64,000 bases of DNA, from positions 124,001-188,000 of the forward strand of contig JAVUPY010000070.1 of the NCBI GenBank assembly GCA_032252755.1, in the 5' to 3' direction. Under the pieces are notes generated by a model. The model worked only from the letters and a program-made list of their open reading frames with translations, was not told the origin of the DNA and did no database searches. This stretch comes from Terriglobia bacterium. Lineage in GTDB: Bacteria; Acidobacteriota; Terriglobia; Terriglobales; Acidobacteriaceae. A program made the position numbers and the translations under genes. The stretch's first letter is position 1. The number at the start of each line of letters is the position of its first letter. Positions 1 through 64,000 of this stretch are shown here, piece after piece.

Positions 1-1020
1 GATCTGGTGCTTGCACGTATTTAGCAGAAGGTCAGGCGATTGCGTGTGCCATGATGCCATCGCTTCCGCGACTGCGTTTCGAGCCACGGACTCTAATTGC
101 GAGTCCCCATTTGACCGCAGTGGCGTATTCGATTGCGTCGATGCGTCCCAGTATTTTTGCGTGCACTGAGAGTCAGGTGCCTTCTGATACGTCGGGACTT
201 CCGCGCTCGCATGGCAGACTTGGCGAGTTACAAGCAGCCCTTGGTCTTTCCCGAGTGATTGGACGGCATATTGGCGCAGCAAGTCTGGTGATCTCCATGC
301 GCCGGTCGTGATCGACAGAGATCCATCTGCAACATCCGGATCGTGCCAGTGCTGCGCAACGCGAGAAAACATCAGAAGCCTGCCTGAACGCGGATCACGG
401 TTCGGGCTCACTTGCGGATTTGAACTGACCAAAGCCGCACGCTCAAGGTCCGTTGGGCGCCATTCTTGATCTTCACATTTATAGGTGCCACCGAATGGGA
501 CCTCCGTACGCGTTTCGGTCACATCTGAAATCCTTTCCATTACCAGCACACAACATGGTCCTAAGTACTTCGCTTGTTTCTTCATCGCAAGAAACCAACC
601 AGTGATGCGTGCCGAGACCCGAAAGAATGAGCACAGTTCAGGCCCACACTCATCCCCATCGGGCGCGAAGACCCTGAATGATTGAAGGAGATGATCGAAT
701 TCTTCTGCCTGTTCGTCCTGAAGAAAAGCAATCTGCGGCAATTGGACGTGAAAAAAGTGCCGCCAATAGTGCACGATTTCTTTCCTGTTGCCGTAAGCGA
801 GCGCAACCCTATTCTGAAAAGCCGGGCACCGTTCGTCGTGAATCGAGAAGTCCTCGAATGCCCGTGTCACCTCCCCGCGTACTTCGATCTGCTTACCAAC
901 GTAAAGCGCAGGATCCCGCGTAAGTTGGCAAACACTAACAGACAGCGGAGCCGCGCTGGCCTGTGCATGCAAAGTGATAGCGACGATGAGCAGAAAGCCT
1001 GCTACGACTGCACCTTTCAT
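1..1020 (-). CDS. Exported protein of unknown function, 3' end outside the window
   Basis: An open frame runs from an ATG at 1020 to the left edge without a stop (340 codons). The first ~24 residues look like a signal peptide: MKGAVVAG, a hydrophobic run, then an AQASA-type cleavage site. The mature protein begins with a Cys-containing stretch (SVCQLTRDPALYVGKQ) followed by a beta-rich segment (IEVRGEVTRAFEDF), reminiscent of small OB-like modules in acidobacterial hypothetical proteins, but I do not recognise a family. Several Cys are scattered through the mature part. No clear Shine-Dalgarno precedes the ATG; the terminator at 1053-1080 lies just upstream and separates it from the regulator gene. 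The reading frame is certain and the function unknown. Confidence 0.72.
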   Translation of the reverse strand, partial: MKGAVVAGFLLIVAITLHAQASAAPLSVSVCQLTRDPALYVGKQIEVRGEVTRAFEDFSIHDERCPAFQNRVALAYGNRKEIVHYWRHFFHVQLPQIAFLQDEQAEEFDHLLQSFRVFAPDGDECGPELCSFFRVSARITGWFLAMKKQAKYLGPCCVLVMERISDVTETRTEVPFGGTYKCEDQEWRPTDLERAALVSSNPQVSPNRDPRSGRLLMFSRVAQHWHDPDVADGSLSITTGAWRSPDLLRQYAVQSLGKDQGLLVTRQVCHASAEVPTYQKAPDSQCTQKYWDASTQSNTPLRSNGDSQLESVARNAVAEAMASWHTQSPDLLLNTCKHQI

Positions 1021-1052
1021 AGTCCCGAAGTTTACGCCTGCACCTGCAAAAC

Positions 1053-1080
1053 GAAAAAAGCGATCCCTTTCGGGACCGCT
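1053..1080 (-). terminator. Rho-independent terminator with GAAA loop
   Basis: Read on the minus strand, AGCGGTCCC and GGGATCGCT form a 9-bp stem (one G-T wobble) closed by a GAAA tetraloop and followed by TTTTTT. It would end transcripts coming from the sigma-54 regulator gene (stop at 1390), or a short RNA in between. Confidence 0.8.
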
Positions 1081-1389
1081 ATAAAGAGGCAAGGAGGGAG
1101 GGAAATCTTTAGGGAAGGCGATGCAAGGTATCGTTCCTCACGGAACGCCTAAAGAGAAGTCGAGAATTCTGGAAGAGGGTTCTAAACATTGGAAGTTTTT
1201 ACGGCCTCTTTTGTTGACACTTTCTAAAGCACTTTCCTGTCCAAAATCGCTCGTGGCCAGAGTTGCTCCCATCGAACTCACAACCATCTGAAATTAAGCC
1301 GCTTAGGCCGGAACTGCTGAAGTTGTCCACAGCTCGCCCACTTCGCTCCCAAGCCAGAGCGGACGGGAAACGGCACCTGAATACCAACC
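1081..1389 (-). other. Intergenic stretch with a second capped hairpin
   Basis: No gene is supported here. On the minus strand 1126-1150 holds a hairpin, CGTTCC-GTGA-GGAACG, with outer AGG/CCT pairing, again capped by a GNRA-type loop. Together with the terminator just downstream it could be a structured 3' untranslated region or a small RNA. No promoter is evident. Confidence 0.3.
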
Positions 1390-2901
1390 CTAAGCAAGGC
1401 GCTGCTTACTTTGGCTCTGGTTCTGCTCCTCGATAACTTTCAGTTTGTTGAGCAGAGCTTTGTAGCTGATCTTCAGAATCTTCGCCGCCTGGCGGCGGTT
1501 CCACCGGGTCTGCGCCAGCACCCGTTCGATCGCTTCGCGTTCCGCCAGCATCGCCGCACGCTTTCCAATCTCCAGCAGCGACGGCATTTCCGCCTCGTTC
1601 TTCGGGACCGGCGGCACCACGAGTGGAGCCCCATTCGACGTCTGCCCTTGCTGCGCCTCCGTCTGCTGCCGCGACTTATCCTTGATTCCCCACAGAGGGC
1701 TCGTTCCAGAAATTGACGACAGAATCGGCTTGTGCGTCGAGAGCTCCCGAATGATCTGCGGCTCGTTGCCCACAATGACGTACCGTTTTACCAGGTTCTC
1801 AAGCTCGCGAATATTGCCCGGCCACGAGTACTCCATCATCCGTGAAACCGCATAATCACTGAACGGCGGCGGATTCTTCCCGTAATACTCACTGTATTTC
1901 CGCAGGAAAAAGTCGAGGAATATCGGTATCTCTTCGCGGCGCTCCCGGAGTGGCGGAATGTGAATCGTGACGACATTCAGGCGATAGAAGAGGTCTTCGC
2001 GGAACATGCCTTCTTCTACCGCGCGTTCCAGCGGCTTGTTCGTCGCCGCAAGCACACGCACATCTACTGCGATATCGCGCTTGCCGCCAAGTCTCGCGAA
2101 CTCGCCGTCCTGCAGAACGTGCAGCAGCTTCGCTTGCAGCGCCGGATGCATCTCGCTGATCTCGTCGAGGAAGATCGTGCCGTTATTCGCCTGGTCGAAC
2201 TTGCCCAGTTTCTGCCGATTTGCGCCAGTAAACGCACCGGGTTCGTAGCCGAACAGTTCGCTTTCCAGCAGTTCATGCGGGATCGCCGCGCAATTCACTT
2301 TGACGAATGGTCGCTCGCGGCGCGATGAATTCCCGTAAACCATGCGCGCTACCACTTCTTTTCCCGTTCCGCTCTCGCCGCGAATCAGCACCGTTGCGTT
2401 CGTGTCAGCAACCTGCTCGATCGTGTTCTTTACGTCTTCCATCTTCGGACTGGTGCCGAAGAGCATCGAGAAGTCGCTCTGCCGCCGAACCTGGTCCCGC
2501 AACTGAGTAACTTCGTTCGAAACCTGTTGTTTCTCGAGAACCTTGTTGATGCGGGTTTCCAGATCCTTCGGTTCGAATGGCTTCGCAACGTAGTCGTCTG
2601 CGCCAGCCTTGGAAGCCCGGAATATGATTTCAGGATTGTTTTGTCCAGAGAGGATGATGACCAGAACTTCGGGCTTGATCTGCTTCAGGCGTTCAAGAGT
2701 CTCCAACCCGCCCATGCCTGGCATGGAAACATCCAGCAGCACCAGCACCGGGTCGTACACCCGGAACATCCGGATCGCTTCTTCGCCGCTCGCGGCAGTG
2801 CTGGAATCGAAGTTTCGCCGCGCAAGATAGGACGACAGGAATTTCGCCATCGCGGCATCGTCGTCCACCACCAAAACTCTGGCTTTCTGGTTCGATAACA
2901 T
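1390..2901 (-). CDS. Sigma-54-dependent response regulator, NtrC family
   Basis: Activates sigma-54 RNA polymerase after phosphorylation by a partner kinase. Domains: receiver (residues 7-120, acidic D12-D14, phospho-acceptor D57, conserved K108), AAA+ domain with Walker A GESGTGKE (175-182) and the sigma-54 contact loop GAFTGA (222-227), and a C-terminal Fis-type helix-turn-helix (NRRQAAKILKISYKALLNKL). Length is 503 residues, usual for the class. The frame is open upstream to 3042, but that extension is encoded by a dispersed repeat; I start at MLSNQK, which has GAGGG upstream. It lies downstream of the histidine kinase gene on the same strand with a 393-bp gap, so pairing with that kinase is plausible but unproven. 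Candidate targets in the window are the sigma-54-like promoters at 25991 and 56535. Confidence 0.93.
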   Translation of the reverse strand: MLSNQKARVLVVDDDAAMAKFLSSYLARRNFDSSTAASGEEAIRMFRVYDPVLVLLDVSMPGMGGLETLERLKQIKPEVLVIILSGQNNPEIIFRASKAGADDYVAKPFEPKDLETRINKVLEKQQVSNEVTQLRDQVRRQSDFSMLFGTSPKMEDVKNTIEQVADTNATVLIRGESGTGKEVVARMVYGNSSRRERPFVKVNCAAIPHELLESELFGYEPGAFTGANRQKLGKFDQANNGTIFLDEISEMHPALQAKLLHVLQDGEFARLGGKRDIAVDVRVLAATNKPLERAVEEGMFREDLFYRLNVVTIHIPPLRERREEIPIFLDFFLRKYSEYYGKNPPPFSDYAVSRMMEYSWPGNIRELENLVKRYVIVGNEPQIIRELSTHKPILSSISGTSPLWGIKDKSRQQTEAQQGQTSNGAPLVVPPVPKNEAEMPSLLEIGKRAAMLAEREAIERVLAQTRWNRRQAAKILKISYKALLNKLKVIEEQNQSQSKQRLA

Positions 2902-3294
2902 CTGGGGACCCTCGCACTTCTCACACCGTAACCCCTGCGCCGTCATCCTGAGCGAGGGCAGGTTCCGTGCCCTTTCTCCAGCGCGGAAAACCCGAGTCGA
3001 AGGACCTGCACTTTCTGCACCGACGCAGGTCCTGCTTTTCACTTCAAATTTCTTCAGGGTTACGACGATGGAAGTTGCATGCTCGGTATCTTCCCTGCCG
3101 TACCATCTGCCGACCTGAAGATGCCAATCCGTGTACTACACAGTTATGATGGTAGATACACCATTTAGGTTCGCCGATTAAGTACCAGCGAACTTAATTT
3201 ATCCCGCCAACTTCCCCAATCAACTCTGTGTTCCGCACGAAAAGGTGAGCGATATTGTACCTCAGTTCCACTAGTGGGAATCTAAAGTCTCTCC
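2902..3294. other. Intergenic region between kinase and regulator genes
   Basis: 393 bp without a gene. The part next to the regulator is a dispersed repeat (2941-3034). The remainder, about 3120-3294, is A+T-rich and includes an imperfect dyad around 3132-3170 (TGTACTAC and GTAGATACA); it probably carries the regulator's own promoter, but no clear -35/-10 pair was found. Confidence 0.4.
2941..3034. repeat. Dispersed repeat, family B (GTCATCCTGAGCG type)
   Basis: Begins CGTCATCCTGAGCGAGG, contains GAGTCGAAGGACCTGCA, and ends with a hairpin formed by AGGACCTGC and GCAGGTCCT. Related copies occur at 4981, 7637, 15462 and 19638. It lies upstream of the true start of the regulator gene and gives the misleading N-terminal extension of its open frame. 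Confidence 0.7.
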
Positions 3295-4902
3295 CTATGC
3301 CACCATGGCGTTGTGAATCCTCTGCCTGAGGGGCAGGCGGACTGTAAACGTGCTGCCCTGTCCCGGCGAGCTATTTACCGAAATGTCACCACCATGCGCC
3401 TCTAGAATCCGGCGCACGATGGCCAAACCGAGCCCCGATCCCGGCCTGCTCGAATTGCCCCTCACCCTTGCGAACTCGTCGAAAATCATCTCCTGGTACT
3501 CCGGAGCGATGCCAATTCCAGTGTCGCTTACATGAATCGTCACCCTGCCGTTTTCTAATGTTCCGCCAAAGATCGAAACAACGCCATCTGCATCCGTGTA
3601 CTTCAAGGCATTACTCACCAGGTTAACGAATACCTGCTCTATCCGCTCCGGGTCCACCTCGATCTGCGGAATGGAGGGATCCAGGTTCAAATCCATCTTC
3701 AATCCTCGCCGGTGTGCCTCTGCCTCGAACAACTTCACCACTCCGCGCAACGACTGCCCGATATCGCACGCCGAAACCTGCAATCGAATCTTTCCCGATT
3801 GCAACTGCGACAAATCCAGCATCGAGTTCACCAACCGCATCAGCCGTTTACATGCCGAGAGCGACTCGCGCAACAACCCCCGCTCTTCCGCCGTCAACCG
3901 CTCCAGCGCCGACTCTTCGATCATCGCGTTGTATCCAAGAATGATGCTCAGTGGAGTTCTCAACTCGTGCGTCGCCACACTGAGGAATTGTGACTTCAGC
4001 ACATCCACTTCCTGCAGTCTTCGGTTCGCCGACGCCAGCACGGAATTGCTCTGCCGCAGCTCTTCAATCACAGCCAGGCGATCGAGCGCCACGACCGCCT
4101 GCCGCGCCAACCCGCACAGGAACCGCTGCCACGAAGCATGGAACTCAAACTGCTCCGTCCCGTGATCGACATACAACACGCCCGTCAGATGATCGTTCGC
4201 CAGTCCCGGAACCAACGCGATGCTCGCCGCACCAAGCATCTCCCGTGCCCCACTTTTGCCGTAGTCAGCAGAAGTGGGTTCAGACGTGGGTCGATTCTCC
4301 AGCACGACTTCTCCACTCGCTAACCGCAAAGTGACCGTCGGCGTAAACAGCGCCGCGAACCGTCCCGGCGCTTCCACCGTGCCATCGCTCTTCACCGGGA
4401 ACCAGATCGCGCGAGAAGTCCCCAAAACCTGCGTTGCCGCTTTAACAATTACCGACTGAATCGCCTGTTCCGTCGTGGCCAGCGTCAGCTCATTGCTGAC
4501 TCGATACAGCGTGTCGATTTCCGAAAATCTCTTCCGCTCCAGCGATCGCTCGACAGCTTGCTTCAATTCCTCGACCGCAACCGGCTTCAGCAGATACTCA
4601 TATGCCCCCAGCCGCACCGCTTCCGTTGCGCTGTCGACCGAACCGTACCCGGTCATCATTACTGTCACCGTCTGCGGCGAGTGCTTCCGCACTTCTTCAA
4701 GCAGCGCGAGCCCATCCATTCCCTCCATCTTTAAATCGGTAAGCACGAGATCGTAGGTAGAGTGGTGCAACGCCTTCAGCGCTGATAGTCCATCCGGCTC
4801 TGCGTCCACGTCATACCCTTGCCGGACAAGGATCTCCTTGACCGTCATCAGGATATTGGGTTCGTCGTCAACAAGAAGAATGCGGGCGCGGACAGGGGTC
4901 AT
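3295..4902 (-). CDS. Hybrid sensor: receiver, GAF and histidine kinase
   Basis: A 535-residue soluble signalling protein. Order: N-terminal receiver (VDDEP, phospho-acceptor D56, K107), a GAF-like domain (about 130-280), then a HisKA helix with the phospho-histidine H312 in THELRTPLS, and a HATPase_c domain with N box (VNLVSNALKY), G1 (DTGIGIAP) and G2 (GSGLGLAI). There is no transmembrane segment, so it senses an internal signal or is itself the target of another kinase through D56. Residues 208-220 (EPTSADYGKSGAR) are encoded by a copy of the REP-like palindrome at 4245-4281, in frame, within the GAF domain. It lies upstream of the NtrC-type regulator, a likely output partner. Start at the ATG (MTPVRARIL), with the receiver motif beginning eight residues in. 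Confidence 0.92.
   Translation of the reverse strand: MTPVRARILLVDDEPNILMTVKEILVRQGYDVDAEPDGLSALKALHHSTYDLVLTDLKMEGMDGLALLEEVRKHSPQTVTVMMTGYGSVDSATEAVRLGAYEYLLKPVAVEELKQAVERSLERKRFSEIDTLYRVSNELTLATTEQAIQSVIVKAATQVLGTSRAIWFPVKSDGTVEAPGRFAALFTPTVTLRLASGEVVLENRPTSEPTSADYGKSGAREMLGAASIALVPGLANDHLTGVLYVDHGTEQFEFHASWQRFLCGLARQAVVALDRLAVIEELRQSNSVLASANRRLQEVDVLKSQFLSVATHELRTPLSIILGYNAMIEESALERLTAEERGLLRESLSACKRLMRLVNSMLDLSQLQSGKIRLQVSACDIGQSLRGVVKLFEAEAHRRGLKMDLNLDPSIPQIEVDPERIEQVFVNLVSNALKYTDADGVVSIFGGTLENGRVTIHVSDTGIGIAPEYQEMIFDEFARVRGNSSRPGSGLGLAIVRRILEAHGGDISVNSSPGQGSTFTVRLPLRQRIHNAMVA
4245..4281. repeat. REP-like palindrome inside a coding sequence
   Basis: GTGCCCCACTTTTGCCG followed by TAGTCAGCAGAAGTGGG matches the reverse complement of the window's REP family (stem CCCACATCTGC). 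Relative to that consensus one stem pair is changed on both sides (A-T to T-A), so the fold is kept. It lies in frame within the GAF domain of the histidine kinase. Confidence 0.78.
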
Positions 4903-5050
4903 GCGATCTCCGGCACGTTAGTTGGATGCCGTTCCCGCTGCTCGCGTTGGACAACTCAATCCCTGGAAAATGAACCCACACCGTCATTCCGGGGGAAGCC
5001 GAGGGACCCGCATTCTCTTACGAATGCCACAATCTCTCGAATAAAACAAA
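4903..5050. other. Upstream region of the kinase gene with a degenerate family B repeat
   Basis: At 4981-5018 CGTCATTCC and CCGAGGGACCCGCATTCTC resemble the family B repeat. No gene is seen; the kinase promoter should lie here. Confidence 0.4.
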
Positions 5051-5072
5051 AGCGACCGATCTCTCGGTCGCT
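5043..5072 (-). terminator. Rho-independent terminator of the GvpL/F-like gene
   Basis: Minus strand: AGCGACCGA and TCGGTCGCT form a perfect 9-bp stem with a GAGA loop, followed by TTTTGTTTT. It lies 27 bp beyond the stop at 5099. Its size and AGCG...CGCT ends resemble the terminator at 1053-1080. Confidence 0.85.
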
Positions 5073-5098
5073 GTTCTGCGCAGATCAATCTGTTGTGG

Positions 5099-5824
5099 TT
5101 AGCTCGCTGCCCGCCTCTTACTCGGCGTGAAGTGGTACGGCGGCCAGGGGCCGCTCAGCGAAATGTGAATATCCTTGAACTGCCGCATCGCAAGGTTGTA
5201 CCGCGTCTGATACTTCTCCACCGACTTCGACTCTATCAGGTGGGCAATATCCAGCAGCACCCCCGACTCCACCTTCTTGCACGTGACTTCTTCTTCCAGC
5301 GGATTGAACAGCTTGTGCACCTGCACCGACAGCGCCCGTGCTTTCGACTGCCGCTCCCGATCGCGCGACGCCTTCTCGCGCAACTGGGTCAGGTACTCGC
5401 TTCCCGGCCTCGCCGGCGCTGCATCGCTGACAATATGCTGCACCAGGTTTTCCGGCACGATCATCTTGATGTGCATCTCGGACTTGCCGCGCAGCCGATC
5501 CACACTCTCCGTAAACGAGCGCTTGTTGCCGCGTACAGCCTGCCGCAACGCTTCGTCCGACTCAAATATGGTTCCAAACTTGAAGGGTAAAACCGTGCGG
5601 TCACGGAAACAGTCACTCACCACCCGTGCATGGTCTAACACTGACTGCTGGGTTAGGGGTGTTCCCTGGGAGAACTCGCTCACCAGAACGACAAACTCGC
5701 CGCTCGGATAACCGAAAATCGGGGCACCGTTGATGCCGCTCAGGTTCTCAATTGCAAAAGGACGCCTGACACGACCGTTGGGAAAGGTCTTTTGTTCCGC
5801 AATGCAGTATGCGTACCACGCCAT
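5099..5824 (-). CDS. GvpL/GvpF-family protein
   Basis: 241 residues resembling the GvpL/GvpF family, which in gas-vesicle producers binds GvpA and takes part in vesicle assembly. Supporting features are the N-terminal MAWYAYCIA strand, the central region with HARVVSDCFRDRTVLPFKFGT (the family's most conserved stretch, usually TVLPxRFGT) and the following IFESDEALRQAV helix, then a Lys/Arg-rich C-terminal half. The start is placed at 5824 because GGAG lies eight bases upstream; an upstream ATG at 5857 lacks one. No gvpA, gvpN or other vesicle genes are nearby, so a vesicle role is doubtful. Its neighbours are two-component genes on the same strand, but its own terminator separates it from them. 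Confidence 0.82.
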   Translation of the reverse strand: MAWYAYCIAEQKTFPNGRVRRPFAIENLSGINGAPIFGYPSGEFVVLVSEFSQGTPLTQQSVLDHARVVSDCFRDRTVLPFKFGTIFESDEALRQAVRGNKRSFTESVDRLRGKSEMHIKMIVPENLVQHIVSDAAPARPGSEYLTQLREKASRDRERQSKARALSVQVHKLFNPLEEEVTCKKVESGVLLDIAHLIESKSVEKYQTRYNLAMRQFKDIHISLSGPWPPYHFTPSKRRAAS

Positions 5825-6488
5825 TTCCGTCACTCCAAGTCGTCCGCGGTACGGCAACTACGCCGCGGACAGTTAATATGGCCGACTCGCGTTGAACGCC
5901 TTTAAGAACGTGGGATAAGGTGAATCCTTAACTTGCTGCAATTGAAGCGGACGATCATCCGCATTCCCATCCTACTGCTCACAACCAGAATTGGCAACCA
6001 GAATAGGCCGTTTTTCTCGCTCAAAATTGCAATACCACTTTCGGAGCCCCGTGTTTACTCCCTCGGTGTCCACATCTCCGCGCTTTGGTCTTCCAGATGA
6101 TGACCTCTGTTGTAACCCACTACGCAACTCTCTGCATATTTGCCGCTTCTGCTTTCCCGTAATCCAAGTGGCTCAATTTGAGATTCCCATGGATAACTCA
6201 TTCCCAATGGTGCCCCCGGTTCGCTCCCAAACTGGCGATTAGCCTGAGTCTTCTGCTAGAACTCATTTGCCATCTGCAACATACGTTGCATCCCTGTCCT
6301 CTCGACGCCCTTGGCTGTGGCCTAAAATCCGCTCCCAATCGACATCTAAGCCACAGTAGAATGCATCCTACGGGTTCACGCTCGTTTGCTCCCGCGCGGA
6401 ATGGCGGAGAGAGCTATTCGTCTCGGGAGCTTCACTGGTCCTGATCGGTCTGCGACTCGAGATTCGCAAGCAGCCCCTGATCCCTGAC
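5825..6488. other. 664-bp intergenic region between divergent genes
   Basis: Holds the promoters of the GvpL/F-like gene (minus) and the diguanylate cyclase gene (plus). On the plus strand CTGTGGC and GCCACAG (about 6314-6355) form a spaced 7-bp inverted repeat just before TAGAAT, a possible -10 element, with no good -35. The open frames inside lack coding character. I see no RNA gene. Confidence 0.4.
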
Positions 6489-7586
6489 ATGGAAACCAGC
6501 GACAGTTACGCAACTGAGAGCTTTGTCGTCGAGGTATTCACCGAGATCGACGAGCGCACGCTCCGCGAACGCTGGCGCGAGGTCAACGTGCTGCTCCGAC
6601 TCAGCATCCTCTCCGGACTGCAGATGCAGCTCGATGCGACGCTGAGCATGCTGTGCGACCTCGCTTCCGAAATCATCTCCTTCGACCGCGGAATGGTTTA
6701 CTTCTGGGACGAGGACGAGCAGAAGATGCATCTTCGCGTTACTCGCTCGGTCGTCGAAGTCGATCCCGAGACTTACGAGCGCGGCAATGTCCTCAATCTC
6801 TGGGCCGCGAAGCACGCGCGCCCGCTGCTCATCACGCTCGGCCAGAATCCGCAAGCCGATGTCGCTCTCCGCGCGATGGAGTCCGAGTCGTGTCTCGTGA
6901 TTCCGCTGTTCGTCAGCAATCGCGTGCTCGGTTCCATGCAGTTCTTCGCGCGCTGCGCGAACACATTCTGCCGCGAAGACGCGCAGCTTCTCTGGATCCT
7001 TGCTCTCGTCTCGGAGAATCTCCTCACGCGCGATTACGCCAACGAAGGATTACTGCGCTACGCGTTTACCGATTTCCTTACGGGAATGAAGACGCGCGGA
7101 TACTTCGAACAGCAGCTCGACCTGGAACTGAAGCGCGCCGAACGCAAGAAGTCGCCGCTCGCGCTGCTCATGATCGACATCGATTTCTTCAAAGCACTCA
7201 ACGACACCCACGGGCACCAGGTCGGCGACCAGGTTCTCCGCGACATCTCGACCATCCTCATGAAGGACATGCGCGAGATCGATACCGTCGCGCGCTACGG
7301 TGGCGAAGAATTCTGCATCATCCTGCCGGACACCACCGCGCAGGGTGCGCTCCAGGTCGCACAACGCCTGCGCCGCGCCGTCGAACAAGCCAACTTCTTC
7401 GCCGGCTCGCCCGACCGCATCGAGCACCTCACCATCTCGGTCGGAATCGCCATGTACAGCCAGGACGCCCAGTTCAAACAGGACCTCATCGAAGCATCCG
7501 ACTCCGCTCTCTACGAAGCCAAATCCGGGGGAAGAAACCGCGTCGTCATGTACGAGAAGCTGGCGAAGCGGAAGGAAGTGTCGTAG
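6489..7586 (+). CDS. Diguanylate cyclase with GAF sensor domain
   Basis: Makes the second messenger cyclic di-GMP from two GTP. Residues 35-185 form a GAF domain (SILSGLQMQLDATL, then a FDRGMVYFWDEDE stretch), and 190-360 form a GGDEF domain with the catalytic loop GGEEF (271-275). The inhibitory-site motif RxxD is present at 262-265 (REID), five residues before GGEEF, so product inhibition is expected. LLMIDIDFFKALNDTHGH is the usual metal- and GTP-binding segment. The protein is 365 residues with no membrane segments, so it is cytoplasmic. It is transcribed alone, with a 664-bp gap upstream and repeats downstream. Confidence 0.95.
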   Translation: METSDSYATESFVVEVFTEIDERTLRERWREVNVLLRLSILSGLQMQLDATLSMLCDLASEIISFDRGMVYFWDEDEQKMHLRVTRSVVEVDPETYERGNVLNLWAAKHARPLLITLGQNPQADVALRAMESESCLVIPLFVSNRVLGSMQFFARCANTFCREDAQLLWILALVSENLLTRDYANEGLLRYAFTDFLTGMKTRGYFEQQLDLELKRAERKKSPLALLMIDIDFFKALNDTHGHQVGDQVLRDISTILMKDMREIDTVARYGGEEFCIILPDTTAQGALQVAQRLRRAVEQANFFAGSPDRIEHLTISVGIAMYSQDAQFKQDLIEASDSALYEAKSGGRNRVVMYEKLAKRKEVS

Positions 7587-7803
7587 TTGGGTGGAGCAGG
7601 CCTTCACTCCTGCATTACCCGCGCCCAACCCCACCCTCGTCATCCTGAGCGGAGCAGGTTCGCGTCGCAGACGCGAATCTGCGTAGTCGAAGGACCTGCA
7701 TTCCTCGGCAATAGCACGGACCTGCTTTACCACCCCATTGCGCCGGTGTATAAAGTGCGTCTTAGCGATGATTCGCACGTACTACATACAGATGGAGGAC
7801 ACC
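7587..7803. repeat. Family B repeat and an adjoining hairpin
   Basis: 7637-7701 carries CGTCATCCTGAGCGGAGC and GTAGTCGAAGGACCTGCA, the family B signature, with a second GGACCTGC at 7718. Between the two halves GATTCGCGTC-type arms (CGCGTC, GACGCG) pair around 7661-7676. Just before it GCAGG and CCTGC (7599-7616) form a small hairpin. The leader of the zinc-ribbon gene follows. Confidence 0.6.
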
Positions 7804-8280
7804 ATGTTCTGCAATTATTGCGGGAGTGTGCTTCCGGCGGGCGCGGCGTTTTGTCCGAGTTGCCAGGCCAAGGCGGTCGTGGTCACGGAAAGAAAGCCGA
7901 AGGTTCAGAGTCAGCTGACGCTGCTGACCGCGTTGTGGTTCGCGATGGGAGCACTGCGATTGTTCGGCGCGCTCGTGCTATTCGGAATCGGGTCGTTCAT
8001 GCTGCCGATGATCTCCCAGCAGCAACGTCAGCCAATTCCGTTCCCGGTACAAACGCTGCTGACGGGCGTTGGCATACTGGTGGCGACAATCGCGGTGTTG
8101 TCGCTGGCCGTCGGTTGGGGACTGTATCAGCGAGCACCGTGGGCGCGCATGCTCGCCCTGGTAATGGCCTTCTTCAGCCTGCTCTCCATACCTTTTGGAA
8201 CAGCGCTCGGAATCTACACGCTGGTCGTGCTGCTACCGGCCGAGTCGGAAACGGAGTGGAAGCAGATCGCGGAAGGGTGA
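7804..8280 (+). CDS. Zinc-ribbon membrane protein of unknown function
   Basis: 158 residues. The N-terminus is a zinc ribbon of the type common in membrane-anchored bacterial proteins (C3xxC6 and C17xxC20: MFCNYCG, AFCPSC). After a short linker there are about four hydrophobic segments, at roughly residues 38-65, 78-102, 108-128 and 130-148. The tail is charged. GGAGG lies six bases before the ATG at 7804, which fixes this start over an upstream ATG at 7792. I do not know the function; proteins built like this are often membrane sensors or scaffolds. It has the same architecture as the unrelated gene at 48328-49068. Confidence 0.85.
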   Translation: MFCNYCGSVLPAGAAFCPSCQAKAVVVTERKPKVQSQLTLLTALWFAMGALRLFGALVLFGIGSFMLPMISQQQRQPIPFPVQTLLTGVGILVATIAVLSLAVGWGLYQRAPWARMLALVMAFFSLLSIPFGTALGIYTLVVLLPAESETEWKQIAEG

Positions 8281-8420
8281 GCTGAGTCGGACGAGCGCAA
8301 GAACTTACGAAAGTCCCAATACGGGAATTGCACGTCGAATCCTCTGTGGGTTTCAAGAACACGTTGATTATGATTACATGCAGTGCTGGTCTTTTTTCGA
8401 ACTGCTATCGGAGGAATTGC

Positions 8421-9278
8421 GTGCCCGAGGAACCAGATGTTCACCAAGGGGCGGGTAACGCTCACGAGAATGCAAGGTGGTCACAAGTATCGCTGGGCGA
8501 TGGGATCGCTACTTACCGTCTGAGTGCTTGGGCACATTTCTTTGACTTTCTCGAAGAGGAAGTGTTTCAGTCTGCTTTGACAAACAAGCAGGTGTATATT
8601 TGGCGTGGTCAAAGGCGGTCGGATTGGAGCCTAAGTTCTTCACTGGACCGTTTTTTCGAAAAGATTGGGATTATTCAGAAAGCGCCAGACGTTCTGGAGA
8701 CTAGGTCGACAGAACACCTCCGATCATTCAAGTATGCGGCCCGAGGGCGAAGAGGGCCGAATCCGCAAACTCTCGAAGGTGAGAACGACTGGTGGGCATT
8801 AGGGCAGCATTACGGCCTAGCTACCCCACTACTCGATTGGACGCGGTCTCCGTTCGCTGCGGCATATTTCGCGTTTGAAGAAAATCCCACTGATCAGACC
8901 GCGACTCGAGTGGTCTACGGGTTGGACCAGTGGGCCGTAATGAAGCGGAATGTCGATATAGCTGACCTTCCGAGTTTGGAGCAGGGCCGGGTACCAATCA
9001 TCGAATTCATAGAGCCGATGTCCGACGAAAATCAGAGACTCGTGAACCAGGGTGGCTTATTCACGCGAGCGCCTATCGGGACACCCATCGAGCAGTGGGT
9101 CGCCCACGCGTTCGAGGGTATTTCGAGCCCCATTTTGATGCGCATTGAGATTCCAAATGATGATCGACTCATCTGCCTTCGGACACTTGATCGGATGAAT
9201 ATCAACCATCTCTCCTTATTCCCGGACTTGGTTGGGGCGTCACGTTCCGTAAACTTGAAGTCTGAACTGGGAGGCTGA
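8421..9278 (+). CDS. FRG-domain protein
   Basis: 285 residues containing an FRG domain, a family of unknown biochemical role found on many mobile and defence-type loci. The hallmark segments are visible: YIWRGQ (about residues 58-63), the WSLSSSLDRFF stretch, FKYAARG, and GQHYGLATPLLDWTRSP followed by AAYFAFEEN. The start is a GTG at 8421, with GGAGG seven bases upstream; the frame is open further back (to 8328) without a ribosome site. Codons are A/T-ending more often than in flanking genes, suggesting transfer. The Beta-family gene begins nine bases after its stop, so the two are surely cotranscribed. Confidence 0.88.
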   Translation: MPEEPDVHQGAGNAHENARWSQVSLGDGIATYRLSAWAHFFDFLEEEVFQSALTNKQVYIWRGQRRSDWSLSSSLDRFFEKIGIIQKAPDVLETRSTEHLRSFKYAARGRRGPNPQTLEGENDWWALGQHYGLATPLLDWTRSPFAAAYFAFEENPTDQTATRVVYGLDQWAVMKRNVDIADLPSLEQGRVPIIEFIEPMSDENQRLVNQGGLFTRAPIGTPIEQWVAHAFEGISSPILMRIEIPNDDRLICLRTLDRMNINHLSLFPDLVGASRSVNLKSELGG

Positions 9279-9287
9279 GACGAGCGA

Positions 9288-10400
9288 ATGTCCACACCGA
9301 GCTATGTACCTATTCTGAAGGGTAAAGAAGGTGAGTTCGCGGCGTTGGAAGCTCTTACCATTTTTTCCAACGATGTTCGCGATTCAATGATGCCCCTGAT
9401 CGAGATTCCCGGCGTGCCGTATGACTATGCCAACGAGCGTCCAGCCCGGACGCTGGAAGAGCATGTATCGGCCGTAATTGAGCGAATCAGGAAATGCTGG
9501 ACTGATCGCTCCTTGTACGTTGACCTTTCCTGGTTGGATGAAACGGAATCTCTTTCTGACGGGCAGGTAGCCTTCGGGATCGTTCTAGACGAGTGTCGTA
9601 GGCTTGGGATTCGAGCGATCCCGGTTCTCCCTCGCACTCCATCTCAGGAGACTCTTGACGCTGTGGTCGGATACTCAGCGACGAGCAGATTAGGAGCATG
9701 TGTACGTCTCGTAGTTGATGACTTCGAAGAAGAGGTCGACATTGAAGCGGACGTTTCTCGTTTAGTGACCGCATTCGGGACGCGTACAGCGGATTCCTTG
9801 GACCTTTTAATTGACCTCGAGGACCTCAGTTATGAAACGAGTCGTGCGTTACTTATCGTGCGGTCCATTTTTTCAATGATTCCTCGCAGAGACGAGTGGC
9901 GACGGATGATTGCAGCGTCTGCGTCATTTCCTGAAGACCTCAGCGATGTTAACGCAGGTAGCATCTCAACTCTACCTCGCCGAGAGTGGCAGCTTTGGCG
10001 AACTCTCCAGAGGCGCCCTACGGCTCTGCCGCGCCGAGATTTAATTTACGGAGACTACGCAATTGCGCATCCCATCCCGAAGGAGTTGGATCCTCGGACC
10101 ATGCGGATGAGTGCGAACATAAGATACACGAGCGTTGATGATTGGTTGATCATCAAAGGAAGAAATGTTCGACAGTACGGATTCGAACAATACTTTGAAC
10201 TGTGCAGAGTCCTGGTTGGAAGACCTGAATATAGTGGGCGCGGTTTTAGTTGGGGGGACAACTTCATAGAACAATGCGCTCAGGGGATGCAAGGCCCCGG
10301 CAACGCTACTACTTGGCGGAAGGTTGGGACAAACCATCACCTGACGTTAGTTGTGAGGGCGCTCGCCAACGCGTTGAACGCTGCTTCAGGCGGGTCCTGA
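9288..10400 (+). CDS. Beta-family protein (phage T4 Beta-like)
   Basis: 370 residues. The N-terminal YVPILKGKEGEFAALEAL and the MPLIEIPGVPYD segment are typical of proteins annotated as 'beta family', named after a phage T4 protein, with no established activity. The middle carries repeated strand-helix units with Asp-rich ends (LYVDLSWLDE, RLVVDDFEEE, LDLLIDLEDL), suggesting a TIM-barrel-like fold; that is my inference. It is the second gene of a pair with the FRG-domain gene. Its last 92 bp overlap, tail to tail, the end of the convergent sce7726-family gene. Base composition is lower in G+C than in the surrounding core genes. Confidence 0.85.
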   Translation: MSTPSYVPILKGKEGEFAALEALTIFSNDVRDSMMPLIEIPGVPYDYANERPARTLEEHVSAVIERIRKCWTDRSLYVDLSWLDETESLSDGQVAFGIVLDECRRLGIRAIPVLPRTPSQETLDAVVGYSATSRLGACVRLVVDDFEEEVDIEADVSRLVTAFGTRTADSLDLLIDLEDLSYETSRALLIVRSIFSMIPRRDEWRRMIAASASFPEDLSDVNAGSISTLPRREWQLWRTLQRRPTALPRRDLIYGDYAIAHPIPKELDPRTMRMSANIRYTSVDDWLIIKGRNVRQYGFEQYFELCRVLVGRPEYSGRGFSWGDNFIEQCAQGMQGPGNATTWRKVGTNHHLTLVVRALANALNAASGGS

Positions 10401-10920
10401 TAATCCTTCCGAGTTCTTCTTGAGGAATATCAAGCGAGAGTCGACGCCAAAGTAATTGCCGCGGCTTGCTTTTGATTCCCGTGACGCCAACTGAGACAAG
10501 AGCGTCGATGGCTTCGTCCCGCCACAGCAGTTGCGCTAGGGCGAATGAATCTGTCTTCCTATTCTTCTTTGCCTGCCGCTTCTTTATTAAAAGCACACCA
10601 GACTCAGCGGGTACCGCAATAGAAATCCCCCACCAATTTGGCACCATTTTTGCGATTTTGTCGGCGTGCTTGCGGGAGGTCACAACTGTCACGTAGTCGA
10701 AGACCCTGTTATACGTCTGCGTTTGGCCGGGCAATCGATTCAGGGTGTCCTGTTCACTCTTGATCTCGTAGCCATGAATACTTCCATTAATCACGGCTAG
10801 ATCAACCCTAGCGAGCCCCTGGCACAGCCCTAACTCCTCAACGACCAGCGTCTCAGGATCCCGCCCATGCTGGAGCGTCATTTCCCGGCGTAGTTCTCGA
10901 CGTATGTCTATATCACGCAT
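10309..10920 (-). CDS. sce7726-family protein, PD-(D/E)xK nuclease-like
   Basis: 203 residues from the ATG chosen here (MRDIDIRREL). The segment VVEELGLCQGLARVDLAVINGSIHGYEIKSEQD is split by key residues: E28/E29, D40, then E52 and K54 in YEIKS. The D...ExK spacing within an alpha-beta core is what PD-(D/E)xK nucleases show. The following DTLNRLPGQ and FDYVTVVTSRKH segments match the sce7726 family, named from a Sorangium locus and of unknown function. A helix-turn-helix-like C-terminal part (AIDALVSVGVTGIKSKPRQLLWRRL) follows. Other possible starts are at 10950/10953 and a GTG at 10983; none has a good ribosome site. It faces the FRG/Beta pair, and its 3' end overlaps the Beta gene. Confidence 0.8.
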   Translation of the reverse strand: MRDIDIRRELRREMTLQHGRDPETLVVEELGLCQGLARVDLAVINGSIHGYEIKSEQDTLNRLPGQTQTYNRVFDYVTVVTSRKHADKIAKMVPNWWGISIAVPAESGVLLIKKRQAKKNRKTDSFALAQLLWRDEAIDALVSVGVTGIKSKPRQLLWRRLSLDIPQEELGRIIRTRLKQRSTRWRAPSQLTSGDGLSQPSAK

Positions 10921-11025
10921 ATGGGAACAAGATGATGCAAATTCTAGCATCATCTGCGAGCTCGGAATTAACCAACTGAACACCGTTGGTCATGGGCGGC
11001 CTCGATGGGCTGATACGGTTGGCTC

Positions 11026-11562
11026 GTGCCAACGGGACTCGTACGATATCACCAATCCGGGCAATCTCATTTCATCACCTTCAGTTGCTATGGGCGGCTT
11101 CCGCTTCTGCGGGAAGCGTGGATTCGAGATTTGTTCGTCGAATGCCTGGAGAGGACGCGGCGTGAATACCTGTTTCGAGTTTACGGGTATGTCGTGATGC
11201 CCGAGCATGTGCATCTGCTGGTGTCGGAACCGAAGAAGGACACGCTGGCGCAGGCGCTGCAGGCACTGAAGGTTTCGGTGGCGGGGAGAGCGCGGCATTA
11301 CTGGCCGGAAAGAGACGTCCCGCTGTGGCAGAAGCGCTATTACGATCACAATGTCCGGTCACATGAGAGTTTCACCGACAAGTTGCGGTACATCCATCGG
11401 AACCCCGTGAAACGCGGTCTCGTTGAGAATCCCGAGGATTGGAAGTGGAGTAGTTTTCGACATTACATGACGGCGGAAGTTGGAGTGGTGGAGGTTGAGA
11501 GTCAGTGGACGGCGGATCGGAGAAACGGAAGAACCCCGAATTTGTTGACGATTCCAGAGTGA
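11026..11562 (+). CDS. REP-associated tyrosine transposase (RAYT)
   Basis: 178 residues of the Y1/HUH single-strand transposase family that mobilises REP hairpins. Visible are HFITFSCYGR (15-24), the metal-binding HxH in MPEHVHLL (H61, H63), and the catalytic tyrosine Y122 in LRYIHRNPVKRGLV, followed by PEDWKWSSFRHY, a stretch typical of RAYTs. Translation starts at a GTG (MPTGLVRYHQ); homologues begin with a similar MPxGL. The gene is complete with all motifs intact, so it may be active. Two directly repeated copies of the window's REP hairpin lie 5 and 65 bp after its stop, the usual RAYT/REP arrangement. It borders the FRG/Beta/sce7726 cassette. Confidence 0.93.
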   Translation: MPTGLVRYHQSGQSHFITFSCYGRLPLLREAWIRDLFVECLERTRREYLFRVYGYVVMPEHVHLLVSEPKKDTLAQALQALKVSVAGRARHYWPERDVPLWQKRYYDHNVRSHESFTDKLRYIHRNPVKRGLVENPEDWKWSSFRHYMTAEVGVVEVESQWTADRRNGRTPNLLTIPE

Positions 11563-11567
11563 GGTAT

Positions 11568-11603
11568 GCCCACATCCGTTAACTACGACGGATGTGGGGC
11601 ACC
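11568..11603. repeat. REP hairpin, copy 1 behind the RAYT gene
   Basis: CCCACATCCG and CGGATGTGGGGCACCG flank a short loop. Compared with the CCCACATCTGC/GCAGATGTGGG copies elsewhere, the stem has a paired change (CTG/CAG to CCG/CGG). Confidence 0.85.
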
Positions 11604-11627
11604 GAGAGAGTTGGAGAAGTCCCCAAT

Positions 11628-11663
11628 CCCACATCCGTTAACTACGACGGATGTGGGGCACCG
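11628..11663. repeat. REP hairpin, copy 2 behind the RAYT gene
   Basis: Nearly identical to the copy at 11568 and in the same orientation; the starts are 60 bp apart. The pair forms a direct doublet of the BIME kind. Confidence 0.85.
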
Positions 11664-11701
11664 TCATGGGATATCCGATGGATCAAAACGATTAGAACCG
11701 T

Positions 11702-11836
11702 CTATTTCTTTTTCTTCCCGTTGGATTTCGCAGCTGCTGTGGCGGCGCGGTTGTCGAGTTCGCGGGTTACGGCGTAGCGCATTTCGGAGATGGGTGCGGG
11801 TTTGCCGGTCCATATTTCGAACTGGCGTGCGCCCTG
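11702..11836 (-). pseudogene. Duplicated 3' end of aroDE
   Basis: About 45 codons that match the end of aroDE (12555-12692). In the aroDE frame it reads QGARQFEIWTGKPAPISEMR then YAVTRELDNRAATAAAKSNG and KKKK-stop. Differences are mostly synonymous, and the two length changes are both three bases, so the frame and stop are kept. There is no start codon or upstream part. It is either the remnant of a second aroE or a displaced gene end left by an insertion. Confidence 0.88.
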
Positions 11837-12271
11837 GCGGGTGGCCGAACCTTCCTACGACACAGGCGTTGGGTGCCCGGTCCTTTCCCGTTCTTGGAAA
11901 GGGCCGGTTGACCACGAACCTTGTCCTCTCCGGGAATTCTGCCCGATCCCTCGGTCGACGATCACACTGTCAAGAGACGGACGTCACCAATTCCCCGCAA
12001 AATATTCTCGGCGCTCGAAATATAGCTCCCAACCAAAACCTCAGAAATCACCCTTCAATTTGATATAATGTACTCGGACAGAGTTCCATCGAACGGCGCC
12101 CTTTGCGGGCGCCGTCGCTATTTGGTGCTGAAGTCCGTTGTTCGGTTCACCCGATCTTCGGTTCTTCGGTCGTGCTCTACCCTTGTCGCGCAGCGACAGG
12201 GTGGGGTTTTGATCTTTCTCAACCCGCGCACCTGCTTTAACAAACAAAAGGAAGATGTGCGCCTTCCACCT

Positions 12272-12292
12272 CCCAGGATTGAAAATCCTGGG
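12272..12292. repeat. Short palindrome, family D (CCC...TGAAA...GGG)
   Basis: CCCAGGATT-GAA-AATCCTGGG, a perfect 9-bp stem, followed by CTACAA. It shares its frame of constant ends and GAA loop with the element at 20751-20771, while the middle five pairs differ. Confidence 0.7.
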
Positions 12293-12554
12293 CTACAACC
12301 AGTCGTCCTGTGGACTTTTGCGTTGGCTCGTTCAGAATCTCTTTTGATGTTGCTTTTGATTGTTCGGAGAACAGCGGAGAGGGAGCCCGTATCTGGCGGC
12401 CATTTCCCGCCCTTAAGTCTTTTGTTTTCTATACCCGAGGATTTAAGACCAAGTGGCTCAATATTTTGCGATCAAAATCTCCGCAAAATATTGGAAACAA
12501 AGATTCGGGAAATAGGGGGGTGGGTACCCGGAACCCGGTACCTGGTACCCGCAG

Positions 12555-14135
12555 TTAGTGTTTCTTTTTCGCCTTCCCGTTGGATTTCGCTGCGGCTGCG
12601 GCCCGGTTGTCGAGTTCGCGGGTGACGGCGTAGCGCATTTCGGAGATGGGTGCGGGCTTGCCGGTCCAGATCTCGAACTGGCGCGCGCCCTGCTGCACGA
12701 ACATTTCGACGCCGCTGATGGTGTGCAGCCCCTTCGACTTCGCGAGGGCCAGAAGGCGAGTCTCCTGCGGGTTGTAAACCATGTCGAAGATGTAGCGAGC
12801 TTTCAGCTCTTTTTCGTTGAGCAGCGGTTGGCCGTTGCCGCCCATTCCGACCGGAGTGGCGTTGATGATGACGTCGAACTCGAGTTTCGCGAGATCGGCT
12901 CGCTTGATCGTCTTGGCGTGCGCTTTCTTGGCCAGTTTCTGCGCCGAAGCGGGAGTGCGATTGAGGATGAAGGCTTCGGCGCCGCGTGACTTCACGGCGT
13001 GAACGGCGGCGCGGGCCGCGCCTCCGGCGCCGAGGACGAGCACACGCGCTCCCTGAAGCGAAAGGCGCTCCTCGAGCGGAACCGTGACGCCAGCAACGTC
13101 GGTGTTGAAGCCGAAGAGGCGTCCGTCCTGCCCGCGGACGACGGTGTTGGTGGCGCCGACTTGCGCGGAGACAGCGTCGGTCTTCTCCAGCTTCGGCAGG
13201 ATCTCCTCTTTGTAAGGCATCGTCACGCTGTAGCCGCTCAAGGGGATCTCGCGGGCGCAACTGATGAGATCGTCGAGCTTCTTGGCGTGGAGCGCAAGGT
13301 AGACGGCGTTGACGGCTTCGCGGCGGAAGGCGGCGTTCATCATGACGGGCGAGAGCGAGTGTTCGACGGGATCTCCGGCGACACCGTAGACGCGCGTGGC
13401 GGCGTCGACGCTGTCGATGCGATAGACGCTGCGAAGCTCGGCGGCGGTGACTTGGCCGGGACCGGTTTCCTCGCCGCGGCCGGCGGCGGCGAAGGTGAAG
13501 ACGCTTCCGGCGCGCAGGCCGAGAACGCGGGAGATGATTCCCTGCTCGCCCATGCAGAGACCGACGAGCGAATAGCGATCGTGGTTCTCCTGCAGGAACT
13601 TCATCATGAGGACATTGTCGTAGAGGCTGGTCGCCGTGGTGACGATCTTGTAGAAGTCGGCGGCGAAGGGCTTCATGCGCGCGAAGGTTTCGTCGATCTT
13701 GCGCGTGTGCTTGAAGTCGTGGAACGACAGGAGCATGGCGGCGCGGCCGCGAAGCTTGTCGAGATCGCCGGCGCGGAGGGCTTCGGCGGATTCGAGTTCG
13801 ATGTCGACGATCTGGCATCCGGCGGCGGCTGACTTGAGGAGGACGTCGAGTTGCGCGGCGAGCGAGCCCTTGAACTTGCCGCCGTTAGGCGCACGACGGC
13901 AGGTGGCGATTACGGTGGCGTCGGTGCGGGTTTCGAGGAACTTGCGGATGCGCGGTGCGGCGGATGCGGGATTCTTCAGATAGTCGAGGCGGAACTCAAG
14001 GAACGGGTTTTCGGAGACGAGGCCCTCGGCCTTGTCCACAAGTTCATTGGGATCGGCGCCGGTGACGGCGATGCACAGTTTGGGAAGGCGCAGGCGCATC
14101 AGGCGCGCGGCGCTCATGTTGGCAGATAAGGACAT
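12555..14135 (-). CDS. aroDE: Bifunctional 3-dehydroquinate dehydratase / shikimate dehydrogenase
   Basis: Catalyses steps three and four of the shikimate pathway to chorismate. The N-terminal half (about 15-235) is a type I dehydroquinase with the catalytic His H139 (LSFHDF) and Schiff-base Lys K163 (FYKIVTT). The C-terminal half (about 245-510) is an AroE dehydrogenase with shikimate-binding SLSP (260-263), VTMPYKEE with the catalytic Lys, GATNT, GFNTD, the nucleotide motif VLGAGGAARA, and NATPVGM. Such fusions are usual in plants and occur in some bacteria. Either ATG (14135 or 14117) could be used. The C-terminal tail is Ala/Lys-rich, and its coding region is duplicated at 11702-11836. 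Confidence 0.95.
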   Translation of the reverse strand: MSLSANMSAARLMRLRLPKLCIAVTGADPNELVDKAEGLVSENPFLEFRLDYLKNPASAAPRIRKFLETRTDATVIATCRRAPNGGKFKGSLAAQLDVLLKSAAAGCQIVDIELESAEALRAGDLDKLRGRAAMLLSFHDFKHTRKIDETFARMKPFAADFYKIVTTATSLYDNVLMMKFLQENHDRYSLVGLCMGEQGIISRVLGLRAGSVFTFAAAGRGEETGPGQVTAAELRSVYRIDSVDAATRVYGVAGDPVEHSLSPVMMNAAFRREAVNAVYLALHAKKLDDLISCAREIPLSGYSVTMPYKEEILPKLEKTDAVSAQVGATNTVVRGQDGRLFGFNTDVAGVTVPLEERLSLQGARVLVLGAGGAARAAVHAVKSRGAEAFILNRTPASAQKLAKKAHAKTIKRADLAKLEFDVIINATPVGMGGNGQPLLNEKELKARYIFDMVYNPQETRLLALAKSKGLHTISGVEMFVQQGARQFEIWTGKPAPISEMRYAVTRELDNRAAAAAKSNGKAKKKH

Positions 14136-14452
14136 TTAGCGTGTTCGCGAGGGAATCATAAGGATCGATGCAAATATATGCAACTAAAGAGTTTTTAATG
14201 GGGTCAGAAAGGGGTTGTAAGTACCTTTACCGTTAATACGATGCACTTTCGGTAACTTGTCAGGAAAATAAGCGGATGGTAGCGTTCGAATGTCGAAGTC
14301 CGTTCAGAACAAAGACTTAGAGACGGGGGCCAGAGGTTGGGGCGTTGGTGCCTAAGTCACTGGGGCGGACAGGGTTAGGTTGAGCCCACATCTACGAAAA
14401 CGCGCAGATATGGGGCACCGAGGGGTTCGGGGTCTCCCGGGCCGGAGGAAAC
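14136..14452. other. Divergent promoter region with a REP copy
   Basis: 317 bp between aroDE (minus) and the exported-protein gene (plus). The stretch 14160-14280 is A+T-rich and probably carries both promoters. A REP copy sits at 14384-14420, and GGAGG precedes the plus-strand ATG. Confidence 0.45.
14384..14420. repeat. REP hairpin, diverged copy
   Basis: GCCCACATCT and AGATATGGGGCACCG flank an A-rich loop. It matches the REP family with a shorter stem and one mismatch. Confidence 0.75.
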
Positions 14453-15385
14453 ATGAAAAAGGTTTTGGCAGCCATGCTGCTAGCCATTCCGCTAATCGCT
14501 TTCGCGCAGGAACAGGAACAGGCTCCGGCCGCGCCGGAGGCGATGTATGTGCCTAGCACGAACTTGAAAGTTCACGAACAGGAGCCGACGTACTCGGACA
14601 TTTACTGTGCGGGCTTCGTCACCAAGGAACACCTCTCCAACGCGGACCATGTGCTGGCGGGAATGAATTCGCCGCACGAGACGCGGTTCGCCGGTAACCC
14701 GTCGGGAAACTCGTATATCTACCTCTCGGGACCGGGATACGCGGTGGGGAACCGGTACTCGGTGGTGCGGCGAGTTGAGGACCCGGACCGGTATGAATCG
14801 ATGCCGGGACTGCACAAACTGCTGAAGGATGCCGGCGACGAATACTTCGATATCGGGCGCGTGGTTGTCACGTATATCGATAAGGAAGTGGCAGTGGGAC
14901 AGATCGAGTTCAGCTGCGAGCCGATGACGCCGGGCGACATCCTGATGCCATTCCACGAAAAAGAAATGGTGAAGTTCCGCAAGGGACACGTTGAGTTCGC
15001 GCGCTTTGCGCCGTATGGCGGCGTGACGGGACGGATCGTTGACGGGAAGGATTTTGACCAGGAGTTGGGAGCAGGACAGAAGGTGTACGTCAATATCGGA
15101 GCGAACAAGGGGCTCCATCCTGGCGACTATCTGCGGGTTGTAAGAAATTACGATCCGAGCACGATGTATCCGGTGGACCGGTTATCACTGTATCCGCCGT
15201 ACTATAGCGATGAGTCGAAGCATAATGTAAAACTCACGAATCGCGACTATAAGAAGTTGCCGTACCGCGGAGTGGGCGAAATGGTAGTACTGTCGGTGAC
15301 ACCGGACACGGCGACCTGCATGATCACGATGTCGCTGGAGGATGTGCTGGTGGGCGACGTGGTCGCTGTGGAAAAAGAACAATAA
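14453..15385 (+). CDS. Exported protein with FlgT-C-like tail, function unknown
   Basis: 310 residues. A clear signal peptide (MKKVLAAMLLAIPLIAFAQ, cleavage after AFA) is followed by a Gln/Glu/Pro-rich linker. The C-terminal part has the pattern QKVYVNIGANKGLHPGDYLR, then VVR, and later GEMVVLSVTPDTAT and GDVVAVEK. This alternation of 'conserved small residue, GD, VxR' resembles the C-terminal domain of FlgT-type and other periplasmic proteins, a weak similarity. The middle (TYSDIYCAGFV to EFSCEPM) contains two Cys that could form a disulfide. GGAGG is six bases before the ATG, and a strong terminator follows at 15412. It is a single-gene unit and probably a conserved acidobacterial envelope protein. 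Confidence 0.85.
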   Translation: MKKVLAAMLLAIPLIAFAQEQEQAPAAPEAMYVPSTNLKVHEQEPTYSDIYCAGFVTKEHLSNADHVLAGMNSPHETRFAGNPSGNSYIYLSGPGYAVGNRYSVVRRVEDPDRYESMPGLHKLLKDAGDEYFDIGRVVVTYIDKEVAVGQIEFSCEPMTPGDILMPFHEKEMVKFRKGHVEFARFAPYGGVTGRIVDGKDFDQELGAGQKVYVNIGANKGLHPGDYLRVVRNYDPSTMYPVDRLSLYPPYYSDESKHNVKLTNRDYKKLPYRGVGEMVVLSVTPDTATCMITMSLEDVLVGDVVAVEKEQ

Positions 15386-15411
15386 GTTTTCTCGGGTGAC
15401 TCCTTGCGCGG

Positions 15412-15440
15412 AAAGGCGGGCTGAAATTGGCCCGCCTTTT
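15412..15440 (+). terminator. Rho-independent terminator
   Basis: AAGGCGGGC and GCCCGCCTT pair perfectly around an 8-base loop, followed by TTTTCT. It ends the exported-protein gene. Confidence 0.88.
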
Positions 15441-15461
15441 CTATTGCGCGATGCTGAAGGA

Positions 15462-15542
15462 ATGCAGGTCCCTCGACTACGGTCGCGAGCGCGCCAACGA
15501 CCGCGCGCAAACAACAACTCGCGACCTTCGCTCGGAATGACG
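15462..15542. repeat. Family B repeat, reverse orientation
   Basis: TGCAGGTCCCTCGACTACGG at one end and TTCGCTCGGAATGACGG at the other match the reverse complement of the GTCATCCTGAGCG / GTCGAAGGACCTGCA signature, with pairing GGTCGCGAG / CTCGCGACC inside. Confidence 0.68.
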
Positions 15543-15555
15543 GCAGTTCTTATTC

Positions 15556-16161
15556 TCAGTCACGGAGGGATTCGGCGGGGGAGGATTCGGAGAAGACTTC
15601 GGCGCTGAAGGCTTCGATCTCGGCGCCGTGGCGCCAGGCGTCGGCAGAAAGGCCGGCTTTGCGGCATGTTTCGGAGAGGAAGCGCTCGCGGTCCCAGCCC
15701 CATTCCATGGGCACTTGCGGCAAAAGCAGCCCGCGATGGCCGCGATGCGAAATCATGAGGCCGTGGCGGCCTACTTCGACTTCCTCGGGCGCGATGCGGG
15801 CAAGAGGCGAGAGCACGCTGATTTCGATCTGCAGCAACGGCGCTTCGGGTTCGCGAAGGGGCATGAAGCGCGGATCTTCGAATGCAGCGGCTGACGCGGT
15901 CTCGATCACCGTCTGATATAGCGGGCTCATGGCGACTACGTAGCCGATGCAGCCGCGCAGCTTTCCCTGGATGTGCAACGTGGTGAAACCGCCGCGCATT
16001 TCGGCGAGGTGCGCAGAGGGCGCGGGCGGTTCGAACTCGAGGCCCTGAAGGCGCTCGCGGATAGACTGGTGAGCGAAGCGGAGAAGCAGCTTGCGCTCGT
16101 CGGCGGAATATTCGGCGGAAGGGATTTTGGACTGCTCCGCGAGTTGTGAACTGGAACTCAC
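15556..16161 (-). CDS. AMMECR1-family protein
   Basis: 201 residues. The family signature is clear: GGFTTLHIQGKLRGCIGYV (LRGCIG is the invariant core), then DPRFMPLREPE and IEISVLSPL, and RGLLLPQVPMEWGWDRERFL. AMMECR1 proteins occur in all domains; in bacteria they often neighbour AmmeMemoRadiSam genes, but the biochemical role is not settled. The start is the GTG at 16161: TAGGAG, overlapping the stop of pgsA, lies eight bases upstream. Longer frames run into pgsA and are not real. It is translationally linked to pgsA, 10 bp away, on the same strand. No radical-SAM partner is seen. Confidence 0.9.
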   Translation of the reverse strand: MSSSSQLAEQSKIPSAEYSADERKLLLRFAHQSIRERLQGLEFEPPAPSAHLAEMRGGFTTLHIQGKLRGCIGYVVAMSPLYQTVIETASAAAFEDPRFMPLREPEAPLLQIEISVLSPLARIAPEEVEVGRHGLMISHRGHRGLLLPQVPMEWGWDRERFLSETCRKAGLSADAWRHGAEIEAFSAEVFSESSPAESLRD

Positions 16162-16171
16162 GACGCGACTC

Positions 16172-16825
16172 CTATGTCGCAGGAACGTCGTTGTTCTTGT
16201 GGCGGCGGCTGAGGACGAATACACGACGCTTGCGCCGCTTGACGGCCTGACGGTCAATCTTGGACCAGAAGGCGACGAAGTAATCGATGGCCGAGATGAG
16301 CGAGAGCGCAACCATGAACCAGATGGCGATCCGCGCGATGAGGTGTACCGGGAAGATGTAAGGACCGATGGGCCAGTACACCCAGCGGTGCGCCAAAATG
16401 ACGGCGACGACGGCGACGATCTGGACGACCATTTTGAACTTGCCGAGATCGCTGGCCTGGATGGTGAAGCCTTCCTGCGCGGCAATGGAGCGCAGGCCAC
16501 TGACGAGGAACTCGCGCCCAATAATAATGACGGCCATCCACGCGGCGACCAGTTCAGGCGCGACCTGCACGAGCGTGACGAAGGCGGCGGCGATCATCAA
16601 CTTGTCGGCAAGCGGGTCGAGGAGCATGCCGAGGGTTGTGACCTGGCCTCGGTGGCGTGCAAGGTAGCCGTCCAGCCCGTCAGTGATGGAAGCGAGGATG
16701 AAGACGCCCGAGGCGATCAACTCTCGCTGGCCGTGTGCCTCGGGAAAATAGTGGCTGCATAGGATCCAGATAAGGATCGGCACACTGAAAATGCGACCCA
16801 TCGTGATGTAATTCGGCAGATTCAC
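16172..16825 (-). CDS. pgsA: CDP-diacylglycerol-glycerol-3-phosphate phosphatidyltransferase
   Basis: Makes phosphatidylglycerophosphate from CDP-diacylglycerol and glycerol 3-phosphate, the committed step to phosphatidylglycerol, in the inner membrane. The CDP-alcohol phosphotransferase motif is intact: DGLDGYLARHRG, then LGMLLDPLADK, giving the DG...AR...G...D...D pattern. The N-terminus MNLPNYITMGRIF is typical of PgsA. About four to five membrane helices are visible. The 217-residue protein ends in a basic tail (RQAVKRRKRRVFVLSRRHK). It precedes the AMMECR1 gene in a two-gene unit. Confidence 0.93.
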   Translation of the reverse strand: MNLPNYITMGRIFSVPILIWILCSHYFPEAHGQRELIASGVFILASITDGLDGYLARHRGQVTTLGMLLDPLADKLMIAAAFVTLVQVAPELVAAWMAVIIIGREFLVSGLRSIAAQEGFTIQASDLGKFKMVVQIVAVVAVILAHRWVYWPIGPYIFPVHLIARIAIWFMVALSLISAIDYFVAFWSKIDRQAVKRRKRRVFVLSRRHKNNDVPAT

Positions 16826-17163
16826 TCAGGACCACGCAGCGGGGCTTCAGACTGAATTATGCTCCGAGGCTTTGGATTAAATCAATTGGCCGAAGCAGCA
16901 TTCCACCCGATTTCCCATAATGGGTCGGATGCCCGGGAGGAAGGAACGGAGGCTCCTCAAAGCAGGGCGGGCCCCCGCGTGCTCGGAATCTGTCCAGCAA
17001 CGGGGAGGGAGGCATGGAATTGGATACATCAACACTGACGATTTTTTCGGTGCCGTCCTACCCCCGCAAATCCGTTTTGCATCCTGCTCCTGTCAGTCGC
17101 GTCGGCTCCCTGTAAGCTCCAAGTGCATCCGCACTGCATAATAATCTACAGAACAGACCCGGA
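16826..17163. other. Intergenic region between pgsA and lgt
   Basis: 338 bp with no convincing gene. It should contain the pgsA promoter and the end of lgt transcripts. GGAGGCTCC-type short palindromes occur near 16950, and a purine-rich stretch at 17000-17015. I found no terminator and no known RNA. Confidence 0.35.
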
Positions 17164-17955
17164 TTACCGGGCGAGTGCCGCGGAAGTCTTCTTACGATGC
17201 ATTCGCCACAGGAAGGCTGGTATGGCAAAGGCCAGGAAAGCCAGGGCGGTCCATTGAGCATTCTTGAGGTCGAATGCCACGACCGGCGAACTGCCTCGGA
17301 CAAAAAAGACGAAGAACCTCAACACGCTGAAGAGAATCAGGTACAGCACGAACAATGCGCCGTTGGGCATCTTGCCACGAAGTTTCAGCAGTATCCACGC
17401 GATGAGCAGGTCGCCGAGGAGTTCGTAATACTGATCGGGGTGGCGCGCGACGCCATCGATGGGCGCGTAGCTGTTCTGGTTTTCGTAAATGACGCCCCAC
17501 GGCAGCTTTGTAGGAGTGCCGTAGTCCATGCCGTCAAGCCCGCAACTGATTCGTCCGATTGCGGAGCCGATAGCAATGGCGGGCGCAAAGACGTCTGCGA
17601 CTCTCCAAAAGTTGAGTCGGTGCCGATGCAGATAAATTACCGAGGCGGCGATCGCTCCAAAGAGGCCGCCGAAGTAAGCTAGTCCGCCTTGCCAGACGGC
17701 CAGGATCAGCCATGGGTGGGTGAGGTACTGCATGGTGTCGTTCTGGGCGACGTAGTAGAGCCGGGCTCCAATCACGGTGCCGGCCGCGATCCAAATCATC
17801 AGGGACTCGAGGTTGGCGCGCAGTTCGGGAAATCCTGCAGCCCAGCGCCACACCAGCCATCCGCCCACGATGAAGCCCAGTGCAAACGTGAGGCCGTACC
17901 AATTGATAGGCAGGGGCCCCAGGTGCGGCATGGGGTTCCAGTCAATATGAATCAT
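17164..17955 (-). CDS. lgt: Prolipoprotein diacylglyceryl transferase
   Basis: Transfers the diacylglyceryl group of phosphatidylglycerol to the lipobox Cys of prolipoproteins, an inner-membrane step. 263 residues with about seven hydrophobic segments. The Lgt signature region is present as AIGSAIGRISCGLDGMDYGT, a variant of the GRxGNFxNGExxG motif with Cys and Asp replacing the usual Asn residues, as in related Lgt-like proteins. The N-terminus (PHLGPLPINWYGLTFALGF) and HPDQYYELLGDLLIAW near the C-terminus are typical. An ATG at 17955 begins MIHIDWNPM. The motif variant leaves a small chance that it is a paralogue with another lipid acceptor. Confidence 0.88.
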   Translation of the reverse strand: MIHIDWNPMPHLGPLPINWYGLTFALGFIVGGWLVWRWAAGFPELRANLESLMIWIAAGTVIGARLYYVAQNDTMQYLTHPWLILAVWQGGLAYFGGLFGAIAASVIYLHRHRLNFWRVADVFAPAIAIGSAIGRISCGLDGMDYGTPTKLPWGVIYENQNSYAPIDGVARHPDQYYELLGDLLIAWILLKLRGKMPNGALFVLYLILFSVLRFFVFFVRGSSPVVAFDLKNAQWTALAFLAFAIPAFLWRMHRKKTSAALAR

Positions 17956-18033
17956 CTACAGGTTTGGATGCAGGGTGGCTCGGAAGGACTCGGCTGAGAC
18001 ACGCGGCAGGAATAGCACGAAAGGCCTGGAAAA

Positions 18034-18070
18034 GCCCCACATCTGCTAACTGCGGCAGATGTGGGGCACG
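18034..18070. repeat. REP hairpin, best-paired copy
   Basis: CCCCACATCTGC and GCAGATGTGGGG form a perfect 12-bp stem with an 8-base loop, then CACGG. It lies between lgt and gdhA. Confidence 0.85.
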
Positions 18071-18088
18071 GAATTTCCGAACAATCAG

Positions 18089-19351
18089 CTAGGCGTAAAT
18101 TCCGCGCTGGCGGATGGTGTAGGCGACGCGGTCGATGGCGAGCATGTAGGCTGCGATGCGGTTGTTGACGTTGTGCATCTCCGCGTAACGGATCACATCG
18201 TCGAACGACGAAACCATGATGTGCTCCAGTTGCTCGTTGACCTGCGACTCCTTCCAGAAGTAGCCCTGCCGATCCTGCACCCACTCGAAATACGAAGCGG
18301 TGACGCCGCCGGCGTTGGCCAGAATGTCGGGGATGACGAAGACGTGGTTGTCGGCGAGGATGTCATCGGCGGCGGCGGTGGTTGGGCCGTTGGCGCCTTC
18401 GACTAGCACCTTGGCCTTGATCTGTGCCGCGTTCTGAGTCGTGACGACATTCTCGGTTGCTGCGGGAACAAGCACCTCGCATTCGGCGACCAGGAGGTCG
18501 GCGGTGTCGGCCTTCTCTGCCCCGCTGAAGCCGTGGATTACGCCGTTGCGCTGGCGATGCTCCCAGAGCGCATCTACGTCGATGCCCCTGGGATTGTAAA
18601 GTCCGCCGTCCCACTCGCCGATGCCGACGATCTTGTAGCCTGCTTCGTACATGAGGCGAGCGGCATTGGAACCCACATTGCCGAAGCCCTGGATGACGAC
18701 GCGCGTGCTCTCGGGCGACATGCCGAGTTTCTTCATCGCCTGGTTGGTGACGATCATGACGCCGCGCCCGGTCGCCTCGCGACGACCACGCGATCCGCCA
18801 ATGTTGATGGGCTTGCCGGTGACGACGGCAGTAACGGTCTGGCGCATGTGCATGGAGTAGGTGTCCATCATCCAGGCCATCACCTGCTCGTTGGTGTTCA
18901 TGTCGGGGGCGGGAACGTCTTTTTCGGGACCGAGGAATTCGATGAGTTCGGCAGTATAACGGCGGGTCATGCGTTCCAGTTCGCTCATCGACATCTTCTT
19001 GGGATCGCAGATGATGCCGCCCTTGGCACCTCCGAAGGGAATATTGACGACCGCGCACTTCCAGGTCATCCAGGCGGCGAGCGCGCGAACTTCGTCGAGG
19101 TTGAGGTCGGGCGAGAAGCGAATGCCGCCCTTGGCGGGGCCGCGCGCGATGGAGTGCTGCACGCGATAGCCGGTAAAGACTTCGAGGTGCCCGTCGTCCA
19201 TCCCCACGGGAATGTGGACGGTGATCTCGCGGCTGGACTGGCTGAGGATCTTCCAGAGACCCTCGTCGAGGTTGAGTTTCTGCGCGGCGAAGTCGAAGCG
19301 CGCAGCCTGGGCTTCCCAGGGATTCGTTTCTTGCGTAGTTACGGTTGCCAT
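18089..19351 (-). CDS. gdhA: Glutamate dehydrogenase
   Basis: Interconverts glutamate and 2-oxoglutarate plus ammonia, linking nitrogen and carbon metabolism. The catalytic segment [10 protein letters not shown] and [18 protein letters not shown] are present, followed by [20 protein letters not shown]. The dinucleotide-binding domain starts with [16 protein letters not shown]. At 420 residues it belongs to the shorter hexameric class, often NAD-linked or dual-specific; cofactor choice cannot be read with confidence. Translation starts at [19 protein letters not shown] copy follows its stop, with no T-rich terminator, so the REP may mark the transcript end. Confidence 0.95.
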
Positions 19352-19465
19352 ACCATCTCCGAGTTCGCAGCACGAGCCCAGAACCTAACAGGGCAGTTTC
19401 AGGAGAGGTACGGAGCGCACAAAGGCACCGCGACTGGCTACCGGCCAATCACGCTCGTGTGAAAG

Positions 19466-19503
19466 ATCCGCGTCTGCTGAATACCGCAGATGCGGTGCGC
19501 ACC
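19466..19503. repeat. REP hairpin, degenerate copy
   Basis: CCGCGTCTGC and GCAGATGCGG pair over ten bases with one G-T wobble; the trailing GTGCGCACC matches the family's GGGGCACC tail imperfectly. Confidence 0.6.
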
Positions 19504-19637
19504 CCTTTTTGACCCCACTCCTGGCTGAACAAACTCAGTAGTATATGCATGGGGTTTGAGGGGAAGCAAGGAGCATGAACCTCCGTGTGTGATGGGAATC
19601 ATGGGAATAACCGAGGTTGGTGATCCCGAAGAAAGCA

Positions 19638-19742
19638 AGATGCAGGTCCCTCGACTGCGTTCGCGAGCGCTGAACCCACTTGCTAACTGCGGCAGATGTG
19701 GGGCACGAAATGTAATTCGCGATCTTCGCTCAGGATAACGAC
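19638..19742. repeat. Family B repeat interrupted by a REP
   Basis: ATGCAGGTCCCTCGACTGCG at 19639 and AATTCGCGATCTTCGCTCAG at 19714 are the two ends of a reverse-oriented family B element; the REP copy at 19674-19708 lies between them. Confidence 0.68.
19674..19708. repeat. REP hairpin nested in a family B repeat
   Basis: CCCACTTGC and GCGGCAGATGTGGGGCAC match the REP family, with two bases missing from the left arm. Confidence 0.72.
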
Positions 19743-19753
19743 ACGCAGAAGAG

Positions 19754-20707
19754 CTATTTCACTTCGGAGTAGTCGATGATTTTTGCGTCGGCGGAGAACT
19801 TGCGCCAGTCGCGGAAGGTCACGTCGATATCCTGATTGACTTGCTTGAAGAGGCCGACGCGCGCATCGAGGTTAAATTTGATTTCGCTGGGGACCCAGAC
19901 GCCGTCGCGGAAGAGATGCTGCTCGACCTGTACGCGCGTACCGGGGTGAACGCGCGCGAGGAACCAGCCGAAGCTCACGGTGTCGGTAAACTCGGCGTCG
20001 ATTTTGACCCAGTGGGTGGAGGCGACATCGATCCACATCTTGCCGCGCGTCTTCTTCAGTATCTTGCCTTCGCGTGATTTGGGACGGTAGTCGGCGCGGG
20101 GCGTGCCGCTGATGACGTAGGCGGGGCGGCCGTTGACCGTGTCCTCGCCGTCGAAGGTGAAGTTGAAGGCGTTCGCGACTTCGGTGACGAACTCGCGAGC
20201 CTTGCGGCTGTTCTCCTCGAATTTCGCGATGCGCTTCTGGCGGTCGGCGGGCGATTCGTTCTCTAACTTCTCGACGGCTTTGTCGAACTTGGCGTCTTCC
20301 TTCTTCTGCTCCTCGGGGCTGAGCGGCTTGTCGTTGCGTTCGAGGATGTGCTCCATGCGGCGTCCGTAAAGGATCAGGATCTCGCGGGTAACGGAGTCCG
20401 TGCTTTTGACATTGCCCTGCTTGTCGAGGTGCTGCACCACTTGGCGCTCGATGTGAGTGAGGTCCTTCTGCTTCTGGTAATTCTCCTGATCGTTGAGCAT
20501 GGCGCGACGAACGAGGTCGCGGAGTTCATCCTGAGAAAAGTGTTTTTTCGTTAAGGCGTCGGTGGGAGCGGCCAGAGCCGTGGTTGGTTGTTGGGCGTTT
20601 TGAGAGGGTATGGGGTTTTGGGGTCCGGGCGGAGGGGTTTGTTGGGCCGTGGAAAAGGTCGCGCAGAAGAAAAGGAAAAGAAGAGCGATGAGTCGGATTC
20701 GGTGCAT
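19754..20707 (-). CDS. Exported LolA-like protein, function unknown
   Basis: 317 residues. Signal peptide MHRIRLIALLFLFFCATFSTAQ, then a Pro/Gln/Asn-rich linker (to about residue 50). The middle (55-170) is strongly charged and probably helical, with NDQENYQKQKDLTHIERQVV at its start. The C-terminal part (FTFDGEDTVNGRPAYVISGT, GKMWIDVASTHWVKIDAEF) has the sequence character of an outer-membrane lipoprotein-sorting (LolA-like) fold: strand pairs ending in 'GRPAYVI' and 'WID..T..W'. This family is common in Acidobacteria without a known role. It is the last gene of the tldD-tldE row, 99 bp beyond tldE, with a short palindrome between them. Confidence 0.82.
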   Translation of the reverse strand: MHRIRLIALLFLFFCATFSTAQQTPPPGPQNPIPSQNAQQPTTALAAPTDALTKKHFSQDELRDLVRRAMLNDQENYQKQKDLTHIERQVVQHLDKQGNVKSTDSVTREILILYGRRMEHILERNDKPLSPEEQKKEDAKFDKAVEKLENESPADRQKRIAKFEENSRKAREFVTEVANAFNFTFDGEDTVNGRPAYVISGTPRADYRPKSREGKILKKTRGKMWIDVASTHWVKIDAEFTDTVSFGWFLARVHPGTRVQVEQHLFRDGVWVPSEIKFNLDARVGLFKQVNQDIDVTFRDWRKFSADAKIIDYSEVK

Positions 20708-20750
20708 GCTGCGCTTTTAACGACGAGACTAGTTTAGCCCAAAATAGCGA

Positions 20751-20771
20751 CCCGCCACTGAAAGTGGCGGG
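20751..20771. repeat. Short palindrome, family D (CCC...TGAAA...GGG)
   Basis: CCCGCCACT-GAA-AGTGGCGGG, a perfect 9-bp stem followed by CTGGAA. It is the partner of the element at 12272, with five different but still paired middle bases. Confidence 0.75.
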
Positions 20772-20806
20772 CTGGAAGCAGTGGCCCTTGCGGGCCTCGT
20801 GCAGAA

Positions 20807-22195
20807 CTACTCTCCGGCAACGGTCATGCCATCGATGCGGAGCGTGGGACAGGCCAGGGCGCCGCGGAATTCGAGGTCGTTGCCGATTTCCGAGATGTTA
20901 TTGAGCATGTCTTTCAAGTTGCCGGCGACAGTAATCTCTTCGACCGGGTAAGTGAGTTCGCCGTTTTCGATCCACAGGCCCGAGGCGCCACGAGAGAAGT
21001 CGCCGGTGACGAGGTTGACACCGAAGCCGAGGAATTCCGTTACCAACAGGCCTTCCTTGATGTCGCCGATGATTTCTTTTGGCGAGTGCGTGCCCGGATT
21101 GAGGAAGAAGTTGCCGGAACCGATGCCGGGAGTTCCGGCGAGTCCGCGCGCGGCGTTGCCGGTGGTCTTCATGCCGAGCTTGCGTGCGGTATAGCAGTTC
21201 AGGAGATACGATTTCAACTCGCCGTTTTCGACGACGACGGTGCGGCGCGAGGGAACGCCTTCGGAGTCGAACGGGCTGGTGCCGAAGCCGCCGACGATGG
21301 TTCCGTCATCGATGATCGTGATGTTGGAGCCGGCGATCTTCTGGCCGAGCTTGTCGGCGAGGAACGATGCCTTTCGATAGACGGCATCGCCCGTTACGGC
21401 TTCGAAGATGTGATCAAGCAGAGCCTTGGAAATATTGCAGTCGAAGACGATTGGGACGCGAGCGGTTTTCACCTTGCGTGAGCCGATACGGCGCAGCGTG
21501 CGCTCGGCGGCGATGCGTCCGACTTCTTCGGGTGATTCGAGTTTGCTCAGCGTGCGCGAGACCGAGTACCAGTAGTCGCGCTGCATGTTGCCCTTGTCGT
21601 CCTGCGCGATGGGCACGGCGGATATGGAGCAGTAGGAGCGCTGGTAGTCACCGACGAAGCCGTGCGAGTTCGCCATGACCTTGCGGCCGAGCGCGGCATC
21701 GAAGGTGCCGCCTTCGGAGTTCTTGATCCGCGGGTCGGCAGTAATCGCGGCCTTCTCGGCGCGACGCGCGTAGTCGATGCGATCGGCGTTGGAGAGCGAG
21801 TAGACGTCGTCGTAATAAAGATCGAGGTCGCCGGGGAGCGAACCGAGTTCGTCGGGCTCGGGAATGCCGCTGAAGGGATCTTCGGATGTGATCCTGGCGA
21901 GTTCGAGCGCGCTGCGAACCATGCCGCGCACACCTTCGACGGAGAGATCGCTGGTCCATGTGCTGGCGGCACGTTTGCCGCGAAAGACTCGGACGCCGAG
22001 GGCTTTGCTGCCGGATTCCTTGAGGGTCTCGACTTCGCCGAGACGGACGACGGTGGAGAATTCGGAGCCGTCGCCAACGACGGCTTCGGCGGCAGTGGCG
22101 CCGCCTTCCATGGCTTGCTTCACCACGTCGGTGACGATTTCGCGAAGGTCGGTTTCTACGGCGGGGGCGGCGGGTTGAGTTTCAGTATTCGTCAT
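20807..22195 (-). CDS. pmbA: TldE/PmbA-type subunit of the TldD/TldE protease
   Basis: 462 residues. TldD/TldE heterodimers degrade unfolded or modified peptides and, in enterobacteria, mature microcin B17 and remove the CcdA antitoxin. This is the subunit lacking the metal motif: there is no HExxxH, but the hallmark segments KALGVRVFRGKRAASTWTSD, NSHGFVGDY, ARGLAGTPGIGSGNFF (equivalent to the family's LARxGTxxxxxNxY region) and ASGLWIENGELTYPVEEITV are present. It follows tldD on the same strand; the 150-bp gap between them contains an inverted repeat. Likely cytoplasmic. Confidence 0.93.
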   Translation of the reverse strand: MTNTETQPAAPAVETDLREIVTDVVKQAMEGGATAAEAVVGDGSEFSTVVRLGEVETLKESGSKALGVRVFRGKRAASTWTSDLSVEGVRGMVRSALELARITSEDPFSGIPEPDELGSLPGDLDLYYDDVYSLSNADRIDYARRAEKAAITADPRIKNSEGGTFDAALGRKVMANSHGFVGDYQRSYCSISAVPIAQDDKGNMQRDYWYSVSRTLSKLESPEEVGRIAAERTLRRIGSRKVKTARVPIVFDCNISKALLDHIFEAVTGDAVYRKASFLADKLGQKIAGSNITIIDDGTIVGGFGTSPFDSEGVPSRRTVVVENGELKSYLLNCYTARKLGMKTTGNAARGLAGTPGIGSGNFFLNPGTHSPKEIIGDIKEGLLVTEFLGFGVNLVTGDFSRGASGLWIENGELTYPVEEITVAGNLKDMLNNISEIGNDLEFRGALACPTLRIDGMTVAGE

Positions 22196-22210
22196 AGTTC
22201 AAAGTGTTTA

Positions 22211-22337
22211 TTCACCACTGAGACACCGAGGCACCGAGAGAATGAATTCTGAAAAACCCAAATTCGAGATCTTAGTGCAACGCGTTAAAGGGTCGTTTGC
22301 CCTCAGCCTTCGGGTCTCTGTGTCTTCGTGGTTTCTT
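22211..22337. repeat. Inverted repeat, family C (TTCACCAC...ACAGAG type)
   Basis: TTCACCACTGAGACACCGAG at the left and GGTCTCTGTGTCTTCGTGGT at the right are imperfect complements, about 70 bp apart, between tldD and pmbA. A better-conserved relative is at 38709-38825. Confidence 0.65.
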
Positions 22338-22345
22338 AGTCTTTA

Positions 22346-23788
22346 TCAATGTCCAGTGCCGCCCACGGTCAGGCGGTCGACTTTCAGGGTCGGGATGCCG
22401 ACGCCGACGGGGACGGACTGGCCGTCTTTGCCGCAGGTGCCTACGCCCTCGTCGAGTTTGAGGTCGTTGCCGACCATGCTGACGCGCGTCAGGACGTCGG
22501 GGCCGTTGCCGATCAGGGTCGCGTTCTTCACCGGGGCGGTGATTTTGCCGTCCTCGATCATGTAGGCCTCGGATGCCGAGAAGACGAACTTGCCGTTGGT
22601 AATATCGACCTGGCCCCCGCCAAAATTGACAGCGTAGAGGCCGCGCTTCACCGAACGAATGATGTCGTCGGGCGAATCGTCACCGCTCAACATATAGGTG
22701 TTCGTCATGCGCGGCATGGGAATGTGCTCGTAGCTCTCGCGACGGCCGTTGCCGGTGTTGCCCATGTTCATTAGGCGAGCGGAGAGCTTATCGGTGAGGT
22801 AGCCCTTGAGGATTCCCTTCTCGATCAGAACAGTGTCCGAGGTCGGATTGCCCTCGTCGTCGATGTTGAGCGAGCCACGGCGGCCGGGAACGGTGCCGTT
22901 GTCGACAACCGTGCACTTCTCGCTGGCGACACGCTTGCCCAGCAGTCCGGTGAAGGCCGAGGTCTGCTTGCGGTTGAAGTCGGCTTCAAGGCCGTGACCG
23001 ATGGCTTCGTGAAGAAGAATGCCGGGCCAGCCGGGACCGAGGACGACCTCCATTTCGCCGGCGGGACACTCTCGGGCGTCGAGTTGAATGAGCGCCTGGC
23101 GCGCGGCTTCGATGGCGAAATGCTCGGGCGTCTTCTCGTTGAGGAAGACGTCGAGCGGGATGCGTCCACCGCCGCCGGAGGTTCCCTTCGACGAATTCTT
23201 TTCGTCGCGGGCGAGGACGAAGACGCTCATGCGCGCGAGAGGCTGCGCATCTTCGGCGTAGGTGCCGTCGGAGCCGACGACGAAAATGTTGCGAAACTCG
23301 TCGGCGTAGCTGGCGCGAACTTCTTTAATCCGGGGATCGAAGGCGCGGGCGGCCTTGTCGGCTCGGACGACGAGATCGAGCTTGGTCGAAATCTCGGCGT
23401 CGACCGGGGGCAGCGCGAGCGGGTAGAGGTCGTGACGGCGATTCGTTTTCAGGTCGACCACCGGGGTCTTGGCCGGGCCGCTGGCGATGAGAGCGGCCGT
23501 TCGGGCGGCGTGAAGAATCTTTTCGGGCGCGAGATCGTCGGTGTAGGCGTAGCCGGTACGCTCGCCGCTGATGACGCGAACGCCGCATCCGGCACTGATG
23601 CCCTGCGAGGCCGACTTCACCATGGACTCGTCGAGGCTGAGAGCTGTCGAGGTCAGGTATTCGAAGTAGAGATCGGCATAGTCGCCGCCGGCGGAGAGAG
23701 CCGCCCCGAGGTAGCGCTCGACGTCTTTCTCATTCAGCCCGTATTTTTCGAAGAAGAAGCGTTTTTCAGGAGAAGTCACTAGGGTCAC
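22346..23788 (-). CDS. tldD: TldD metalloprotease subunit
   Basis: 480 residues. The active-site HExxxH is present as HEAIGH (260-265) within LLHEAIGHGLEADFNRK, as in TldD proteins that bind one metal ion. The C-terminal half shows GSLNIDDEGNPTSDTVLIEK, YTDKL-like KGYLTDKLSARL, and the family's RMTNTYMLSGDDSPDDII. It forms the catalytic partner of the adjacent PmbA/TldE protein. The gene starts at an ATG (MTLVTSPEKR) and heads a minus-strand row of tldD, pmbA and an exported protein. Confidence 0.95.
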   Translation of the reverse strand: MTLVTSPEKRFFFEKYGLNEKDVERYLGAALSAGGDYADLYFEYLTSTALSLDESMVKSASQGISAGCGVRVISGERTGYAYTDDLAPEKILHAARTAALIASGPAKTPVVDLKTNRRHDLYPLALPPVDAEISTKLDLVVRADKAARAFDPRIKEVRASYADEFRNIFVVGSDGTYAEDAQPLARMSVFVLARDEKNSSKGTSGGGGRIPLDVFLNEKTPEHFAIEAARQALIQLDARECPAGEMEVVLGPGWPGILLHEAIGHGLEADFNRKQTSAFTGLLGKRVASEKCTVVDNGTVPGRRGSLNIDDEGNPTSDTVLIEKGILKGYLTDKLSARLMNMGNTGNGRRESYEHIPMPRMTNTYMLSGDDSPDDIIRSVKRGLYAVNFGGGQVDITNGKFVFSASEAYMIEDGKITAPVKNATLIGNGPDVLTRVSMVGNDLKLDEGVGTCGKDGQSVPVGVGIPTLKVDRLTVGGTGH

Positions 23789-23868
23789 GTCTATTAGATG
23801 AGCTACCCGGCCCGGAAGGAGCAGGCGGGGGTGAAGTGATTATTTCATAGGTTGGGACGTTGGGGAGG

Positions 23869-24096
23869 TCAGCTCGATTTGTCTTTTTGGGGAGCAGTAG
23901 TATCAGATTCTCGCTGTCCGTGACGGGCTTCCAGCCAAAGTGGAAGGACTAACCCCAGCAGCACAAGTAAGAGCAGGATGAGACGCCCAAGATCGGCTTG
24001 CGAATTGTCGTGAAGATGTAGCTTCCGAACGGAACCTCTAGCATTCACTCCGTCAAAATCGCGACGAATCCCGCGTCCTAATCGCGCCAAACGCAT
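23869..24096 (-). CDS. Possible small membrane protein
   Basis: 75 codons. The middle has one strong hydrophobic helix (LGRLILLLLVLLGLVLPLWL) flanked by a basic N-terminus and a charged tail (ARHGQRES...QKDKSS). There is no recognisable family and no ribosome site at the usual distance (GGGAGG lies too far upstream). The helix makes it more likely than chance, but it may be fortuitous. Confidence 0.35.
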   Translation of the reverse strand: MRLARLGRGIRRDFDGVNARGSVRKLHLHDNSQADLGRLILLLLVLLGLVLPLWLEARHGQRESDTTAPQKDKSS

Positions 24097-24177
24097 CTAC
24101 TAAGGCCAACGACCTCCCGGGTTTCTGCTTCTAACATTTCGCCGTTGGCGTCGCTGATGGCAATTGAGGTGACGGCT

Positions 24178-25755
24178 ATGGCTGTCTCGACTGTGAATTT
24201 CAACTCTATTGGATTTCGCCTGAACGCTGCGCCCGCCGGGTTCGATCCCGCGCACGAACTGCCCGAAGGGTTCATGGAATTTTTGGCTCCGCTGCACGAG
24301 CGGTTTACGCCGTGGCAGCAGGAGCTGGGGGCGAAGCGCAAGCAGGTGTTGCAGGCGGCGCATGCGGGAAAGCCGCCGGATCATTTGCAGCCTTCGCAAG
24401 CGACGACCACCGAGTGGCGGATTGCGCTGCCGGAGTGGTGTCAAGATCAGCGCAACCAGATGACCGGGCCGGCGGATGAGGCCGAGTTGGTGGTGAAGAT
24501 GCTGAACTCGGGCGCGCCGGGCGTGATGCTCGATCTCGAGGACTCGACGGTGAACGAGTGGTATCACCAACAGCTTGGGGTCGAGAACATCATGGCGGCG
24601 CTGCGCGGCGAGCTGACGTATGACGACAAGAAGCGCGGCCAGAAGATCGGGATCAAGCCGAGCAAGACGGTGATCTGGCTGCGGGTGCGCGGGCTGCATC
24701 TGCACCAGGGTGGCGTGATGAAAGACGTGATGTCGGCGTCGCTGTTCGACGTCGCAAACCTCGTGTACCGCGTCGATCCGAAGGAGCTGAAGCATCCGCT
24801 GGCGTTCTACATTCCGAAGTCGGAGTCGGCGGACGAGGCGCTGTGGTGGAACGAGCTGTTCAAGACGGTGGCGGAGAAGCGCGGGTGGCCGAAGGATTAC
24901 ATCAAGTGCATGGCGCTGGTGGAGTCGCATCCGCTGGCGTACCAGATGGAGGAATTTCTATATAACCTGCGCGACCACATTCTTGGGCTGAACCTTGGGC
25001 GGTGGGATTACATGGCGTCGCTCATCCACTTCAACCTGGAAGAGCCGCGCTGGGTGCTGCCCGACCGCAACACGATTCCGCACGACGTCGCGTTTTTCCA
25101 GAACCTGCGCGAGCTGCTGCCGGAGCTTTGCCATAAGCACGGGGCGATGGCGATCGGCGGCATGACGGCGCTGTACCCGAGCCGCGAGGATGGGGAGCTG
25201 AACGAGCGGGCGCTGACGGTGCTGGCGAAGGACAAGAAAAACGAAGCCAACTCACTGATGGATGGCGCGTGGACCGGGCATCCGGACCAGAACCAGATCG
25301 CCGTCGATCAGTTCCCTTACCCGAACCAGGTCGGAAGCAGACTTCCGAATGCAGAACGATATCCCGATCTGCGGCCGGTGCCGGAGGGCGTGGGAAAACG
25401 CACGCTCGCGGGAACGCGGGCGGCGGTGCGGACGGTGATTCGGTATCGCAATGGCGTGCTGAACGGCAAAGGCGCGAGTCTGCTGGACGGCTACATGGAA
25501 GACCTCGCGACCGATCGCATCTACCGGCTGATGCTGGCGCAGAGGCTCAAGCATTCGGACCAAACGCCGATCATCGACGAAGCCACGGGTGAGGCGATTC
25601 TGCAAACGCCAACGCTGCTGACAAAGCTCTTCGACGAGGAATTGGAGAAACTGATCGCGAATCCGGGGAAGGACCTGGGAACGGCAGAGACATTTCGCGA
25701 GGCGCGGCGGATTAGCGAGGGGATGGTTACGGGAGGGCAGTTTGATCCGTTCTAA
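24178..25755 (+). CDS. aceB: Malate synthase A
   Basis: Condenses glyoxylate with acetyl-CoA to malate in the glyoxylate shunt. The 525-residue length fits the short isoform A. Visible are MLDLEDSTVNEWYHQ (metal-binding Asp/Glu), IWLRVRGLHLHQ with the catalytic Arg, GMTALYPSREDGELNERAL, and MDGAWTGHPDQ, which contains the catalytic Asp and the family's D-x-x-W-x-x-HP pattern. The start is set at ATG 24178 (MAVSTVNF), which has GAGGTG eight bases upstream; the frame also has ATGs at 24145 and 24160. Isocitrate lyase is not in the window. The gene appears to be transcribed alone. Confidence 0.95.
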   Translation: MAVSTVNFNSIGFRLNAAPAGFDPAHELPEGFMEFLAPLHERFTPWQQELGAKRKQVLQAAHAGKPPDHLQPSQATTTEWRIALPEWCQDQRNQMTGPADEAELVVKMLNSGAPGVMLDLEDSTVNEWYHQQLGVENIMAALRGELTYDDKKRGQKIGIKPSKTVIWLRVRGLHLHQGGVMKDVMSASLFDVANLVYRVDPKELKHPLAFYIPKSESADEALWWNELFKTVAEKRGWPKDYIKCMALVESHPLAYQMEEFLYNLRDHILGLNLGRWDYMASLIHFNLEEPRWVLPDRNTIPHDVAFFQNLRELLPELCHKHGAMAIGGMTALYPSREDGELNERALTVLAKDKKNEANSLMDGAWTGHPDQNQIAVDQFPYPNQVGSRLPNAERYPDLRPVPEGVGKRTLAGTRAAVRTVIRYRNGVLNGKGASLLDGYMEDLATDRIYRLMLAQRLKHSDQTPIIDEATGEAILQTPTLLTKLFDEELEKLIANPGKDLGTAETFREARRISEGMVTGGQFDPF

Positions 25756-26022
25756 GGACGGCGAAGAGGGCGACATCACATTGAAAAGCATAGGGTTCAT
25801 GTCAGTTGACTGTGCCTGCTGAGGTACGACGAAAGTTCCACACGTTACGAACGATCGGTGCCGCTCGCGATTTTTCAGCGAATCTCGGACAACTTAAATT
25901 GCACCGCGGAAAGATTACAGGAACTTATTTCGAAATTACGGACAACTCGATATAACGACCTTTCTCCTCAGTTACTTAGGTGCTCTTTCTTTGGCACGCT
26001 CATTGCACCATATCTCCCCGCT
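25756..26022. other. Upstream region of the small zinc-binding protein gene
   Basis: 267 bp, A+T-richer than its surroundings, without a gene. Its last 32 bp hold a sigma-54-type promoter (25991-26007). The part near 25880-25960 includes repeated CGGACAACT motifs (25885 and 25939), which could be activator sites. Confidence 0.5.
25991..26007 (+). promoter_or_regulatory. Sigma-54 (-24/-12) promoter
   Basis: TTGGCACG-CTCA-TTGCA matches the sigma-54 consensus at every conserved base, including the GG and GC pairs at ten-base spacing. The predicted start of transcription is near 26017, only about six bases before the ATG of the small gene at 26023, so the transcript would be almost leaderless or translation may begin further in. 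Confidence 0.8.
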
Positions 26023-26202
26023 ATGACGAAAATCGACTTGTCTGAATTGCAGAAACAGCCGTTCATTCATCGATTGAACAAGGACGGGAGTGTCGACTCA
26101 ATCTGCACGCGTTGTTTTGTGACGGTTGGAAGCGTGCTCGGGACCAGTACAGAAGGTGAGCTGCAGGATCACGAAGCGCGGCACCGATGCAATGGCCGTT
26201 AG
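26023..26202 (+). CDS. Small CxxC...HxC protein, probably zinc-binding
   Basis: 59 residues. The sequence contains PFIHRLNKDGSVDSICTRC with C28xxC31, then an acidic stretch and a C-terminal HEARHRC (H50, H54, C56), enough ligands for one zinc ion. I recall similar short proteins with the 'HR...DGSVDSIC..C' pattern in Acidobacteria, of unknown role. The frame is open upstream to 25858, but that part has no coding character and includes the sigma-54 promoter, so I start at MTKIDLSELQ. Control by sigma-54 would connect it to nitrogen, stress or surface functions through an activator such as that at 1390-2901. Confidence 0.75.
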   Translation: MTKIDLSELQKQPFIHRLNKDGSVDSICTRCFVTVGSVLGTSTEGELQDHEARHRCNGR

Positions 26203-26258
26203 GGCGAGAGTTTCTGCACGCCCGCCGGGGACCGCAGTTTGGGCGCCGGCCCGGAGTG

Positions 26259-26296
26259 CCCACATCTGCTAACTGCGGCAGATGTAGGGCACCAGA
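26259..26296. repeat. REP hairpin between the small gene and the GH57 gene
   Basis: CCCACATCTGC and GCAGATGTAGGGCACC form a 10- to 11-bp stem with one mismatch and the family's TAACTGCG loop. Confidence 0.83.
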
Positions 26297-26369
26297 CCTT
26301 TGAGATTCCACCAAATTCCAAGATTCTCAGACCCACCTTGGTGTCTCCGCATCCAACCACCTGCACGCC

Positions 26370-28820
26370 ATGGATCGCTACGTTTGTATTCATTGCCATT
26401 TTTATCAACCTCCCCGCGAAAACCCCTGGCTGGAAGCGGTCGAGGTGCAGGATTCCGCCGAGCCTTATCACGACTGGAACGAACGGGTAACGGCCGAGTG
26501 CTACCGGCCAAACGCGCATGCGCGGATTCTCGATGAAGGCGGGCGGATTCGGCAGATCGTCAACAACTACTCGTCGATCAGCTTCAATTTCGGGCCGACG
26601 CTGCTCTCCTGGATGGAAGAGAAGGCGAAGGATACGTATGCGGCGATTCTCGAGGCGGATCGGCAGAGCCGTGAGTCACGCTCGGGACACGGGAATGCGC
26701 TGGCGCAGGTTTACAACCACATCATCATGCCGCTGGCGAATCCGCGGGACCGGCATACACAGGTCTTGTGGGGCATTCGCGATTTCGAGAAGCGCTTCGG
26801 GCGGGATCCGGAAGGAATGTGGGTGTCGGAGACCGCGGCCGATCTCGACACGCTGGAGGCGCTGGCGGACAACGGGATCCGTTTTACGGTGCTGGCCCCA
26901 CACCAGGCGCGAGGGGTTCGCAAGCTGGGACATGGCGGAAGATTTCGCAATCTTGAGGGTGGGAAGATTGATCCAACCCGGGCGTACCTGCTGAAACTAC
27001 CTTCCGGGAGAACGATCAACTTGTTCTTCTACGATGGCCCCGTATCGCAGGCGGTGGCATTCGAAAAGCTTCTCGACAATGGTGAGACTTTTGCCAAGCG
27101 TATTTTGGGAGGCTTTTCGGATACACGCGACTGGCCGCAGTTGATGCACATCGCTACCGACGGTGAGACCTACGGGCATCATCACCGCTTCGGCGAGATG
27201 GCCCTGGCGTTCGCGCTGCAATACATCGAGAGCCACGAGCAGGCGAAGCTCACCAATTATGGCGAGTTCCTGGAGGAGAACCCGCCGACGCACGAAGTCG
27301 AGATCATCAATAACACCTCGTGGAGTTGCGTGCATGGCGTGGAGCGCTGGCGCAGCGACTGCGGATGCAATACCGGCGGAAATGGCGACTGGAACCAGGT
27401 CTGGCGAGCGCCGCTGCGGGCTGCACTCGACTCCCTGCGGGATGAACTGGCGCCGATGTACGAGGGGACAGCGGCGGAGTTGTTGAAGTATCCATGGGGA
27501 GCACGCGATGAGTACATCGACGTAATCCTTGACCGTTCAATGGAGAACCTGGATGCGTTCTTCAGCGAAAACGCGACGCATGAGTTGACCCACGATGAGC
27601 AGGTGCGGGCGCTCCAACTGCTGGAAATGCAGCGGCACGCGTTGCTGATGTACACAAGCTGCGGGTGGTTCTTCAGTGAACTGTCGGGGATTGAGACCGT
27701 GCAGGTCATCATGTATGCGGGGCGGGCTTTGCAGCTGGCGCAGGAATTATTCGGCGACGGACTGGAGCAGAGGTTCCTGAACCGGCTGTCGGTGGCGATC
27801 AGCAATATTCCCGAAAACGGCGATGGCGCGCAAATTTACCAGAAGTGGGTGAAGCCGGCGCGAATCGACCTGCCGGACGTGGGGGCACACTACGCTATCA
27901 GTTCATTGTTTGATCCCCGGGAACAACTGAAAAGCATCTTCTGTTATGACGTTGAAGTTAAGCGGGAGCGGCGAAGCGTTTCGGGCTTATCCCAATTGGG
28001 GTTGGGACAGATTTGTGTGCATTCCCGCATAACCACCGAGGAAACCGACCTGACCTACGGTGTGTTGCGTTTTGGCGATCATAACGTCAGTGCAGGAGTT
28101 CGAAAACTACGCGGAGAAAAAGAGTTCATGGAGACGGCGGCGAATGCGCTGGGCGCGTTCCAGGCTGCCGACCTGCCCGCAACTCTGCGGGTCCTTGACC
28201 ATCAGTTTGAAGGGACATCGTACTCGCTGCGCTCGCTGTTCAAGGATGAGCAGCGCAAGGTGCTGGGACAGATCTTGCGATCGACGATGGAAGAGGTGGA
28301 GTCGGCCTATGGACAGGTGTATGAGCATCATGCTTCGCTCATCGATTTCTTCGGTGAGATCGGCGCGCCGATACCGAACGTGCTGCGGCATACATCGGAG
28401 TTTGTGCTGAACGCACGCATTCGCCGCGCATTCGATGTCGAACACCCGATCCCGACCGCAGAACTTCGCTCGGTGATCCAGACGGCGCAGCGCGAACGGG
28501 TGATGTTGGGGATCAATGGCATAGGGTTTGTGATCTCGCGGAGGCTGAACCGGATGAGCGCGGAACTGCCGGATGATCCCGATGTTTTGATGCTCGAGTA
28601 TTTGAACGATGTGATTGCGCTGGTGCGGGAGTTTCCGTTCGAGGTGGACCTGACGAGGATGCAGGACCGCGTCTACGGATACCTCGAAACGAAGTACCTG
28701 GACCATGCGGCAAGAGACGAGCATCAGTGGGTGCGGCAGTTCACAGAGTTGTGCGACCTGCTGAAGCTGTGCCTACCACGGCTTTCCGAGGAACCGGAAG
28801 CGTCATTGCGTGCCAGTTAA
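26370..28820 (+). CDS. Glycoside hydrolase family 57 / DUF3536 protein
   Basis: 816 residues. The N-terminus YVCIHCHFYQPPRENPWLE is the usual opening of GH57-type proteins (HxHQP-like strand 1), followed by AHARILDEGGRI, INFGPTLLSW-like SISFNFGPTLLSWM, and GMWVSETAADLDTLEALADN in the barrel. HIATDGETYGHHHRFGEMAL lies in the region of the barrel's catalytic Asp. The C-terminal ~400 residues match DUF3536, which often follows this barrel. Family members act on alpha-glucans (amylases, branching enzymes), but the DUF3536 subgroup has no proven substrate. No signal peptide, so cytoplasmic. A strong terminator follows. Substrate assignment is uncertain; the fold is not. Confidence 0.88.
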   Translation: MDRYVCIHCHFYQPPRENPWLEAVEVQDSAEPYHDWNERVTAECYRPNAHARILDEGGRIRQIVNNYSSISFNFGPTLLSWMEEKAKDTYAAILEADRQSRESRSGHGNALAQVYNHIIMPLANPRDRHTQVLWGIRDFEKRFGRDPEGMWVSETAADLDTLEALADNGIRFTVLAPHQARGVRKLGHGGRFRNLEGGKIDPTRAYLLKLPSGRTINLFFYDGPVSQAVAFEKLLDNGETFAKRILGGFSDTRDWPQLMHIATDGETYGHHHRFGEMALAFALQYIESHEQAKLTNYGEFLEENPPTHEVEIINNTSWSCVHGVERWRSDCGCNTGGNGDWNQVWRAPLRAALDSLRDELAPMYEGTAAELLKYPWGARDEYIDVILDRSMENLDAFFSENATHELTHDEQVRALQLLEMQRHALLMYTSCGWFFSELSGIETVQVIMYAGRALQLAQELFGDGLEQRFLNRLSVAISNIPENGDGAQIYQKWVKPARIDLPDVGAHYAISSLFDPREQLKSIFCYDVEVKRERRSVSGLSQLGLGQICVHSRITTEETDLTYGVLRFGDHNVSAGVRKLRGEKEFMETAANALGAFQAADLPATLRVLDHQFEGTSYSLRSLFKDEQRKVLGQILRSTMEEVESAYGQVYEHHASLIDFFGEIGAPIPNVLRHTSEFVLNARIRRAFDVEHPIPTAELRSVIQTAQRERVMLGINGIGFVISRRLNRMSAELPDDPDVLMLEYLNDVIALVREFPFEVDLTRMQDRVYGYLETKYLDHAARDEHQWVRQFTELCDLLKLCLPRLSEEPEASLRAS

Positions 28821-28854
28821 GGCTTTTACAGGCCACCCGCTCCAGAAATTTTGG

Positions 28855-28879
28855 AAACCCGCATGGGAAGCGGGTTTTT
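28855..28879 (+). terminator. Rho-independent terminator
   Basis: AAACCCGC and GCGGGTTT pair around ATGGGAA, followed by a T run. It ends the GH57 gene, 24 bp before the HU promoter. Confidence 0.88.
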
Positions 28880-28902
28880 CACGCATTTCTTTCGAAACTT
28901 CC

Positions 28903-28932
28903 TTGACAACACCGCTGCTGCTGGCGCTTAAT
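28903..28932 (+). promoter_or_regulatory. Sigma-70-type promoter of the HU gene
   Basis: A perfect -35 TTGACA at 28903-28908 and CTTAAT at 28927-28932 (four of six bases) with an 18-bp spacer. The HU start codon is 36 bp downstream, with AGGAGA as ribosome site. Confidence 0.6.
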
Positions 28933-28967
28933 CGGCGCAACACAGGTGCCAACCTGCAGGAGATAGC

Positions 28968-29249
28968 ATGAACAAAGCCGATTTGATCGATAAAATCGCG
29001 GCAACCACCGGCATCAGCAAGACGAACGCCGGTCTAGCCATCGATACCATGATTGATGGCGTGACCGCTTCCCTGAAGAAAGGGGACAGGGTGACATTGG
29101 TCGGTTTCGGCACCTTTGCCGTTTCGCAGAGGAAAGCGCGGAATGGCAGGAACCCACAGACCGGCGCTGTCATCAAGATCGCGGCCCGCAAGGTCGCGAA
29201 ATTCACACCGGGTATCGAGCTCAAGAAAGCTGTTAATAAAGCGAAATGA
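28968..29249 (+). CDS. HU-family DNA-binding protein
   Basis: 93-residue histone-like protein that bends and compacts DNA as a dimer. [20 protein letters not shown] is the typical HU N-terminus, with [12 protein letters not shown], the beta-arm start [12 protein letters not shown] (with the Pro that intercalates into DNA), and [13 protein letters not shown] at the end. The promoter and ribosome site AGGAGA are clear and a perfect terminator follows, so it is a single-gene unit. HU rather than IHF is supported by the intact K/R-rich arm and lack of IHF-specific extensions. Confidence 0.96.
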
Positions 29250-29269
29250 CGTATACATAGGCCAGAGAG

Positions 29270-29301
29270 GCGGCAGGCCGCGTGCCTGCCGCTTTAATTT
29301 T
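29270..29301 (+). terminator. Rho-independent terminator of the HU gene
   Basis: GCGGCAGGC and GCCTGCCGC form a perfect 9-bp stem with a 5-base loop, then TTTAATTTT. Confidence 0.92.
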
Positions 29302-29365
29302 GGGAACGTGCCAACGGAGATCGTGCCATTGCAAGACCCAAGTCTGCCAACCAGGGGGTACCGGA

Positions 29366-30934
29366 TTATCGCCAATACCTCTTGCGCAGTTCGCGCTTCA
29401 GGAATTTTCCCGTGCCGGTTTTGGGCAGACTCTCGACGAAGTCGATCGACTTAGGACATTTGTAGTGAGCCAGACGTGCGCGGCAGAACTCGATCAGTTC
29501 GGCTTCACTGAGATGAGAGTCTGGCTTGAGGACCACGACGGCTTTCGGCACTTCACCCCAGCGATCATCGGGAACGGGTATTACGGCGACCTCGTAAACG
29601 TCGGGATGGGCGACGATTACCTTCTCGACTTCGAGTGAGGAGATGTTCTCGCCGCCGCTCAGGATCATGTCCTTGCGGCGATCCATGATGAGCACGTAGC
29701 CGTCGTCGTCGATGGTTGCGACGTCGCCGGTGTGGAACCACCCGTTTTCGAAGGCGCGAGCCGTGCTTTCGGGATCGTTCCAGTAGCCCACCATGACGCC
29801 GTCGCCGCGCGCCCAGATTTCTCCCATGGCCTGGCCGTCGTGCGGCACATCCTTGTCGTCCAAGCCAACAATGCGGAGTTCAACCCCGGGGATTGGATAG
29901 CCGGTGCGCGCCTGCTGCTCATACCGTCGTTCGTCTTTGTAGTGAGCGCCTTCTTTCGGGGTCGCGAGGGTAAGCACGGGCGAGGTTTCGGTCAGGCCGT
30001 AACCGGAGAAAGCGAGGCAGCCAAGCTTCTCTTCCAATTGCCGCACAAGCGTCGGTGAGGCCGCGGCACCGCCAAGGTTCATCTTTTGCAAACTGCTCAG
30101 GTCGTACTTGGAAACGTCCGGACAATTTACCAGCGCGACAGCCATCGTCGGCACTAGATGGAGGCACGTGACTTTTTCCTGCTCAATGAGGCGGAAGACA
30201 TCGCGCGGGTCGAAGCGGTGGATCATCACGTGGCGCGCCCCGAGAAGCGTGACGGTGTGTGCGGCGCCCCAGCCGTTGGCATGAAACAACGGGATGGTGT
30301 GCAGTTGAACCGTGTCGTGGTTCACGCCGAGGCCAATGATGACGCTTAGGGCATGCAGATAAACGTTGCGGTGGGTCAGCATGACGCCCTTGGGATTGGC
30401 GCCGGTGCCGCTGGTGTAGAAAAGTTCGGCGACTGAGTTCTCGTCAATCTGCATGTAGTCGCTTTTGTATGGCTCGGCGGTGGCAATGAGTTCGTCGTAG
30501 GTGCGACTGGCGGCCCACTCCGGACGCGGGGTGTCGTTCTGGAGAATGAAACTCTTGATCTGCGGAACGGCGTCGCGGAACGATTCAACGAGAGGCAGGA
30601 ACGCATCTTCGAAGAAAAGAATTTTCGCCCCGGAGTTATTGAGAACATAAGTGAGCTCCTGGGCGGAGAGGCGCACGTTGAGCGCAAGCAGAATGGCGCC
30701 AGCTTCAGGGACGCCGTAGTAGGCCTCCAGCAGACGGTGGCAGTTGGTGCTGAGGAAGGCGACACGATCGCCGGGCTGAACACCGAGGGAGCGCAATGCT
30801 CCGGCGAGACACGCAATTCGCGATGAGAACTCCGCATAGGTGAATCGCTGGTCGCCGCAGACGACGCCGACTTTGTTGGGAAACTGCTGCTCCGCGTAAC
30901 GAAGAAAACGTATCGGGGTGAGAGGGATGTTCAT
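29366..30934 (-). CDS. AMP-dependent acyl-CoA synthetase
   Basis: 522 residues of the acyl/aryl-CoA ligase family: activates a carboxylic acid with ATP, then forms the CoA thioester. The P-loop-like A3 motif LFYTSGTGANPKGVMLTH, the A5 region SGYGLTETSP, the A7/A8 motif TGDVATIDDDGY and RRKDMILSGGENIS, and the A10 lysine in PKTGTGKFLKREL are all present. The protein is of the medium-to-long-chain fatty acid type (FadD3/YngI-like), but the substrate cannot be read. It is transcribed towards the HU gene. The start at 30934 (MNIPLTPIRFLRY) fits homologues. Confidence 0.92.
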   Translation of the reverse strand: MNIPLTPIRFLRYAEQQFPNKVGVVCGDQRFTYAEFSSRIACLAGALRSLGVQPGDRVAFLSTNCHRLLEAYYGVPEAGAILLALNVRLSAQELTYVLNNSGAKILFFEDAFLPLVESFRDAVPQIKSFILQNDTPRPEWAASRTYDELIATAEPYKSDYMQIDENSVAELFYTSGTGANPKGVMLTHRNVYLHALSVIIGLGVNHDTVQLHTIPLFHANGWGAAHTVTLLGARHVMIHRFDPRDVFRLIEQEKVTCLHLVPTMAVALVNCPDVSKYDLSSLQKMNLGGAAASPTLVRQLEEKLGCLAFSGYGLTETSPVLTLATPKEGAHYKDERRYEQQARTGYPIPGVELRIVGLDDKDVPHDGQAMGEIWARGDGVMVGYWNDPESTARAFENGWFHTGDVATIDDDGYVLIMDRRKDMILSGGENISSLEVEKVIVAHPDVYEVAVIPVPDDRWGEVPKAVVVLKPDSHLSEAELIEFCRARLAHYKCPKSIDFVESLPKTGTGKFLKRELRKRYWR

Positions 30935-30956
30935 GGAATCGTGCCGGCCGAAAGAA

Positions 30957-31020
30957 CCGTTTCACCACAGTAGACACAAAGGCGCTCAGAAACTGATTTA
31001 TAAGACCGTGGTGAGCCGTT
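30957..31020. repeat. Degenerate family C repeat
   Basis: CCGTTTCACCACAGTAGACA and GTGGTGAGCCG are the imperfect arms of a TTCACCAC-type inverted repeat in the divergent gap between the ligase gene and dtd. Confidence 0.5.
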
Positions 31021-31104
31021 TCCCGGAGCGCAAAGTCTATCACTGCTGCTGTGGACATTTCCCGACTTCAGCGGTTGTTGTTGTGCTTTGAGATAATTCA
31101 ACTG

Positions 31105-31554
31105 ATGCGAGCGGTGGTGCAGCGCGTTCGGAAGGCGAAAGTGACCGTCGAGGGGCGAGTCACGGGCGAGATCGGGCTCGGTCTTCTTGTGCTATTGGGT
31201 GTGGCGCAGACGGACACCGAGCAGGATGCCGACTACCTGGCCGACAAGATTGCCGGACTGCGGGTGTTCGAAGACGCCGGCGGGAAGATGAATCTCGCGG
31301 TCGCGGAGGTTGGTGGCGCGGTGTTGGCGGTTTCGCAGTTTACCTTGTACGGCGATGTGCGGCGGGGCAAGCGGCCCTCGTTCGATGCGGCCGCTCGGCC
31401 AGAGTTGGCGAACAAGCTCTACGACTATTTCTGCAAGGGCATTCGTGCACTCGGGTTACGCTGCGAGGAAGGCGTCTTCCAGGCGATGATGGATGTAGAA
31501 CTGCTGAACGCTGGGCCGGTGACGATCCTGTTGGATTCGACGAAAGTCTTCTGA
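31105..31554 (+). CDS. dtd: D-aminoacyl-tRNA deacylase
   Basis: 149 residues. Removes D-amino acids (and glycine from tRNA-Ala) from mischarged tRNAs. The two substrate-cleft motifs are intact: SQFTLYGD and the Gly-cisPro loop region [22 protein letters not shown] is the standard N-terminus, so the ATG at 31105 is used rather than the upstream one at 31051. It faces the photolyase gene with a 10-bp gap between stops. Confidence 0.96.
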
Positions 31555-31564
31555 CTGCGTCTCA

Positions 31565-32974
31565 TCAGAACAGCTCCGGCTGCCCTTCACCCGCCAGTTC
31601 GTTCATCTGCGCGATGTAGCGATTCGTGTCGAACTTCTTCTTCGCGCCGCTCTCTGCCATGTAGCGGATCATCCCGAAAATCGGGCGATCGAACCATGGG
31701 CGGTCAAACTTCCCGGCAATCGCCCAGGCAATTCCCGCGTAGCCGTTCGGGTCGCGGCCGTCGAGGAAATACTTGTCGTTGAGGTAGACGGCGGTGTTGT
31801 AGGCCGCCGCGGGAGAAGGCGACCACTCGAGGATTTTCTTCGCCCAATACATGCGCATGTAGTTGTGCATCCAGCCGGCGTGGAGCATCTGCTTCTGGGC
31901 GGCATTCCATAGAGCGTCGTGGGTTTCTGCGCGCTCGAGTTGCGCGCGCGTGTAGAGGACGGGGCGCTTGTCTTTCGCGTGCGCGGCGAGTGTCTTATGA
32001 GCCCAGGGTTCGGCGCATTCCAGGGAATCGTAAAACTCGTTGTAGTGGACGAAGCAGATGGAGAGTTCGCGCCACGTAATCAACTGATCGAGAAAATCGT
32101 CTTTCGCGGCGCGCGGGGCGATCGACTTCTCCACAGCCTGAGCGATGGTGATCGGGCCGATGTGTCCGAAATGCAGATACGGTGACAGCCGCGAGGTGCC
32201 GCCGGCGTCAGCTTGCGAGTGGCGCTCGGGGTAATGCGCTAGTTTCTTGTCGACGAAGTTTCGGAGTAGCGCGAGTGCGTGATCGGTGCCGCCGATGAAT
32301 GACTCGACTGGGGCGACACCGCGGTCGAGATCTCGCCAATCCTCGGTTATGTCGAAGTCTGGCGGCAGCGAGGGCAGGCCTCGCGGTGAGCTCCAAACAA
32401 TCTGGGCTTTCGGTTCGTCCGAGGGGTTCAAAAATTCTTCGAGGTAGGCCCGGATTCGCGGGCGGATGATTCGAGCGGCGTATTGTTCCTTTTGCAGCAG
32501 GCGCGTCGGGACGATCACGTCGGCATCGACGGTGTAGAGCGGAATTTTGAGCTTCTTTGCGGCCGTTTCGCGCCAGGCGCGCGGTTCGCGCAGAGGGTTT
32601 TCGTCACCGACGACGAGTGCGGCCTTCACCTCGTCGCAGAACTTGAGGAGGCTGTGATCGGGATAGCGTCGGAGGACGAATCCGACGTTGCGCTTTTCGC
32701 AGCGCGCTGCGGTGTTGGCGATGCCCTGCTGAAGAAATCGATAATGGCGCAGGTTCGCGTGCGGATAGTACGGCACGGGAGCAAAGAAGACGACGCAGGG
32801 GAGCTTCAGTTTGTTGGCCAGGTCGACCGCGAGGTTGAGCGCGGGATTGTCGAGGGCGCGCTGGGCGCGCTGCATCCAGTAGACGATACAACGGCCGTCG
32901 GGGGCGGGGTCGCCGGGGCGGCGGACGGCAACGCGGGCGCCAAATTTTTCGAGAATGCGGTTGATGGTGGCCAC
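31565..32974 (-). CDS. phr: Class II CPD photolyase
   Basis: 469 residues. Repairs cyclobutane pyrimidine dimers using FAD and blue light. Class II features are seen: RCIVYWMQRAQRALDNPAL near the N-terminus, and the FAD domain with THDALWNAAQKQMLHAGWMH then NYMRMYWAKKILEWSPSP and YLNDKYFLDGRDPNGYAGIA. These Trp/Tyr-rich stretches are characteristic of class II enzymes, found in animals, plants and some bacteria including Acidobacteria. It starts at a GTG 20 bp downstream of folP, in the same transcription unit. Confidence 0.95.
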   Translation of the reverse strand: MATINRILEKFGARVAVRRPGDPAPDGRCIVYWMQRAQRALDNPALNLAVDLANKLKLPCVVFFAPVPYYPHANLRHYRFLQQGIANTAARCEKRNVGFVLRRYPDHSLLKFCDEVKAALVVGDENPLREPRAWRETAAKKLKIPLYTVDADVIVPTRLLQKEQYAARIIRPRIRAYLEEFLNPSDEPKAQIVWSSPRGLPSLPPDFDITEDWRDLDRGVAPVESFIGGTDHALALLRNFVDKKLAHYPERHSQADAGGTSRLSPYLHFGHIGPITIAQAVEKSIAPRAAKDDFLDQLITWRELSICFVHYNEFYDSLECAEPWAHKTLAAHAKDKRPVLYTRAQLERAETHDALWNAAQKQMLHAGWMHNYMRMYWAKKILEWSPSPAAAYNTAVYLNDKYFLDGRDPNGYAGIAWAIAGKFDRPWFDRPIFGMIRYMAESGAKKKFDTNRYIAQMNELAGEGQPELF

Positions 32975-32994
32975 GTGCTTGAGGCGCCTTGGAA

Positions 32995-33915
32995 TCAGGC
33001 TTCCGTTGCAGCCAGTATAGCGTCGGCGACTGCGACCGCCTCGACGGTAGCGCGAACATCATGGACGCGAACGATGTGGGCGCCCTGCAGCACGCAAGCG
33101 GTGACTGCGGCCAAAGTTCCGTAGAGTCTCTGGCTGGCGGGCAATTCGGCCAGTTCCGAACCAGCGACTTCAGCCAGGCGCTCGGCGATAGTGCACCCGA
33201 TGAATGACTTTCGCGAGGGGCCGGCGAGCAGAGGGAGACCGAGTGCGCCGAACTCGCCGAAGTGCGCGAGCAGCGGATAGTTCTCGTTGAGCCGTTTGCC
33301 GAAACCGAAGCCAGGGTCAACGACGAGCCGATCAGGGGCAATACCGGCCTTCGTTGCGTGCTCTACGATTGCGGTCAATTCGTGGAGAACAACTTCCATG
33401 GGGTTGGTGAGTTTATCAAGCTCGCGCCATTCCTTCGGGGTTCCGCGGGTATGCATGAGGACGACGCCGCAGTCGAGGCTTGCCGCCGTCTGCGGCATCT
33501 CGCTGTCCCAGGTAAAACCACTGACATCGTTAACGATCTCGGCGCCGGCAGCAGTGCCCGCGCGCGCGGTTTCCGCCTTGTACGTATCTATCGAAATCAC
33601 CGCATCCGGCTTGGCCAGCAAGACGCCTTCGATGACGGGAATGACGCGACCGATCTCCTCTTTCGCGGAGACCCCCTCGTAAATTTCCACGGCGGAGAGG
33701 GGGACTCCGGGACGCGTCGATTCGCCTCCGATATCGAGGATATCGGCGCCTTCTTCGATCAGACGGATACCGTGCTGGATTGCGGCGGAGCGATCGGCGA
33801 AGAGGCCGCCGTCGGAAAACGAATCTGGCGTGACGTTGAGCACGCCCATGACGAGGGTGCGCTCGCCGAGGGTAAGGCTCCGCTTGCCGAGATTCCAGGT
33901 GAAGCGCTGACGCAT
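32995..33915 (-). CDS. folP: Dihydropteroate synthase
   Basis: Condenses p-aminobenzoate with the pterin diphosphate in folate synthesis; the target of sulfonamides. 306 residues. Motifs in order: VMGVLNVTPDSFSDGG, DIGGESTRPG, ISIDTYKAETAR, DVSGF, VVDPGFGFGKRLNEN, and GPSRKSFIG. The C-terminal extension beyond the barrel is short and Ala/Val-rich. It follows the MFS transporter gene (74-bp gap) and precedes the photolyase gene (20 bp), all on the minus strand, suggesting one operon. Confidence 0.96.
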   Translation of the reverse strand: MRQRFTWNLGKRSLTLGERTLVMGVLNVTPDSFSDGGLFADRSAAIQHGIRLIEEGADILDIGGESTRPGVPLSAVEIYEGVSAKEEIGRVIPVIEGVLLAKPDAVISIDTYKAETARAGTAAGAEIVNDVSGFTWDSEMPQTAASLDCGVVLMHTRGTPKEWRELDKLTNPMEVVLHELTAIVEHATKAGIAPDRLVVDPGFGFGKRLNENYPLLAHFGEFGALGLPLLAGPSRKSFIGCTIAERLAEVAGSELAELPASQRLYGTLAAVTACVLQGAHIVRVHDVRATVEAVAVADAILAATEA

Positions 33916-33988
33916 CTCGAGGATTGTACTGGTAGCCGAGGCGAACAGAAACCACGAACCATCGAATCCTTGAACACGCGAAGGCAGG

Positions 33989-35341
33989 TCAGTCGTTCGG
34001 GTCGGCGGTGACGGCTGGCTCTTGCGGGATCACTTTGCGAAGTCCTGGCGTGAGTTCGTTGACACGGCGAAGTTCGGGGAACAGGGCCGACCAGAGGGCG
34101 ACCACGACGAGGGTTCCGATCCCACCAAGGACCACAGCCGGGACGGTTCCGAACCAGTTTGCGGTCACGCCTGATTCGAACTGGCCGAATTCGTTGGACG
34201 CGCCGACAAAGATCATGTTGACGGCGCTGACGCGTCCGCGCATCTCGTCCGGCGTCGCCAGTTGAACCATCGTCGAGCGTACAACCACGCTGATCATGTC
34301 CGTGGCGCCGACCAGGACAAGCGCGAGCAGCGATACCACGACATTCCGCGAGAGGCCGAAAATAACGGTGAAGGCGCCGAAACCAGCGACGCACCACAGC
34401 ATGGTTGTGCCCGCGCGCTTTCGCAGAGGCCAGTGCGCGACCGCGATCGCGGTGATCACTGCGCCGACGCCGGGCGCGGCTCGCAACAGGCCCAGGCCCC
34501 ACGGTCCGACGAAGAGAATCTCTTTCGCGTAAACCGGCAGCAAAGCCACGGCGCCGCCGAGGAGAACCGCGAAGAGATCGAGCGAGATCGCGCCCAGCAC
34601 TAATTTGTTCTCAATGACGTAACGAAAACCCGCCATGACGGTGTCTGCGGAGGCGCTCTTGCGCGGGCGCTGGGCCGGTTGGATGCGAATCATCGCGACG
34701 AATATGAACGCGATTCCGAGCGCCACGGCCGCCGTGCCATAGACCACATTCGGACCACCGGTCCAGCCATATAGAATTCCGCCTACGGTGGGACCGAAGA
34801 TCGTCGCGGACATGAAGATTGAGGAACCCCAGGCTACGGCATTGGGGAAATGTTCTTCGGGAACGAGCATCGGGAGGAACGCCTGGCCGGCCGGGCCATT
34901 GAAGGCGCGCACGACTCCGATCAGCACCAGGATGACATAGATCGGCTCAACCGACCTCCGACCATGGACGGTGAAGGCCAGCAGTAGTAACGAGCAGGTG
35001 GCGAATCCTACGTAGCAGGTGGCGATGATGTGCTGCCGCCGAATGCGATCGGCGGTATGGCCGGCCAGCAGAAATAAAAGGATTCCGGGAAGAAACTGGG
35101 CGAGGCCGACGAGCCCAAGATCGAGCGGCCGCCTCGTGATCTCGTAGACCTGCCATCCGACCGCAACCGACTGCATCTCCGACGCCGTGATGGCGAGGAA
35201 CCGCGCCGCCTGGTAGTAGCGGAAGTTCGGATAATGGAAAGCAATCCTCGACTGCGATGCGGAAACGTCGCTCATGCCGGATTGAGGGTAGTTTCTCACA
35301 TCGCCCTGGGAAGCCGGTTCCGAGATTTCTGAGGCTTCCAT
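33989..35341 (-). CDS. MFS transporter, EntS-like
   Basis: 450 residues with about 12 membrane helices. PNFRYYQAARFLAITASEMQ opens the first helix; LLAGHTADRIRRQHII is the MFS motif A loop between helices 2 and 3, and the second-half equivalent TPDEMRGRVSAVNMIF follows helix 8-9. Resemblance is to the EntS/DHA3 group of exporters of small molecules (siderophores, macrolides). The substrate cannot be told. The start may instead be the ATG at 35275 (MSDVSASQ), as the first 22 residues are not typical. It heads the minus-strand row with folP and phr. Confidence 0.85.
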   Translation of the reverse strand: MEASEISEPASQGDVRNYPQSGMSDVSASQSRIAFHYPNFRYYQAARFLAITASEMQSVAVGWQVYEITRRPLDLGLVGLAQFLPGILLFLLAGHTADRIRRQHIIATCYVGFATCSLLLLAFTVHGRRSVEPIYVILVLIGVVRAFNGPAGQAFLPMLVPEEHFPNAVAWGSSIFMSATIFGPTVGGILYGWTGGPNVVYGTAAVALGIAFIFVAMIRIQPAQRPRKSASADTVMAGFRYVIENKLVLGAISLDLFAVLLGGAVALLPVYAKEILFVGPWGLGLLRAAPGVGAVITAIAVAHWPLRKRAGTTMLWCVAGFGAFTVIFGLSRNVVVSLLALVLVGATDMISVVVRSTMVQLATPDEMRGRVSAVNMIFVGASNEFGQFESGVTANWFGTVPAVVLGGIGTLVVVALWSALFPELRRVNELTPGLRKVIPQEPAVTADPND

Positions 35342-35512
35342 ACCGGGCTCATGTCTAAGTGGCGGGGAAGCAGGTATTTAGCTGCCGGGTGGGCAGCGCC
35401 CCCGCCTACCCCTGCGGTACCGTTGACACCCCCTCCAGAAGGCCCTACCCTGAAAGCAGGAGAGTTCTGCCCGCGTCGCCCCGGAACTTACGGTCATCTA
35501 ATAAACACTGCT
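35342..35512. other. Divergent region between the MFS and DUF1385 genes
   Basis: 171 bp. A frame open from 35351 joins the DUF1385 gene but is Pro/Gly-rich and non-coding in character. A candidate promoter lies at 35423-35451. Confidence 0.4.
35423..35451 (+). promoter_or_regulatory. Candidate sigma-70 promoter of the DUF1385 gene
   Basis: TTGACA at 35423-35428, a 17-bp spacer and TACCCT as a weak -10. The start codon is 62 bp downstream. Confidence 0.4.
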
Positions 35513-36517
35513 ATGTCTTGGCTTCGTAAACAGCTTCGCTTCCACACCGCACTGCAACTGCTCCTGGCACTCGAAAGCGGCGAGGACACGCTTGTGGGCG
35601 GTCAGGCCGTGCTTGAAGGCGTCATGATGCGCTCGCCGCATGCCTGGGGCATCGCCGTGCGCAAACCGGCGACGCCAGAGGGTCAACCGGGCGAGGTGGT
35701 CGTCCATTCCGAGCCGCTGGCTAAGCCGTCAGATAAGAGTCCATGGAAGGGCTGGCCGTTTATTCGCGGCCTGATGACGCTGGGGCAAGCCATGGTGCTG
35801 GGCTTCAAGGCCCTGCGCTACTCGGCCAATGTTGCCCTGAACGAGGCTCCGCCGGACGAGAACGGCAAGAAGCTGGAAATGAGCGGCTGGGTGGCGGCGC
35901 TGAACATCGCCCTCTCTCTTGGCTTCTTCATTTTCATGTACAAGTTCCTGCCGCTGGCGGCGACTACCGGGCTGAAGCGCTACGACGCTGCGCTGGGGAA
36001 CAACATCCTCTTCAACCTGGTTGAGGGCATGATCCGCATCGGGCTGTTCCTGCTGTTCATCTGGGGGACCTCGAAGTGGGCAGATATACGGCGCGTATAC
36101 CAGTATCACGGGGCCGAGCACAAGACAGTCTTCGCCTTCGAGAACCATGACCCGCTTCAGCCCGCGACAGTGCAGAAGTACTCGACCTACCATCCGCGCT
36201 GCGGAACCAGCTTCCTAATGACGGTGATGCTGATTTCGATCTTCATCTACATGCTGGTGCCGGTGCAGGGATTTTTGGCGAAGTTCGTTGTGCGCATCCT
36301 GCTGCTGCCGGTCATTGCCGGAGTGTCATACGAGATCATTCGGTTTGCGGCGAAACATGGGAAGTCGTTGTTCGCGCTGATGACAAAGCCCGGTTTGTGG
36401 CTGCAGCGCATCACTACCCAGCCGCCTGATGACAGCATGGTCGAGTGCGCGATTACTGCCCTCGACGAAGCTATGGCGCTGGAGAAGCAAAATGGTGGAG
36501 AATTGGTAATAGCATGA
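35513..36517 (+). CDS. DUF1385 membrane protein (YqhQ-like)
   Basis: 334 residues. GGQAVLEGVMMRSPHAWGIAVR is the strongly conserved start of the DUF1385 domain, followed by KGWPFIRGLM, about three to four membrane helices, YHGAEHKTVFAFE and STYHPRCGTSFLM. The role is unknown. The ATG at 35513 is preferred; residues from an upstream frame look untranslated. The order DUF1385, prfA, prmC is recurrent in several phyla, so it probably belongs to a housekeeping unit with the two translation-termination genes downstream. Confidence 0.9.
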   Translation: MSWLRKQLRFHTALQLLLALESGEDTLVGGQAVLEGVMMRSPHAWGIAVRKPATPEGQPGEVVVHSEPLAKPSDKSPWKGWPFIRGLMTLGQAMVLGFKALRYSANVALNEAPPDENGKKLEMSGWVAALNIALSLGFFIFMYKFLPLAATTGLKRYDAALGNNILFNLVEGMIRIGLFLLFIWGTSKWADIRRVYQYHGAEHKTVFAFENHDPLQPATVQKYSTYHPRCGTSFLMTVMLISIFIYMLVPVQGFLAKFVVRILLLPVIAGVSYEIIRFAAKHGKSLFALMTKPGLWLQRITTQPPDDSMVECAITALDEAMALEKQNGGELVIA

Positions 36518-36680
36518 AGCTCTCGACTTCCATCCACGCCTTCGCCTCTGCAGGCCACGCCTAGCGGTTCCCGCCTTCGCGACGCACTGGGCGCGCACGC
36601 GCCTGCCCCGAAGAATCCAAGATATTGCCCGGTTCGCCTCGCCATAAGGGAGAGCTGACACCGAGAACTGAGAACTGACA

Positions 36681-37757
36681 ATGTTCGACCGTTTAGACCA
36701 AATCGAAGCGCGATACAACGAGCTGACAGCGGCGCTCGCCTCGCCGGAGATCATGAACGACTCGGCGAAGTACCAGAAGACCGCCAAGGCGCACAGCGAA
36801 CTGGTGCCGATCGTCGAGAAATATCGCGAGTACAAGGACTTGAAGAAAGGCATCGAGGACAGCCGGGCGATGATCGCCGAGGAGTCCGATGTCGAGATGA
36901 AGGCTTATGCGCAGGATGAACTGGCGCAACTGGAGCAGCGCATTGCCTCGGTGCAGGAAGCGATGAAGATACTGCTGATCCCGAAAGATCCGAACGACGA
37001 GAAGAACATCGTGCTGGAAATTCGTGCCGGGACGGGCGGCGACGAAGCAACGTTGTTTGCGGCCGAGGTCTTCCGCATGTACACGCGCTACGCTGAAACC
37101 AAGCGCTGGAAGGTCGAGGTGCTGTCAAGTTCGGAGTCGGGCGTCGGCGGGCTGAAGGAAGTTATAGCCATCATTGAAGGCCAGAATGTGTACTCGCAGC
37201 TCAAGTACGAATCCGGCGTGCACCGTGTACAGCGCGTGCCGGAAACCGAGCAGCAGGGCCGTGTTCACACATCGGCCATCACCGTGGCCGTACTGCCGGA
37301 GGCCGAAGACGTCGATATCAAAATCGAAGCCAAGGATTTGCGCATCGACACGTTCTGCTCATCCGGACCGGGCGGGCAGTCGGTGAACACGACCTACTCG
37401 GCGGTGCGCATCACGCACATCCCGACCAACACCGTGGTGAGCTGCCAGGACGAGAAATCGCAGATCAAGAACCGCGAAAAAGGGATGCGCGTTTTGCGCT
37501 CGCGTCTGTACGAGATCGAGATGGAGAAGCAGCATGCGGCCCTGGCGAAAGAGCGCAAGCAACAGGTCGGCTCAGGCGACCGCAGCGAAAAGATCCGCAC
37601 CTACAACTTCCCGCAGAACCGCGTCACGGATCACCGCATCGGGCTGACAATGCATCAACTCGGTGAGGTCATGGACGGCAAGCTGCAGCCGTTCGTGGAT
37701 GCCCTGGTGACGCACTTCCAGGCGGAAAAATTGAAGGAAGAGGCGGCGATCGTTTAG
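36681..37757 (+). CDS. prfA: Peptide chain release factor 1
   Basis: 358 residues. Reads UAA and UAG and triggers peptide release. The peptidyl-transfer motif GGQ is at 231-233 ([17 protein letters not shown]), and its Gln is the methylation target of the PrmC encoded next. The codon-recognition tripeptide is PET at 187-189 ([11 protein letters not shown]), a common variant of PxT. GTGGDEA precedes it in the usual position. A repeat-like GAGAACTGAGAACTGACA lies just before the ATG, where a ribosome site would be expected. Confidence 0.97.
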
Positions 37758-37771
37758 CGGGGAAGAAGGAA

Positions 37772-37842
37772 TAACGCAGAGGGCGCGAAGGGCGCTGACG
37801 GAAGTATTGCGGTTCTCTTCGCGTCCTCAGCGGCCTCTGCGT
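37772..37842. repeat. Inverted repeat just before prmC
   Basis: AACGCAGAGG and CCTCTGCGTT are perfect 10-bp arms; inside, GGGCGCTGA and TCCTCAGCGG partly pair. The right arm ends 12 bp before the GTG start of prmC, covering the place where a ribosome site would be. Confidence 0.7.
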
Positions 37843-37854
37843 TAATCTTTTCTC

Positions 37855-38748
37855 GTGACTCTGAAACAAGCACTCACCTCAGCCATTGCGGAACTCGAAG
37901 CCAATGCCGTCGGTTCGCCGCGGATGAATGCCGAGGTGCTGCTGATGTTCACACTCGGCTGCGATCGGGCGTATCTGTATTCGCATCCTGAGCGGGAACT
38001 GAATGCGGACGAGCAGGCGCGCTATGACGAGGCGATTGCGCGGCGTGCGTCGGGGTATCCCTCGCAATACATCACCGGACACCAGGAGTTCTGGGGACTG
38101 GACCTGATCGTCACGCCCGCCGTGCTGATTCCCAGGCCAGAGACCGAGCACATCGTCGAGGTCGTCACGGAGACCGCACGAACGGCGGATTACAAAGATC
38201 AGGGTGGCCGCCCGAAACTTGTCGATGTGGGGACTGGTTCGGGCGCGATTGCGCTGGCGCTCGCGAAGGAGTTGCCGAACGCAGACGTGCTTGCTACGGA
38301 TGTTTCCGTCGAAGCACTCGAAGTCGCTCGCGCCAATGCCGCACGACTGCAACTCGAAGCTCGGATTCGTTTTCAACAGAGCAATGTCCTCGACTCGGTC
38401 TCGCGCGATGGCAGCTTCGATTTCGTGGTCAGCAATCCGCCGTACGTCGCTCTGAGTGAAGCCGACAAGGTTCAGGATGTAGTGAAGAAGTTCGAGCCCA
38501 AGCAGGCCGTCTTTGCCGGTGAACACGGCCTTGATGTCATTCGGCGACTGATCCCGCAGGCGCATGAGGCGCTGCGACCCGGCGGGTATCTCGTCATGGA
38601 GATCGGGTACTCGATGTCAGAGGCGGTGGTGGGGATCATGGACGGCTTCGAGAATGTGCACGCGGTTCCGGACCTGGCGGGGATACCGAGGGTCGTGGTG
38701 GGGAGAAAACCGATTCACCACAGAGCCACAGAGGCACAGAGACTTTAG
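37855..38748 (+). CDS. prmC: Release-factor glutamine methyltransferase
   Basis: 297 residues. Methylates the GGQ glutamine of release factors. The N-terminal helical domain is followed by the SAM-binding motif VDVGTGSGAIALAL (123-136) and the catalytic NPPY (194-197) in SNPPYVAL, with IPRPETE before them as in other PrmC proteins. It starts with GTG and has no obvious ribosome site, probably depending on translation of prfA upstream. The last 13 residues (KPIHHRATEAQRL) and the stop are encoded by the left arm of a dispersed inverted repeat, so the native C-terminus has been replaced. Confidence 0.95.
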   Translation: MTLKQALTSAIAELEANAVGSPRMNAEVLLMFTLGCDRAYLYSHPERELNADEQARYDEAIARRASGYPSQYITGHQEFWGLDLIVTPAVLIPRPETEHIVEVVTETARTADYKDQGGRPKLVDVGTGSGAIALALAKELPNADVLATDVSVEALEVARANAARLQLEARIRFQQSNVLDSVSRDGSFDFVVSNPPYVALSEADKVQDVVKKFEPKQAVFAGEHGLDVIRRLIPQAHEALRPGGYLVMEIGYSMSEAVVGIMDGFENVHAVPDLAGIPRVVVGRKPIHHRATEAQRL

Positions 38749-38825
38749 GAAAAACGGCCTTGAGGGCCTGGGCTTTTATGAATCAGTTCCTCTGTGTCTC
38801 TGCGTCTCTGTGGTGAATCGGTTTT
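38709..38825. repeat. Long inverted repeat, family C, between prmC and purH
   Basis: Left arm AAACCGATTCACCACAGAG and right arm CTCTGTGGTGAATCGGTTT are perfect 19-bp complements. A further CACAGAGGCACAGAG / CTCTGTGTCTCTG pairing extends inward. An inner hairpin GGCCTTGAGGGCC sits at the centre. It bridges two convergent genes, and its right arm ends at the purH stop codon. Confidence 0.85.
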
Positions 38826-40413
38826 AGTGCCGGAAATGCCGCACGCCCGTGAGTACCATCGCCAAGCCCAACCGGTTTGCCGTTGCGATCACGTCGGGAT
38901 CGGCTTTTGAGCCGCCTGGTTGAATGACGGCTTTTGCGCCGGCTTTTGCAATTTCTTCGACGCCGTCGGGGAATGGGAAGAACGCGTCGCTTGCGACCAC
39001 GGAACCTTCGAGCGGCAGCACGGCTTTTTGCGCACCGATGCGTGCGGAATCCACGCGGCTCATCTGTCCGGCGCCGACTCCAACCGAGCGCCCGTCTTTC
39101 GCGTAGAGAATCGCGTTCGATTTGACGTGCTTCCCGATCTTCCACGCAAAGAGCAGGTCGCGCATTTCCTGCTCGGTGGGCTTGCGTTCGGTGACCACCT
39201 GCAGCGTCTCGGGATCAAGTTTGTGCAGATCATTGTCCTGCACCAGCATGCCGCCGCTGACCGACTTCATCACCCATTTCTGCGGCTTGTGCTTAATCTC
39301 GACGAGGCGCAGGTCTTTGCGCTTGGCGAAGCGTTCGCGCGCGGCCTGGTCAAAGTGCGGCGCGACGATGCATTCAATGAAGAGTGCTACTCCGTTGTGT
39401 CGCAGGCCGGCCATCGCTTCTGCTGTTGCGAAGTCCACGGGCCGGTTCAGCGCGATGACGCTACCGAAGGCCGAGACCGGGTCGCACTCGAAGGCGCGCA
39501 GGAAGGCTTCGGACAAATCTTTGCCCACGGCGCTGCCGCACGGGTTGGTGTGCTTGATGATGGCGCAGAAAGGCTCGTCGAACTCGGTCGCCAAGTCCCA
39601 CGCGGCCTGGAGGTCGACGATGTTGTTGTAGGAGAGTTCTTTGCCCTGCAGTTGCTGGGCATTCGCAATTCCAGTGTCGCCGCCATCGGAATAAAGCGCG
39701 GCTTTCTGGTGCGGGTTCTCGCCGTAGCGCAGGTCGTAGGCCTTGCGAAAAGCGAGTTCCAGTGTTTGGGGAAACTCGGTCGTGCCGCCGATTGCCGAGA
39801 TATCGAATTTCTCGCCGTCGGTCGTGATCTTCCCGAGGGTTGCTGCGATTGCCGAGTCGTAGGCGGCCGTGGTCGCGAAAGCTTTCTGCGCCAGCGCCCA
39901 CTTTGTGCGCAGTGAGAGTTCTCCGCCACTGGACAGCATCTCGGCGGCAATCGCGTCGTAATCCGCGGGCGAGGTCACGATCGCGACGTCCTGAAAGTTC
40001 TTTGCGGCGGAACGAACCATCGACGGGCCGCCAATGTCGATGTTCTCGATGATTTCTTCGAAGTGCACGCCCGGCTTCGACGCAGTCTTCTCAAAGGCAT
40101 AAAGGTTGACCACGACCATGTCGATGGGCTGAATGCCGTGTTCGGCGACGGCGGCGCGGTGAGCGGCGTTACCACGAATGTGGAGAATGCCGCCATGAAC
40201 TTTCGGGTGGAGGGTCTTTACACGACCATCGAGCATTTCGGGAAAACCGGTCAGGTCGCTGATGTCTTTCACCGGTACAGCGTTCTCGCGCAGCAGCTTC
40301 GCGGTTCCGCCGGTGGAGATCAACTCCACGTCCATGCCTGCCAGTTTTTTTGCGAACTCCACCAGCCCCGATTTATCGGTAACGCTTAAGATTGCCCGCT
40401 GAATTCTCGCCAT
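38824..40413 (-). CDS. purH: Bifunctional AICAR formyltransferase / IMP cyclohydrolase
   Basis: 529 residues. Performs the last two steps of IMP synthesis. The N-terminal cyclohydrolase domain (1-200) shows [18 protein letters not shown] and [10 protein letters not shown]; the C-terminal transformylase has [26 protein letters not shown] with the catalytic KH, and the end motif [15 protein letters not shown]. Length is normal. It is transcribed towards prmC; the inverted repeat between them probably ends both transcripts. Confidence 0.97.
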
Positions 40414-40591
40414 GATTGCTCCGTGCAGAAATTAAGTCGGAAGAGAACAGAAGATTCTAAATGCAGAGTGGGGGATCGAGCAGAGGAAACGAAGTGTCCT
40501 TCGGCTCCGCGCGGTGAAGCTGTGCTCGGGAGACACCGTACCAGGAACTGAGAACCGGGAACCGCCTTAACGACGAACGAACAACGAAGAA

Positions 40592-41200
40592 CTATACCTT
40601 CGCCTTGGCTTTTAGCTTAACTTGACCGTCGGTAACTTCGACGGTGTATTGGACGGAGTGGCAGCCGTACTGGCGGCGGATCTGTTCGGTCTTCTTCTGG
40701 ACGAAGTTCTGGAAGGATGCAAAGCTGCTGGCCTTAGCCGAACCGCCGTGCATCCGCTGAGATTCTGCCATAGCTTCGAAGAGCGCCTTGATCTTGCTCG
40801 CTTCGTGAGCGGGATCCGAGCAGGCGATCGAGAATGGCGTATCGTCATGCTTCTTCGGCTTGCTGTCGAGCTCCTTCGCCGCCGCCGTTTCTTCTTCGTA
40901 GCGCATACCGGAGATGCCGAGCTGTGCGTCGGCGGGACGCCGGTAGCCCTCTTCCTTGACCTTCATTTTCTGGCGCCAGAGATCGCTGAAGACAGCGTAG
41001 CGCTGGGCGATGGCGTTGAACCGGAAGCGCTGGGCGTAGTTGAGCTTCAGGGTCTCGCCTATGCGCTTCATGCCGTTGGAGACGCGCCATTCGGTTTCAG
41101 CAGGGGGCTTTTTGGAGCCACCACCAAAGTAGACGTCGTATTCGATCTTCAACCGGCGAAGATTTTCGTCCAGTTTCGATATTTCTTCGTCTACGGTCAC
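40592..41200 (-). CDS. MXAN_5187 C-terminal-domain-like protein
   Basis: 202 residues. An N-terminal coiled coil (EEISKLDENLRRLKIEYDVY) precedes FFGG-like YFGGGSKKPP and a helical region with KLNYAQRFRFNAIAQRYAVF followed by DLWRQKMKVKEEG. This matches my memory of the domain described at the C-terminus of Myxococcus MXAN_5187 and found alone in Acidobacteria. The C-terminal part ends VQYTVEVTDGQVKLKAKAKV. The function is unknown; the domain often sits with type II secretion or signalling genes elsewhere. No signal peptide or membrane segment. Confidence 0.72.
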   Translation of the reverse strand: MTVDEEISKLDENLRRLKIEYDVYFGGGSKKPPAETEWRVSNGMKRIGETLKLNYAQRFRFNAIAQRYAVFSDLWRQKMKVKEEGYRRPADAQLGISGMRYEEETAAAKELDSKPKKHDDTPFSIACSDPAHEASKIKALFEAMAESQRMHGGSAKASSFASFQNFVQKKTEQIRRQYGCHSVQYTVEVTDGQVKLKAKAKV

Positions 41201-41429
41201 GCTGGCTCCGGTCTTATCTCACAGGCGATTAGCGCACGCCTGGCAATGCGGGACGGCAAAATTCCACAATGAGGCGGAATATAGCACGTTCGGGAGCCGC
41301 TCCCAATGGACAACCCGGGTTCCCGCGGTTACGAAGGTTCTTGCGCCGGAGTTGCCGGCCAGAGCTCATGAAAAAAGTCACTCGGGCACACAACGTGAAC
41401 CAGCACTGGATTGCATCTAAAATACTGGG

Positions 41430-42089
41430 ATGTTCTTGGGCAAGAAAATCCGAGTAGTCATAGCCGATGACCATGCCGTGCTGCGCGAGTCGTTGGCCGC
41501 GCTATTGACAGCCCAGAAGGATCTCGAGGTTGCCGGCACCGCTTCCAACGGTACTGAGGCCGTGGAAGTCGTGCAGAAGACCCAACCGGACGTTCTCGTT
41601 CTCGATCTCTTCATGCCCAACGGCGACGGCTTCGATGTCCTGCGGACCCTGGAACGCGCGGGACAGCGAGTAGCATCCGTCGTTCTGACCGGCTCCGAAA
41701 ACCATCCCGACTACGTCCAGGTCGTCCGCCTTGGTGCGCGTGGACTCGTGCTCAAGGGCGACAGCCCCGACAAGCTGTTTACGGCCATCCGCACGGTCGC
41801 AAATGGCGAACTTGCTTTTGCCGACGAGGTCGCACAGGGGATCATAACGGCGATGGCCGAGGAGCCGCAGCAACAGCAGCCCTCGAACATGAACCGCCTC
41901 TCCGACCGCGAAAAGCAGATCGCGTATCTCGTCGCCCGAGGGCTCAAAAACCGTGACATCGCGACTGAACTGTCAATCTCGGAGAACACGGTGAAGCGGC
42001 ACTTGCAGAGCATCTTCAGCAAGACCGGAGCGCGGGATCGGCTGGAATTGGCGGTCCTGACATTGTCGGATATCACGCACGCCGCGTGA
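41430..42089 (+). CDS. Response regulator, NarL/LuxR type
   Basis: 219 residues. N-terminal receiver with DDH acidic pocket, phospho-acceptor in VLVLDLFMPNGDG and the conserved Lys in LKGDSPD. The C-terminal LuxR helix-turn-helix includes LSDREKQIAYLVARGLKNRD, then IATELSISENTVKRHLQSIF. A short Gln-rich linker (QQQQP) connects them. No kinase gene is adjacent, so it is an orphan regulator. A palindrome follows its stop, overlapping the next start codon. Confidence 0.95.
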   Translation: MFLGKKIRVVIADDHAVLRESLAALLTAQKDLEVAGTASNGTEAVEVVQKTQPDVLVLDLFMPNGDGFDVLRTLERAGQRVASVVLTGSENHPDYVQVVRLGARGLVLKGDSPDKLFTAIRTVANGELAFADEVAQGIITAMAEEPQQQQPSNMNRLSDREKQIAYLVARGLKNRDIATELSISENTVKRHLQSIFSKTGARDRLELAVLTLSDITHAA

Positions 42090-42110
42090 GCACGGCGTCC
42101 CGAAACTGTT

Positions 42111-42144
42111 GGCTCAATCCTTTATCCAAGTTGGATAATGAGCC
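42111..42144. promoter_or_regulatory. Long palindrome over the next gene's start
   Basis: TTATCCAA-G-TTGGATAA is a perfect 8-bp dyad, enclosed by GGCTCA and TGAGCC (with five unpaired bases on the left). The ATG at 42138 lies in its right arm. It could be an operator, a transcript-end hairpin of the upstream gene, or a translational switch. Confidence 0.6.
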
Positions 42145-43361
42145 AAATGCCTCTGAAAAGCCTAAAGCTACTTCTGTTAGCAATCACCGTGGTTGGGCTG
42201 GCAGCCGGTCAGGAAACTGCTCCCCCGAATTCTGCCGAACTTGCCACGCGGAACGAGATTCAACTCATCGAGAAGCTGCTTTCTCAGCTCCCTGACCGTG
42301 CTCCTGCGCTTTTCCAGCTTGCCCACGACTACGCAACTCTCGGCGACTCCACAAAAGCAATGTCACTGCTGCGGCAGTGCATCGCGCTCGGCGAAGGATT
42401 CAATCCGGAGGGCGATCCGGCTTTCGCCGCCCTCAAAGGCAATGCTGAATTCAAAGCGCTGCTTGAGCAGGTTCACGGGGATTTTCCGCCAGTGCACCGC
42501 GCCAGGGTGGCATTCACAATTCCGGAGAAGGACCTGATACCAGAGGGCTTGGCTTTCGATCCAGGCGAGCACGTCTTCTACATGGGTAGTTTGAGTAAAC
42601 GGAAGATCCTCCGGATCAGGAAAGGCGAGGCGACAGAGTTTACGTCCGAGCGAGATCACCTCGGACCAATCTGCGGAATAAAAGCGGACGCTCGGAATGG
42701 CGACGTCTGGGCGAATACCTGCCGCAACGAGGGCACCGGGGCGGAACTCGTGCATTTCGACTCGCACGGCAAACTGCTCGAACGGTTCGGCCTTACAACC
42801 GCTGGTCCTCACCTTTTTAACGACCTGGTGCTGAGGAACGAAAACGAAATTTACCTGACCGATAGCCTCGCGAACCAAGCCTTCCGATTCGATCGCGAAA
42901 AGCATTCTTTCACCGCATTACGCCTGCCTCGGCCTGTTTATTACCCGAACGGGATCACGCTCTCCGAAGATGGAAATTTGCTCTACATCGCGGATGCGTT
43001 CGGCGTCCTCCAATACGATCTGCGGAGTAATCGAGGACGCGAGGTTGCGCCGGGAATGGGGACTACCCTTTCTGGATTCGACGGCCTCTACTGGTATCGC
43101 GGCAGCCTGGTTGGCATACAAAACGGCTTAGGGATGCCGAGAGTTGCACGTTTTCAACTCGATGCTTCAGGTGAACGAGTGACAGGAAAAACGGTCCTGG
43201 AGTACAGGTCGAATCTTGTGGAGTTGCCTACAACAGGTGCGATCGACGGATCTAAATTCTATTTCATGGCGAATACGCAAATCGACAACTGGAACGAAGG
43301 GCGTATTGTCGATCCAAACAAGCTCGCGCCCATTCGCGTTGCCGTAATTCAATTGCATTGA
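42138..43361 (+). CDS. Exported SMP-30/NHL-like beta-propeller protein
   Basis: 407 residues. Signal peptide (KSLKLLLLAITVVGLAAGQ), then a helical TPR-like part (residues 30-100, LPDRAPALFQLAHDYATLGD then STKAMSLLRQC). The rest is a six-bladed propeller of the SMP-30/gluconolaconase-like kind: IPEGLAFDPGEHVFYMGSLS, GICGIKADARNGDVWANTC, LFNDLVLRNENEIYLTDSLA, YPNGITLSEDGNLLYIADAF. Such proteins are lactonases or ligand-binding proteins; the substrate is unknown. The start could be the ATG at 42147, which avoids the palindrome stem and gives a more typical signal peptide. Confidence 0.83.
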   Translation: MSQMPLKSLKLLLLAITVVGLAAGQETAPPNSAELATRNEIQLIEKLLSQLPDRAPALFQLAHDYATLGDSTKAMSLLRQCIALGEGFNPEGDPAFAALKGNAEFKALLEQVHGDFPPVHRARVAFTIPEKDLIPEGLAFDPGEHVFYMGSLSKRKILRIRKGEATEFTSERDHLGPICGIKADARNGDVWANTCRNEGTGAELVHFDSHGKLLERFGLTTAGPHLFNDLVLRNENEIYLTDSLANQAFRFDREKHSFTALRLPRPVYYPNGITLSEDGNLLYIADAFGVLQYDLRSNRGREVAPGMGTTLSGFDGLYWYRGSLVGIQNGLGMPRVARFQLDASGERVTGKTVLEYRSNLVELPTTGAIDGSKFYFMANTQIDNWNEGRIVDPNKLAPIRVAVIQLH

Positions 43362-43369
43362 AACACGAA

Positions 43370-43389
43370 GACCCGGCTCTCGCCGGGTC
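43370..43389. terminator. Bidirectional hairpin between convergent genes
   Basis: GACCCGGC-TCTC-GCCGGGTC, a perfect 8-bp stem. The T content downstream is modest on either strand. Confidence 0.6.
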
Positions 43390-43409
43390 AAATTCTTGCT
43401 GGCTGAAAA

Positions 43410-43760
43410 TTATCTTGCGATGCTGGCGGCCATCTTCTTGACCATGGCCAGGACGAGTTTGCGGTCGCTGTCGTTCAGGTTCGAGGAATAGCGCCTGATT
43501 TGCGAGAGGAAGCGGACTTCTTCTTCGCTGAGTTGCGGCAGGTTGGCCTTGGCGCCGTCGCCGTTGCTTTCGGCAAAGAAATTCGCCAGCGGCAGTTCCA
43601 TTGCCGTCGCGATCTTGGCCAGGGTGTCAAGTGATGGAATGGTGTGCCCGTTTTCGACGCGGGAAAGATAGCAACGCAGCAGCCCGGTCCGCTTCTCGAT
43701 GTCGCCCTGCGACATGCCTTTTTGTAGCCGGAAATTTCGAATCGTTTCGCCGATGTTCAT
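43410..43760 (-). CDS. XRE-family transcriptional regulator
   Basis: 116 residues. A Cro/CI-type helix-turn-helix covers residues 5-60 (IRNFRLQKGMSQGDIEKRTG, LLRCYLSRVENGHTIPSLDT). The C-terminal half is helical with LSEEEVRFLSQIRRYSSNLN then DSDRKLVLAMVKKMA, probably for dimerisation. The domain resembles regulators seen in many acidobacterial genomes. Its 176-bp upstream region is A+T-rich and contains paired GGTAAC/GTCACC motifs, possible self-binding sites. Confidence 0.92.
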   Translation of the reverse strand: MNIGETIRNFRLQKGMSQGDIEKRTGLLRCYLSRVENGHTIPSLDTLAKIATAMELPLANFFAESNGDGAKANLPQLSEEEVRFLSQIRRYSSNLNDSDRKLVLAMVKKMAASIAR

Positions 43761-43936
43761 GTGTTTTTCTTCGAGCCTACACGGACCGCTGGGGTAGTCG
43801 CATAGTAATCAGTGTACAAACCTCGACGCAAGGATAATTTTTGTCTATCGGCAACACTCGAGGTAACGAAAGTCACCTCACGTCTGCGCTGGAGTGACCT
43901 TTGTAAGAGGACGAGTTTGGCTACCGTGTTGCTTTA
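43761..43936. promoter_or_regulatory. Upstream region of the XRE regulator with dyads
   Basis: GAGGTAAC-GAAA-GTCACCTC (43860-43880) is an 8-bp dyad with one mismatch, and GAGTGACCTTTG follows at about 43892. These could be operators for the adjacent regulator. No terminator for the upstream gene is visible. Confidence 0.4.
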
Positions 43937-44611
43937 TCAGTTACTTAGACCCATACGCTGGAGTTGGCGGTCCTGTACGCGCGAGAGGGTAATTTGGGCA
44001 ATGATGGCGCCAATGAATGCCATCAGCATATCCGACTGGGTGTCCCATACATAGCCCTGTCCTCCGAGGAACTCATCGGCCTTCCCACCGGACAAGATCG
44101 AGGTCAACCATTCGACCAGTTCGTAGGTCGCACTGAGGGCTCCGCAGAAACAGACCACGAGGAAAAATAGCCAGCCGCCGCGCCGAAGTGGTGTCCTTCG
44201 CAGGAATACCTCGCGCGCAATCATCGCCGGGACGAATCCCTGCACAAAATGGCCGAGTTTGTCGTAATTGTTGCGCGGCCAGTGCATCACCTGCTTCAGC
44301 CATTCGAACAACGGCTCACGGGCATAGGTGAAATGGCCGCCGACCATCAGCACGATTGCGTGCAGCAGGATGAGAATATAAACCACACTTGTGAGTGGAA
44401 AGCGTCGATAGGTGAAAACCAGGATCGGGAGCGCAATCAGCGCGGGAACGACTTCGAGGAACCATGTGAACTGATCAAATGGACGGACTCCCGACCAAAT
44501 CAGGACGACAAAAAAGACGGTGAGGAGCGTCCAATGCAATGCTCCGACGCGCATTTGTGGTGGTGCGCTTAAGACGGATTCAAATTCTGCTGCTTTAGCT
44601 CCGCTTTTCAT
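43937..44611 (-). CDS. DUF2238 membrane protein (YjdF-like)
   Basis: 224 residues with about six membrane helices. NNYDKLGHFVQGFVPAMIAR and SATYELVEWL followed by GQGYVWDTQSDMLMAFIGA are the conserved acidic and His segments of the DUF2238 family. Its role is not known. The Asp, His and Glu residues in membrane-adjacent segments suggest a transport or metal-linked function, which is only inference. It stands alone between the XRE regulator and fabG, all on the minus strand. Confidence 0.87.
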   Translation of the reverse strand: MKSGAKAAEFESVLSAPPQMRVGALHWTLLTVFFVVLIWSGVRPFDQFTWFLEVVPALIALPILVFTYRRFPLTSVVYILILLHAIVLMVGGHFTYAREPLFEWLKQVMHWPRNNYDKLGHFVQGFVPAMIAREVFLRRTPLRRGGWLFFLVVCFCGALSATYELVEWLTSILSGGKADEFLGGQGYVWDTQSDMLMAFIGAIIAQITLSRVQDRQLQRMGLSN

Positions 44612-44659
44612 TCGTCATTCCCACATTCGTCATTTGACATTCAGTCGTCGGTGGCTTCC

Positions 44660-45406
44660 TTATCCCATCAACATTCCGCCGTTCACGTTCAGCACGTGGC
44701 CAGTGATGTAAGCGGCTTCGTCCGAGGCCAGGAATTGCACGGCGGCTGCGACTTCTTTCGCAGAACCCGGGCGACCAAGCGGAACCGCGGCGACCATCTT
44801 GTCCTTCAGGTCCTGCGCGAGTTCGGCGGTCATGGCTGTATCGATCCAACCCGGCGCAACGGCGTTGCAGGTGATATTCCGCGAGGCGACTTCGCGCGCG
44901 ACCGACATCGTGAGGCCGATCAGGCCAGCCTTCGACGAGGCGTAGTTCGCCTGCCCGGCCTGTCCCATTTGGCCGTTTATCGAAGTGATATTGATAATCC
45001 TGCCCCAGCGCTGTTTGAGCATGGAACTGATGACCGCCTGGATGAGCAGGTAGGGCGCGGTCAGGTTCGTCGAGAGCACGTCATCCCAGTCCACGCGTTT
45101 CATGCGCATGAGTAGTTGGTCCCGCGTAATACCGGCGTTGTTGACGAGGATATCGATTTTCCCGAACTGTGCGACGACGGATTTTACGGTGGACTTGATC
45201 GCGTCTTCGCTGCTCACATCGAGTTTGAATGCCGCGGCCTTGCCGCCTTTCGATTCGATTTCCTGCACCAACGACTGCAACTTCTCTTCATTACGGGCTG
45301 CCGCCGCAACCGTTGCGCCGCCTTCGGCAAGAACCAGTGCGCATTCGCGTCCTATGCCCTGCGATGCGCCCGTTACCAGCGCGACCCGTCCCTGCAAACT
45401 GAACAT
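44660..45406 (-). CDS. fabG: 3-oxoacyl-ACP reductase
   Basis: 248 residues. Reduces 3-oxoacyl-ACP with NADPH in fatty acid elongation. The short-chain dehydrogenase motifs are complete: TGASQGIG, NNAG in ILVNNAGITRD, catalytic Ser in INITSINGQMG, and YASSK. The C-terminal GHVLNVNGGMLMG fits FabG. It is separate from other fab genes, so it could be one of several paralogues. A REP copy lies just upstream (45438). Confidence 0.93.
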   Translation of the reverse strand: MFSLQGRVALVTGASQGIGRECALVLAEGGATVAAAARNEEKLQSLVQEIESKGGKAAAFKLDVSSEDAIKSTVKSVVAQFGKIDILVNNAGITRDQLLMRMKRVDWDDVLSTNLTAPYLLIQAVISSMLKQRWGRIINITSINGQMGQAGQANYASSKAGLIGLTMSVAREVASRNITCNAVAPGWIDTAMTAELAQDLKDKMVAAVPLGRPGSAKEVAAAVQFLASDEAAYITGHVLNVNGGMLMG

Positions 45407-45437
45407 TTCCGCTCCCTTGTGAATACGAGTTCACCAT

Positions 45438-45475
45438 ACCCGCATCTGCTGACAACGGCAGATGTGGAGCACCGA
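45438..45475. repeat. REP hairpin between fabG and pyrC
   Basis: CCCGCATCTGC and GCAGATGTGGAGCACCG, a 10-bp stem with a G-T wobble and a TGACAACG loop. Confidence 0.8.
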
Positions 45476-45491
45476 CTGTGGACTTTCACTC

Positions 45492-46784
45492 TCACGACGA
45501 GTAGACGACCCTGCCGCCGACGATCGTTTGCGTTACTTTGCCGTAGAACGTCATGCCGTCGTATGGGCAATTGCGCGACTTGGACTTTGTCTGCGAGACA
45601 TCGTAGGTCCATTTCTTCGCCGGGTCGAAAATGGTCACATCTGCGGCGGCGCCCTTGGCGAGGGTTCCCCGGTGCGCAAGACCGGCGATGCGCGAGGGAT
45701 TCGACGAAAGGAGAGCGACGATGTGGCGAATGGTGACGTCGTGCGCGCGGTGCAGACGCGTCATAGCCGCTCCGAGCGCGATCTCCAGTCCAGTGATGCC
45801 GAACGCTGCACGTTCAAACTCTACATCTTTCTCGAAGGCAGAGTGGGGCGCGTGATCGGTGGCGATGGCATCGACCGTGCCATCAACCAGGCCCGCGAGC
45901 AATGCCTCACGATCGGCTTCCGAGCGCAGTGGCGGATTCATCTTGTAATTCGTGTTGTACTCGCCGATATCCCGGTCGATAAAGCTGAAATGGTGCGGCG
46001 TGACCTCGCAGGTCACCCGGACGCCGTGCCGCTTAGCCTGCAGAACCGCCTCGAGGGCAGCGGCCGTCGAGATGTGCGCGACGTGGAGATGTCCGTTGGT
46101 TTCGCGCGCGAGAGCTATGTCGCGCTGCACGATCTTTGCCTCGGCATCGGTGGATTGCCCGCGCAATCCCATGCGGAAGGCAAACGCACCGTAGTTCACG
46201 GGCGAGTTCGCCGTGAGGCGCGGGTCCTCTGAGTGCTGGATTACGGGGATTCGCAGCTTGGAAGCCGCGAGCAGGGCCTGCTTCATCAGGCCGTTGTCGA
46301 GGATGGGCTTGCCGTCATCGCTTACCGCAATGGCGCCCGACCGATGAAGCGCCGCAAAATCCGTGAGTTCCTTGCCCTGCGAGCCTTTCGTAGCAGCCGC
46401 AATGGGAAACACGTTTACGACCGCGCCTCGTTCCGGTTGCAGCATCCAACGCGTGATCTCGGCGGAGTCGTTGACCGGGGTCGTATTCGGCATGGCACAG
46501 ACGGAAGTGAATCCGCCGGCTGCGGCTGCCGCCGTGCCGGTTGCGATCGTTTCCTTGTGCTCCTGGCCAGGCTCGCGCAAATGCACGTGCAGATCGATGA
46601 ATCCGGGCGCGACGATCAGATCGCGGGCATCGATCACCTGGTCGGCGCGCTCCTTGATCTTCCCGGTGGCCTCCACGGCGGCTACACGGCCCTCTTTGAG
46701 CAAGATGTCAGCGGCCTGGTCCACGCGTGCGGCGGGATCGACGAGACGCCCGCCGCGAATAAGAATGCTGCGAATGCCGTTCAT
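45492..46784 (-). CDS. pyrC: Dihydroorotase
   Basis: 430 residues. Closes carbamoyl-aspartate to dihydroorotate. Type I features: DLHVHLREPGQEHKET with the metal-binding HxH, GGFTSVCAMPNTTPV, and DAIATDHAPHS. The start ATG overlaps the stop of pyrB by four bases (ATGA), so the two are translated together. It is the last gene of the pyrR-pyrB-pyrC operon. A hairpin-like REP element follows its end, with no T-rich terminator. Confidence 0.96.
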   Translation of the reverse strand: MNGIRSILIRGGRLVDPAARVDQAADILLKEGRVAAVEATGKIKERADQVIDARDLIVAPGFIDLHVHLREPGQEHKETIATGTAAAAAGGFTSVCAMPNTTPVNDSAEITRWMLQPERGAVVNVFPIAAATKGSQGKELTDFAALHRSGAIAVSDDGKPILDNGLMKQALLAASKLRIPVIQHSEDPRLTANSPVNYGAFAFRMGLRGQSTDAEAKIVQRDIALARETNGHLHVAHISTAAALEAVLQAKRHGVRVTCEVTPHHFSFIDRDIGEYNTNYKMNPPLRSEADREALLAGLVDGTVDAIATDHAPHSAFEKDVEFERAAFGITGLEIALGAAMTRLHRAHDVTIRHIVALLSSNPSRIAGLAHRGTLAKGAAADVTIFDPAKKWTYDVSQTKSKSRNCPYDGMTFYGKVTQTIVGGRVVYSS

Positions 46785-47695
46785 CGCCGCCCTCCAACGT
46801 GGTGCGCCAGGATTCCCATGCGTGTGCGCAGGCCGTTATGGACCTGCTCGAGTATGACCGATTGCGGGCAATCGGCGGCTTCGTCGGTGATTTCCATTCC
46901 GCGAATGATCGGCCCCGGATGCATGACGATCGCGTTCTTTGCGGCCATCTTCACGCGGTCCATGGTGAGTTGATAGTTGGCAACGTATTCGCGGGCGTCG
47001 ATGTCGAGCCCCTGCAGGCGCTCCTTCTGGACGCGGAGCATCATGATTACTTCTGTCCCCTGAAGTGCCTCGTTGAAGTCGCGCACAATGCGCAGTCCCG
47101 GCGCGATTTCGGCGGCCACATCCGGAAGCAGGATCTTCGGCCCGCAGAGCGTTACACGCGCGCCGAACTTGGTGAGCAACTGGATGTTCGAACGTGCCAC
47201 GCGGCTATGGAAGATGTCCCCGGTGATCAAAACCCTCAAGCCCTTGAGGGTCTTGAAGTGGTCGAGCATGGTGACCGCATCGAGCAGCGCCTGCGAGGGG
47301 TGCGCATGCATGCCGTCGCCGGCGTTGATAATGGGCACATGCAGATGCCGCGCGAGGACGTAAGGCGCTCCTGAAGACGGATGGCGAATGACGATGGCGT
47401 CGGCACCCAGCGCCTGCACCGTCAGGCCAGTATCGATCAGGGACTCACCTTTTTCGATACTCGACGCGCTGGCGGTAATGACGGTCGTCAGAGCACCGAG
47501 TTCCTTGGCGGCTAGTTGGAAAGACGTCCGGGTGCGCGTGGACGACTCGTAGAAGAGGAGCACGACGCGCTTGCCCTTCAATAGCGGGCGGTTGCGCCCC
47601 GGATGCATTTTGCGCGCGGTCCTCAGGTAGACGTTGATCTGTTCCGGCGTGAGCGGCTCGATGGCAAGCAACGAGCCACGACCATTCTTTTTCAT
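46781..47695 (-). CDS. pyrB: Aspartate carbamoyltransferase
   Basis: 304 residues. Forms carbamoyl-aspartate, the first committed step of pyrimidine synthesis. Carbamoyl-phosphate site FYESSTRTRTSFQLAAKEL, then HPSQALLDAVTML and MHPGPIIRGMEI. No pyrI regulatory chain is encoded nearby, so control is likely through PyrR. Four-base overlaps join it to pyrR upstream and pyrC downstream. Confidence 0.97.
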   Translation of the reverse strand: MKKNGRGSLLAIEPLTPEQINVYLRTARKMHPGRNRPLLKGKRVVLLFYESSTRTRTSFQLAAKELGALTTVITASASSIEKGESLIDTGLTVQALGADAIVIRHPSSGAPYVLARHLHVPIINAGDGMHAHPSQALLDAVTMLDHFKTLKGLRVLITGDIFHSRVARSNIQLLTKFGARVTLCGPKILLPDVAAEIAPGLRIVRDFNEALQGTEVIMMLRVQKERLQGLDIDAREYVANYQLTMDRVKMAAKNAIVMHPGPIIRGMEITDEAADCPQSVILEQVHNGLRTRMGILAHHVGGRR

Positions 47696-48222
47696 GCGGT
47701 AACCGGGTCGCGCTCGACGAGCATTACTTTCTCCATCTGGTCGGTTTCCTGGAACTTGACTTCGATAATTTCCAGGTCTGAGGTTTGCACACGTCGTCCT
47801 ACGAAGGTGGCTTCGACGGGCAGTTCGCGATGTCCGCGATCAATGAGCACCAGCAGTTGCACCCGCCGTGGCCGTCCCAGGTCGAACAGCGCGTCGAGCG
47901 CGGCGCGCACGGTTCGCCCGGTATAAAGCACGTCATCGCAGAGTACGATGTCTTTACCGACGACGTCGAACTCACATGGTTTTGGTTCCACGACCGGCTT
48001 CGGTCCTACCGTGGAGAGGTCGTCGCGATACAGCGTAATATCCAGCGTTCCCACGGGAACGGCGGCATGCTCGATCCGCTCGATGTAGCGGGCCAGGCGC
48101 TGCGCCAGCGGGATCCCCCGCCGCCGGATTCCGACGAGGCCCAGGCTCCCGATTCCGTTGTTCTTTTCGACAATTTCGTGTGCGAGCCGGACGATGGTTC
48201 GTTCGATCTCGGAGGCGGACAT
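47692..48222 (-). CDS. pyrR: Pyrimidine regulator / uracil phosphoribosyltransferase
   Basis: 176 residues. In Gram-positives PyrR binds pyr mRNA and controls attenuation, and has weak uracil phosphoribosyltransferase activity. The PRPP-binding motif VLCDDVLYTGRTVRAALDAL, the N-terminal IERTIVRLAHEIVEKNNG and RGHRELPVEATFVGR are typical. I start at MSASEIERT (48222), with AAGGT upstream; ATGs at 48267 and 48294 would add an atypical leader. I do not see a classical PyrR-binding stem-loop or antiterminator in the short upstream region, so the mode of control is uncertain. Confidence 0.9.
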   Translation of the reverse strand: MSASEIERTIVRLAHEIVEKNNGIGSLGLVGIRRRGIPLAQRLARYIERIEHAAVPVGTLDITLYRDDLSTVGPKPVVEPKPCEFDVVGKDIVLCDDVLYTGRTVRAALDALFDLGRPRRVQLLVLIDRGHRELPVEATFVGRRVQTSDLEIIEVKFQETDQMEKVMLVERDPVTA

Positions 48223-48327
48223 GAGTTGACCTTTTTCGCGCAAATTAGGCGGACGATTGACTGTCATGTTGCCCCGAATGATACGCGAGGGCAAACGGGG
48301 GCGGCAACTGTAGGAAACAGGTGGAAA

Positions 48328-49068
48328 TCAGTGGCGCCGGTGGCCGAACAATGAGGCCCCAATTGCCCCTCCGACCCCGCTCAGCAAAACGAAGAACACC
48401 AGCAGGAAGAACAGCATCATCAGGAACATGGTCGCCAGGCCACCGGGAGTGTTCAGGCGGTCCACAAATGGGCGAATCATGTCGGCGGCACGCGACGGAT
48501 CGGCACTCCTGGCGGCAGCCTCCTTTAAGGCCGTTGCCATGTCGCTGCGAAAGGCCGTTCTTGTCTGTACCGAGAGCAGGCTCAGCGAGGCCACGATCGC
48601 GTACATCGAGAAACCGAAGAGTCCGGCCAGTGCGCCCATCTTCAAGCCGGACGAGGTTCGGACCTCGTCATTGGGCTCGCTTCGCATGTAAAACGCGATA
48701 GACATTCCCCCGGCAGCCACCATGCACAGAATGATGAACGGCGCAAATGGAACCGCCGCGCCGACACCGGCGATCAGGCCCGCCCAGAGCGCCGCTTTGC
48801 GCGCCGAAGACAGCCGAAGTCCTGGCCTTCTTGGCGGCAAGGGCGGCGGTGGAAACTGCATGAAAGGCCGGTCGTCATGCTGGGGGGTGATCCCGTGCCG
48901 TAAGGGCTCGGCCGGCGGCTGAACCTCATCGGGCGTGCCAGGAGGCATCGGCGGAGTGGCCGGTTCGGTTGCCGACGACTGAACCCGGATCTGCGGCGAA
49001 TTGCACTGCGGACAGAACGGCGTACCGTCTTCTACCTGCGCGCCGCACTTGGGACAAGCATGCTCCAC
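48328..49068 (-). CDS. Zinc-ribbon membrane protein with Pro-rich linker
   Basis: 246 residues. N-terminal zinc ribbon (C5xxC8 in ACPKCG, C19xxC22 in FCPQC), then a low-complexity Pro-rich linker (about 30-85), and four hydrophobic segments between about 90 and 240. The last ends GGAIGASLFGHRRH. The same layout (zinc ribbon plus membrane helices) appears in 7804-8280. No function known. It lies 105 bp upstream of pyrR on the same strand but probably is not part of that operon. Confidence 0.85.
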   Translation of the reverse strand: MEHACPKCGAQVEDGTPFCPQCNSPQIRVQSSATEPATPPMPPGTPDEVQPPAEPLRHGITPQHDDRPFMQFPPPPLPPRRPGLRLSSARKAALWAGLIAGVGAAVPFAPFIILCMVAAGGMSIAFYMRSEPNDEVRTSSGLKMGALAGLFGFSMYAIVASLSLLSVQTRTAFRSDMATALKEAAARSADPSRAADMIRPFVDRLNTPGGLATMFLMMLFFLLVFFVLLSGVGGAIGASLFGHRRH

Positions 49069-49250
49069 AAGATGAAGTTATCAGCGGGGAACAGAGAGAT
49101 GCAAGACGTGGGCTGGTGGCCGGCAAAGCTAAACACCTCGTACACCCAAAGTCACTCTTGTCCAAATCAGCTCTTGAGCGACGGCGTCCCAGGCGCTCCA
49201 CCCTGGCGGAACCGAGCCGCCCCCGAGCGTCATTGCGATAGCCCGGACGC

Positions 49251-49898
49251 TTACTTGCAGCCGACAGGAAGGACTTTCATGTCCTCCTCGATCTTTCTTC
49301 CGTTGCTGTGCGCTCGAACGAGTTCCCGCATCGCACCTGCGGCTCCGAGGAGCATTAACGCCCAGGCACCGACGTGGATCGCTATTCGCGGATACCCGCT
49401 GAGCAAGAACCTGAAGTCGCCGTTTCCGCCGAAGACGGTATCTCCGGTGTAATTGACGGCCAAATCGAAGGTGGAGCGCAGGAACGTCACTGCCAGAATA
49501 AGCGCCCCAGAAAACGGACTGAAACGCCAGAGCCGGAACAGCAAAAAAGCGAGTAGAACAATCAGGAAGTCCGCAACATACGCGGATATGCAACTCACGA
49601 GCAACTGCGGCACACTTGGGTCTTTAAACCTGACAAATCCATTGACGAAGTCGCCTCGCCAAAAGTGCTGGATGAGTTGGTACTCCTGGACGGGCATCCC
49701 GACAAGAACTCCGCCGAGCATGTGGGCGCCCTCGTGGACAGGAGCGTGAATCGCACTCCAAAGGAACCAGATTGCGAAAATCCACAACACGATGTGCTTG
49801 TTACTCTCGTGTCGCAGCTTCAGATAGCTGAAGACAGGGATAACGATCAAGAAGAGGAAGAATAAGAAACCCAGAAGAAATCTTGCTCCATCAGTCAT
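49251..49898 (-). CDS. Membrane protein with HExxH motif, M50-like
   Basis: 215 residues, about five membrane helices. The segment HAPVHEGAHMLGGVLVG carries HEGAH (H55, E56, H59 from the start used here), the HExxH of zinc proteases set in a hydrophobic helix as in site-2 (M50) proteases. A second M50-type signature (DG region near the C-terminus) is not obvious, so the assignment is tentative. The ATG at 49898 begins MTDGARFLLG at the first hydrophobic helix; the frame extends to 49982 without good reason. Neighbours give no hint of a substrate. Confidence 0.62.
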   Translation of the reverse strand: MTDGARFLLGFLFFLFLIVIPVFSYLKLRHESNKHIVLWIFAIWFLWSAIHAPVHEGAHMLGGVLVGMPVQEYQLIQHFWRGDFVNGFVRFKDPSVPQLLVSCISAYVADFLIVLLAFLLFRLWRFSPFSGALILAVTFLRSTFDLAVNYTGDTVFGGNGDFRFLLSGYPRIAIHVGAWALMLLGAAGAMRELVRAHSNGRKIEEDMKVLPVGCK

Positions 49899-49981
49899 TT
49901 GCCGCCCCGCCCGCTCGACGCTGGATTCCAGCTGATTTGGACCGCAGTGACCCAAAGTCAAACATGCAACGCACGCAATCA

Positions 49982-50013
49982 ACCGGCACCCAACAACCAG
50001 CCAATAGCCACGG
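49982..50013. repeat. Low-complexity CACCCAACAACCAGCC repeat
   Basis: GGCACCCAACAACCAGCC followed by AATAGCC, one of several short C/A-rich tandem-like tracts (also 50571-50602 and 53690-53745). Confidence 0.4.
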
Positions 50014-50015
50014 TT

Positions 50016-50630
50016 CTAGATTGGCTCTTCCTTATCCGTTCCCTGCGTGCGGACGTAGACCAGCGAGTACTCGCTGCCTTTGCCGTCCGGTTTCACGGCG
50101 ACTACGTGCTGCAGGGTCTGGCTGCCGACCTTGAGTTCGACGACGGTGCTGTCGCCCTCTTTGTCGCAGTGGAGTTCCTTGTCGTTGCCTCTACGGTCCA
50201 TTTTGAAGCTGCCAATGGAGCCGCCCTTGCACTCCAGCACCTTGCCGTACTTGCCGATCTCGCCGCGATAGAAGTCGAGCACCTTATCGGGCGGAGCGTC
50301 GGTAAGGTAGCTGGCGACGACGACCTTCAGCCCGAACTTACCGAAGCTCATGTTGACGTTGGCGCTGCTGTCGTTGTCGTGCTCCTGCGGCTTGGGACGG
50401 GAGTTCGGGAAGATCGGGAGCCCTGTGTCGTGTGCGTCGGCGTCGTTGTTCACCTTCAGGCCGCCGAACGGGGTCGAGATCTCGACCTTCTTATCCTTGC
50501 CGTCCGCGCCTTTTTCGGTTTTGACATTACAGGCCGGCAGGACGAGCAGGAGCGCCAGAGCGGTTGTTATCCCCAGCACCCAGCACCCTGAACCCAGCAG
50601 CCTTCTACTTGCGATTGTGCGATGCGTCAT
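50016..50630 (-). CDS. Putative lipoprotein of unknown function
   Basis: 204 residues. Lipobox LPAC places the lipidated Cys at 34 after a hydrophobic run (ITTALALLLVLPAC). The mature part has a Lys/Asp-rich segment, then PPDKVLDFYRGEIGKYGKVL, a helix seen in small periplasmic proteins, and a C-terminal strand region VVELKVGSQTLQHVVAVKP. The family is not recognised. The ATG at 50630 overlaps the GH3 gene's end by 26 bp, implying coupling. Residues 10-20 of the signal peptide (LLGSGCWVLG) are encoded by a low-complexity GCTGGG-type repeat. Confidence 0.75.
   Translation of the reverse strand: MTHRTIASRRLLGSGCWVLGITTALALLLVLPACNVKTEKGADGKDKKVEISTPFGGLKVNNDADAHDTGLPIFPNSRPKPQEHDNDSSANVNMSFGKFGLKVVVASYLTDAPPDKVLDFYRGEIGKYGKVLECKGGSIGSFKMDRRGNDKELHCDKEGDSTVVELKVGSQTLQHVVAVKPDGKGSEYSLVYVRTQGTDKEEPI
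50571..50602. repeat. Low-complexity repeat inside a signal-peptide coding region
   Basis: CCCCAGCACCCAGCACCCTG followed by AACCCAGCAGCC; three imperfect units of CCCAGCA. It encodes part of the lipoprotein signal sequence. Confidence 0.5.
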
Positions 50631-52509
50631 TGGACCCTCCCGCGGTAAACAGTCGAACCGGCCTTTCGAGACCGGCACCGCGCTGCGCCACTTCCGGAAT
50701 GGTCACCGGCAGATGGCCGTGAATTGGAATCTCTCCGAACAGCGCCTTGACCGCGCTGATCTCTGAAACCGTTGCATTGGAGAACGTACACATATACGTC
50801 TGTATCTGCGGATAGTCGGAAGCGAAATAAGGATTGCCCAGTGCCACCACGGCTGTCTTCGCCCCGTACTGCCCTACCAGAGTTGTAAGCAAGTTGCCCA
50901 TCCCTTGCGCGAGCCCGATGGAGCCGGTGCCGCCTCCACGTCCGGCGCTGGGGATCGCGTAAACCGCCACGATCACCTTTTGCGCCTCGCCGGCGGCTTG
51001 TAACAACTGCGGCGTCATGGCCGCTGCGGTCCGCATGTCCACGTACGTGATGTGGGCTTCCGGAATGCGCTGCCGGAACTGCCGTTCGAACAGCCGGCCC
51101 ATATCCGAACGCATGTCGTCGGTAAAGATCAGCACCAGCGTCCGGTTGGCGGACTGCACCTGTGGTTGATACGCAAGGCTTGACTGCGGGGTTCCCAGAT
51201 TTTTCGGTACCAATGGCAAGACCTGCCCGTTGTCCCGCACCAAGGTGACAGCATCATCAGCGATCTTCTGTGCCAGGGCGAGGTTTTCGGGCTTGGCAAC
51301 TACCTTGTCGATATTCTTGATGTCCACCTCGCGATGTTTGTTGAGGCCAAGAGACGCTTTTGCCTCGAGGATCTTCCTCACCGATTCATCGATTTGTTTC
51401 TCGGGGATCTCGCCGCTTTTTACAGCGTTCAGAACGCCGTTGTAGGCGCCGTCGAGATCGCCAGGAATCAGGATCATGTCGTCGCCGGCTTTGACGGCTG
51501 CGACGGCGGCCCTGGCGCTGGTTTCAGCCTTGGTACCAGGCTGATAGAGTTGCATCAGGCCGTTCATGTCCAGGGCATCGGTGACGACAATTCCCCGGAA
51601 GCCCATCTTGTCCTTCAGGAGCCCGGTCACGATCTTGTGCGAGACGCTGGCAACGGCGTTGGGAGCCGGATCGAGTGCCGGCGTGATCAGGTGGCCGATC
51701 ATGATGGAATCCACACCCGCCTCGATCGCCGCCCGGAAGGGAACCAGTTCGACGTGATTGAGACGGTCAAGATCCCCATCCACCCGCGCGAGCGCAAGGT
51801 GTGAATCCGTGCTGGTGTCGCCGTGCCCGGGAAAGTGCTTGGCCGTCGTCATCATCCCGTTAGAGCGCGCGCCAAGAATGTAGGCGGACACCATTTGACT
51901 GACCTCTTGCGGGTCTTCTCCGAAGGAACGCGTATTGATGATCGGGTTAGCCGGGTTCGAATTCACGTCCGCATCGGGAAAGAAATTCCATTCGACACCG
52001 ATGGCGCGCGATTCTTCGGCGGTAATACGCCCGAAATCGTTCGCGTACTGCGGATTGTCGGTGGCGCCGAATGCCATCGCGTGAGGAAACGCTGTGACTC
52101 CATTGAGCCGCATGGAGAGGCCACGTTCGAAATCGGCTGCGAACAGCAGCGGAAATTCCGCCTCGTGCTGCAGCCGATTGGTCACCATTGCGGCCTCGTA
52201 AGGCTCGTTCTTCAAAAGAAACGGCCCGTCGGTCGCTACCGTTAGCCCGAAGCCGCCCAGGTGGTACTTCTTCACTTCGTCCACCATTTTCAGGTAGTCA
52301 GGACTGTTGACGTTGTAGAACTGGGCGCGCGACCAGACCATGAACATCTGACCGACCTTCTGCTCAAGCGACATTTTCTTGAGCGTCTTGCGCACCCACT
52401 TTTCGCCATCTTTGTCGAGATGCAATGGCCCGGGTGTTGCTTTCTTTTCGCCCGCCGCGCAGTAGGACACTAAGAGTAGAAGTACCAGGAGAGGGAACCC
52501 TTTTCGCAT
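50605..52509 (-). CDS. Exported GH3 beta-N-acetylhexosaminidase
   Basis: 634 residues. Signal peptide MRKGFPLLVLLLLVSYCAAG (with a Cys near the end, so possibly a lipoprotein). The GH3 catalytic barrel contains KHFPGHGDTSTDSHLAL, the NagZ-type motif with the His-Asp general acid/base pair, and GFRGIVVTDALDMNGL, which holds the nucleophile Asp. A C-terminal alpha-beta sandwich domain of about 220 residues follows, unlike the short cytoplasmic NagZ of enterobacteria. It likely trims N-acetylglucosamine from muropeptides or glycans outside the cytoplasm. The lipoprotein gene overlaps its end. Confidence 0.92.
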   Translation of the reverse strand: MRKGFPLLVLLLLVSYCAAGEKKATPGPLHLDKDGEKWVRKTLKKMSLEQKVGQMFMVWSRAQFYNVNSPDYLKMVDEVKKYHLGGFGLTVATDGPFLLKNEPYEAAMVTNRLQHEAEFPLLFAADFERGLSMRLNGVTAFPHAMAFGATDNPQYANDFGRITAEESRAIGVEWNFFPDADVNSNPANPIINTRSFGEDPQEVSQMVSAYILGARSNGMMTTAKHFPGHGDTSTDSHLALARVDGDLDRLNHVELVPFRAAIEAGVDSIMIGHLITPALDPAPNAVASVSHKIVTGLLKDKMGFRGIVVTDALDMNGLMQLYQPGTKAETSARAAVAAVKAGDDMILIPGDLDGAYNGVLNAVKSGEIPEKQIDESVRKILEAKASLGLNKHREVDIKNIDKVVAKPENLALAQKIADDAVTLVRDNGQVLPLVPKNLGTPQSSLAYQPQVQSANRTLVLIFTDDMRSDMGRLFERQFRQRIPEAHITYVDMRTAAAMTPQLLQAAGEAQKVIVAVYAIPSAGRGGGTGSIGLAQGMGNLLTTLVGQYGAKTAVVALGNPYFASDYPQIQTYMCTFSNATVSEISAVKALFGEIPIHGHLPVTIPEVAQRGAGLERPVRLFTAGGSNDASHNRK

Positions 52510-52587
52510 GGCTGGAAATGTAACAGAAGACGACGCTGGACTCTAGAAGCTTGATGCTGGCCGAATGGTGGCGCGCGGAAGTTAAAA

Positions 52588-53535
52588 TTAATGACTGGCG
52601 TCCGGGGTGAGCGTCCAGTGCGCCACTAGTTCATCCGCTTGCCTCTGCGCATCCTCGAAATCGCCAAAGCCGCGAATCCAACGTACCTCTGTATCTCGGC
52701 GGAACCACGTCATTTGACGTTTGGCGTAATTGCGATGGCCTTGCTGGGCTGCGCGGATCGCTTCATCGCGTGGAATCTCGCCATTCAGAAACTGCGCCGC
52801 CTGTTTGTATCCCAGGGAGCCGAGCGCGGGAGCCGTGGCCCCGTACTTTTCGAGGAGTACCTGCGTCTCCTCTACGAGGCCCCGTTCGAACATCTCCGCC
52901 GCGCGCTCGTTAATACGTGCGTACAAGGCGTCTCGATTCGGATCGAGACCAATGCGCAGAATGCGAAAGCCCTTCAGCGGATCGCGCCCTTCTTTCCAAA
53001 GCTCGGTCATGGGCTGCCGGCTAAGAAGGCTCACTTCGATGGCGCGAATGATCTTCGAATCGTCATTGGGGTGAATTTTCTCGGCGGCGGCGTAATCGAA
53101 GCGGCGCAGAATTCGGTGCAGATAACCCGGTCCGCGACTCGCGACTCGCTCACGCAATCTTTCGCGCAACTCTTCCGAACGCTGTGGGCCCTCGAAGAGT
53201 CCTTCGAGCACCGCACGCAAGTAGAGTCCGGTACCGCCGACAACGATGGGGATCGCACCGCGCGTCACGATTTCCGATAAGAGGGGCCGCGCGCCCCGGG
53301 CGTAGTCTCCAGCGGTGAATTTTTCTGTCGGGGCGACAATATCGAACAAGTGATGGGGGACGAGTTGCCGTTCCGAGCAATCCGGCTTGGCAGTGCCGAT
53401 CTCAAACTCACGATAGACGGCAACCGAATCGCAATTGACGATCTCGCCGCCGAACCGCTGGGCCAGATGCAGTGACAGTGCCGTCTTGCCGCTGGCCGTC
53501 GGCCCAACTATGACGACGAGCGGCGCGTCCGGCAT
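52588..53535 (-). CDS. miaA: tRNA dimethylallyltransferase
   Basis: 315 residues. Adds an isopentenyl group to A37 of tRNAs reading UNN codons. P-loop VGPTASGKTALS (10-21), NCDSVAVYREFEIGTAKP with the catalytic Asp, and GGTGLYLRAVLEGL. The start is set at 53535 (MPDAPLVV) because the ATG overlaps the stop of a small upstream gene in a TAATG; an ATG at 53550 is the only alternative. Confidence 0.95.
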   Translation of the reverse strand: MPDAPLVVIVGPTASGKTALSLHLAQRFGGEIVNCDSVAVYREFEIGTAKPDCSERQLVPHHLFDIVAPTEKFTAGDYARGARPLLSEIVTRGAIPIVVGGTGLYLRAVLEGLFEGPQRSEELRERLRERVASRGPGYLHRILRRFDYAAAEKIHPNDDSKIIRAIEVSLLSRQPMTELWKEGRDPLKGFRILRIGLDPNRDALYARINERAAEMFERGLVEETQVLLEKYGATAPALGSLGYKQAAQFLNGEIPRDEAIRAAQQGHRNYAKRQMTWFRRDTEVRWIRGFGDFEDAQRQADELVAHWTLTPDASH

Positions 53536-53660
53536 TATCGGGCGCCCCATGGGATGTAGTGTCCCCAGCGCACCAGGATGATGACCAGAACGATTGCCGC
53601 GACTACAAGCAGACCGGCAAGGCGACTGTCTAATGGCGGCTTTTCGTCATCGTGCAGCAT
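53535..53660 (-). CDS. 41-residue membrane protein coupled to miaA
   Basis: A short frame, MLHDDEKPPLDSRLAGLLVV then AAIVLVIILVRWGHYIPWGA and R. Residues 13-31 form one hydrophobic helix with a negative, charged N-terminus and a Trp/Tyr/Arg-rich end, as in real single-pass proteins. Its TAA overlaps the miaA ATG (TAATG), the arrangement of translational coupling. No ribosome site is evident. The combination of coupling and helix makes a real gene likely; the function is unknown. Confidence 0.68.
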   Translation of the reverse strand: MLHDDEKPPLDSRLAGLLVVAAIVLVIILVRWGHYIPWGAR

Positions 53661-53767
53661 GGCAAGAGACTATCAAAAACACGGTGGCTGGTCGCTGCTT
53701 GTTGGTCGCTGGTCAACCAGCCACTAATCACCAGCCACCAGCTACATCTTTTGTTATCCTTTGCCCG
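53661..53767. other. Divergent leader with a CTGGT-rich repeat
   Basis: GTGGCTGGTCGCTGCTTGTT and GGTCAACCAGCC, then ACCAGCCACCAGC, form imperfect inverted and direct repeats at 53690-53745 between the miaA unit and the winged-helix regulator. Confidence 0.45.
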
Positions 53768-54589
53768 ATGTCCCAGCAGCAGGTTGCGCGTTACAAGTTC
53801 GGACTGTACGAAGCGGACCCGCAATCCGGCGAATTGTTCCGCGAGGGGCGGAAGCTTCGGATGCAGGAGCAGCCCTTCCAGGTGCTGGTCTCGCTGCTGG
53901 AGCGCCCGGGTGAGGTCGTGACGCGCGAAGACCTGCGCCAGCGCCTTTGGCCTTCGGACACGTTCGTCGATTTCGACCACAGCCTGAACACGGCGATTAA
54001 CAAATTGCGAGATACCCTCGGCGACGGTGCCGCAAATCCGCGATTTATTGAAACCCTGCCGCGGCGGGGCTACCGCTTCATCGCGCCGGTACAAAGCGTT
54101 GCCGCTAACGGCGTCACTGCCGAACAAGCACCGCCGACACCGGCCCCGGCGCCCGCGGTTGAGGTCAGCGGAGCCGAAATTCCGCAGGCAAATCCTGCGA
54201 TTGCCCGTGCGCTCTTCGGTCTGCTGCAAGCGATGTACCTGGTCTTTTACACGCTTGCTTTGTGGCGTCTCGACGAACTCGTACGGACCGCCGGCCAAAT
54301 CCACCTGGGCGCCAACCTCATTCTTCCTCTAGTTCTTGTTTCCGCACTTGTTGGGATTCCGTTGCGCCTGTACACGCTCAACGCAACGCTATTCAACTAT
54401 CGCCACCTCGGAACGAATTTCCGAAAGCTCTTTCCGGTGATTCTCGTTCTGGATGTTCTGTGGGCGACCTCGCCGTTCCTCATCATCCAACTGATCGGCA
54501 TCGGGCTGGCATTCGCGGCCTGTGCCGCGCTGGTCTATTCGCCATTCGCGCAGCGAGTGCTCGCCTTGATGGCGTACCCATCGAAATAG
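53768..54589 (+). CDS. Winged-helix regulator with membrane C-terminus
   Basis: 273 residues. The OmpR/PhoB-type winged helix covers residues 8-105: YKFGLYEADPQSGELFREGR, PFQVLVSLLERPGEVVTRED, LWPSDTFVDFDHSLNTAINK and FIETLPRRGYRFIAPV. A Pro/Ala linker follows, then about four membrane helices (from 150 on). This CadC/ToxR-like layout, DNA-binding domain in the cytoplasm and sensor in the membrane, is abundant in Acidobacteria. No receiver domain is present. The signal and target are unknown; no operator is evident. Confidence 0.9.
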   Translation: MSQQQVARYKFGLYEADPQSGELFREGRKLRMQEQPFQVLVSLLERPGEVVTREDLRQRLWPSDTFVDFDHSLNTAINKLRDTLGDGAANPRFIETLPRRGYRFIAPVQSVAANGVTAEQAPPTPAPAPAVEVSGAEIPQANPAIARALFGLLQAMYLVFYTLALWRLDELVRTAGQIHLGANLILPLVLVSALVGIPLRLYTLNATLFNYRHLGTNFRKLFPVILVLDVLWATSPFLIIQLIGIGLAFAACAALVYSPFAQRVLALMAYPSK

Positions 54590-54602
54590 TTAGAACTGAG
54601 GT

Positions 54603-56282
54603 CTATTGCAGGGCAGCTGCCGGTAACGGCTCCGGCTCGGCATTCCCATCCGCGCGCGGATCGGAGGCGCCGTACTTCATGCCCGTCTTGCTGTTGTAGA
54701 TGACCGCCTGCCCGCGGCCCATCGCTGAGGAGTAATCGCCGACAACGATCAGTTCGTGACCCTTCTGCCTGAGTTGCTGCATCACCTCGGGCTTCACGCG
54801 CGACTCGATCGGAACTCCGCAATCGACTTTGCTGCCGTGGACGGTAAATCGCGGCGCCGAGAGCGCCGCCTGAATATTCATTCCGTAATCGACCACGTCC
54901 GAAACAAACTGCGCGTGCGCTACAGGTTGGTTCGCGCCGCCCATGATGCCGAAGCCGATGTGAATGTCGCCGCGCTGCATGAAGGCCGGGATGATGGTGT
55001 GGAACGGACGCTTGCGTGGAGCCAGCGCGTCCGGATGTGAAGGATCGAGCCGGAACAGCGCGCCACGGTCCTGCAGGAAAAATCCCATGCCCTCAACGGC
55101 TATGCCCGAACCGAAATAATCGTAGTTGCTCTGAATCAGCGAAACGATATTGCCGTCCTTGTCGACGACTGAAAGATAAGTCGTGTCGCTGGACGGCGGC
55201 TTTCCCGCCTCGACGTTGCAGTTCGCCTTGTCAGGATTGATCAGCTTCGCGCGTTCGGCGGCGTATTCCTTCGAGATCAATCCCTGGACGGGAATTTTCG
55301 CGAAGCGCGGATCGCCGTTGTAGCGATAGAGGTCCGAGTATGCCAGCTTCATCGCCTCAATTTTCTTGTGCAGTTCGACCGCGCCCTCCGGGCCGCCGGG
55401 GTCGGGCTGGAAATTCGACATAATGTTGAGCATCTCCAGCGCAGCCATGCCCTGCCCGTTCGGCGGAAGCTCGTACACGCGCCAGCCGCGGTAGTCGATC
55501 GAGATCGGATCGACCCACTCGGCCTTGAACTCCGAGAGATCGTCGGCCTTCATCGTGCCGCCGGCATCAGCCTCGGTCTTGAGGATTGCCTTCGCGATTG
55601 CGCCACGGTAAAACGCATCGGCTCCGCCATCGGCGACCAGTCGCAGCGCTTGCGCGACATCTTTGTTCGTGAACATCTGCCCGACCTCGGGCACTTTGCC
55701 GTCCGGAAGAAAGACATGCTTGGCTTCGTCGTTCTGAAACACGGGCGCGCCGCGCCGCCAGTATCCGTGCACCAGTTCGGCGACGGGATAACCGTGATCG
55801 GCGTAATAAATCGCCGGGCCGAACAGCTCTTTCCACGGCAGCTTGCCAAAGCGTTTGTGCGCCTCGCTCCACCCCTCCACCGCGCCGGGCACCGTCACGC
55901 TGTCAATGCCGTGTTCGGGCATGGTCGTGATTCCGCGCTGCTTCAGGTATTCGATCGAAAGGCCGCGTGGCGCCCACCCGCTGGAATTCAGTCCGTAGAG
56001 TTTGCCCGTCTTCGCGTCCCAGTAGATGAGGAAGAGGTCGCCGCCCATGCCGTTCATCATCGGCTCGGTGACGCCCAGCACGGCGTTGGCTGTGATTGCG
56101 GCGTCGATCGCCGAACCGCCGCGCGCGAGAATCTGCGCCCCGGCCTGCGACGCCAGGTACTGGCTGGTCGCAACAATGCCGCGATCAGTGATCACCATCG
56201 ACCGCCCGTACGAGCGATCCTGGGCAACGCCCGTGAAGGTCATGGCCAAGAGGAGAACAGACACAAAGGCGCAACGCAACAT
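54603..56282 (-). CDS. ggt: Gamma-glutamyltransferase
   Basis: 559 residues, exported (signal peptide MLRCAFVSVLLLAMTFTGVA). It cleaves gamma-glutamyl bonds, for example of glutathione, in the periplasm, after self-cleavage into two chains. The catalytic Thr is T367 in SSDTTYLSVVDKDGN, and NYDYFGSG is the oxyanion-region motif following it. GGSAIDAAITANAVLGVTEP and GMGGDLFLIYWD are typical. The ATG at 56282 is chosen, with GAGG six bases upstream. It is transcribed away from the permease gene, divergently. Confidence 0.95.
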   Translation of the reverse strand: MLRCAFVSVLLLAMTFTGVAQDRSYGRSMVITDRGIVATSQYLASQAGAQILARGGSAIDAAITANAVLGVTEPMMNGMGGDLFLIYWDAKTGKLYGLNSSGWAPRGLSIEYLKQRGITTMPEHGIDSVTVPGAVEGWSEAHKRFGKLPWKELFGPAIYYADHGYPVAELVHGYWRRGAPVFQNDEAKHVFLPDGKVPEVGQMFTNKDVAQALRLVADGGADAFYRGAIAKAILKTEADAGGTMKADDLSEFKAEWVDPISIDYRGWRVYELPPNGQGMAALEMLNIMSNFQPDPGGPEGAVELHKKIEAMKLAYSDLYRYNGDPRFAKIPVQGLISKEYAAERAKLINPDKANCNVEAGKPPSSDTTYLSVVDKDGNIVSLIQSNYDYFGSGIAVEGMGFFLQDRGALFRLDPSHPDALAPRKRPFHTIIPAFMQRGDIHIGFGIMGGANQPVAHAQFVSDVVDYGMNIQAALSAPRFTVHGSKVDCGVPIESRVKPEVMQQLRQKGHELIVVGDYSSAMGRGQAVIYNSKTGMKYGASDPRADGNAEPEPLPAAALQ

Positions 56283-56576
56283 GATTGCCTCGCAGGCAGG
56301 AAGGATTAAAACTTGCGAATGTACACCCGGGAGCACAGCGGAGCAACCACTGGGTGAGATCCAGCTACACGCGATGGATTGTGAGATAGGCTTATACGCT
56401 TGGCTTCGTACCCTGGATGGAGTGGTACGAGTTCTTCACTGTTCACTTCCGGACAATCAAGTCCATCACCGACCAATCGATTTCGCACCTAACCACCTAA
56501 CCTGAATCCTCACAGGAGCTTATCCAGCCACCCATTGGCCTTCGGATTGCTTTGGATCCCTGTAGAGTGAGGTTCC
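56283..56576. other. Divergent region between ggt and the permease gene
   Basis: 294 bp without a gene. It contains a sigma-54-like element at 56535-56551 for the permease. The ggt promoter should lie at about 56290-56360; none is obvious. Confidence 0.45.
56535..56551 (+). promoter_or_regulatory. Candidate sigma-54 promoter of the permease gene
   Basis: TTGGC-N7-TTGCT keeps the invariant GG and GC pairs at the right spacing; ACG after the GGC is replaced by CTT. The start codon is 25 bp downstream. Confidence 0.45.
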
Positions 56577-59054
56577 ATGTTCGATCGTGTCCTCCAAGAT
56601 GTTCGCTATGCCTTTCGCATGCTCCGGAAGAGCCCGGGGTTCACTGTGGTTGCCGTACTCACGCTGGCGCTCGGCATTGGGGCGAATACGGCCGTGTTCT
56701 CGGTGCTGAACGGTGTACTGCTGCGGCCGCTGCCGTTCAACGATTCCGACCGCCTGGTGACGCTTTACCAGAACATGCCGAACTTCGAGCGGGGTTCCAT
56801 CTCGTATTACAACCTGCTCGACTGGCAGCGCATGAACCACACCTTCGAGGCGATCGCCGGGTACCGCCAGACCGGCTACAGCCTCACCGGCCTCGGCGAA
56901 GCGGAGCAGGTACAGGCGGAAATGGTTGGGCACGAGTTCTTCCCGATACTCCAGGCACAACCGCTGCTTGGTCGAAGCTTCACGGCAGAAGAAGACGTGC
57001 CTCAAGGGCCGAAGACGGTCATGATCAGCGAAGGTTTCTGGAAGAGGCGGTTCGGGGGAGCGACGGATGTCATCGGCAAGACACTCCACCTCGATGCCGA
57101 CACCTACCAGATCATTGGGGTCGTCCCCGACTCGCTGCATCTGCCGATCCAGAATTTCGGCCGTCATATCGACGTTTATACAGCGGTTGGAGCCTTCGAC
57201 GATCCTGGCTTCCAGGGCCGGATTCACCATTGGGGACTCGATGCGATCGGCCGTTTGAAGCCCGGCATGACGCTCGAGCAGGCACGCGCAGATATGTCGA
57301 AAGTCTCGCGCGACCTCGAAGCGGCATATCCGGATGTGAATAAAGGCCTCGGTACCACGATGCTTTCGCTGCATGACGCCATGGTCGGCGAGATCCGCCC
57401 GGTGTTGATCATGCTGCTGGCTGCGGTCGGCTTTGTCCTGCTCATCGGCGCCGCGAACGTTGCCAACCTGATGCTGGCCCGATCTACAGCGCGTACTCGC
57501 GAGTTTGCGATTCGCTCCGCCCTGGGCGCCTCGCACAAGCAGGTCGTCCGGCAACTGTTGACGGAAAGCATCGTTCTCGCCATCATCGGGGGCGCTCTCG
57601 GACTCCTGCTGGCGGTGCTCGGCACCAACGCCGCCCTGCACCTCATGCCAAGAGCCATTCCCCGTGCTGAAAACATCGGAATCGATCTCCGGGTTCTGCT
57701 GTTCACGATGGGCATATCGCTGCTGACCGGCGTCCTGTTTGGCCTTGTGCCGGCCCTGAAGATCTCCCGGCCGGACCTGAACGAGGCGCTGAAAGAAAAT
57801 GCGCGCGGCACTACAGGAATGCATCACCGGACGCAGAGCGCGCTGGTAGTTGCCGAGACCGCGATGGCTCTCGTCCTGCTGGTCGGCGCGGGACTGATGA
57901 TTCGGACGCTTCTTCACCTCTGGCAGGAGGATCCCGGCTTCGACCCGCATCATGTGCTCGTATTCACCATGGCTCTGCCGCCGCAACAGTTCTCGGCGCC
58001 GGTCGAGACGATTCGAAACGAGTATCGCGACATTGAAGAACGTCTGCGCGCGCTTCCCGGGGTAGAAACCGTTTCGTATTCTGCAGGAGCTACGCCGTTC
58101 CAGAACGATGACGAAGACCAGTTCTGGAAAGATGGCCAGGCAAAACCTTCGTCCGCCTGGGAGATGAACTGGTTGATTGACTACGTGGTCGAACCCAGTT
58201 ACCTGAAGGCCATGGGACTGCAACTGAAGGCTGGGCGTTTTATCACCGACGAGGACACGCCAAGCTCGCCACGCGTCGCCGTTGTCGATGAGGAGTTCGC
58301 CCGCAAGTATTATCCGGGCGAGGACCCGATCGGCAAGGTCTTCCACACCGAGAACAATGCCGGCAAGACGCCGATGAAACTGGATTACAGGATCGTCGGC
58401 GTGGTCGGACACGTGAACCAGTGGGGTCTCGATCCGCGCTCTACCCTGCCGCTGCGCACCGAAGCTTTCTACGCCGTATCACAGTTGCCGGAGGACTCGG
58501 CGCAGACCACGGCGCAGTTCATCCGCGTGTTCGTGCGTACGTCTGGAGACCCCGCCAGTCAGATCAGCAGCATCCGCCAGGTACTGACCAGCTACGATTC
58601 GAACGTCGTAATGGCAAATCCTGAGACCATGGAGTCCATCGTCTCCGGTTCGCTGAAGTCGATGCGCTTTTCGATGACCTTAATGGGGACCTTTGCTGCG
58701 CTCGCGCTGTTGCTGGCGATGATCGGCATCTATGGACTCATGTCCTACGCCGTCGGCCAGCGCACGCATGAAATCGGTATCCGCATGGCTCTTGGCGCAA
58801 AGCCTTCCGATTTGCTCGCGATGGTCATCAAACAAGGTTCGAAGATGGTGCTGATCGGAATCGCTATCGGCGTGCTGGGAGCAGCGCTCCTGACCCGTGT
58901 CATGTCGAGCATGTTGTCCGGTGTGAGCGCCACGGATCCGATGACGTTTACGATGGTGGCTATTCTGCTGATGCTGATGGCATGCGCCGCCTGCCTCATC
59001 CCCGCGCGCCGGGCAACGCGCGTGCAACCGCTGGAGGTGCTGCGGTACCAGTAG
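56577..59054 (+). CDS. Orphan ABC-type permease of the acidobacterial (ADOP) family
   Basis: 825 residues, MacB/FtsX-type. The N-terminus [20 protein letters not shown] with [20 protein letters not shown] is the signature of the duplicated permease family expanded in Acidobacteria. There are two tandem halves, each a membrane helix, a periplasmic MacB-like domain, and a set of three helices ([20 protein letters not shown] in the first, [19 protein letters not shown] in the second). The end is [16 protein letters not shown], as in the family. No ATPase gene is adjacent, as usual for these orphans. Probably exports or responds to peptides, drugs or lipoproteins. A sigma-54-like promoter precedes it and a perfect terminator follows. 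Confidence 0.93.
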
Positions 59055-59074
59055 TGTAGTCAAATCCTCGAAAA

Positions 59075-59106
59075 GAGCCCCCGTCAATTGGACGGGGGCT
59101 ATTTTT
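59075..59106 (+). terminator. Rho-independent terminator of the permease gene
   Basis: AGCCCCCGTC and GACGGGGGCT form a perfect 10-bp stem around CAATTG, then ATTTTT. Confidence 0.92.
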
Positions 59107-59144
59107 CAATCGTCAATCCGGCAATCGTCATTCGTAAATTGCCG

Positions 59145-62100
59145 TCATTTCCCCTCTCCTGCGACCGCCCCCTTCGCCTCGAACTGCTGCGGAACGACGA
59201 CAGCGTCGACCTTGTGCTCGCGCGCGATGTTCTGGAAAGCGACGAGATCCGTGCTCACGACCGAGTTCCACGCCGCAACCTGTTTATCGACATCCTGTTT
59301 GAGTTGCTGGAAGCGGTCGAGCGCGGCCTGTGTCGGGGCCGAATCGCCGTACCCGACATAGCTGGCCAGCACCGAAAGCTGGCCATCGAGTTTCACGGGG
59401 TATTGGAGCGAGTCCTCATTGGCCTTGATCTTCCAGTTCACAAGCTGATCTTCGATCGCAACCAGCTTCGCGTCGAGGTTCTTGCCGGAATCAACGACAG
59501 GCAACAGCGACGGCGTATTCGGCAACCGCTGTTGCAACGCCGCGAGCTGGTTCCTGAGATCGTGGATCTGCCGCTCGGTGGCGAACACACGCTCGATTTC
59601 GCCGCGGATCGCCGTCACCAGATCGTATTGCTTCTGTAGATCGGCCATCGGAACCTTCACCCGAGGGTCGAGTGCAATTTCGAAAGGTGCTGTCTGGGTT
59701 TTGCCGTCGACGGTCATGCGAACCTCGTACTTGCCCGGAAGCGCCTTCGGCAGCGTGGTGCCATCCTGGTAGCCGAACAGGTAGTAATTCGCCGGACGCT
59801 CGATCGGATTGCGCCGCAGGTCCCAGACAAAGCGGTTCAACCCCGGCTTGGGATCAAGCAGCTTTTTCGGCTTCTCATCGTCGGGATCGAGAGGCTCTTC
59901 CAGGTCTCCGGTGTCCTTGCTCGTGATGTGGCGCAGAACTTTCCCGCTGGAATTGAGGATATCCAGGCTCATCTCCTTCGGTTTGTCCTTCACCCAATAA
60001 TAGAAAACCGCTCCGATGGGTGGATTGGTCCCCGTGTATGCATTGCCCTTCCCCGATCGCGCCCATGTGTGCAGAGCCATCGATGGAGTGTAGAGATGGA
60101 AATCCTGCTTCGTGATCTCGCCGGTCTCCTGGCGAACCGGGGCCAGGTCATCAAGAATCCAGAAGCCGCGTCCGTGGGTCGCCAGCACCAGGTCGTCGCC
60201 CTTGATCACGAGATCATGCACGGGGACGGTCGGCAGGTTGAGCTGAAACTTCTCCCAACTCTGGCCGTCGTTGTAGCTGATATACATTCCGGTTTCAGTG
60301 CCGGCGTAGAGAAGGCCCTTCTTCTTCGGATCCTGGCGGACCGCACGGACGAAGCTGCCTTCGGGGATGCCCTTCACCAGCGTCGTCCAGGTCTTGCCGA
60401 AGTCGGTAGTCTTGAAGATGTACGGTTTCAGATCGTCAAGACGATGCCGGTCGACAGCGACATAGGCCGTTCCGTTGTCGAACGGTGACAGGTCGATCTG
60501 GCTGACGGTGCCCCATTCCGGCATATCTTTCGGGGTGATGTTGGTCCAGGTCTTGCCGTCATCGCGCGTGATCTGCATCAGCCCGTCGTCGGTTCCGCAC
60601 CAGATGGTTCCGGCTTGCTGAGGCGATTCCGCGACTGCAAAGATCGTGTCGTAGAACTCGGTTCCGGTATCGTCCTTTGTGATGGGCCCACCGGAGACCT
60701 GTTGCTTGCTCTTGTCGTTGCGCGTCAGGTCGGGCGAAATCGCCGTCCAGTGTATGCCGCCGTCGCTGGACCTGAACAGGCGCTCACCACCGTGATAAAT
60801 GACATTGTGATCGTGCGGCGAGATCAGGATCGGCGCCGTCCACTGGAAGCGATGCTCCTGTACGGCAGCACCCATCGCGTCCTGAACCACGGGGTAGACG
60901 CTGATCTCCTTCGCTTGCTGGTCGCTCTTGTCGAATCGCGTGATATTTCCCTGGTATTCGCCGCCATACACGATGTTGGGATTGGTCGGATCGACAGCAA
61001 TGTAACCGGCCTCGCCGCCCGCCACCGGATACCAGTCCTCACGACCAATCGAGCCGTCGTCGCTCATGCTGGCGATCGCGACGGTGGTGTTGTCCTGCTG
61101 CGAACCGTAGACGTAATAGGGGAAGCGGTTATCAGTGGTGACGTGATAGAACTGCGCCGTTGGCTGATTGTCCTCGCGCGTCCAGCTCTTGCCACCATCG
61201 ATCGTGATCGTCGCGCCACCATCATTGACGGCGATCATTCGGTTCGTATCCGCAGGGTCGATCCACAGGCCGTGATTATCGCCGTGCGGAACATCGATCT
61301 TGTTGAACGTGCGGCCGCCGTCCGTGGATTTGTGGAAGTCGACGTTCATCACGTAGACGGTGTCTTTGTCCTTCGGGTCGGCGGTGATGTGCATGTAGTA
61401 CCACGCGCGCTGACGAAGACGCGGATCGGGATTCACCAGTTGCCATTTGCTGCCGCCGTCATCCGAACGGTAAAGGCCGCCGTCCTTGGCTTCAATCAGC
61501 GCGTAGACGCGATCTGAATTTGCGGCGACCGCGACGCCAACGCGCCCATAGGGCTTCTCGGGCAGACCCTTGCCCGTTACTTCTTTCCACGTTGCGCCAT
61601 CATCATCGGAGCGATAAATGCCGCTGCCCGGCCCGCCGCTGTCTAGCGTCCACGGCAACCGGCGCACCTGCCAGAGCGTCGCGAAGAGAATGTGCGGATT
61701 GTCGGGATCGAAGGTGATATCCACCGCGCCGGTGTTTTCGTCCTTGTAGAGGACCTTCTGCCAGGTCTTGCCGCCGTCCGTGGTGCGGAAGACTCCGCGC
61801 TCTTCGTTGGGACCAAACGGATGCCCGAGCGCCGCCACGAGCACCATGTCGGGATTCGTGGGGTTGATGATGACCTTTCCGATCGCCTGCGTGTCCTTCA
61901 GGCCGACGTTCTTCCACGTCTTGCCACCATCGAGCGACTTGTAAACACCGTCGCCGAACGACGTGTTGCCGCGAATGCAGGCTTCGCCCGTGCCGACGTA
62001 AACAATGTTGGGATCGGAATCGGCAACGGCGATGCTGCCGATGTCGCCGGTTCCTTCTTTATCAAAGATGGGCGCCCAACTTGCACCCCCATCGACTGAC

Positions 62101-62408
62101 TTCCAGACTCCGCCACCGGTCGCGCCGAAGTAGTAGACCTTGGGATCGCCCGGGATGCCCACCGCCGTCAGCGAACGGCCGCCCCGGAATGGACCAATCT
62201 GGCGATACTGCATCCCGTGAAACTTTTCTTCCTTCTTCTCTTCTTTCTTTTCGGCCGTTGGCTGTTCCGCCGGTTTCGGCTGCACCGCGGATTGCGCTTT
62301 GGGCTGGCCTTCCTTACCCGGAGTCTTTTTCTGAGCGGAAGCTGGAACAACGATCAGAACGATTGCGCAGAGACACAGAAAGAACACACGACGAACGAGT
62401 TTTTGCAT
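59145..62408 (-). CDS. Exported BNR-repeat protein, sortilin/VPS10-like
   Basis: 1087 residues. Signal peptide MQKLVRRVFFLCLCAIVLIV...ASA, then a Lys/Glu/Pro-rich linker (27-65). From 66 on there are about eleven BNR (Asp-box) motifs, such as SVDGGASW, SLDGGKTW, TTDGGKTW, SDDDGATW, STDGGRTF, SSDGGIHW and TTDFGKTW, which build one or two large beta-propellers of the VPS10/sortilin N-terminal type. The C-terminal third (after NRFVWDLRRNPIERP) is a non-propeller segment ending in a helical, Gln-rich part. Many Acidobacteria and Bacteroidetes encode secreted proteins like this; the role is unknown, perhaps glycan or peptide binding. GGGAGG lies upstream of the ATG at 62408. Confidence 0.9.
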   Translation of the reverse strand: MQKLVRRVFFLCLCAIVLIVVPASAQKKTPGKEGQPKAQSAVQPKPAEQPTAEKKEEKKEEKFHGMQYRQIGPFRGGRSLTAVGIPGDPKVYYFGATGGGVWKSVDGGASWAPIFDKEGTGDIGSIAVADSDPNIVYVGTGEACIRGNTSFGDGVYKSLDGGKTWKNVGLKDTQAIGKVIINPTNPDMVLVAALGHPFGPNEERGVFRTTDGGKTWQKVLYKDENTGAVDITFDPDNPHILFATLWQVRRLPWTLDSGGPGSGIYRSDDDGATWKEVTGKGLPEKPYGRVGVAVAANSDRVYALIEAKDGGLYRSDDGGSKWQLVNPDPRLRQRAWYYMHITADPKDKDTVYVMNVDFHKSTDGGRTFNKIDVPHGDNHGLWIDPADTNRMIAVNDGGATITIDGGKSWTREDNQPTAQFYHVTTDNRFPYYVYGSQQDNTTVAIASMSDDGSIGREDWYPVAGGEAGYIAVDPTNPNIVYGGEYQGNITRFDKSDQQAKEISVYPVVQDAMGAAVQEHRFQWTAPILISPHDHNVIYHGGERLFRSSDGGIHWTAISPDLTRNDKSKQQVSGGPITKDDTGTEFYDTIFAVAESPQQAGTIWCGTDDGLMQITRDDGKTWTNITPKDMPEWGTVSQIDLSPFDNGTAYVAVDRHRLDDLKPYIFKTTDFGKTWTTLVKGIPEGSFVRAVRQDPKKKGLLYAGTETGMYISYNDGQSWEKFQLNLPTVPVHDLVIKGDDLVLATHGRGFWILDDLAPVRQETGEITKQDFHLYTPSMALHTWARSGKGNAYTGTNPPIGAVFYYWVKDKPKEMSLDILNSSGKVLRHITSKDTGDLEEPLDPDDEKPKKLLDPKPGLNRFVWDLRRNPIERPANYYLFGYQDGTTLPKALPGKYEVRMTVDGKTQTAPFEIALDPRVKVPMADLQKQYDLVTAIRGEIERVFATERQIHDLRNQLAALQQRLPNTPSLLPVVDSGKNLDAKLVAIEDQLVNWKIKANEDSLQYPVKLDGQLSVLASYVGYGDSAPTQAALDRFQQLKQDVDKQVAAWNSVVSTDLVAFQNIAREHKVDAVVVPQQFEAKGAVAGEGK

Positions 62409-62498
62409 GAGCGGGCCGCCTCCCTTTTCAGAGTGCCAGCTATCCTAAAACTTAGATCGGGAATTGAGAAGGGGCAGAGGGTGCCGGAGAAGAAACAA

Positions 62499-62529
62499 AA
62501 GGTGCAAGAAATAGATCTTCTTGCACCTT
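62499..62529 (-). terminator. Rho-independent terminator of pckG
   Basis: AAGGTGCAAGAA and TTCTTGCACCTT are perfect 12-bp arms; on the minus strand TTTTGTTTCTTC follows. It is 12 bp beyond the pckG stop. Confidence 0.88.
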
Positions 62530-62540
62530 GAACCTTGTAC

Positions 62541-64000
62541 CTATCGCGTTTTGCTCAGTCGCGCCTCAAGCTTATCGACTTCTTCGCTCATGCCCTTCGG
62601 CAGGCGCGAACCAAACTTCGAAAAATGGTCGCGGATGAGCGGAACCTCGGCGCGCCAGCCCTCGACGTCGATTTCAAGGAGCTTCCGCATTGCATCTGGC
62701 GCAATATCGAGGCCGTCGGTGTCGATGTCCTCCGGTCGCGGCAATCGTCCGATAGGTGTGTCCACAGCGCCAGCTTTGCCATCGACTCGTTCGAATACCC
62801 ACTTCAGCACGCGGCTGTTGTCGCCGTAGCCCGGCCACAGGAATTTGCCGTTCGGACCGGTGCGGAACCAGTTCACGTAGAAGATCTTCGGCAGTTTCGC
62901 GCCTGCCTTGCTGCCTATTTCGAGGTAATGCGCGAAGTAGTCGCCCATGTGATAACCGCAGAAGGGCAACATCGCCATGGGGTCTCTTCGAAGTTGACCG
63001 ACCTTGCCGGCCGCAGCGGCCGTAGTTTCACTGCTCGCGGTCGCACCAAGAAATGTTCCGTGCTGCCAGTCGAAAGATTCCGTGACGAGCGGAACGATTG
63101 TCGCACGGCGTCCGCCGAATAAAATGGCGTCGATCGGCACGCCTTTCGGGTCTTCCCACTCGGGAGCGATCACCGGGCACTGCCGTGCTGGCGTCGTAAA
63201 GCGAGCGTTGGGATGTGCCGCCTTGCGCCCGCTGGCCGGGGTCCAGGAGCGACGCAGCCAATCAGTCAGGTGCGCCGGTTTTTCATCCGTCATGCCTTCC
63301 CACCAGACATCGCCCTCGGGCGTGACGGCGCAGTTGGTGAAAATCGAATTCTTCGATGCCGTGAGCATCGCGTTGGCGTTCGACTTCATGCTGGTGCCCG
63401 GCGCGACCCCAAAGAACCCGGCTTCCGGATTGATGGCATACAACCGCCCGTCTTCGCCGAACTTCATCCAGCAAATGTCATCGCCAACGGTTTCGACCTT
63501 CCATCCGGGGATCGTCGGGATGAGCATGGCGAGATTGGTCTTACCGCAGGCGGACGGGAACGCGCCCGTCATGTACTTTGACTCGCCCTGCGGATTCGTG
63601 AGTTTCAGGATGAGCATGTGCTCGGCAAGCCAGCCCTCATCGCGTGCCTGAACGGACGCGATGCGAAGCGCATGGCATTTCTTCCCAAGCAGCGCGTTGC
63701 CACCATAGCCAGAACCGAATGACCAGATCTCGCGCGTTTCCGGGAAGTGGCAGATGTATTTCTCGGTCGGATCGTTCGGCCACGGTGTATCCGCGGCATT
63801 GGACTCGAGCGGCGCTCCCACGGAATGCAACCCACGAACGAACGCGCCGTCGGTCCCGAGCACTTCAAGAACTCTTTTACCGACACGCGCCATGATGTGC
63901 ATGTTGGCGACGACGTAAGGTGAATCGGTGAGTTCGACGCCGATATTCGCGATCGGCGAGCCGATTGGCCCCATGCTGTAAGGAATCACGTAGAGTGTCC
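62541..64000 (-). CDS. pckG: GTP-type phosphoenolpyruvate carboxykinase, 5' end outside the window
   Basis: The visible ~486 residues run off the right edge, where [15 protein letters not shown] is the known internal start of the conserved region; about 120 residues are missing. The enzyme converts oxaloacetate and GTP to PEP in gluconeogenesis. The P-loop [13 protein letters not shown], with the GTP-type Cys, [18 protein letters not shown], and [19 protein letters not shown] are diagnostic. A GTG at 63989 in the visible part is not the true start. A perfect terminator follows the stop. Confidence 0.95.

Follow-up and report, generated by a model that had tools for sequence, protein, structure and literature searches.

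The satellite phage P4 carries a three-gene system, gop-beta-cII, that defends E. coli against lambda and P1; its Gop protein kills when beta is missing (PMC9122126). In the P4 record, gop (247-648) and beta (651-1718, annotated as a "beta family protein") read rightward and cII (1746-2540, a "sce7726 family protein") reads leftward. A separately discovered system, PD-lambda-2, comprises as described a HigB-like protein A, an Xre-peptidase protein B and a Beta-like subunit C, with no nuclease gene; subunit C is required for defence against lambda-vir and is dispensable for toxin neutralisation (PMC9519451). Frg domains have been assigned to the ADP-ribosyltransferase superfamily, with a suggested role as NADases in the immunity of prokaryotes (PMC9503650).

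The locus considered here is a chromosomal cassette in an acidobacterium with a 5.39-Mb genome, flanked by a GGDEF gene on one side and an aroD/aroE-type gene on the other, in the stretch of 64,000 nucleotides that we call the window. On the plus strand, an FRG-domain gene (8421..9278, 285 amino acids) starts at a GTG preceded by GGAGG and is followed, after a gap of 9 bp, by a beta gene (9288..10400, 370 amino acids). On the minus strand, a convergent gene with its ATG at 10920 encodes a sce7726-family protein of 203 amino acids (10309..10920) and overlaps beta tail to tail by 92 bp (10309..10400), a geometry that is conserved for this pair. All three frames are intact, and their starts and ribosome-binding sites look sound; a sigma-70 promoter scan of the cassette gave no match. 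On sequence grounds the family assignments are beyond doubt. The FRG protein matches Pfam PF08867 (E 7.6e-23; 81.7 bits against a curated cut-off of 25) and the PADLOC single-gene candidate PDC-S15 (E 4.8e-84), Beta matches Pfam PF14350 (E 8.4e-79) and the PADLOC profiles PD-Lambda-2_C (E 3.5e-58) and beta (E 1.6e-8), and the sce7726 protein matches NCBIfam NF033832 (E 6.3e-52) and PADLOC cll (E 1e-30). A preliminary description of this DNA had placed the same three genes at these positions, with sce7726 convergent and overlapping, and the open reading frames and family matches agree with it. It had also spoken of three uncharacterised families, which has to be corrected for two of them, as the PADLOC matches and the comparison with P4 place the Beta and sce7726 families in tested defence systems.

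Judged by their sequences, the Beta and sce7726 proteins of the window are homologues of P4 beta and CII: identities are 21% and 23%, the alignments are full-length, and the nuclease residues are kept. The gene order is also that of P4, with a gene in the toxin slot and beta reading rightward and cII convergent to them. The claim that the system is undescribed therefore does not hold for this pair, given that gop-beta-cII is a known anti-phage system (PMC9122126). However, the first gene of P4 encodes Gop, a protein of 133 amino acids with a predicted membrane helix, whereas the first gene here encodes the 285-residue FRG protein; P4 beta and cII are separated by a 27-bp gap rather than overlapping by 92 bp; and the P4 genes belong to a satellite phage rather than a chromosome. 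FRG was considered as a Gop homologue and rejected, since it gives no match to the PADLOC gop profile while P4 Gop does, and the open reading frames of the cassette include no Gop-like candidate. As for PD-lambda-2, the PD-Lambda-2_C profile gives the Beta protein of the window a better score than P4 beta does, but neither a HigB-like A nor an Xre-peptidase B was found in the cassette among its open reading frames or by PADLOC. The FRG domain is shared with PDC-S15 and the Frg clade of ADP-ribosyltransferases, which usually occur without Beta. Because the first gene is that of neither gop-beta-cII nor PD-lambda-2, the cassette is, as its sequence is read here, of the Beta-CII kind with a new FRG effector and a member of neither system. 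The novelty is thus the FRG substitution in the first-gene slot and not the whole cassette, and we found no description of the FRG-Beta-sce7726 combination in PADLOC or in the literature consulted.

The association of Beta with sce7726 extends well beyond this locus. The Beta alignment had no conserved stretch suitable for scanning sequence collections, and sce7726 was used as the query instead (80 genomic and 80 viral loci; 180 sce7726 loci in the analysed set). A convergent beta gene is present at 175 of the 180 loci, in a set biased to Beta-linked sce7726 by a query built from Beta-linked members, and of the five exceptions no fewer than three lie at a contig edge. Because of this bias, searches with Beta alone serve as a control, and they recovered a convergent sce7726 gene at 20 of 21 distinct Acidobacteriota loci. 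A 3' overlap (median 50 bp) joins the two genes in 133 of 137 distinct pairs, and a single phase accounts for 127 of these overlaps; the pair thus appears to derive from one ancestral arrangement that has been inherited as a unit. P112 and D256 of Beta are invariant, and strand-like motifs in the alignment invite the guess that Beta itself has a TIM-barrel-like fold.

The slot upstream of beta is more variable. It holds an Xre-peptidase gene at 22 loci, an FRG gene at three and a small membrane-helix protein at a few, and many loci have no obvious gene there. The Xre-type proteins combine an Xre helix-turn-helix with an M78-type peptidase (domains checked in two members, both of which match PD-Lambda-2_B), and most of these loci have a short open reading frame of HigB size upstream of the Xre gene. 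At 20 of these 22 PD-lambda-2-type loci, for example L011, L014 and L026, a convergent sce7726 gene overlaps beta, which raises the question of whether this nuclease, outside PD-lambda-2 as defined, is required for PD-lambda-2 defence. Small proteins are encoded upstream of beta at L006, L082, L030, L038 and L084, most of them with predicted membrane helices and none with a Pfam family above cut-off; they are possible Gop-like effectors.

The preliminary description had pointed out a D40...E52-x-K54 arrangement in the sce7726 protein and compared it to PD-(D/E)xK nucleases. These residues, together with E29 and Q66, are invariant in 80 homologues, and the suggested structural check came out in favour of a nuclease fold. 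A model built from 80 sequences (mean pLDDT 93.3) has its best match in 3dnx (Z 11.0, rmsd 3.7, 134 residues), after which the neighbours are PD-(D/E)xK-fold proteins, both restriction enzymes and CRISPR-associated nucleases, with PaqCI at Z 8.9 and BamHI, Can2, VRR_NUC and Hjc at Z 6-8. By both fold and D...E-x-K active site, the protein is thus predicted to be a PD-(D/E)xK nuclease. A sequence search of solved structures gave no significant match for any of the three cassette proteins.

For the FRG protein the structural evidence is weaker. The best match of its model (mean pLDDT 87.8) reaches no more than Z 5.5 (rmsd 3.8, 122 residues), yet ADP-ribosyltransferase-fold proteins make up 29 of the 31 matches listed (bacterial toxins, Tpt1/KptA, DarT, ParT and NatRT). 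A Foldseek search returned no match at E < 0.1, and a profile comparison of FRG with the RES domain gave no signal. Each score is unconvincing singly, yet such a concentration would be hard to obtain by chance, and for this reason we regard an ADP-ribosyltransferase-like fold as probable. The corresponding chemistry is suggested by this weak but consistent match together with the literature. R62, H130, D139 and W140 are invariant in the family, R62 in 32 homologues; the aligned ranges put R62 on the first core strand, where it would occupy the site of the superfamily's conserved arginine.

FRG genes are common without the rest of the cassette. Of 396 Acidobacteriota genomes sampled, 48 encode a member of the FRG family and 7 encode Beta, and among the sampled FRG loci only that of the window has a Beta neighbour. 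Most FRG genes thus lack Beta, and FRG therefore does not depend on Beta in general. For example, one FRG gene without Beta lies within a type I restriction-modification operon (L017), and FRG proteins of the PDC-S15 family also occur singly, including on phage contigs; no FRG-Beta combination was seen in viral contigs among the FRG loci with scored neighbours. A second FRG gene (L024, G000:C70:10816-11073) lies on the same contig as the window, about 122 kb away, with no Beta or sce7726 gene within the roughly 1.4 kb read around it.

The full trio was found in three cases: the window, Edaphobacter modestus (L027) and an acidobacterial MAG (L028). Relative to the window, the latter two share 55-60% identity in FRG, 54-58% in Beta and about 50% in sce7726, while beyond the trio no open reading frame from positions 1 to 30 kb of the window recurs in the flanks analysed for these two loci. 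In E. modestus FRG overlaps the start of beta by 8 bp, and a tRNA-Ser gene lies about 500 bp from the cassette. In the window itself, neither a tRNA scan of the full 64 kb nor an Rfam scan covering the first 30 kb gave a hit. In the Beta tree, the three proteins of FRG-type loci group in a single clade (SH-aLRT 100) whose sister group consists of Xre-type Betas from the same class (support 89), and this placement suggests that the effector module was exchanged once. The preliminary description had proposed counting how often the three families occur together and whether known defence genes lie nearby. Beta and sce7726 did prove to be a fixed pair, and the complete trio recurs at these three loci; a surrounding defence island is not evident among the flanking genes examined.

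That the cassette has been moved horizontally is well supported. Its genes have GC3 values of 0.53-0.57, compared with 0.70-0.83 in flanking genes and 0.65 in a nearby RAYT gene, in line with the A/T-rich codon use remarked on earlier. It recurs with unrelated flanks, and an empty site exists in a relative (G030), where 137 bp separate the GGDEF gene from the aroDE gene. The interval of about 5 kb between the same genes in the window genome is therefore extra DNA (7587..12554), in which the cassette is accompanied by repeats, the RAYT gene and a gene for a zinc-ribbon protein, and the view that the cassette interrupts core genes is thereby borne out.

Taken together, recurrence, nuclease fold, composition, the empty site and homology to tested systems give good support to the earlier idea that this is a mobile module of a defence or toxin type and that one of its proteins is nuclease-like. 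We propose, with a probability of roughly 0.58, that the cassette is a mobile phage-defence module akin to P4 gop-beta-cII, organised like a toxin-antitoxin system with FRG as its toxin and acting by abortive infection. Because FRG stands where P4 has Gop, we assign it the role of toxin and regard Beta as its partner; this gene order makes the nuclease, the effector of the preliminary description, the less likely toxin and Beta the probable controller of FRG. FRG would be an ADP-ribosyltransferase-like enzyme, probably consuming NAD+ or ADP-ribosylating a host target. Beta, which we expect to be co-transcribed with FRG, would keep it inactive in uninfected cells and take part in sensing infection, while the convergent CII nuclease may act on nucleic acid during infection, either as an additional effector or by contributing to the trigger. 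A phage that disturbs this complex would free FRG, and the infected cell would stop growing or die before phage production is complete; abortive infection through NAD+ loss or ADP-ribosylation is the likeliest outcome. The role of Beta could be that of an antitoxin, by analogy with P4, or that of an activator or sensor, to which subunit C of PD-lambda-2 points; since that subunit is dispensable for toxin neutralisation, Beta may not be an antitoxin here.

Other explanations of the same arrangement are less probable. Many Beta/sce7726 pairs are not preceded by a toxin-like gene, so the pair may act alone, with Beta as sensor and CII as nuclease effector, and FRG could then be a largely independent single-gene defence that has been added on, as its single occurrences, phage contigs included, and its status as a PADLOC single-gene candidate (PDC-S15) would allow. 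We consider this unlikely, because FRG lies only 9 bp before beta in the window and overlaps its start in L027, the three proteins have diverged to a similar degree across the three genomes, and the same slot in P4 holds the beta-dependent gop. It is still more doubtful that the cassette merely stabilises mobile DNA as an addiction module with no anti-phage role. Gop and beta do act as toxin and antitoxin (PMC9122126), and the empty site and low GC3 are a mobile signature, but both characterised Beta-containing systems are anti-phage (PMC9122126, PMC9519451) and a nuclease partner is foreign to the usual addiction pairs. Finally, the surroundings are rich in repeats and rearranged, with one gene end duplicated, as might be expected around a decayed or silent remnant of foreign genes; three intact frames with their invariant residues, sound starts and ribosome-binding sites make such a remnant very improbable.

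The defence module proposed above could also be one case of something broader. At a little under even odds, and thus tentatively, Beta and its overlapping CII nuclease may be an ancient, general control core present in many phyla, used with interchangeable killers (Gop, HigB/Xre-peptidase, an FRG ADP-ribosyltransferase or small membrane proteins) or with none. If so, a single modular system would underlie both gop-beta-cII and PD-lambda-2, and CII would be a component of PD-lambda-2 that has been overlooked. The effector slot of the P4-type system is apparently exchangeable, and the shared Beta/nuclease core links these two separately discovered systems. FRG, beta and sce7726, names that annotation pipelines use without a function, are thereby given a function-bearing context.

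The remainder of the extra segment has its own features. A small zinc-ribbon protein with hydrophobic stretches is encoded at 7804-8280, on the strand of FRG and 140 bp upstream of it; its GC3 of 0.74 is native-like, and it is absent from both the empty site of G030 and the FRG cassette of L027. Downstream, the preliminary description had noted a RAYT transposase and a duplicated gene end, both of which are real, although the cassette does not lie between the duplicate copies. The copies comprise the final ~140 bp of the aroD/aroE-type gene (11705-11845 and 12561-12692; about 90% identity, 859 bp apart), and the ~0.7 kb separating them consists of interspersed repeats also present at many other places in the genome. 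They were considered as borders of the inserted element and rejected, with the cassette outside the pair and these repeats inside it. The RAYT-type gene (11026-11562, PF01797) is directly followed, within the stretch 11026-11663, by two identical 36-nt palindromic units (CCCACATCCGTTAACTACGACGGATGTGGG...), with which it looks like a REP/RAYT pair, and a diverged copy of the unit lies near 18036.
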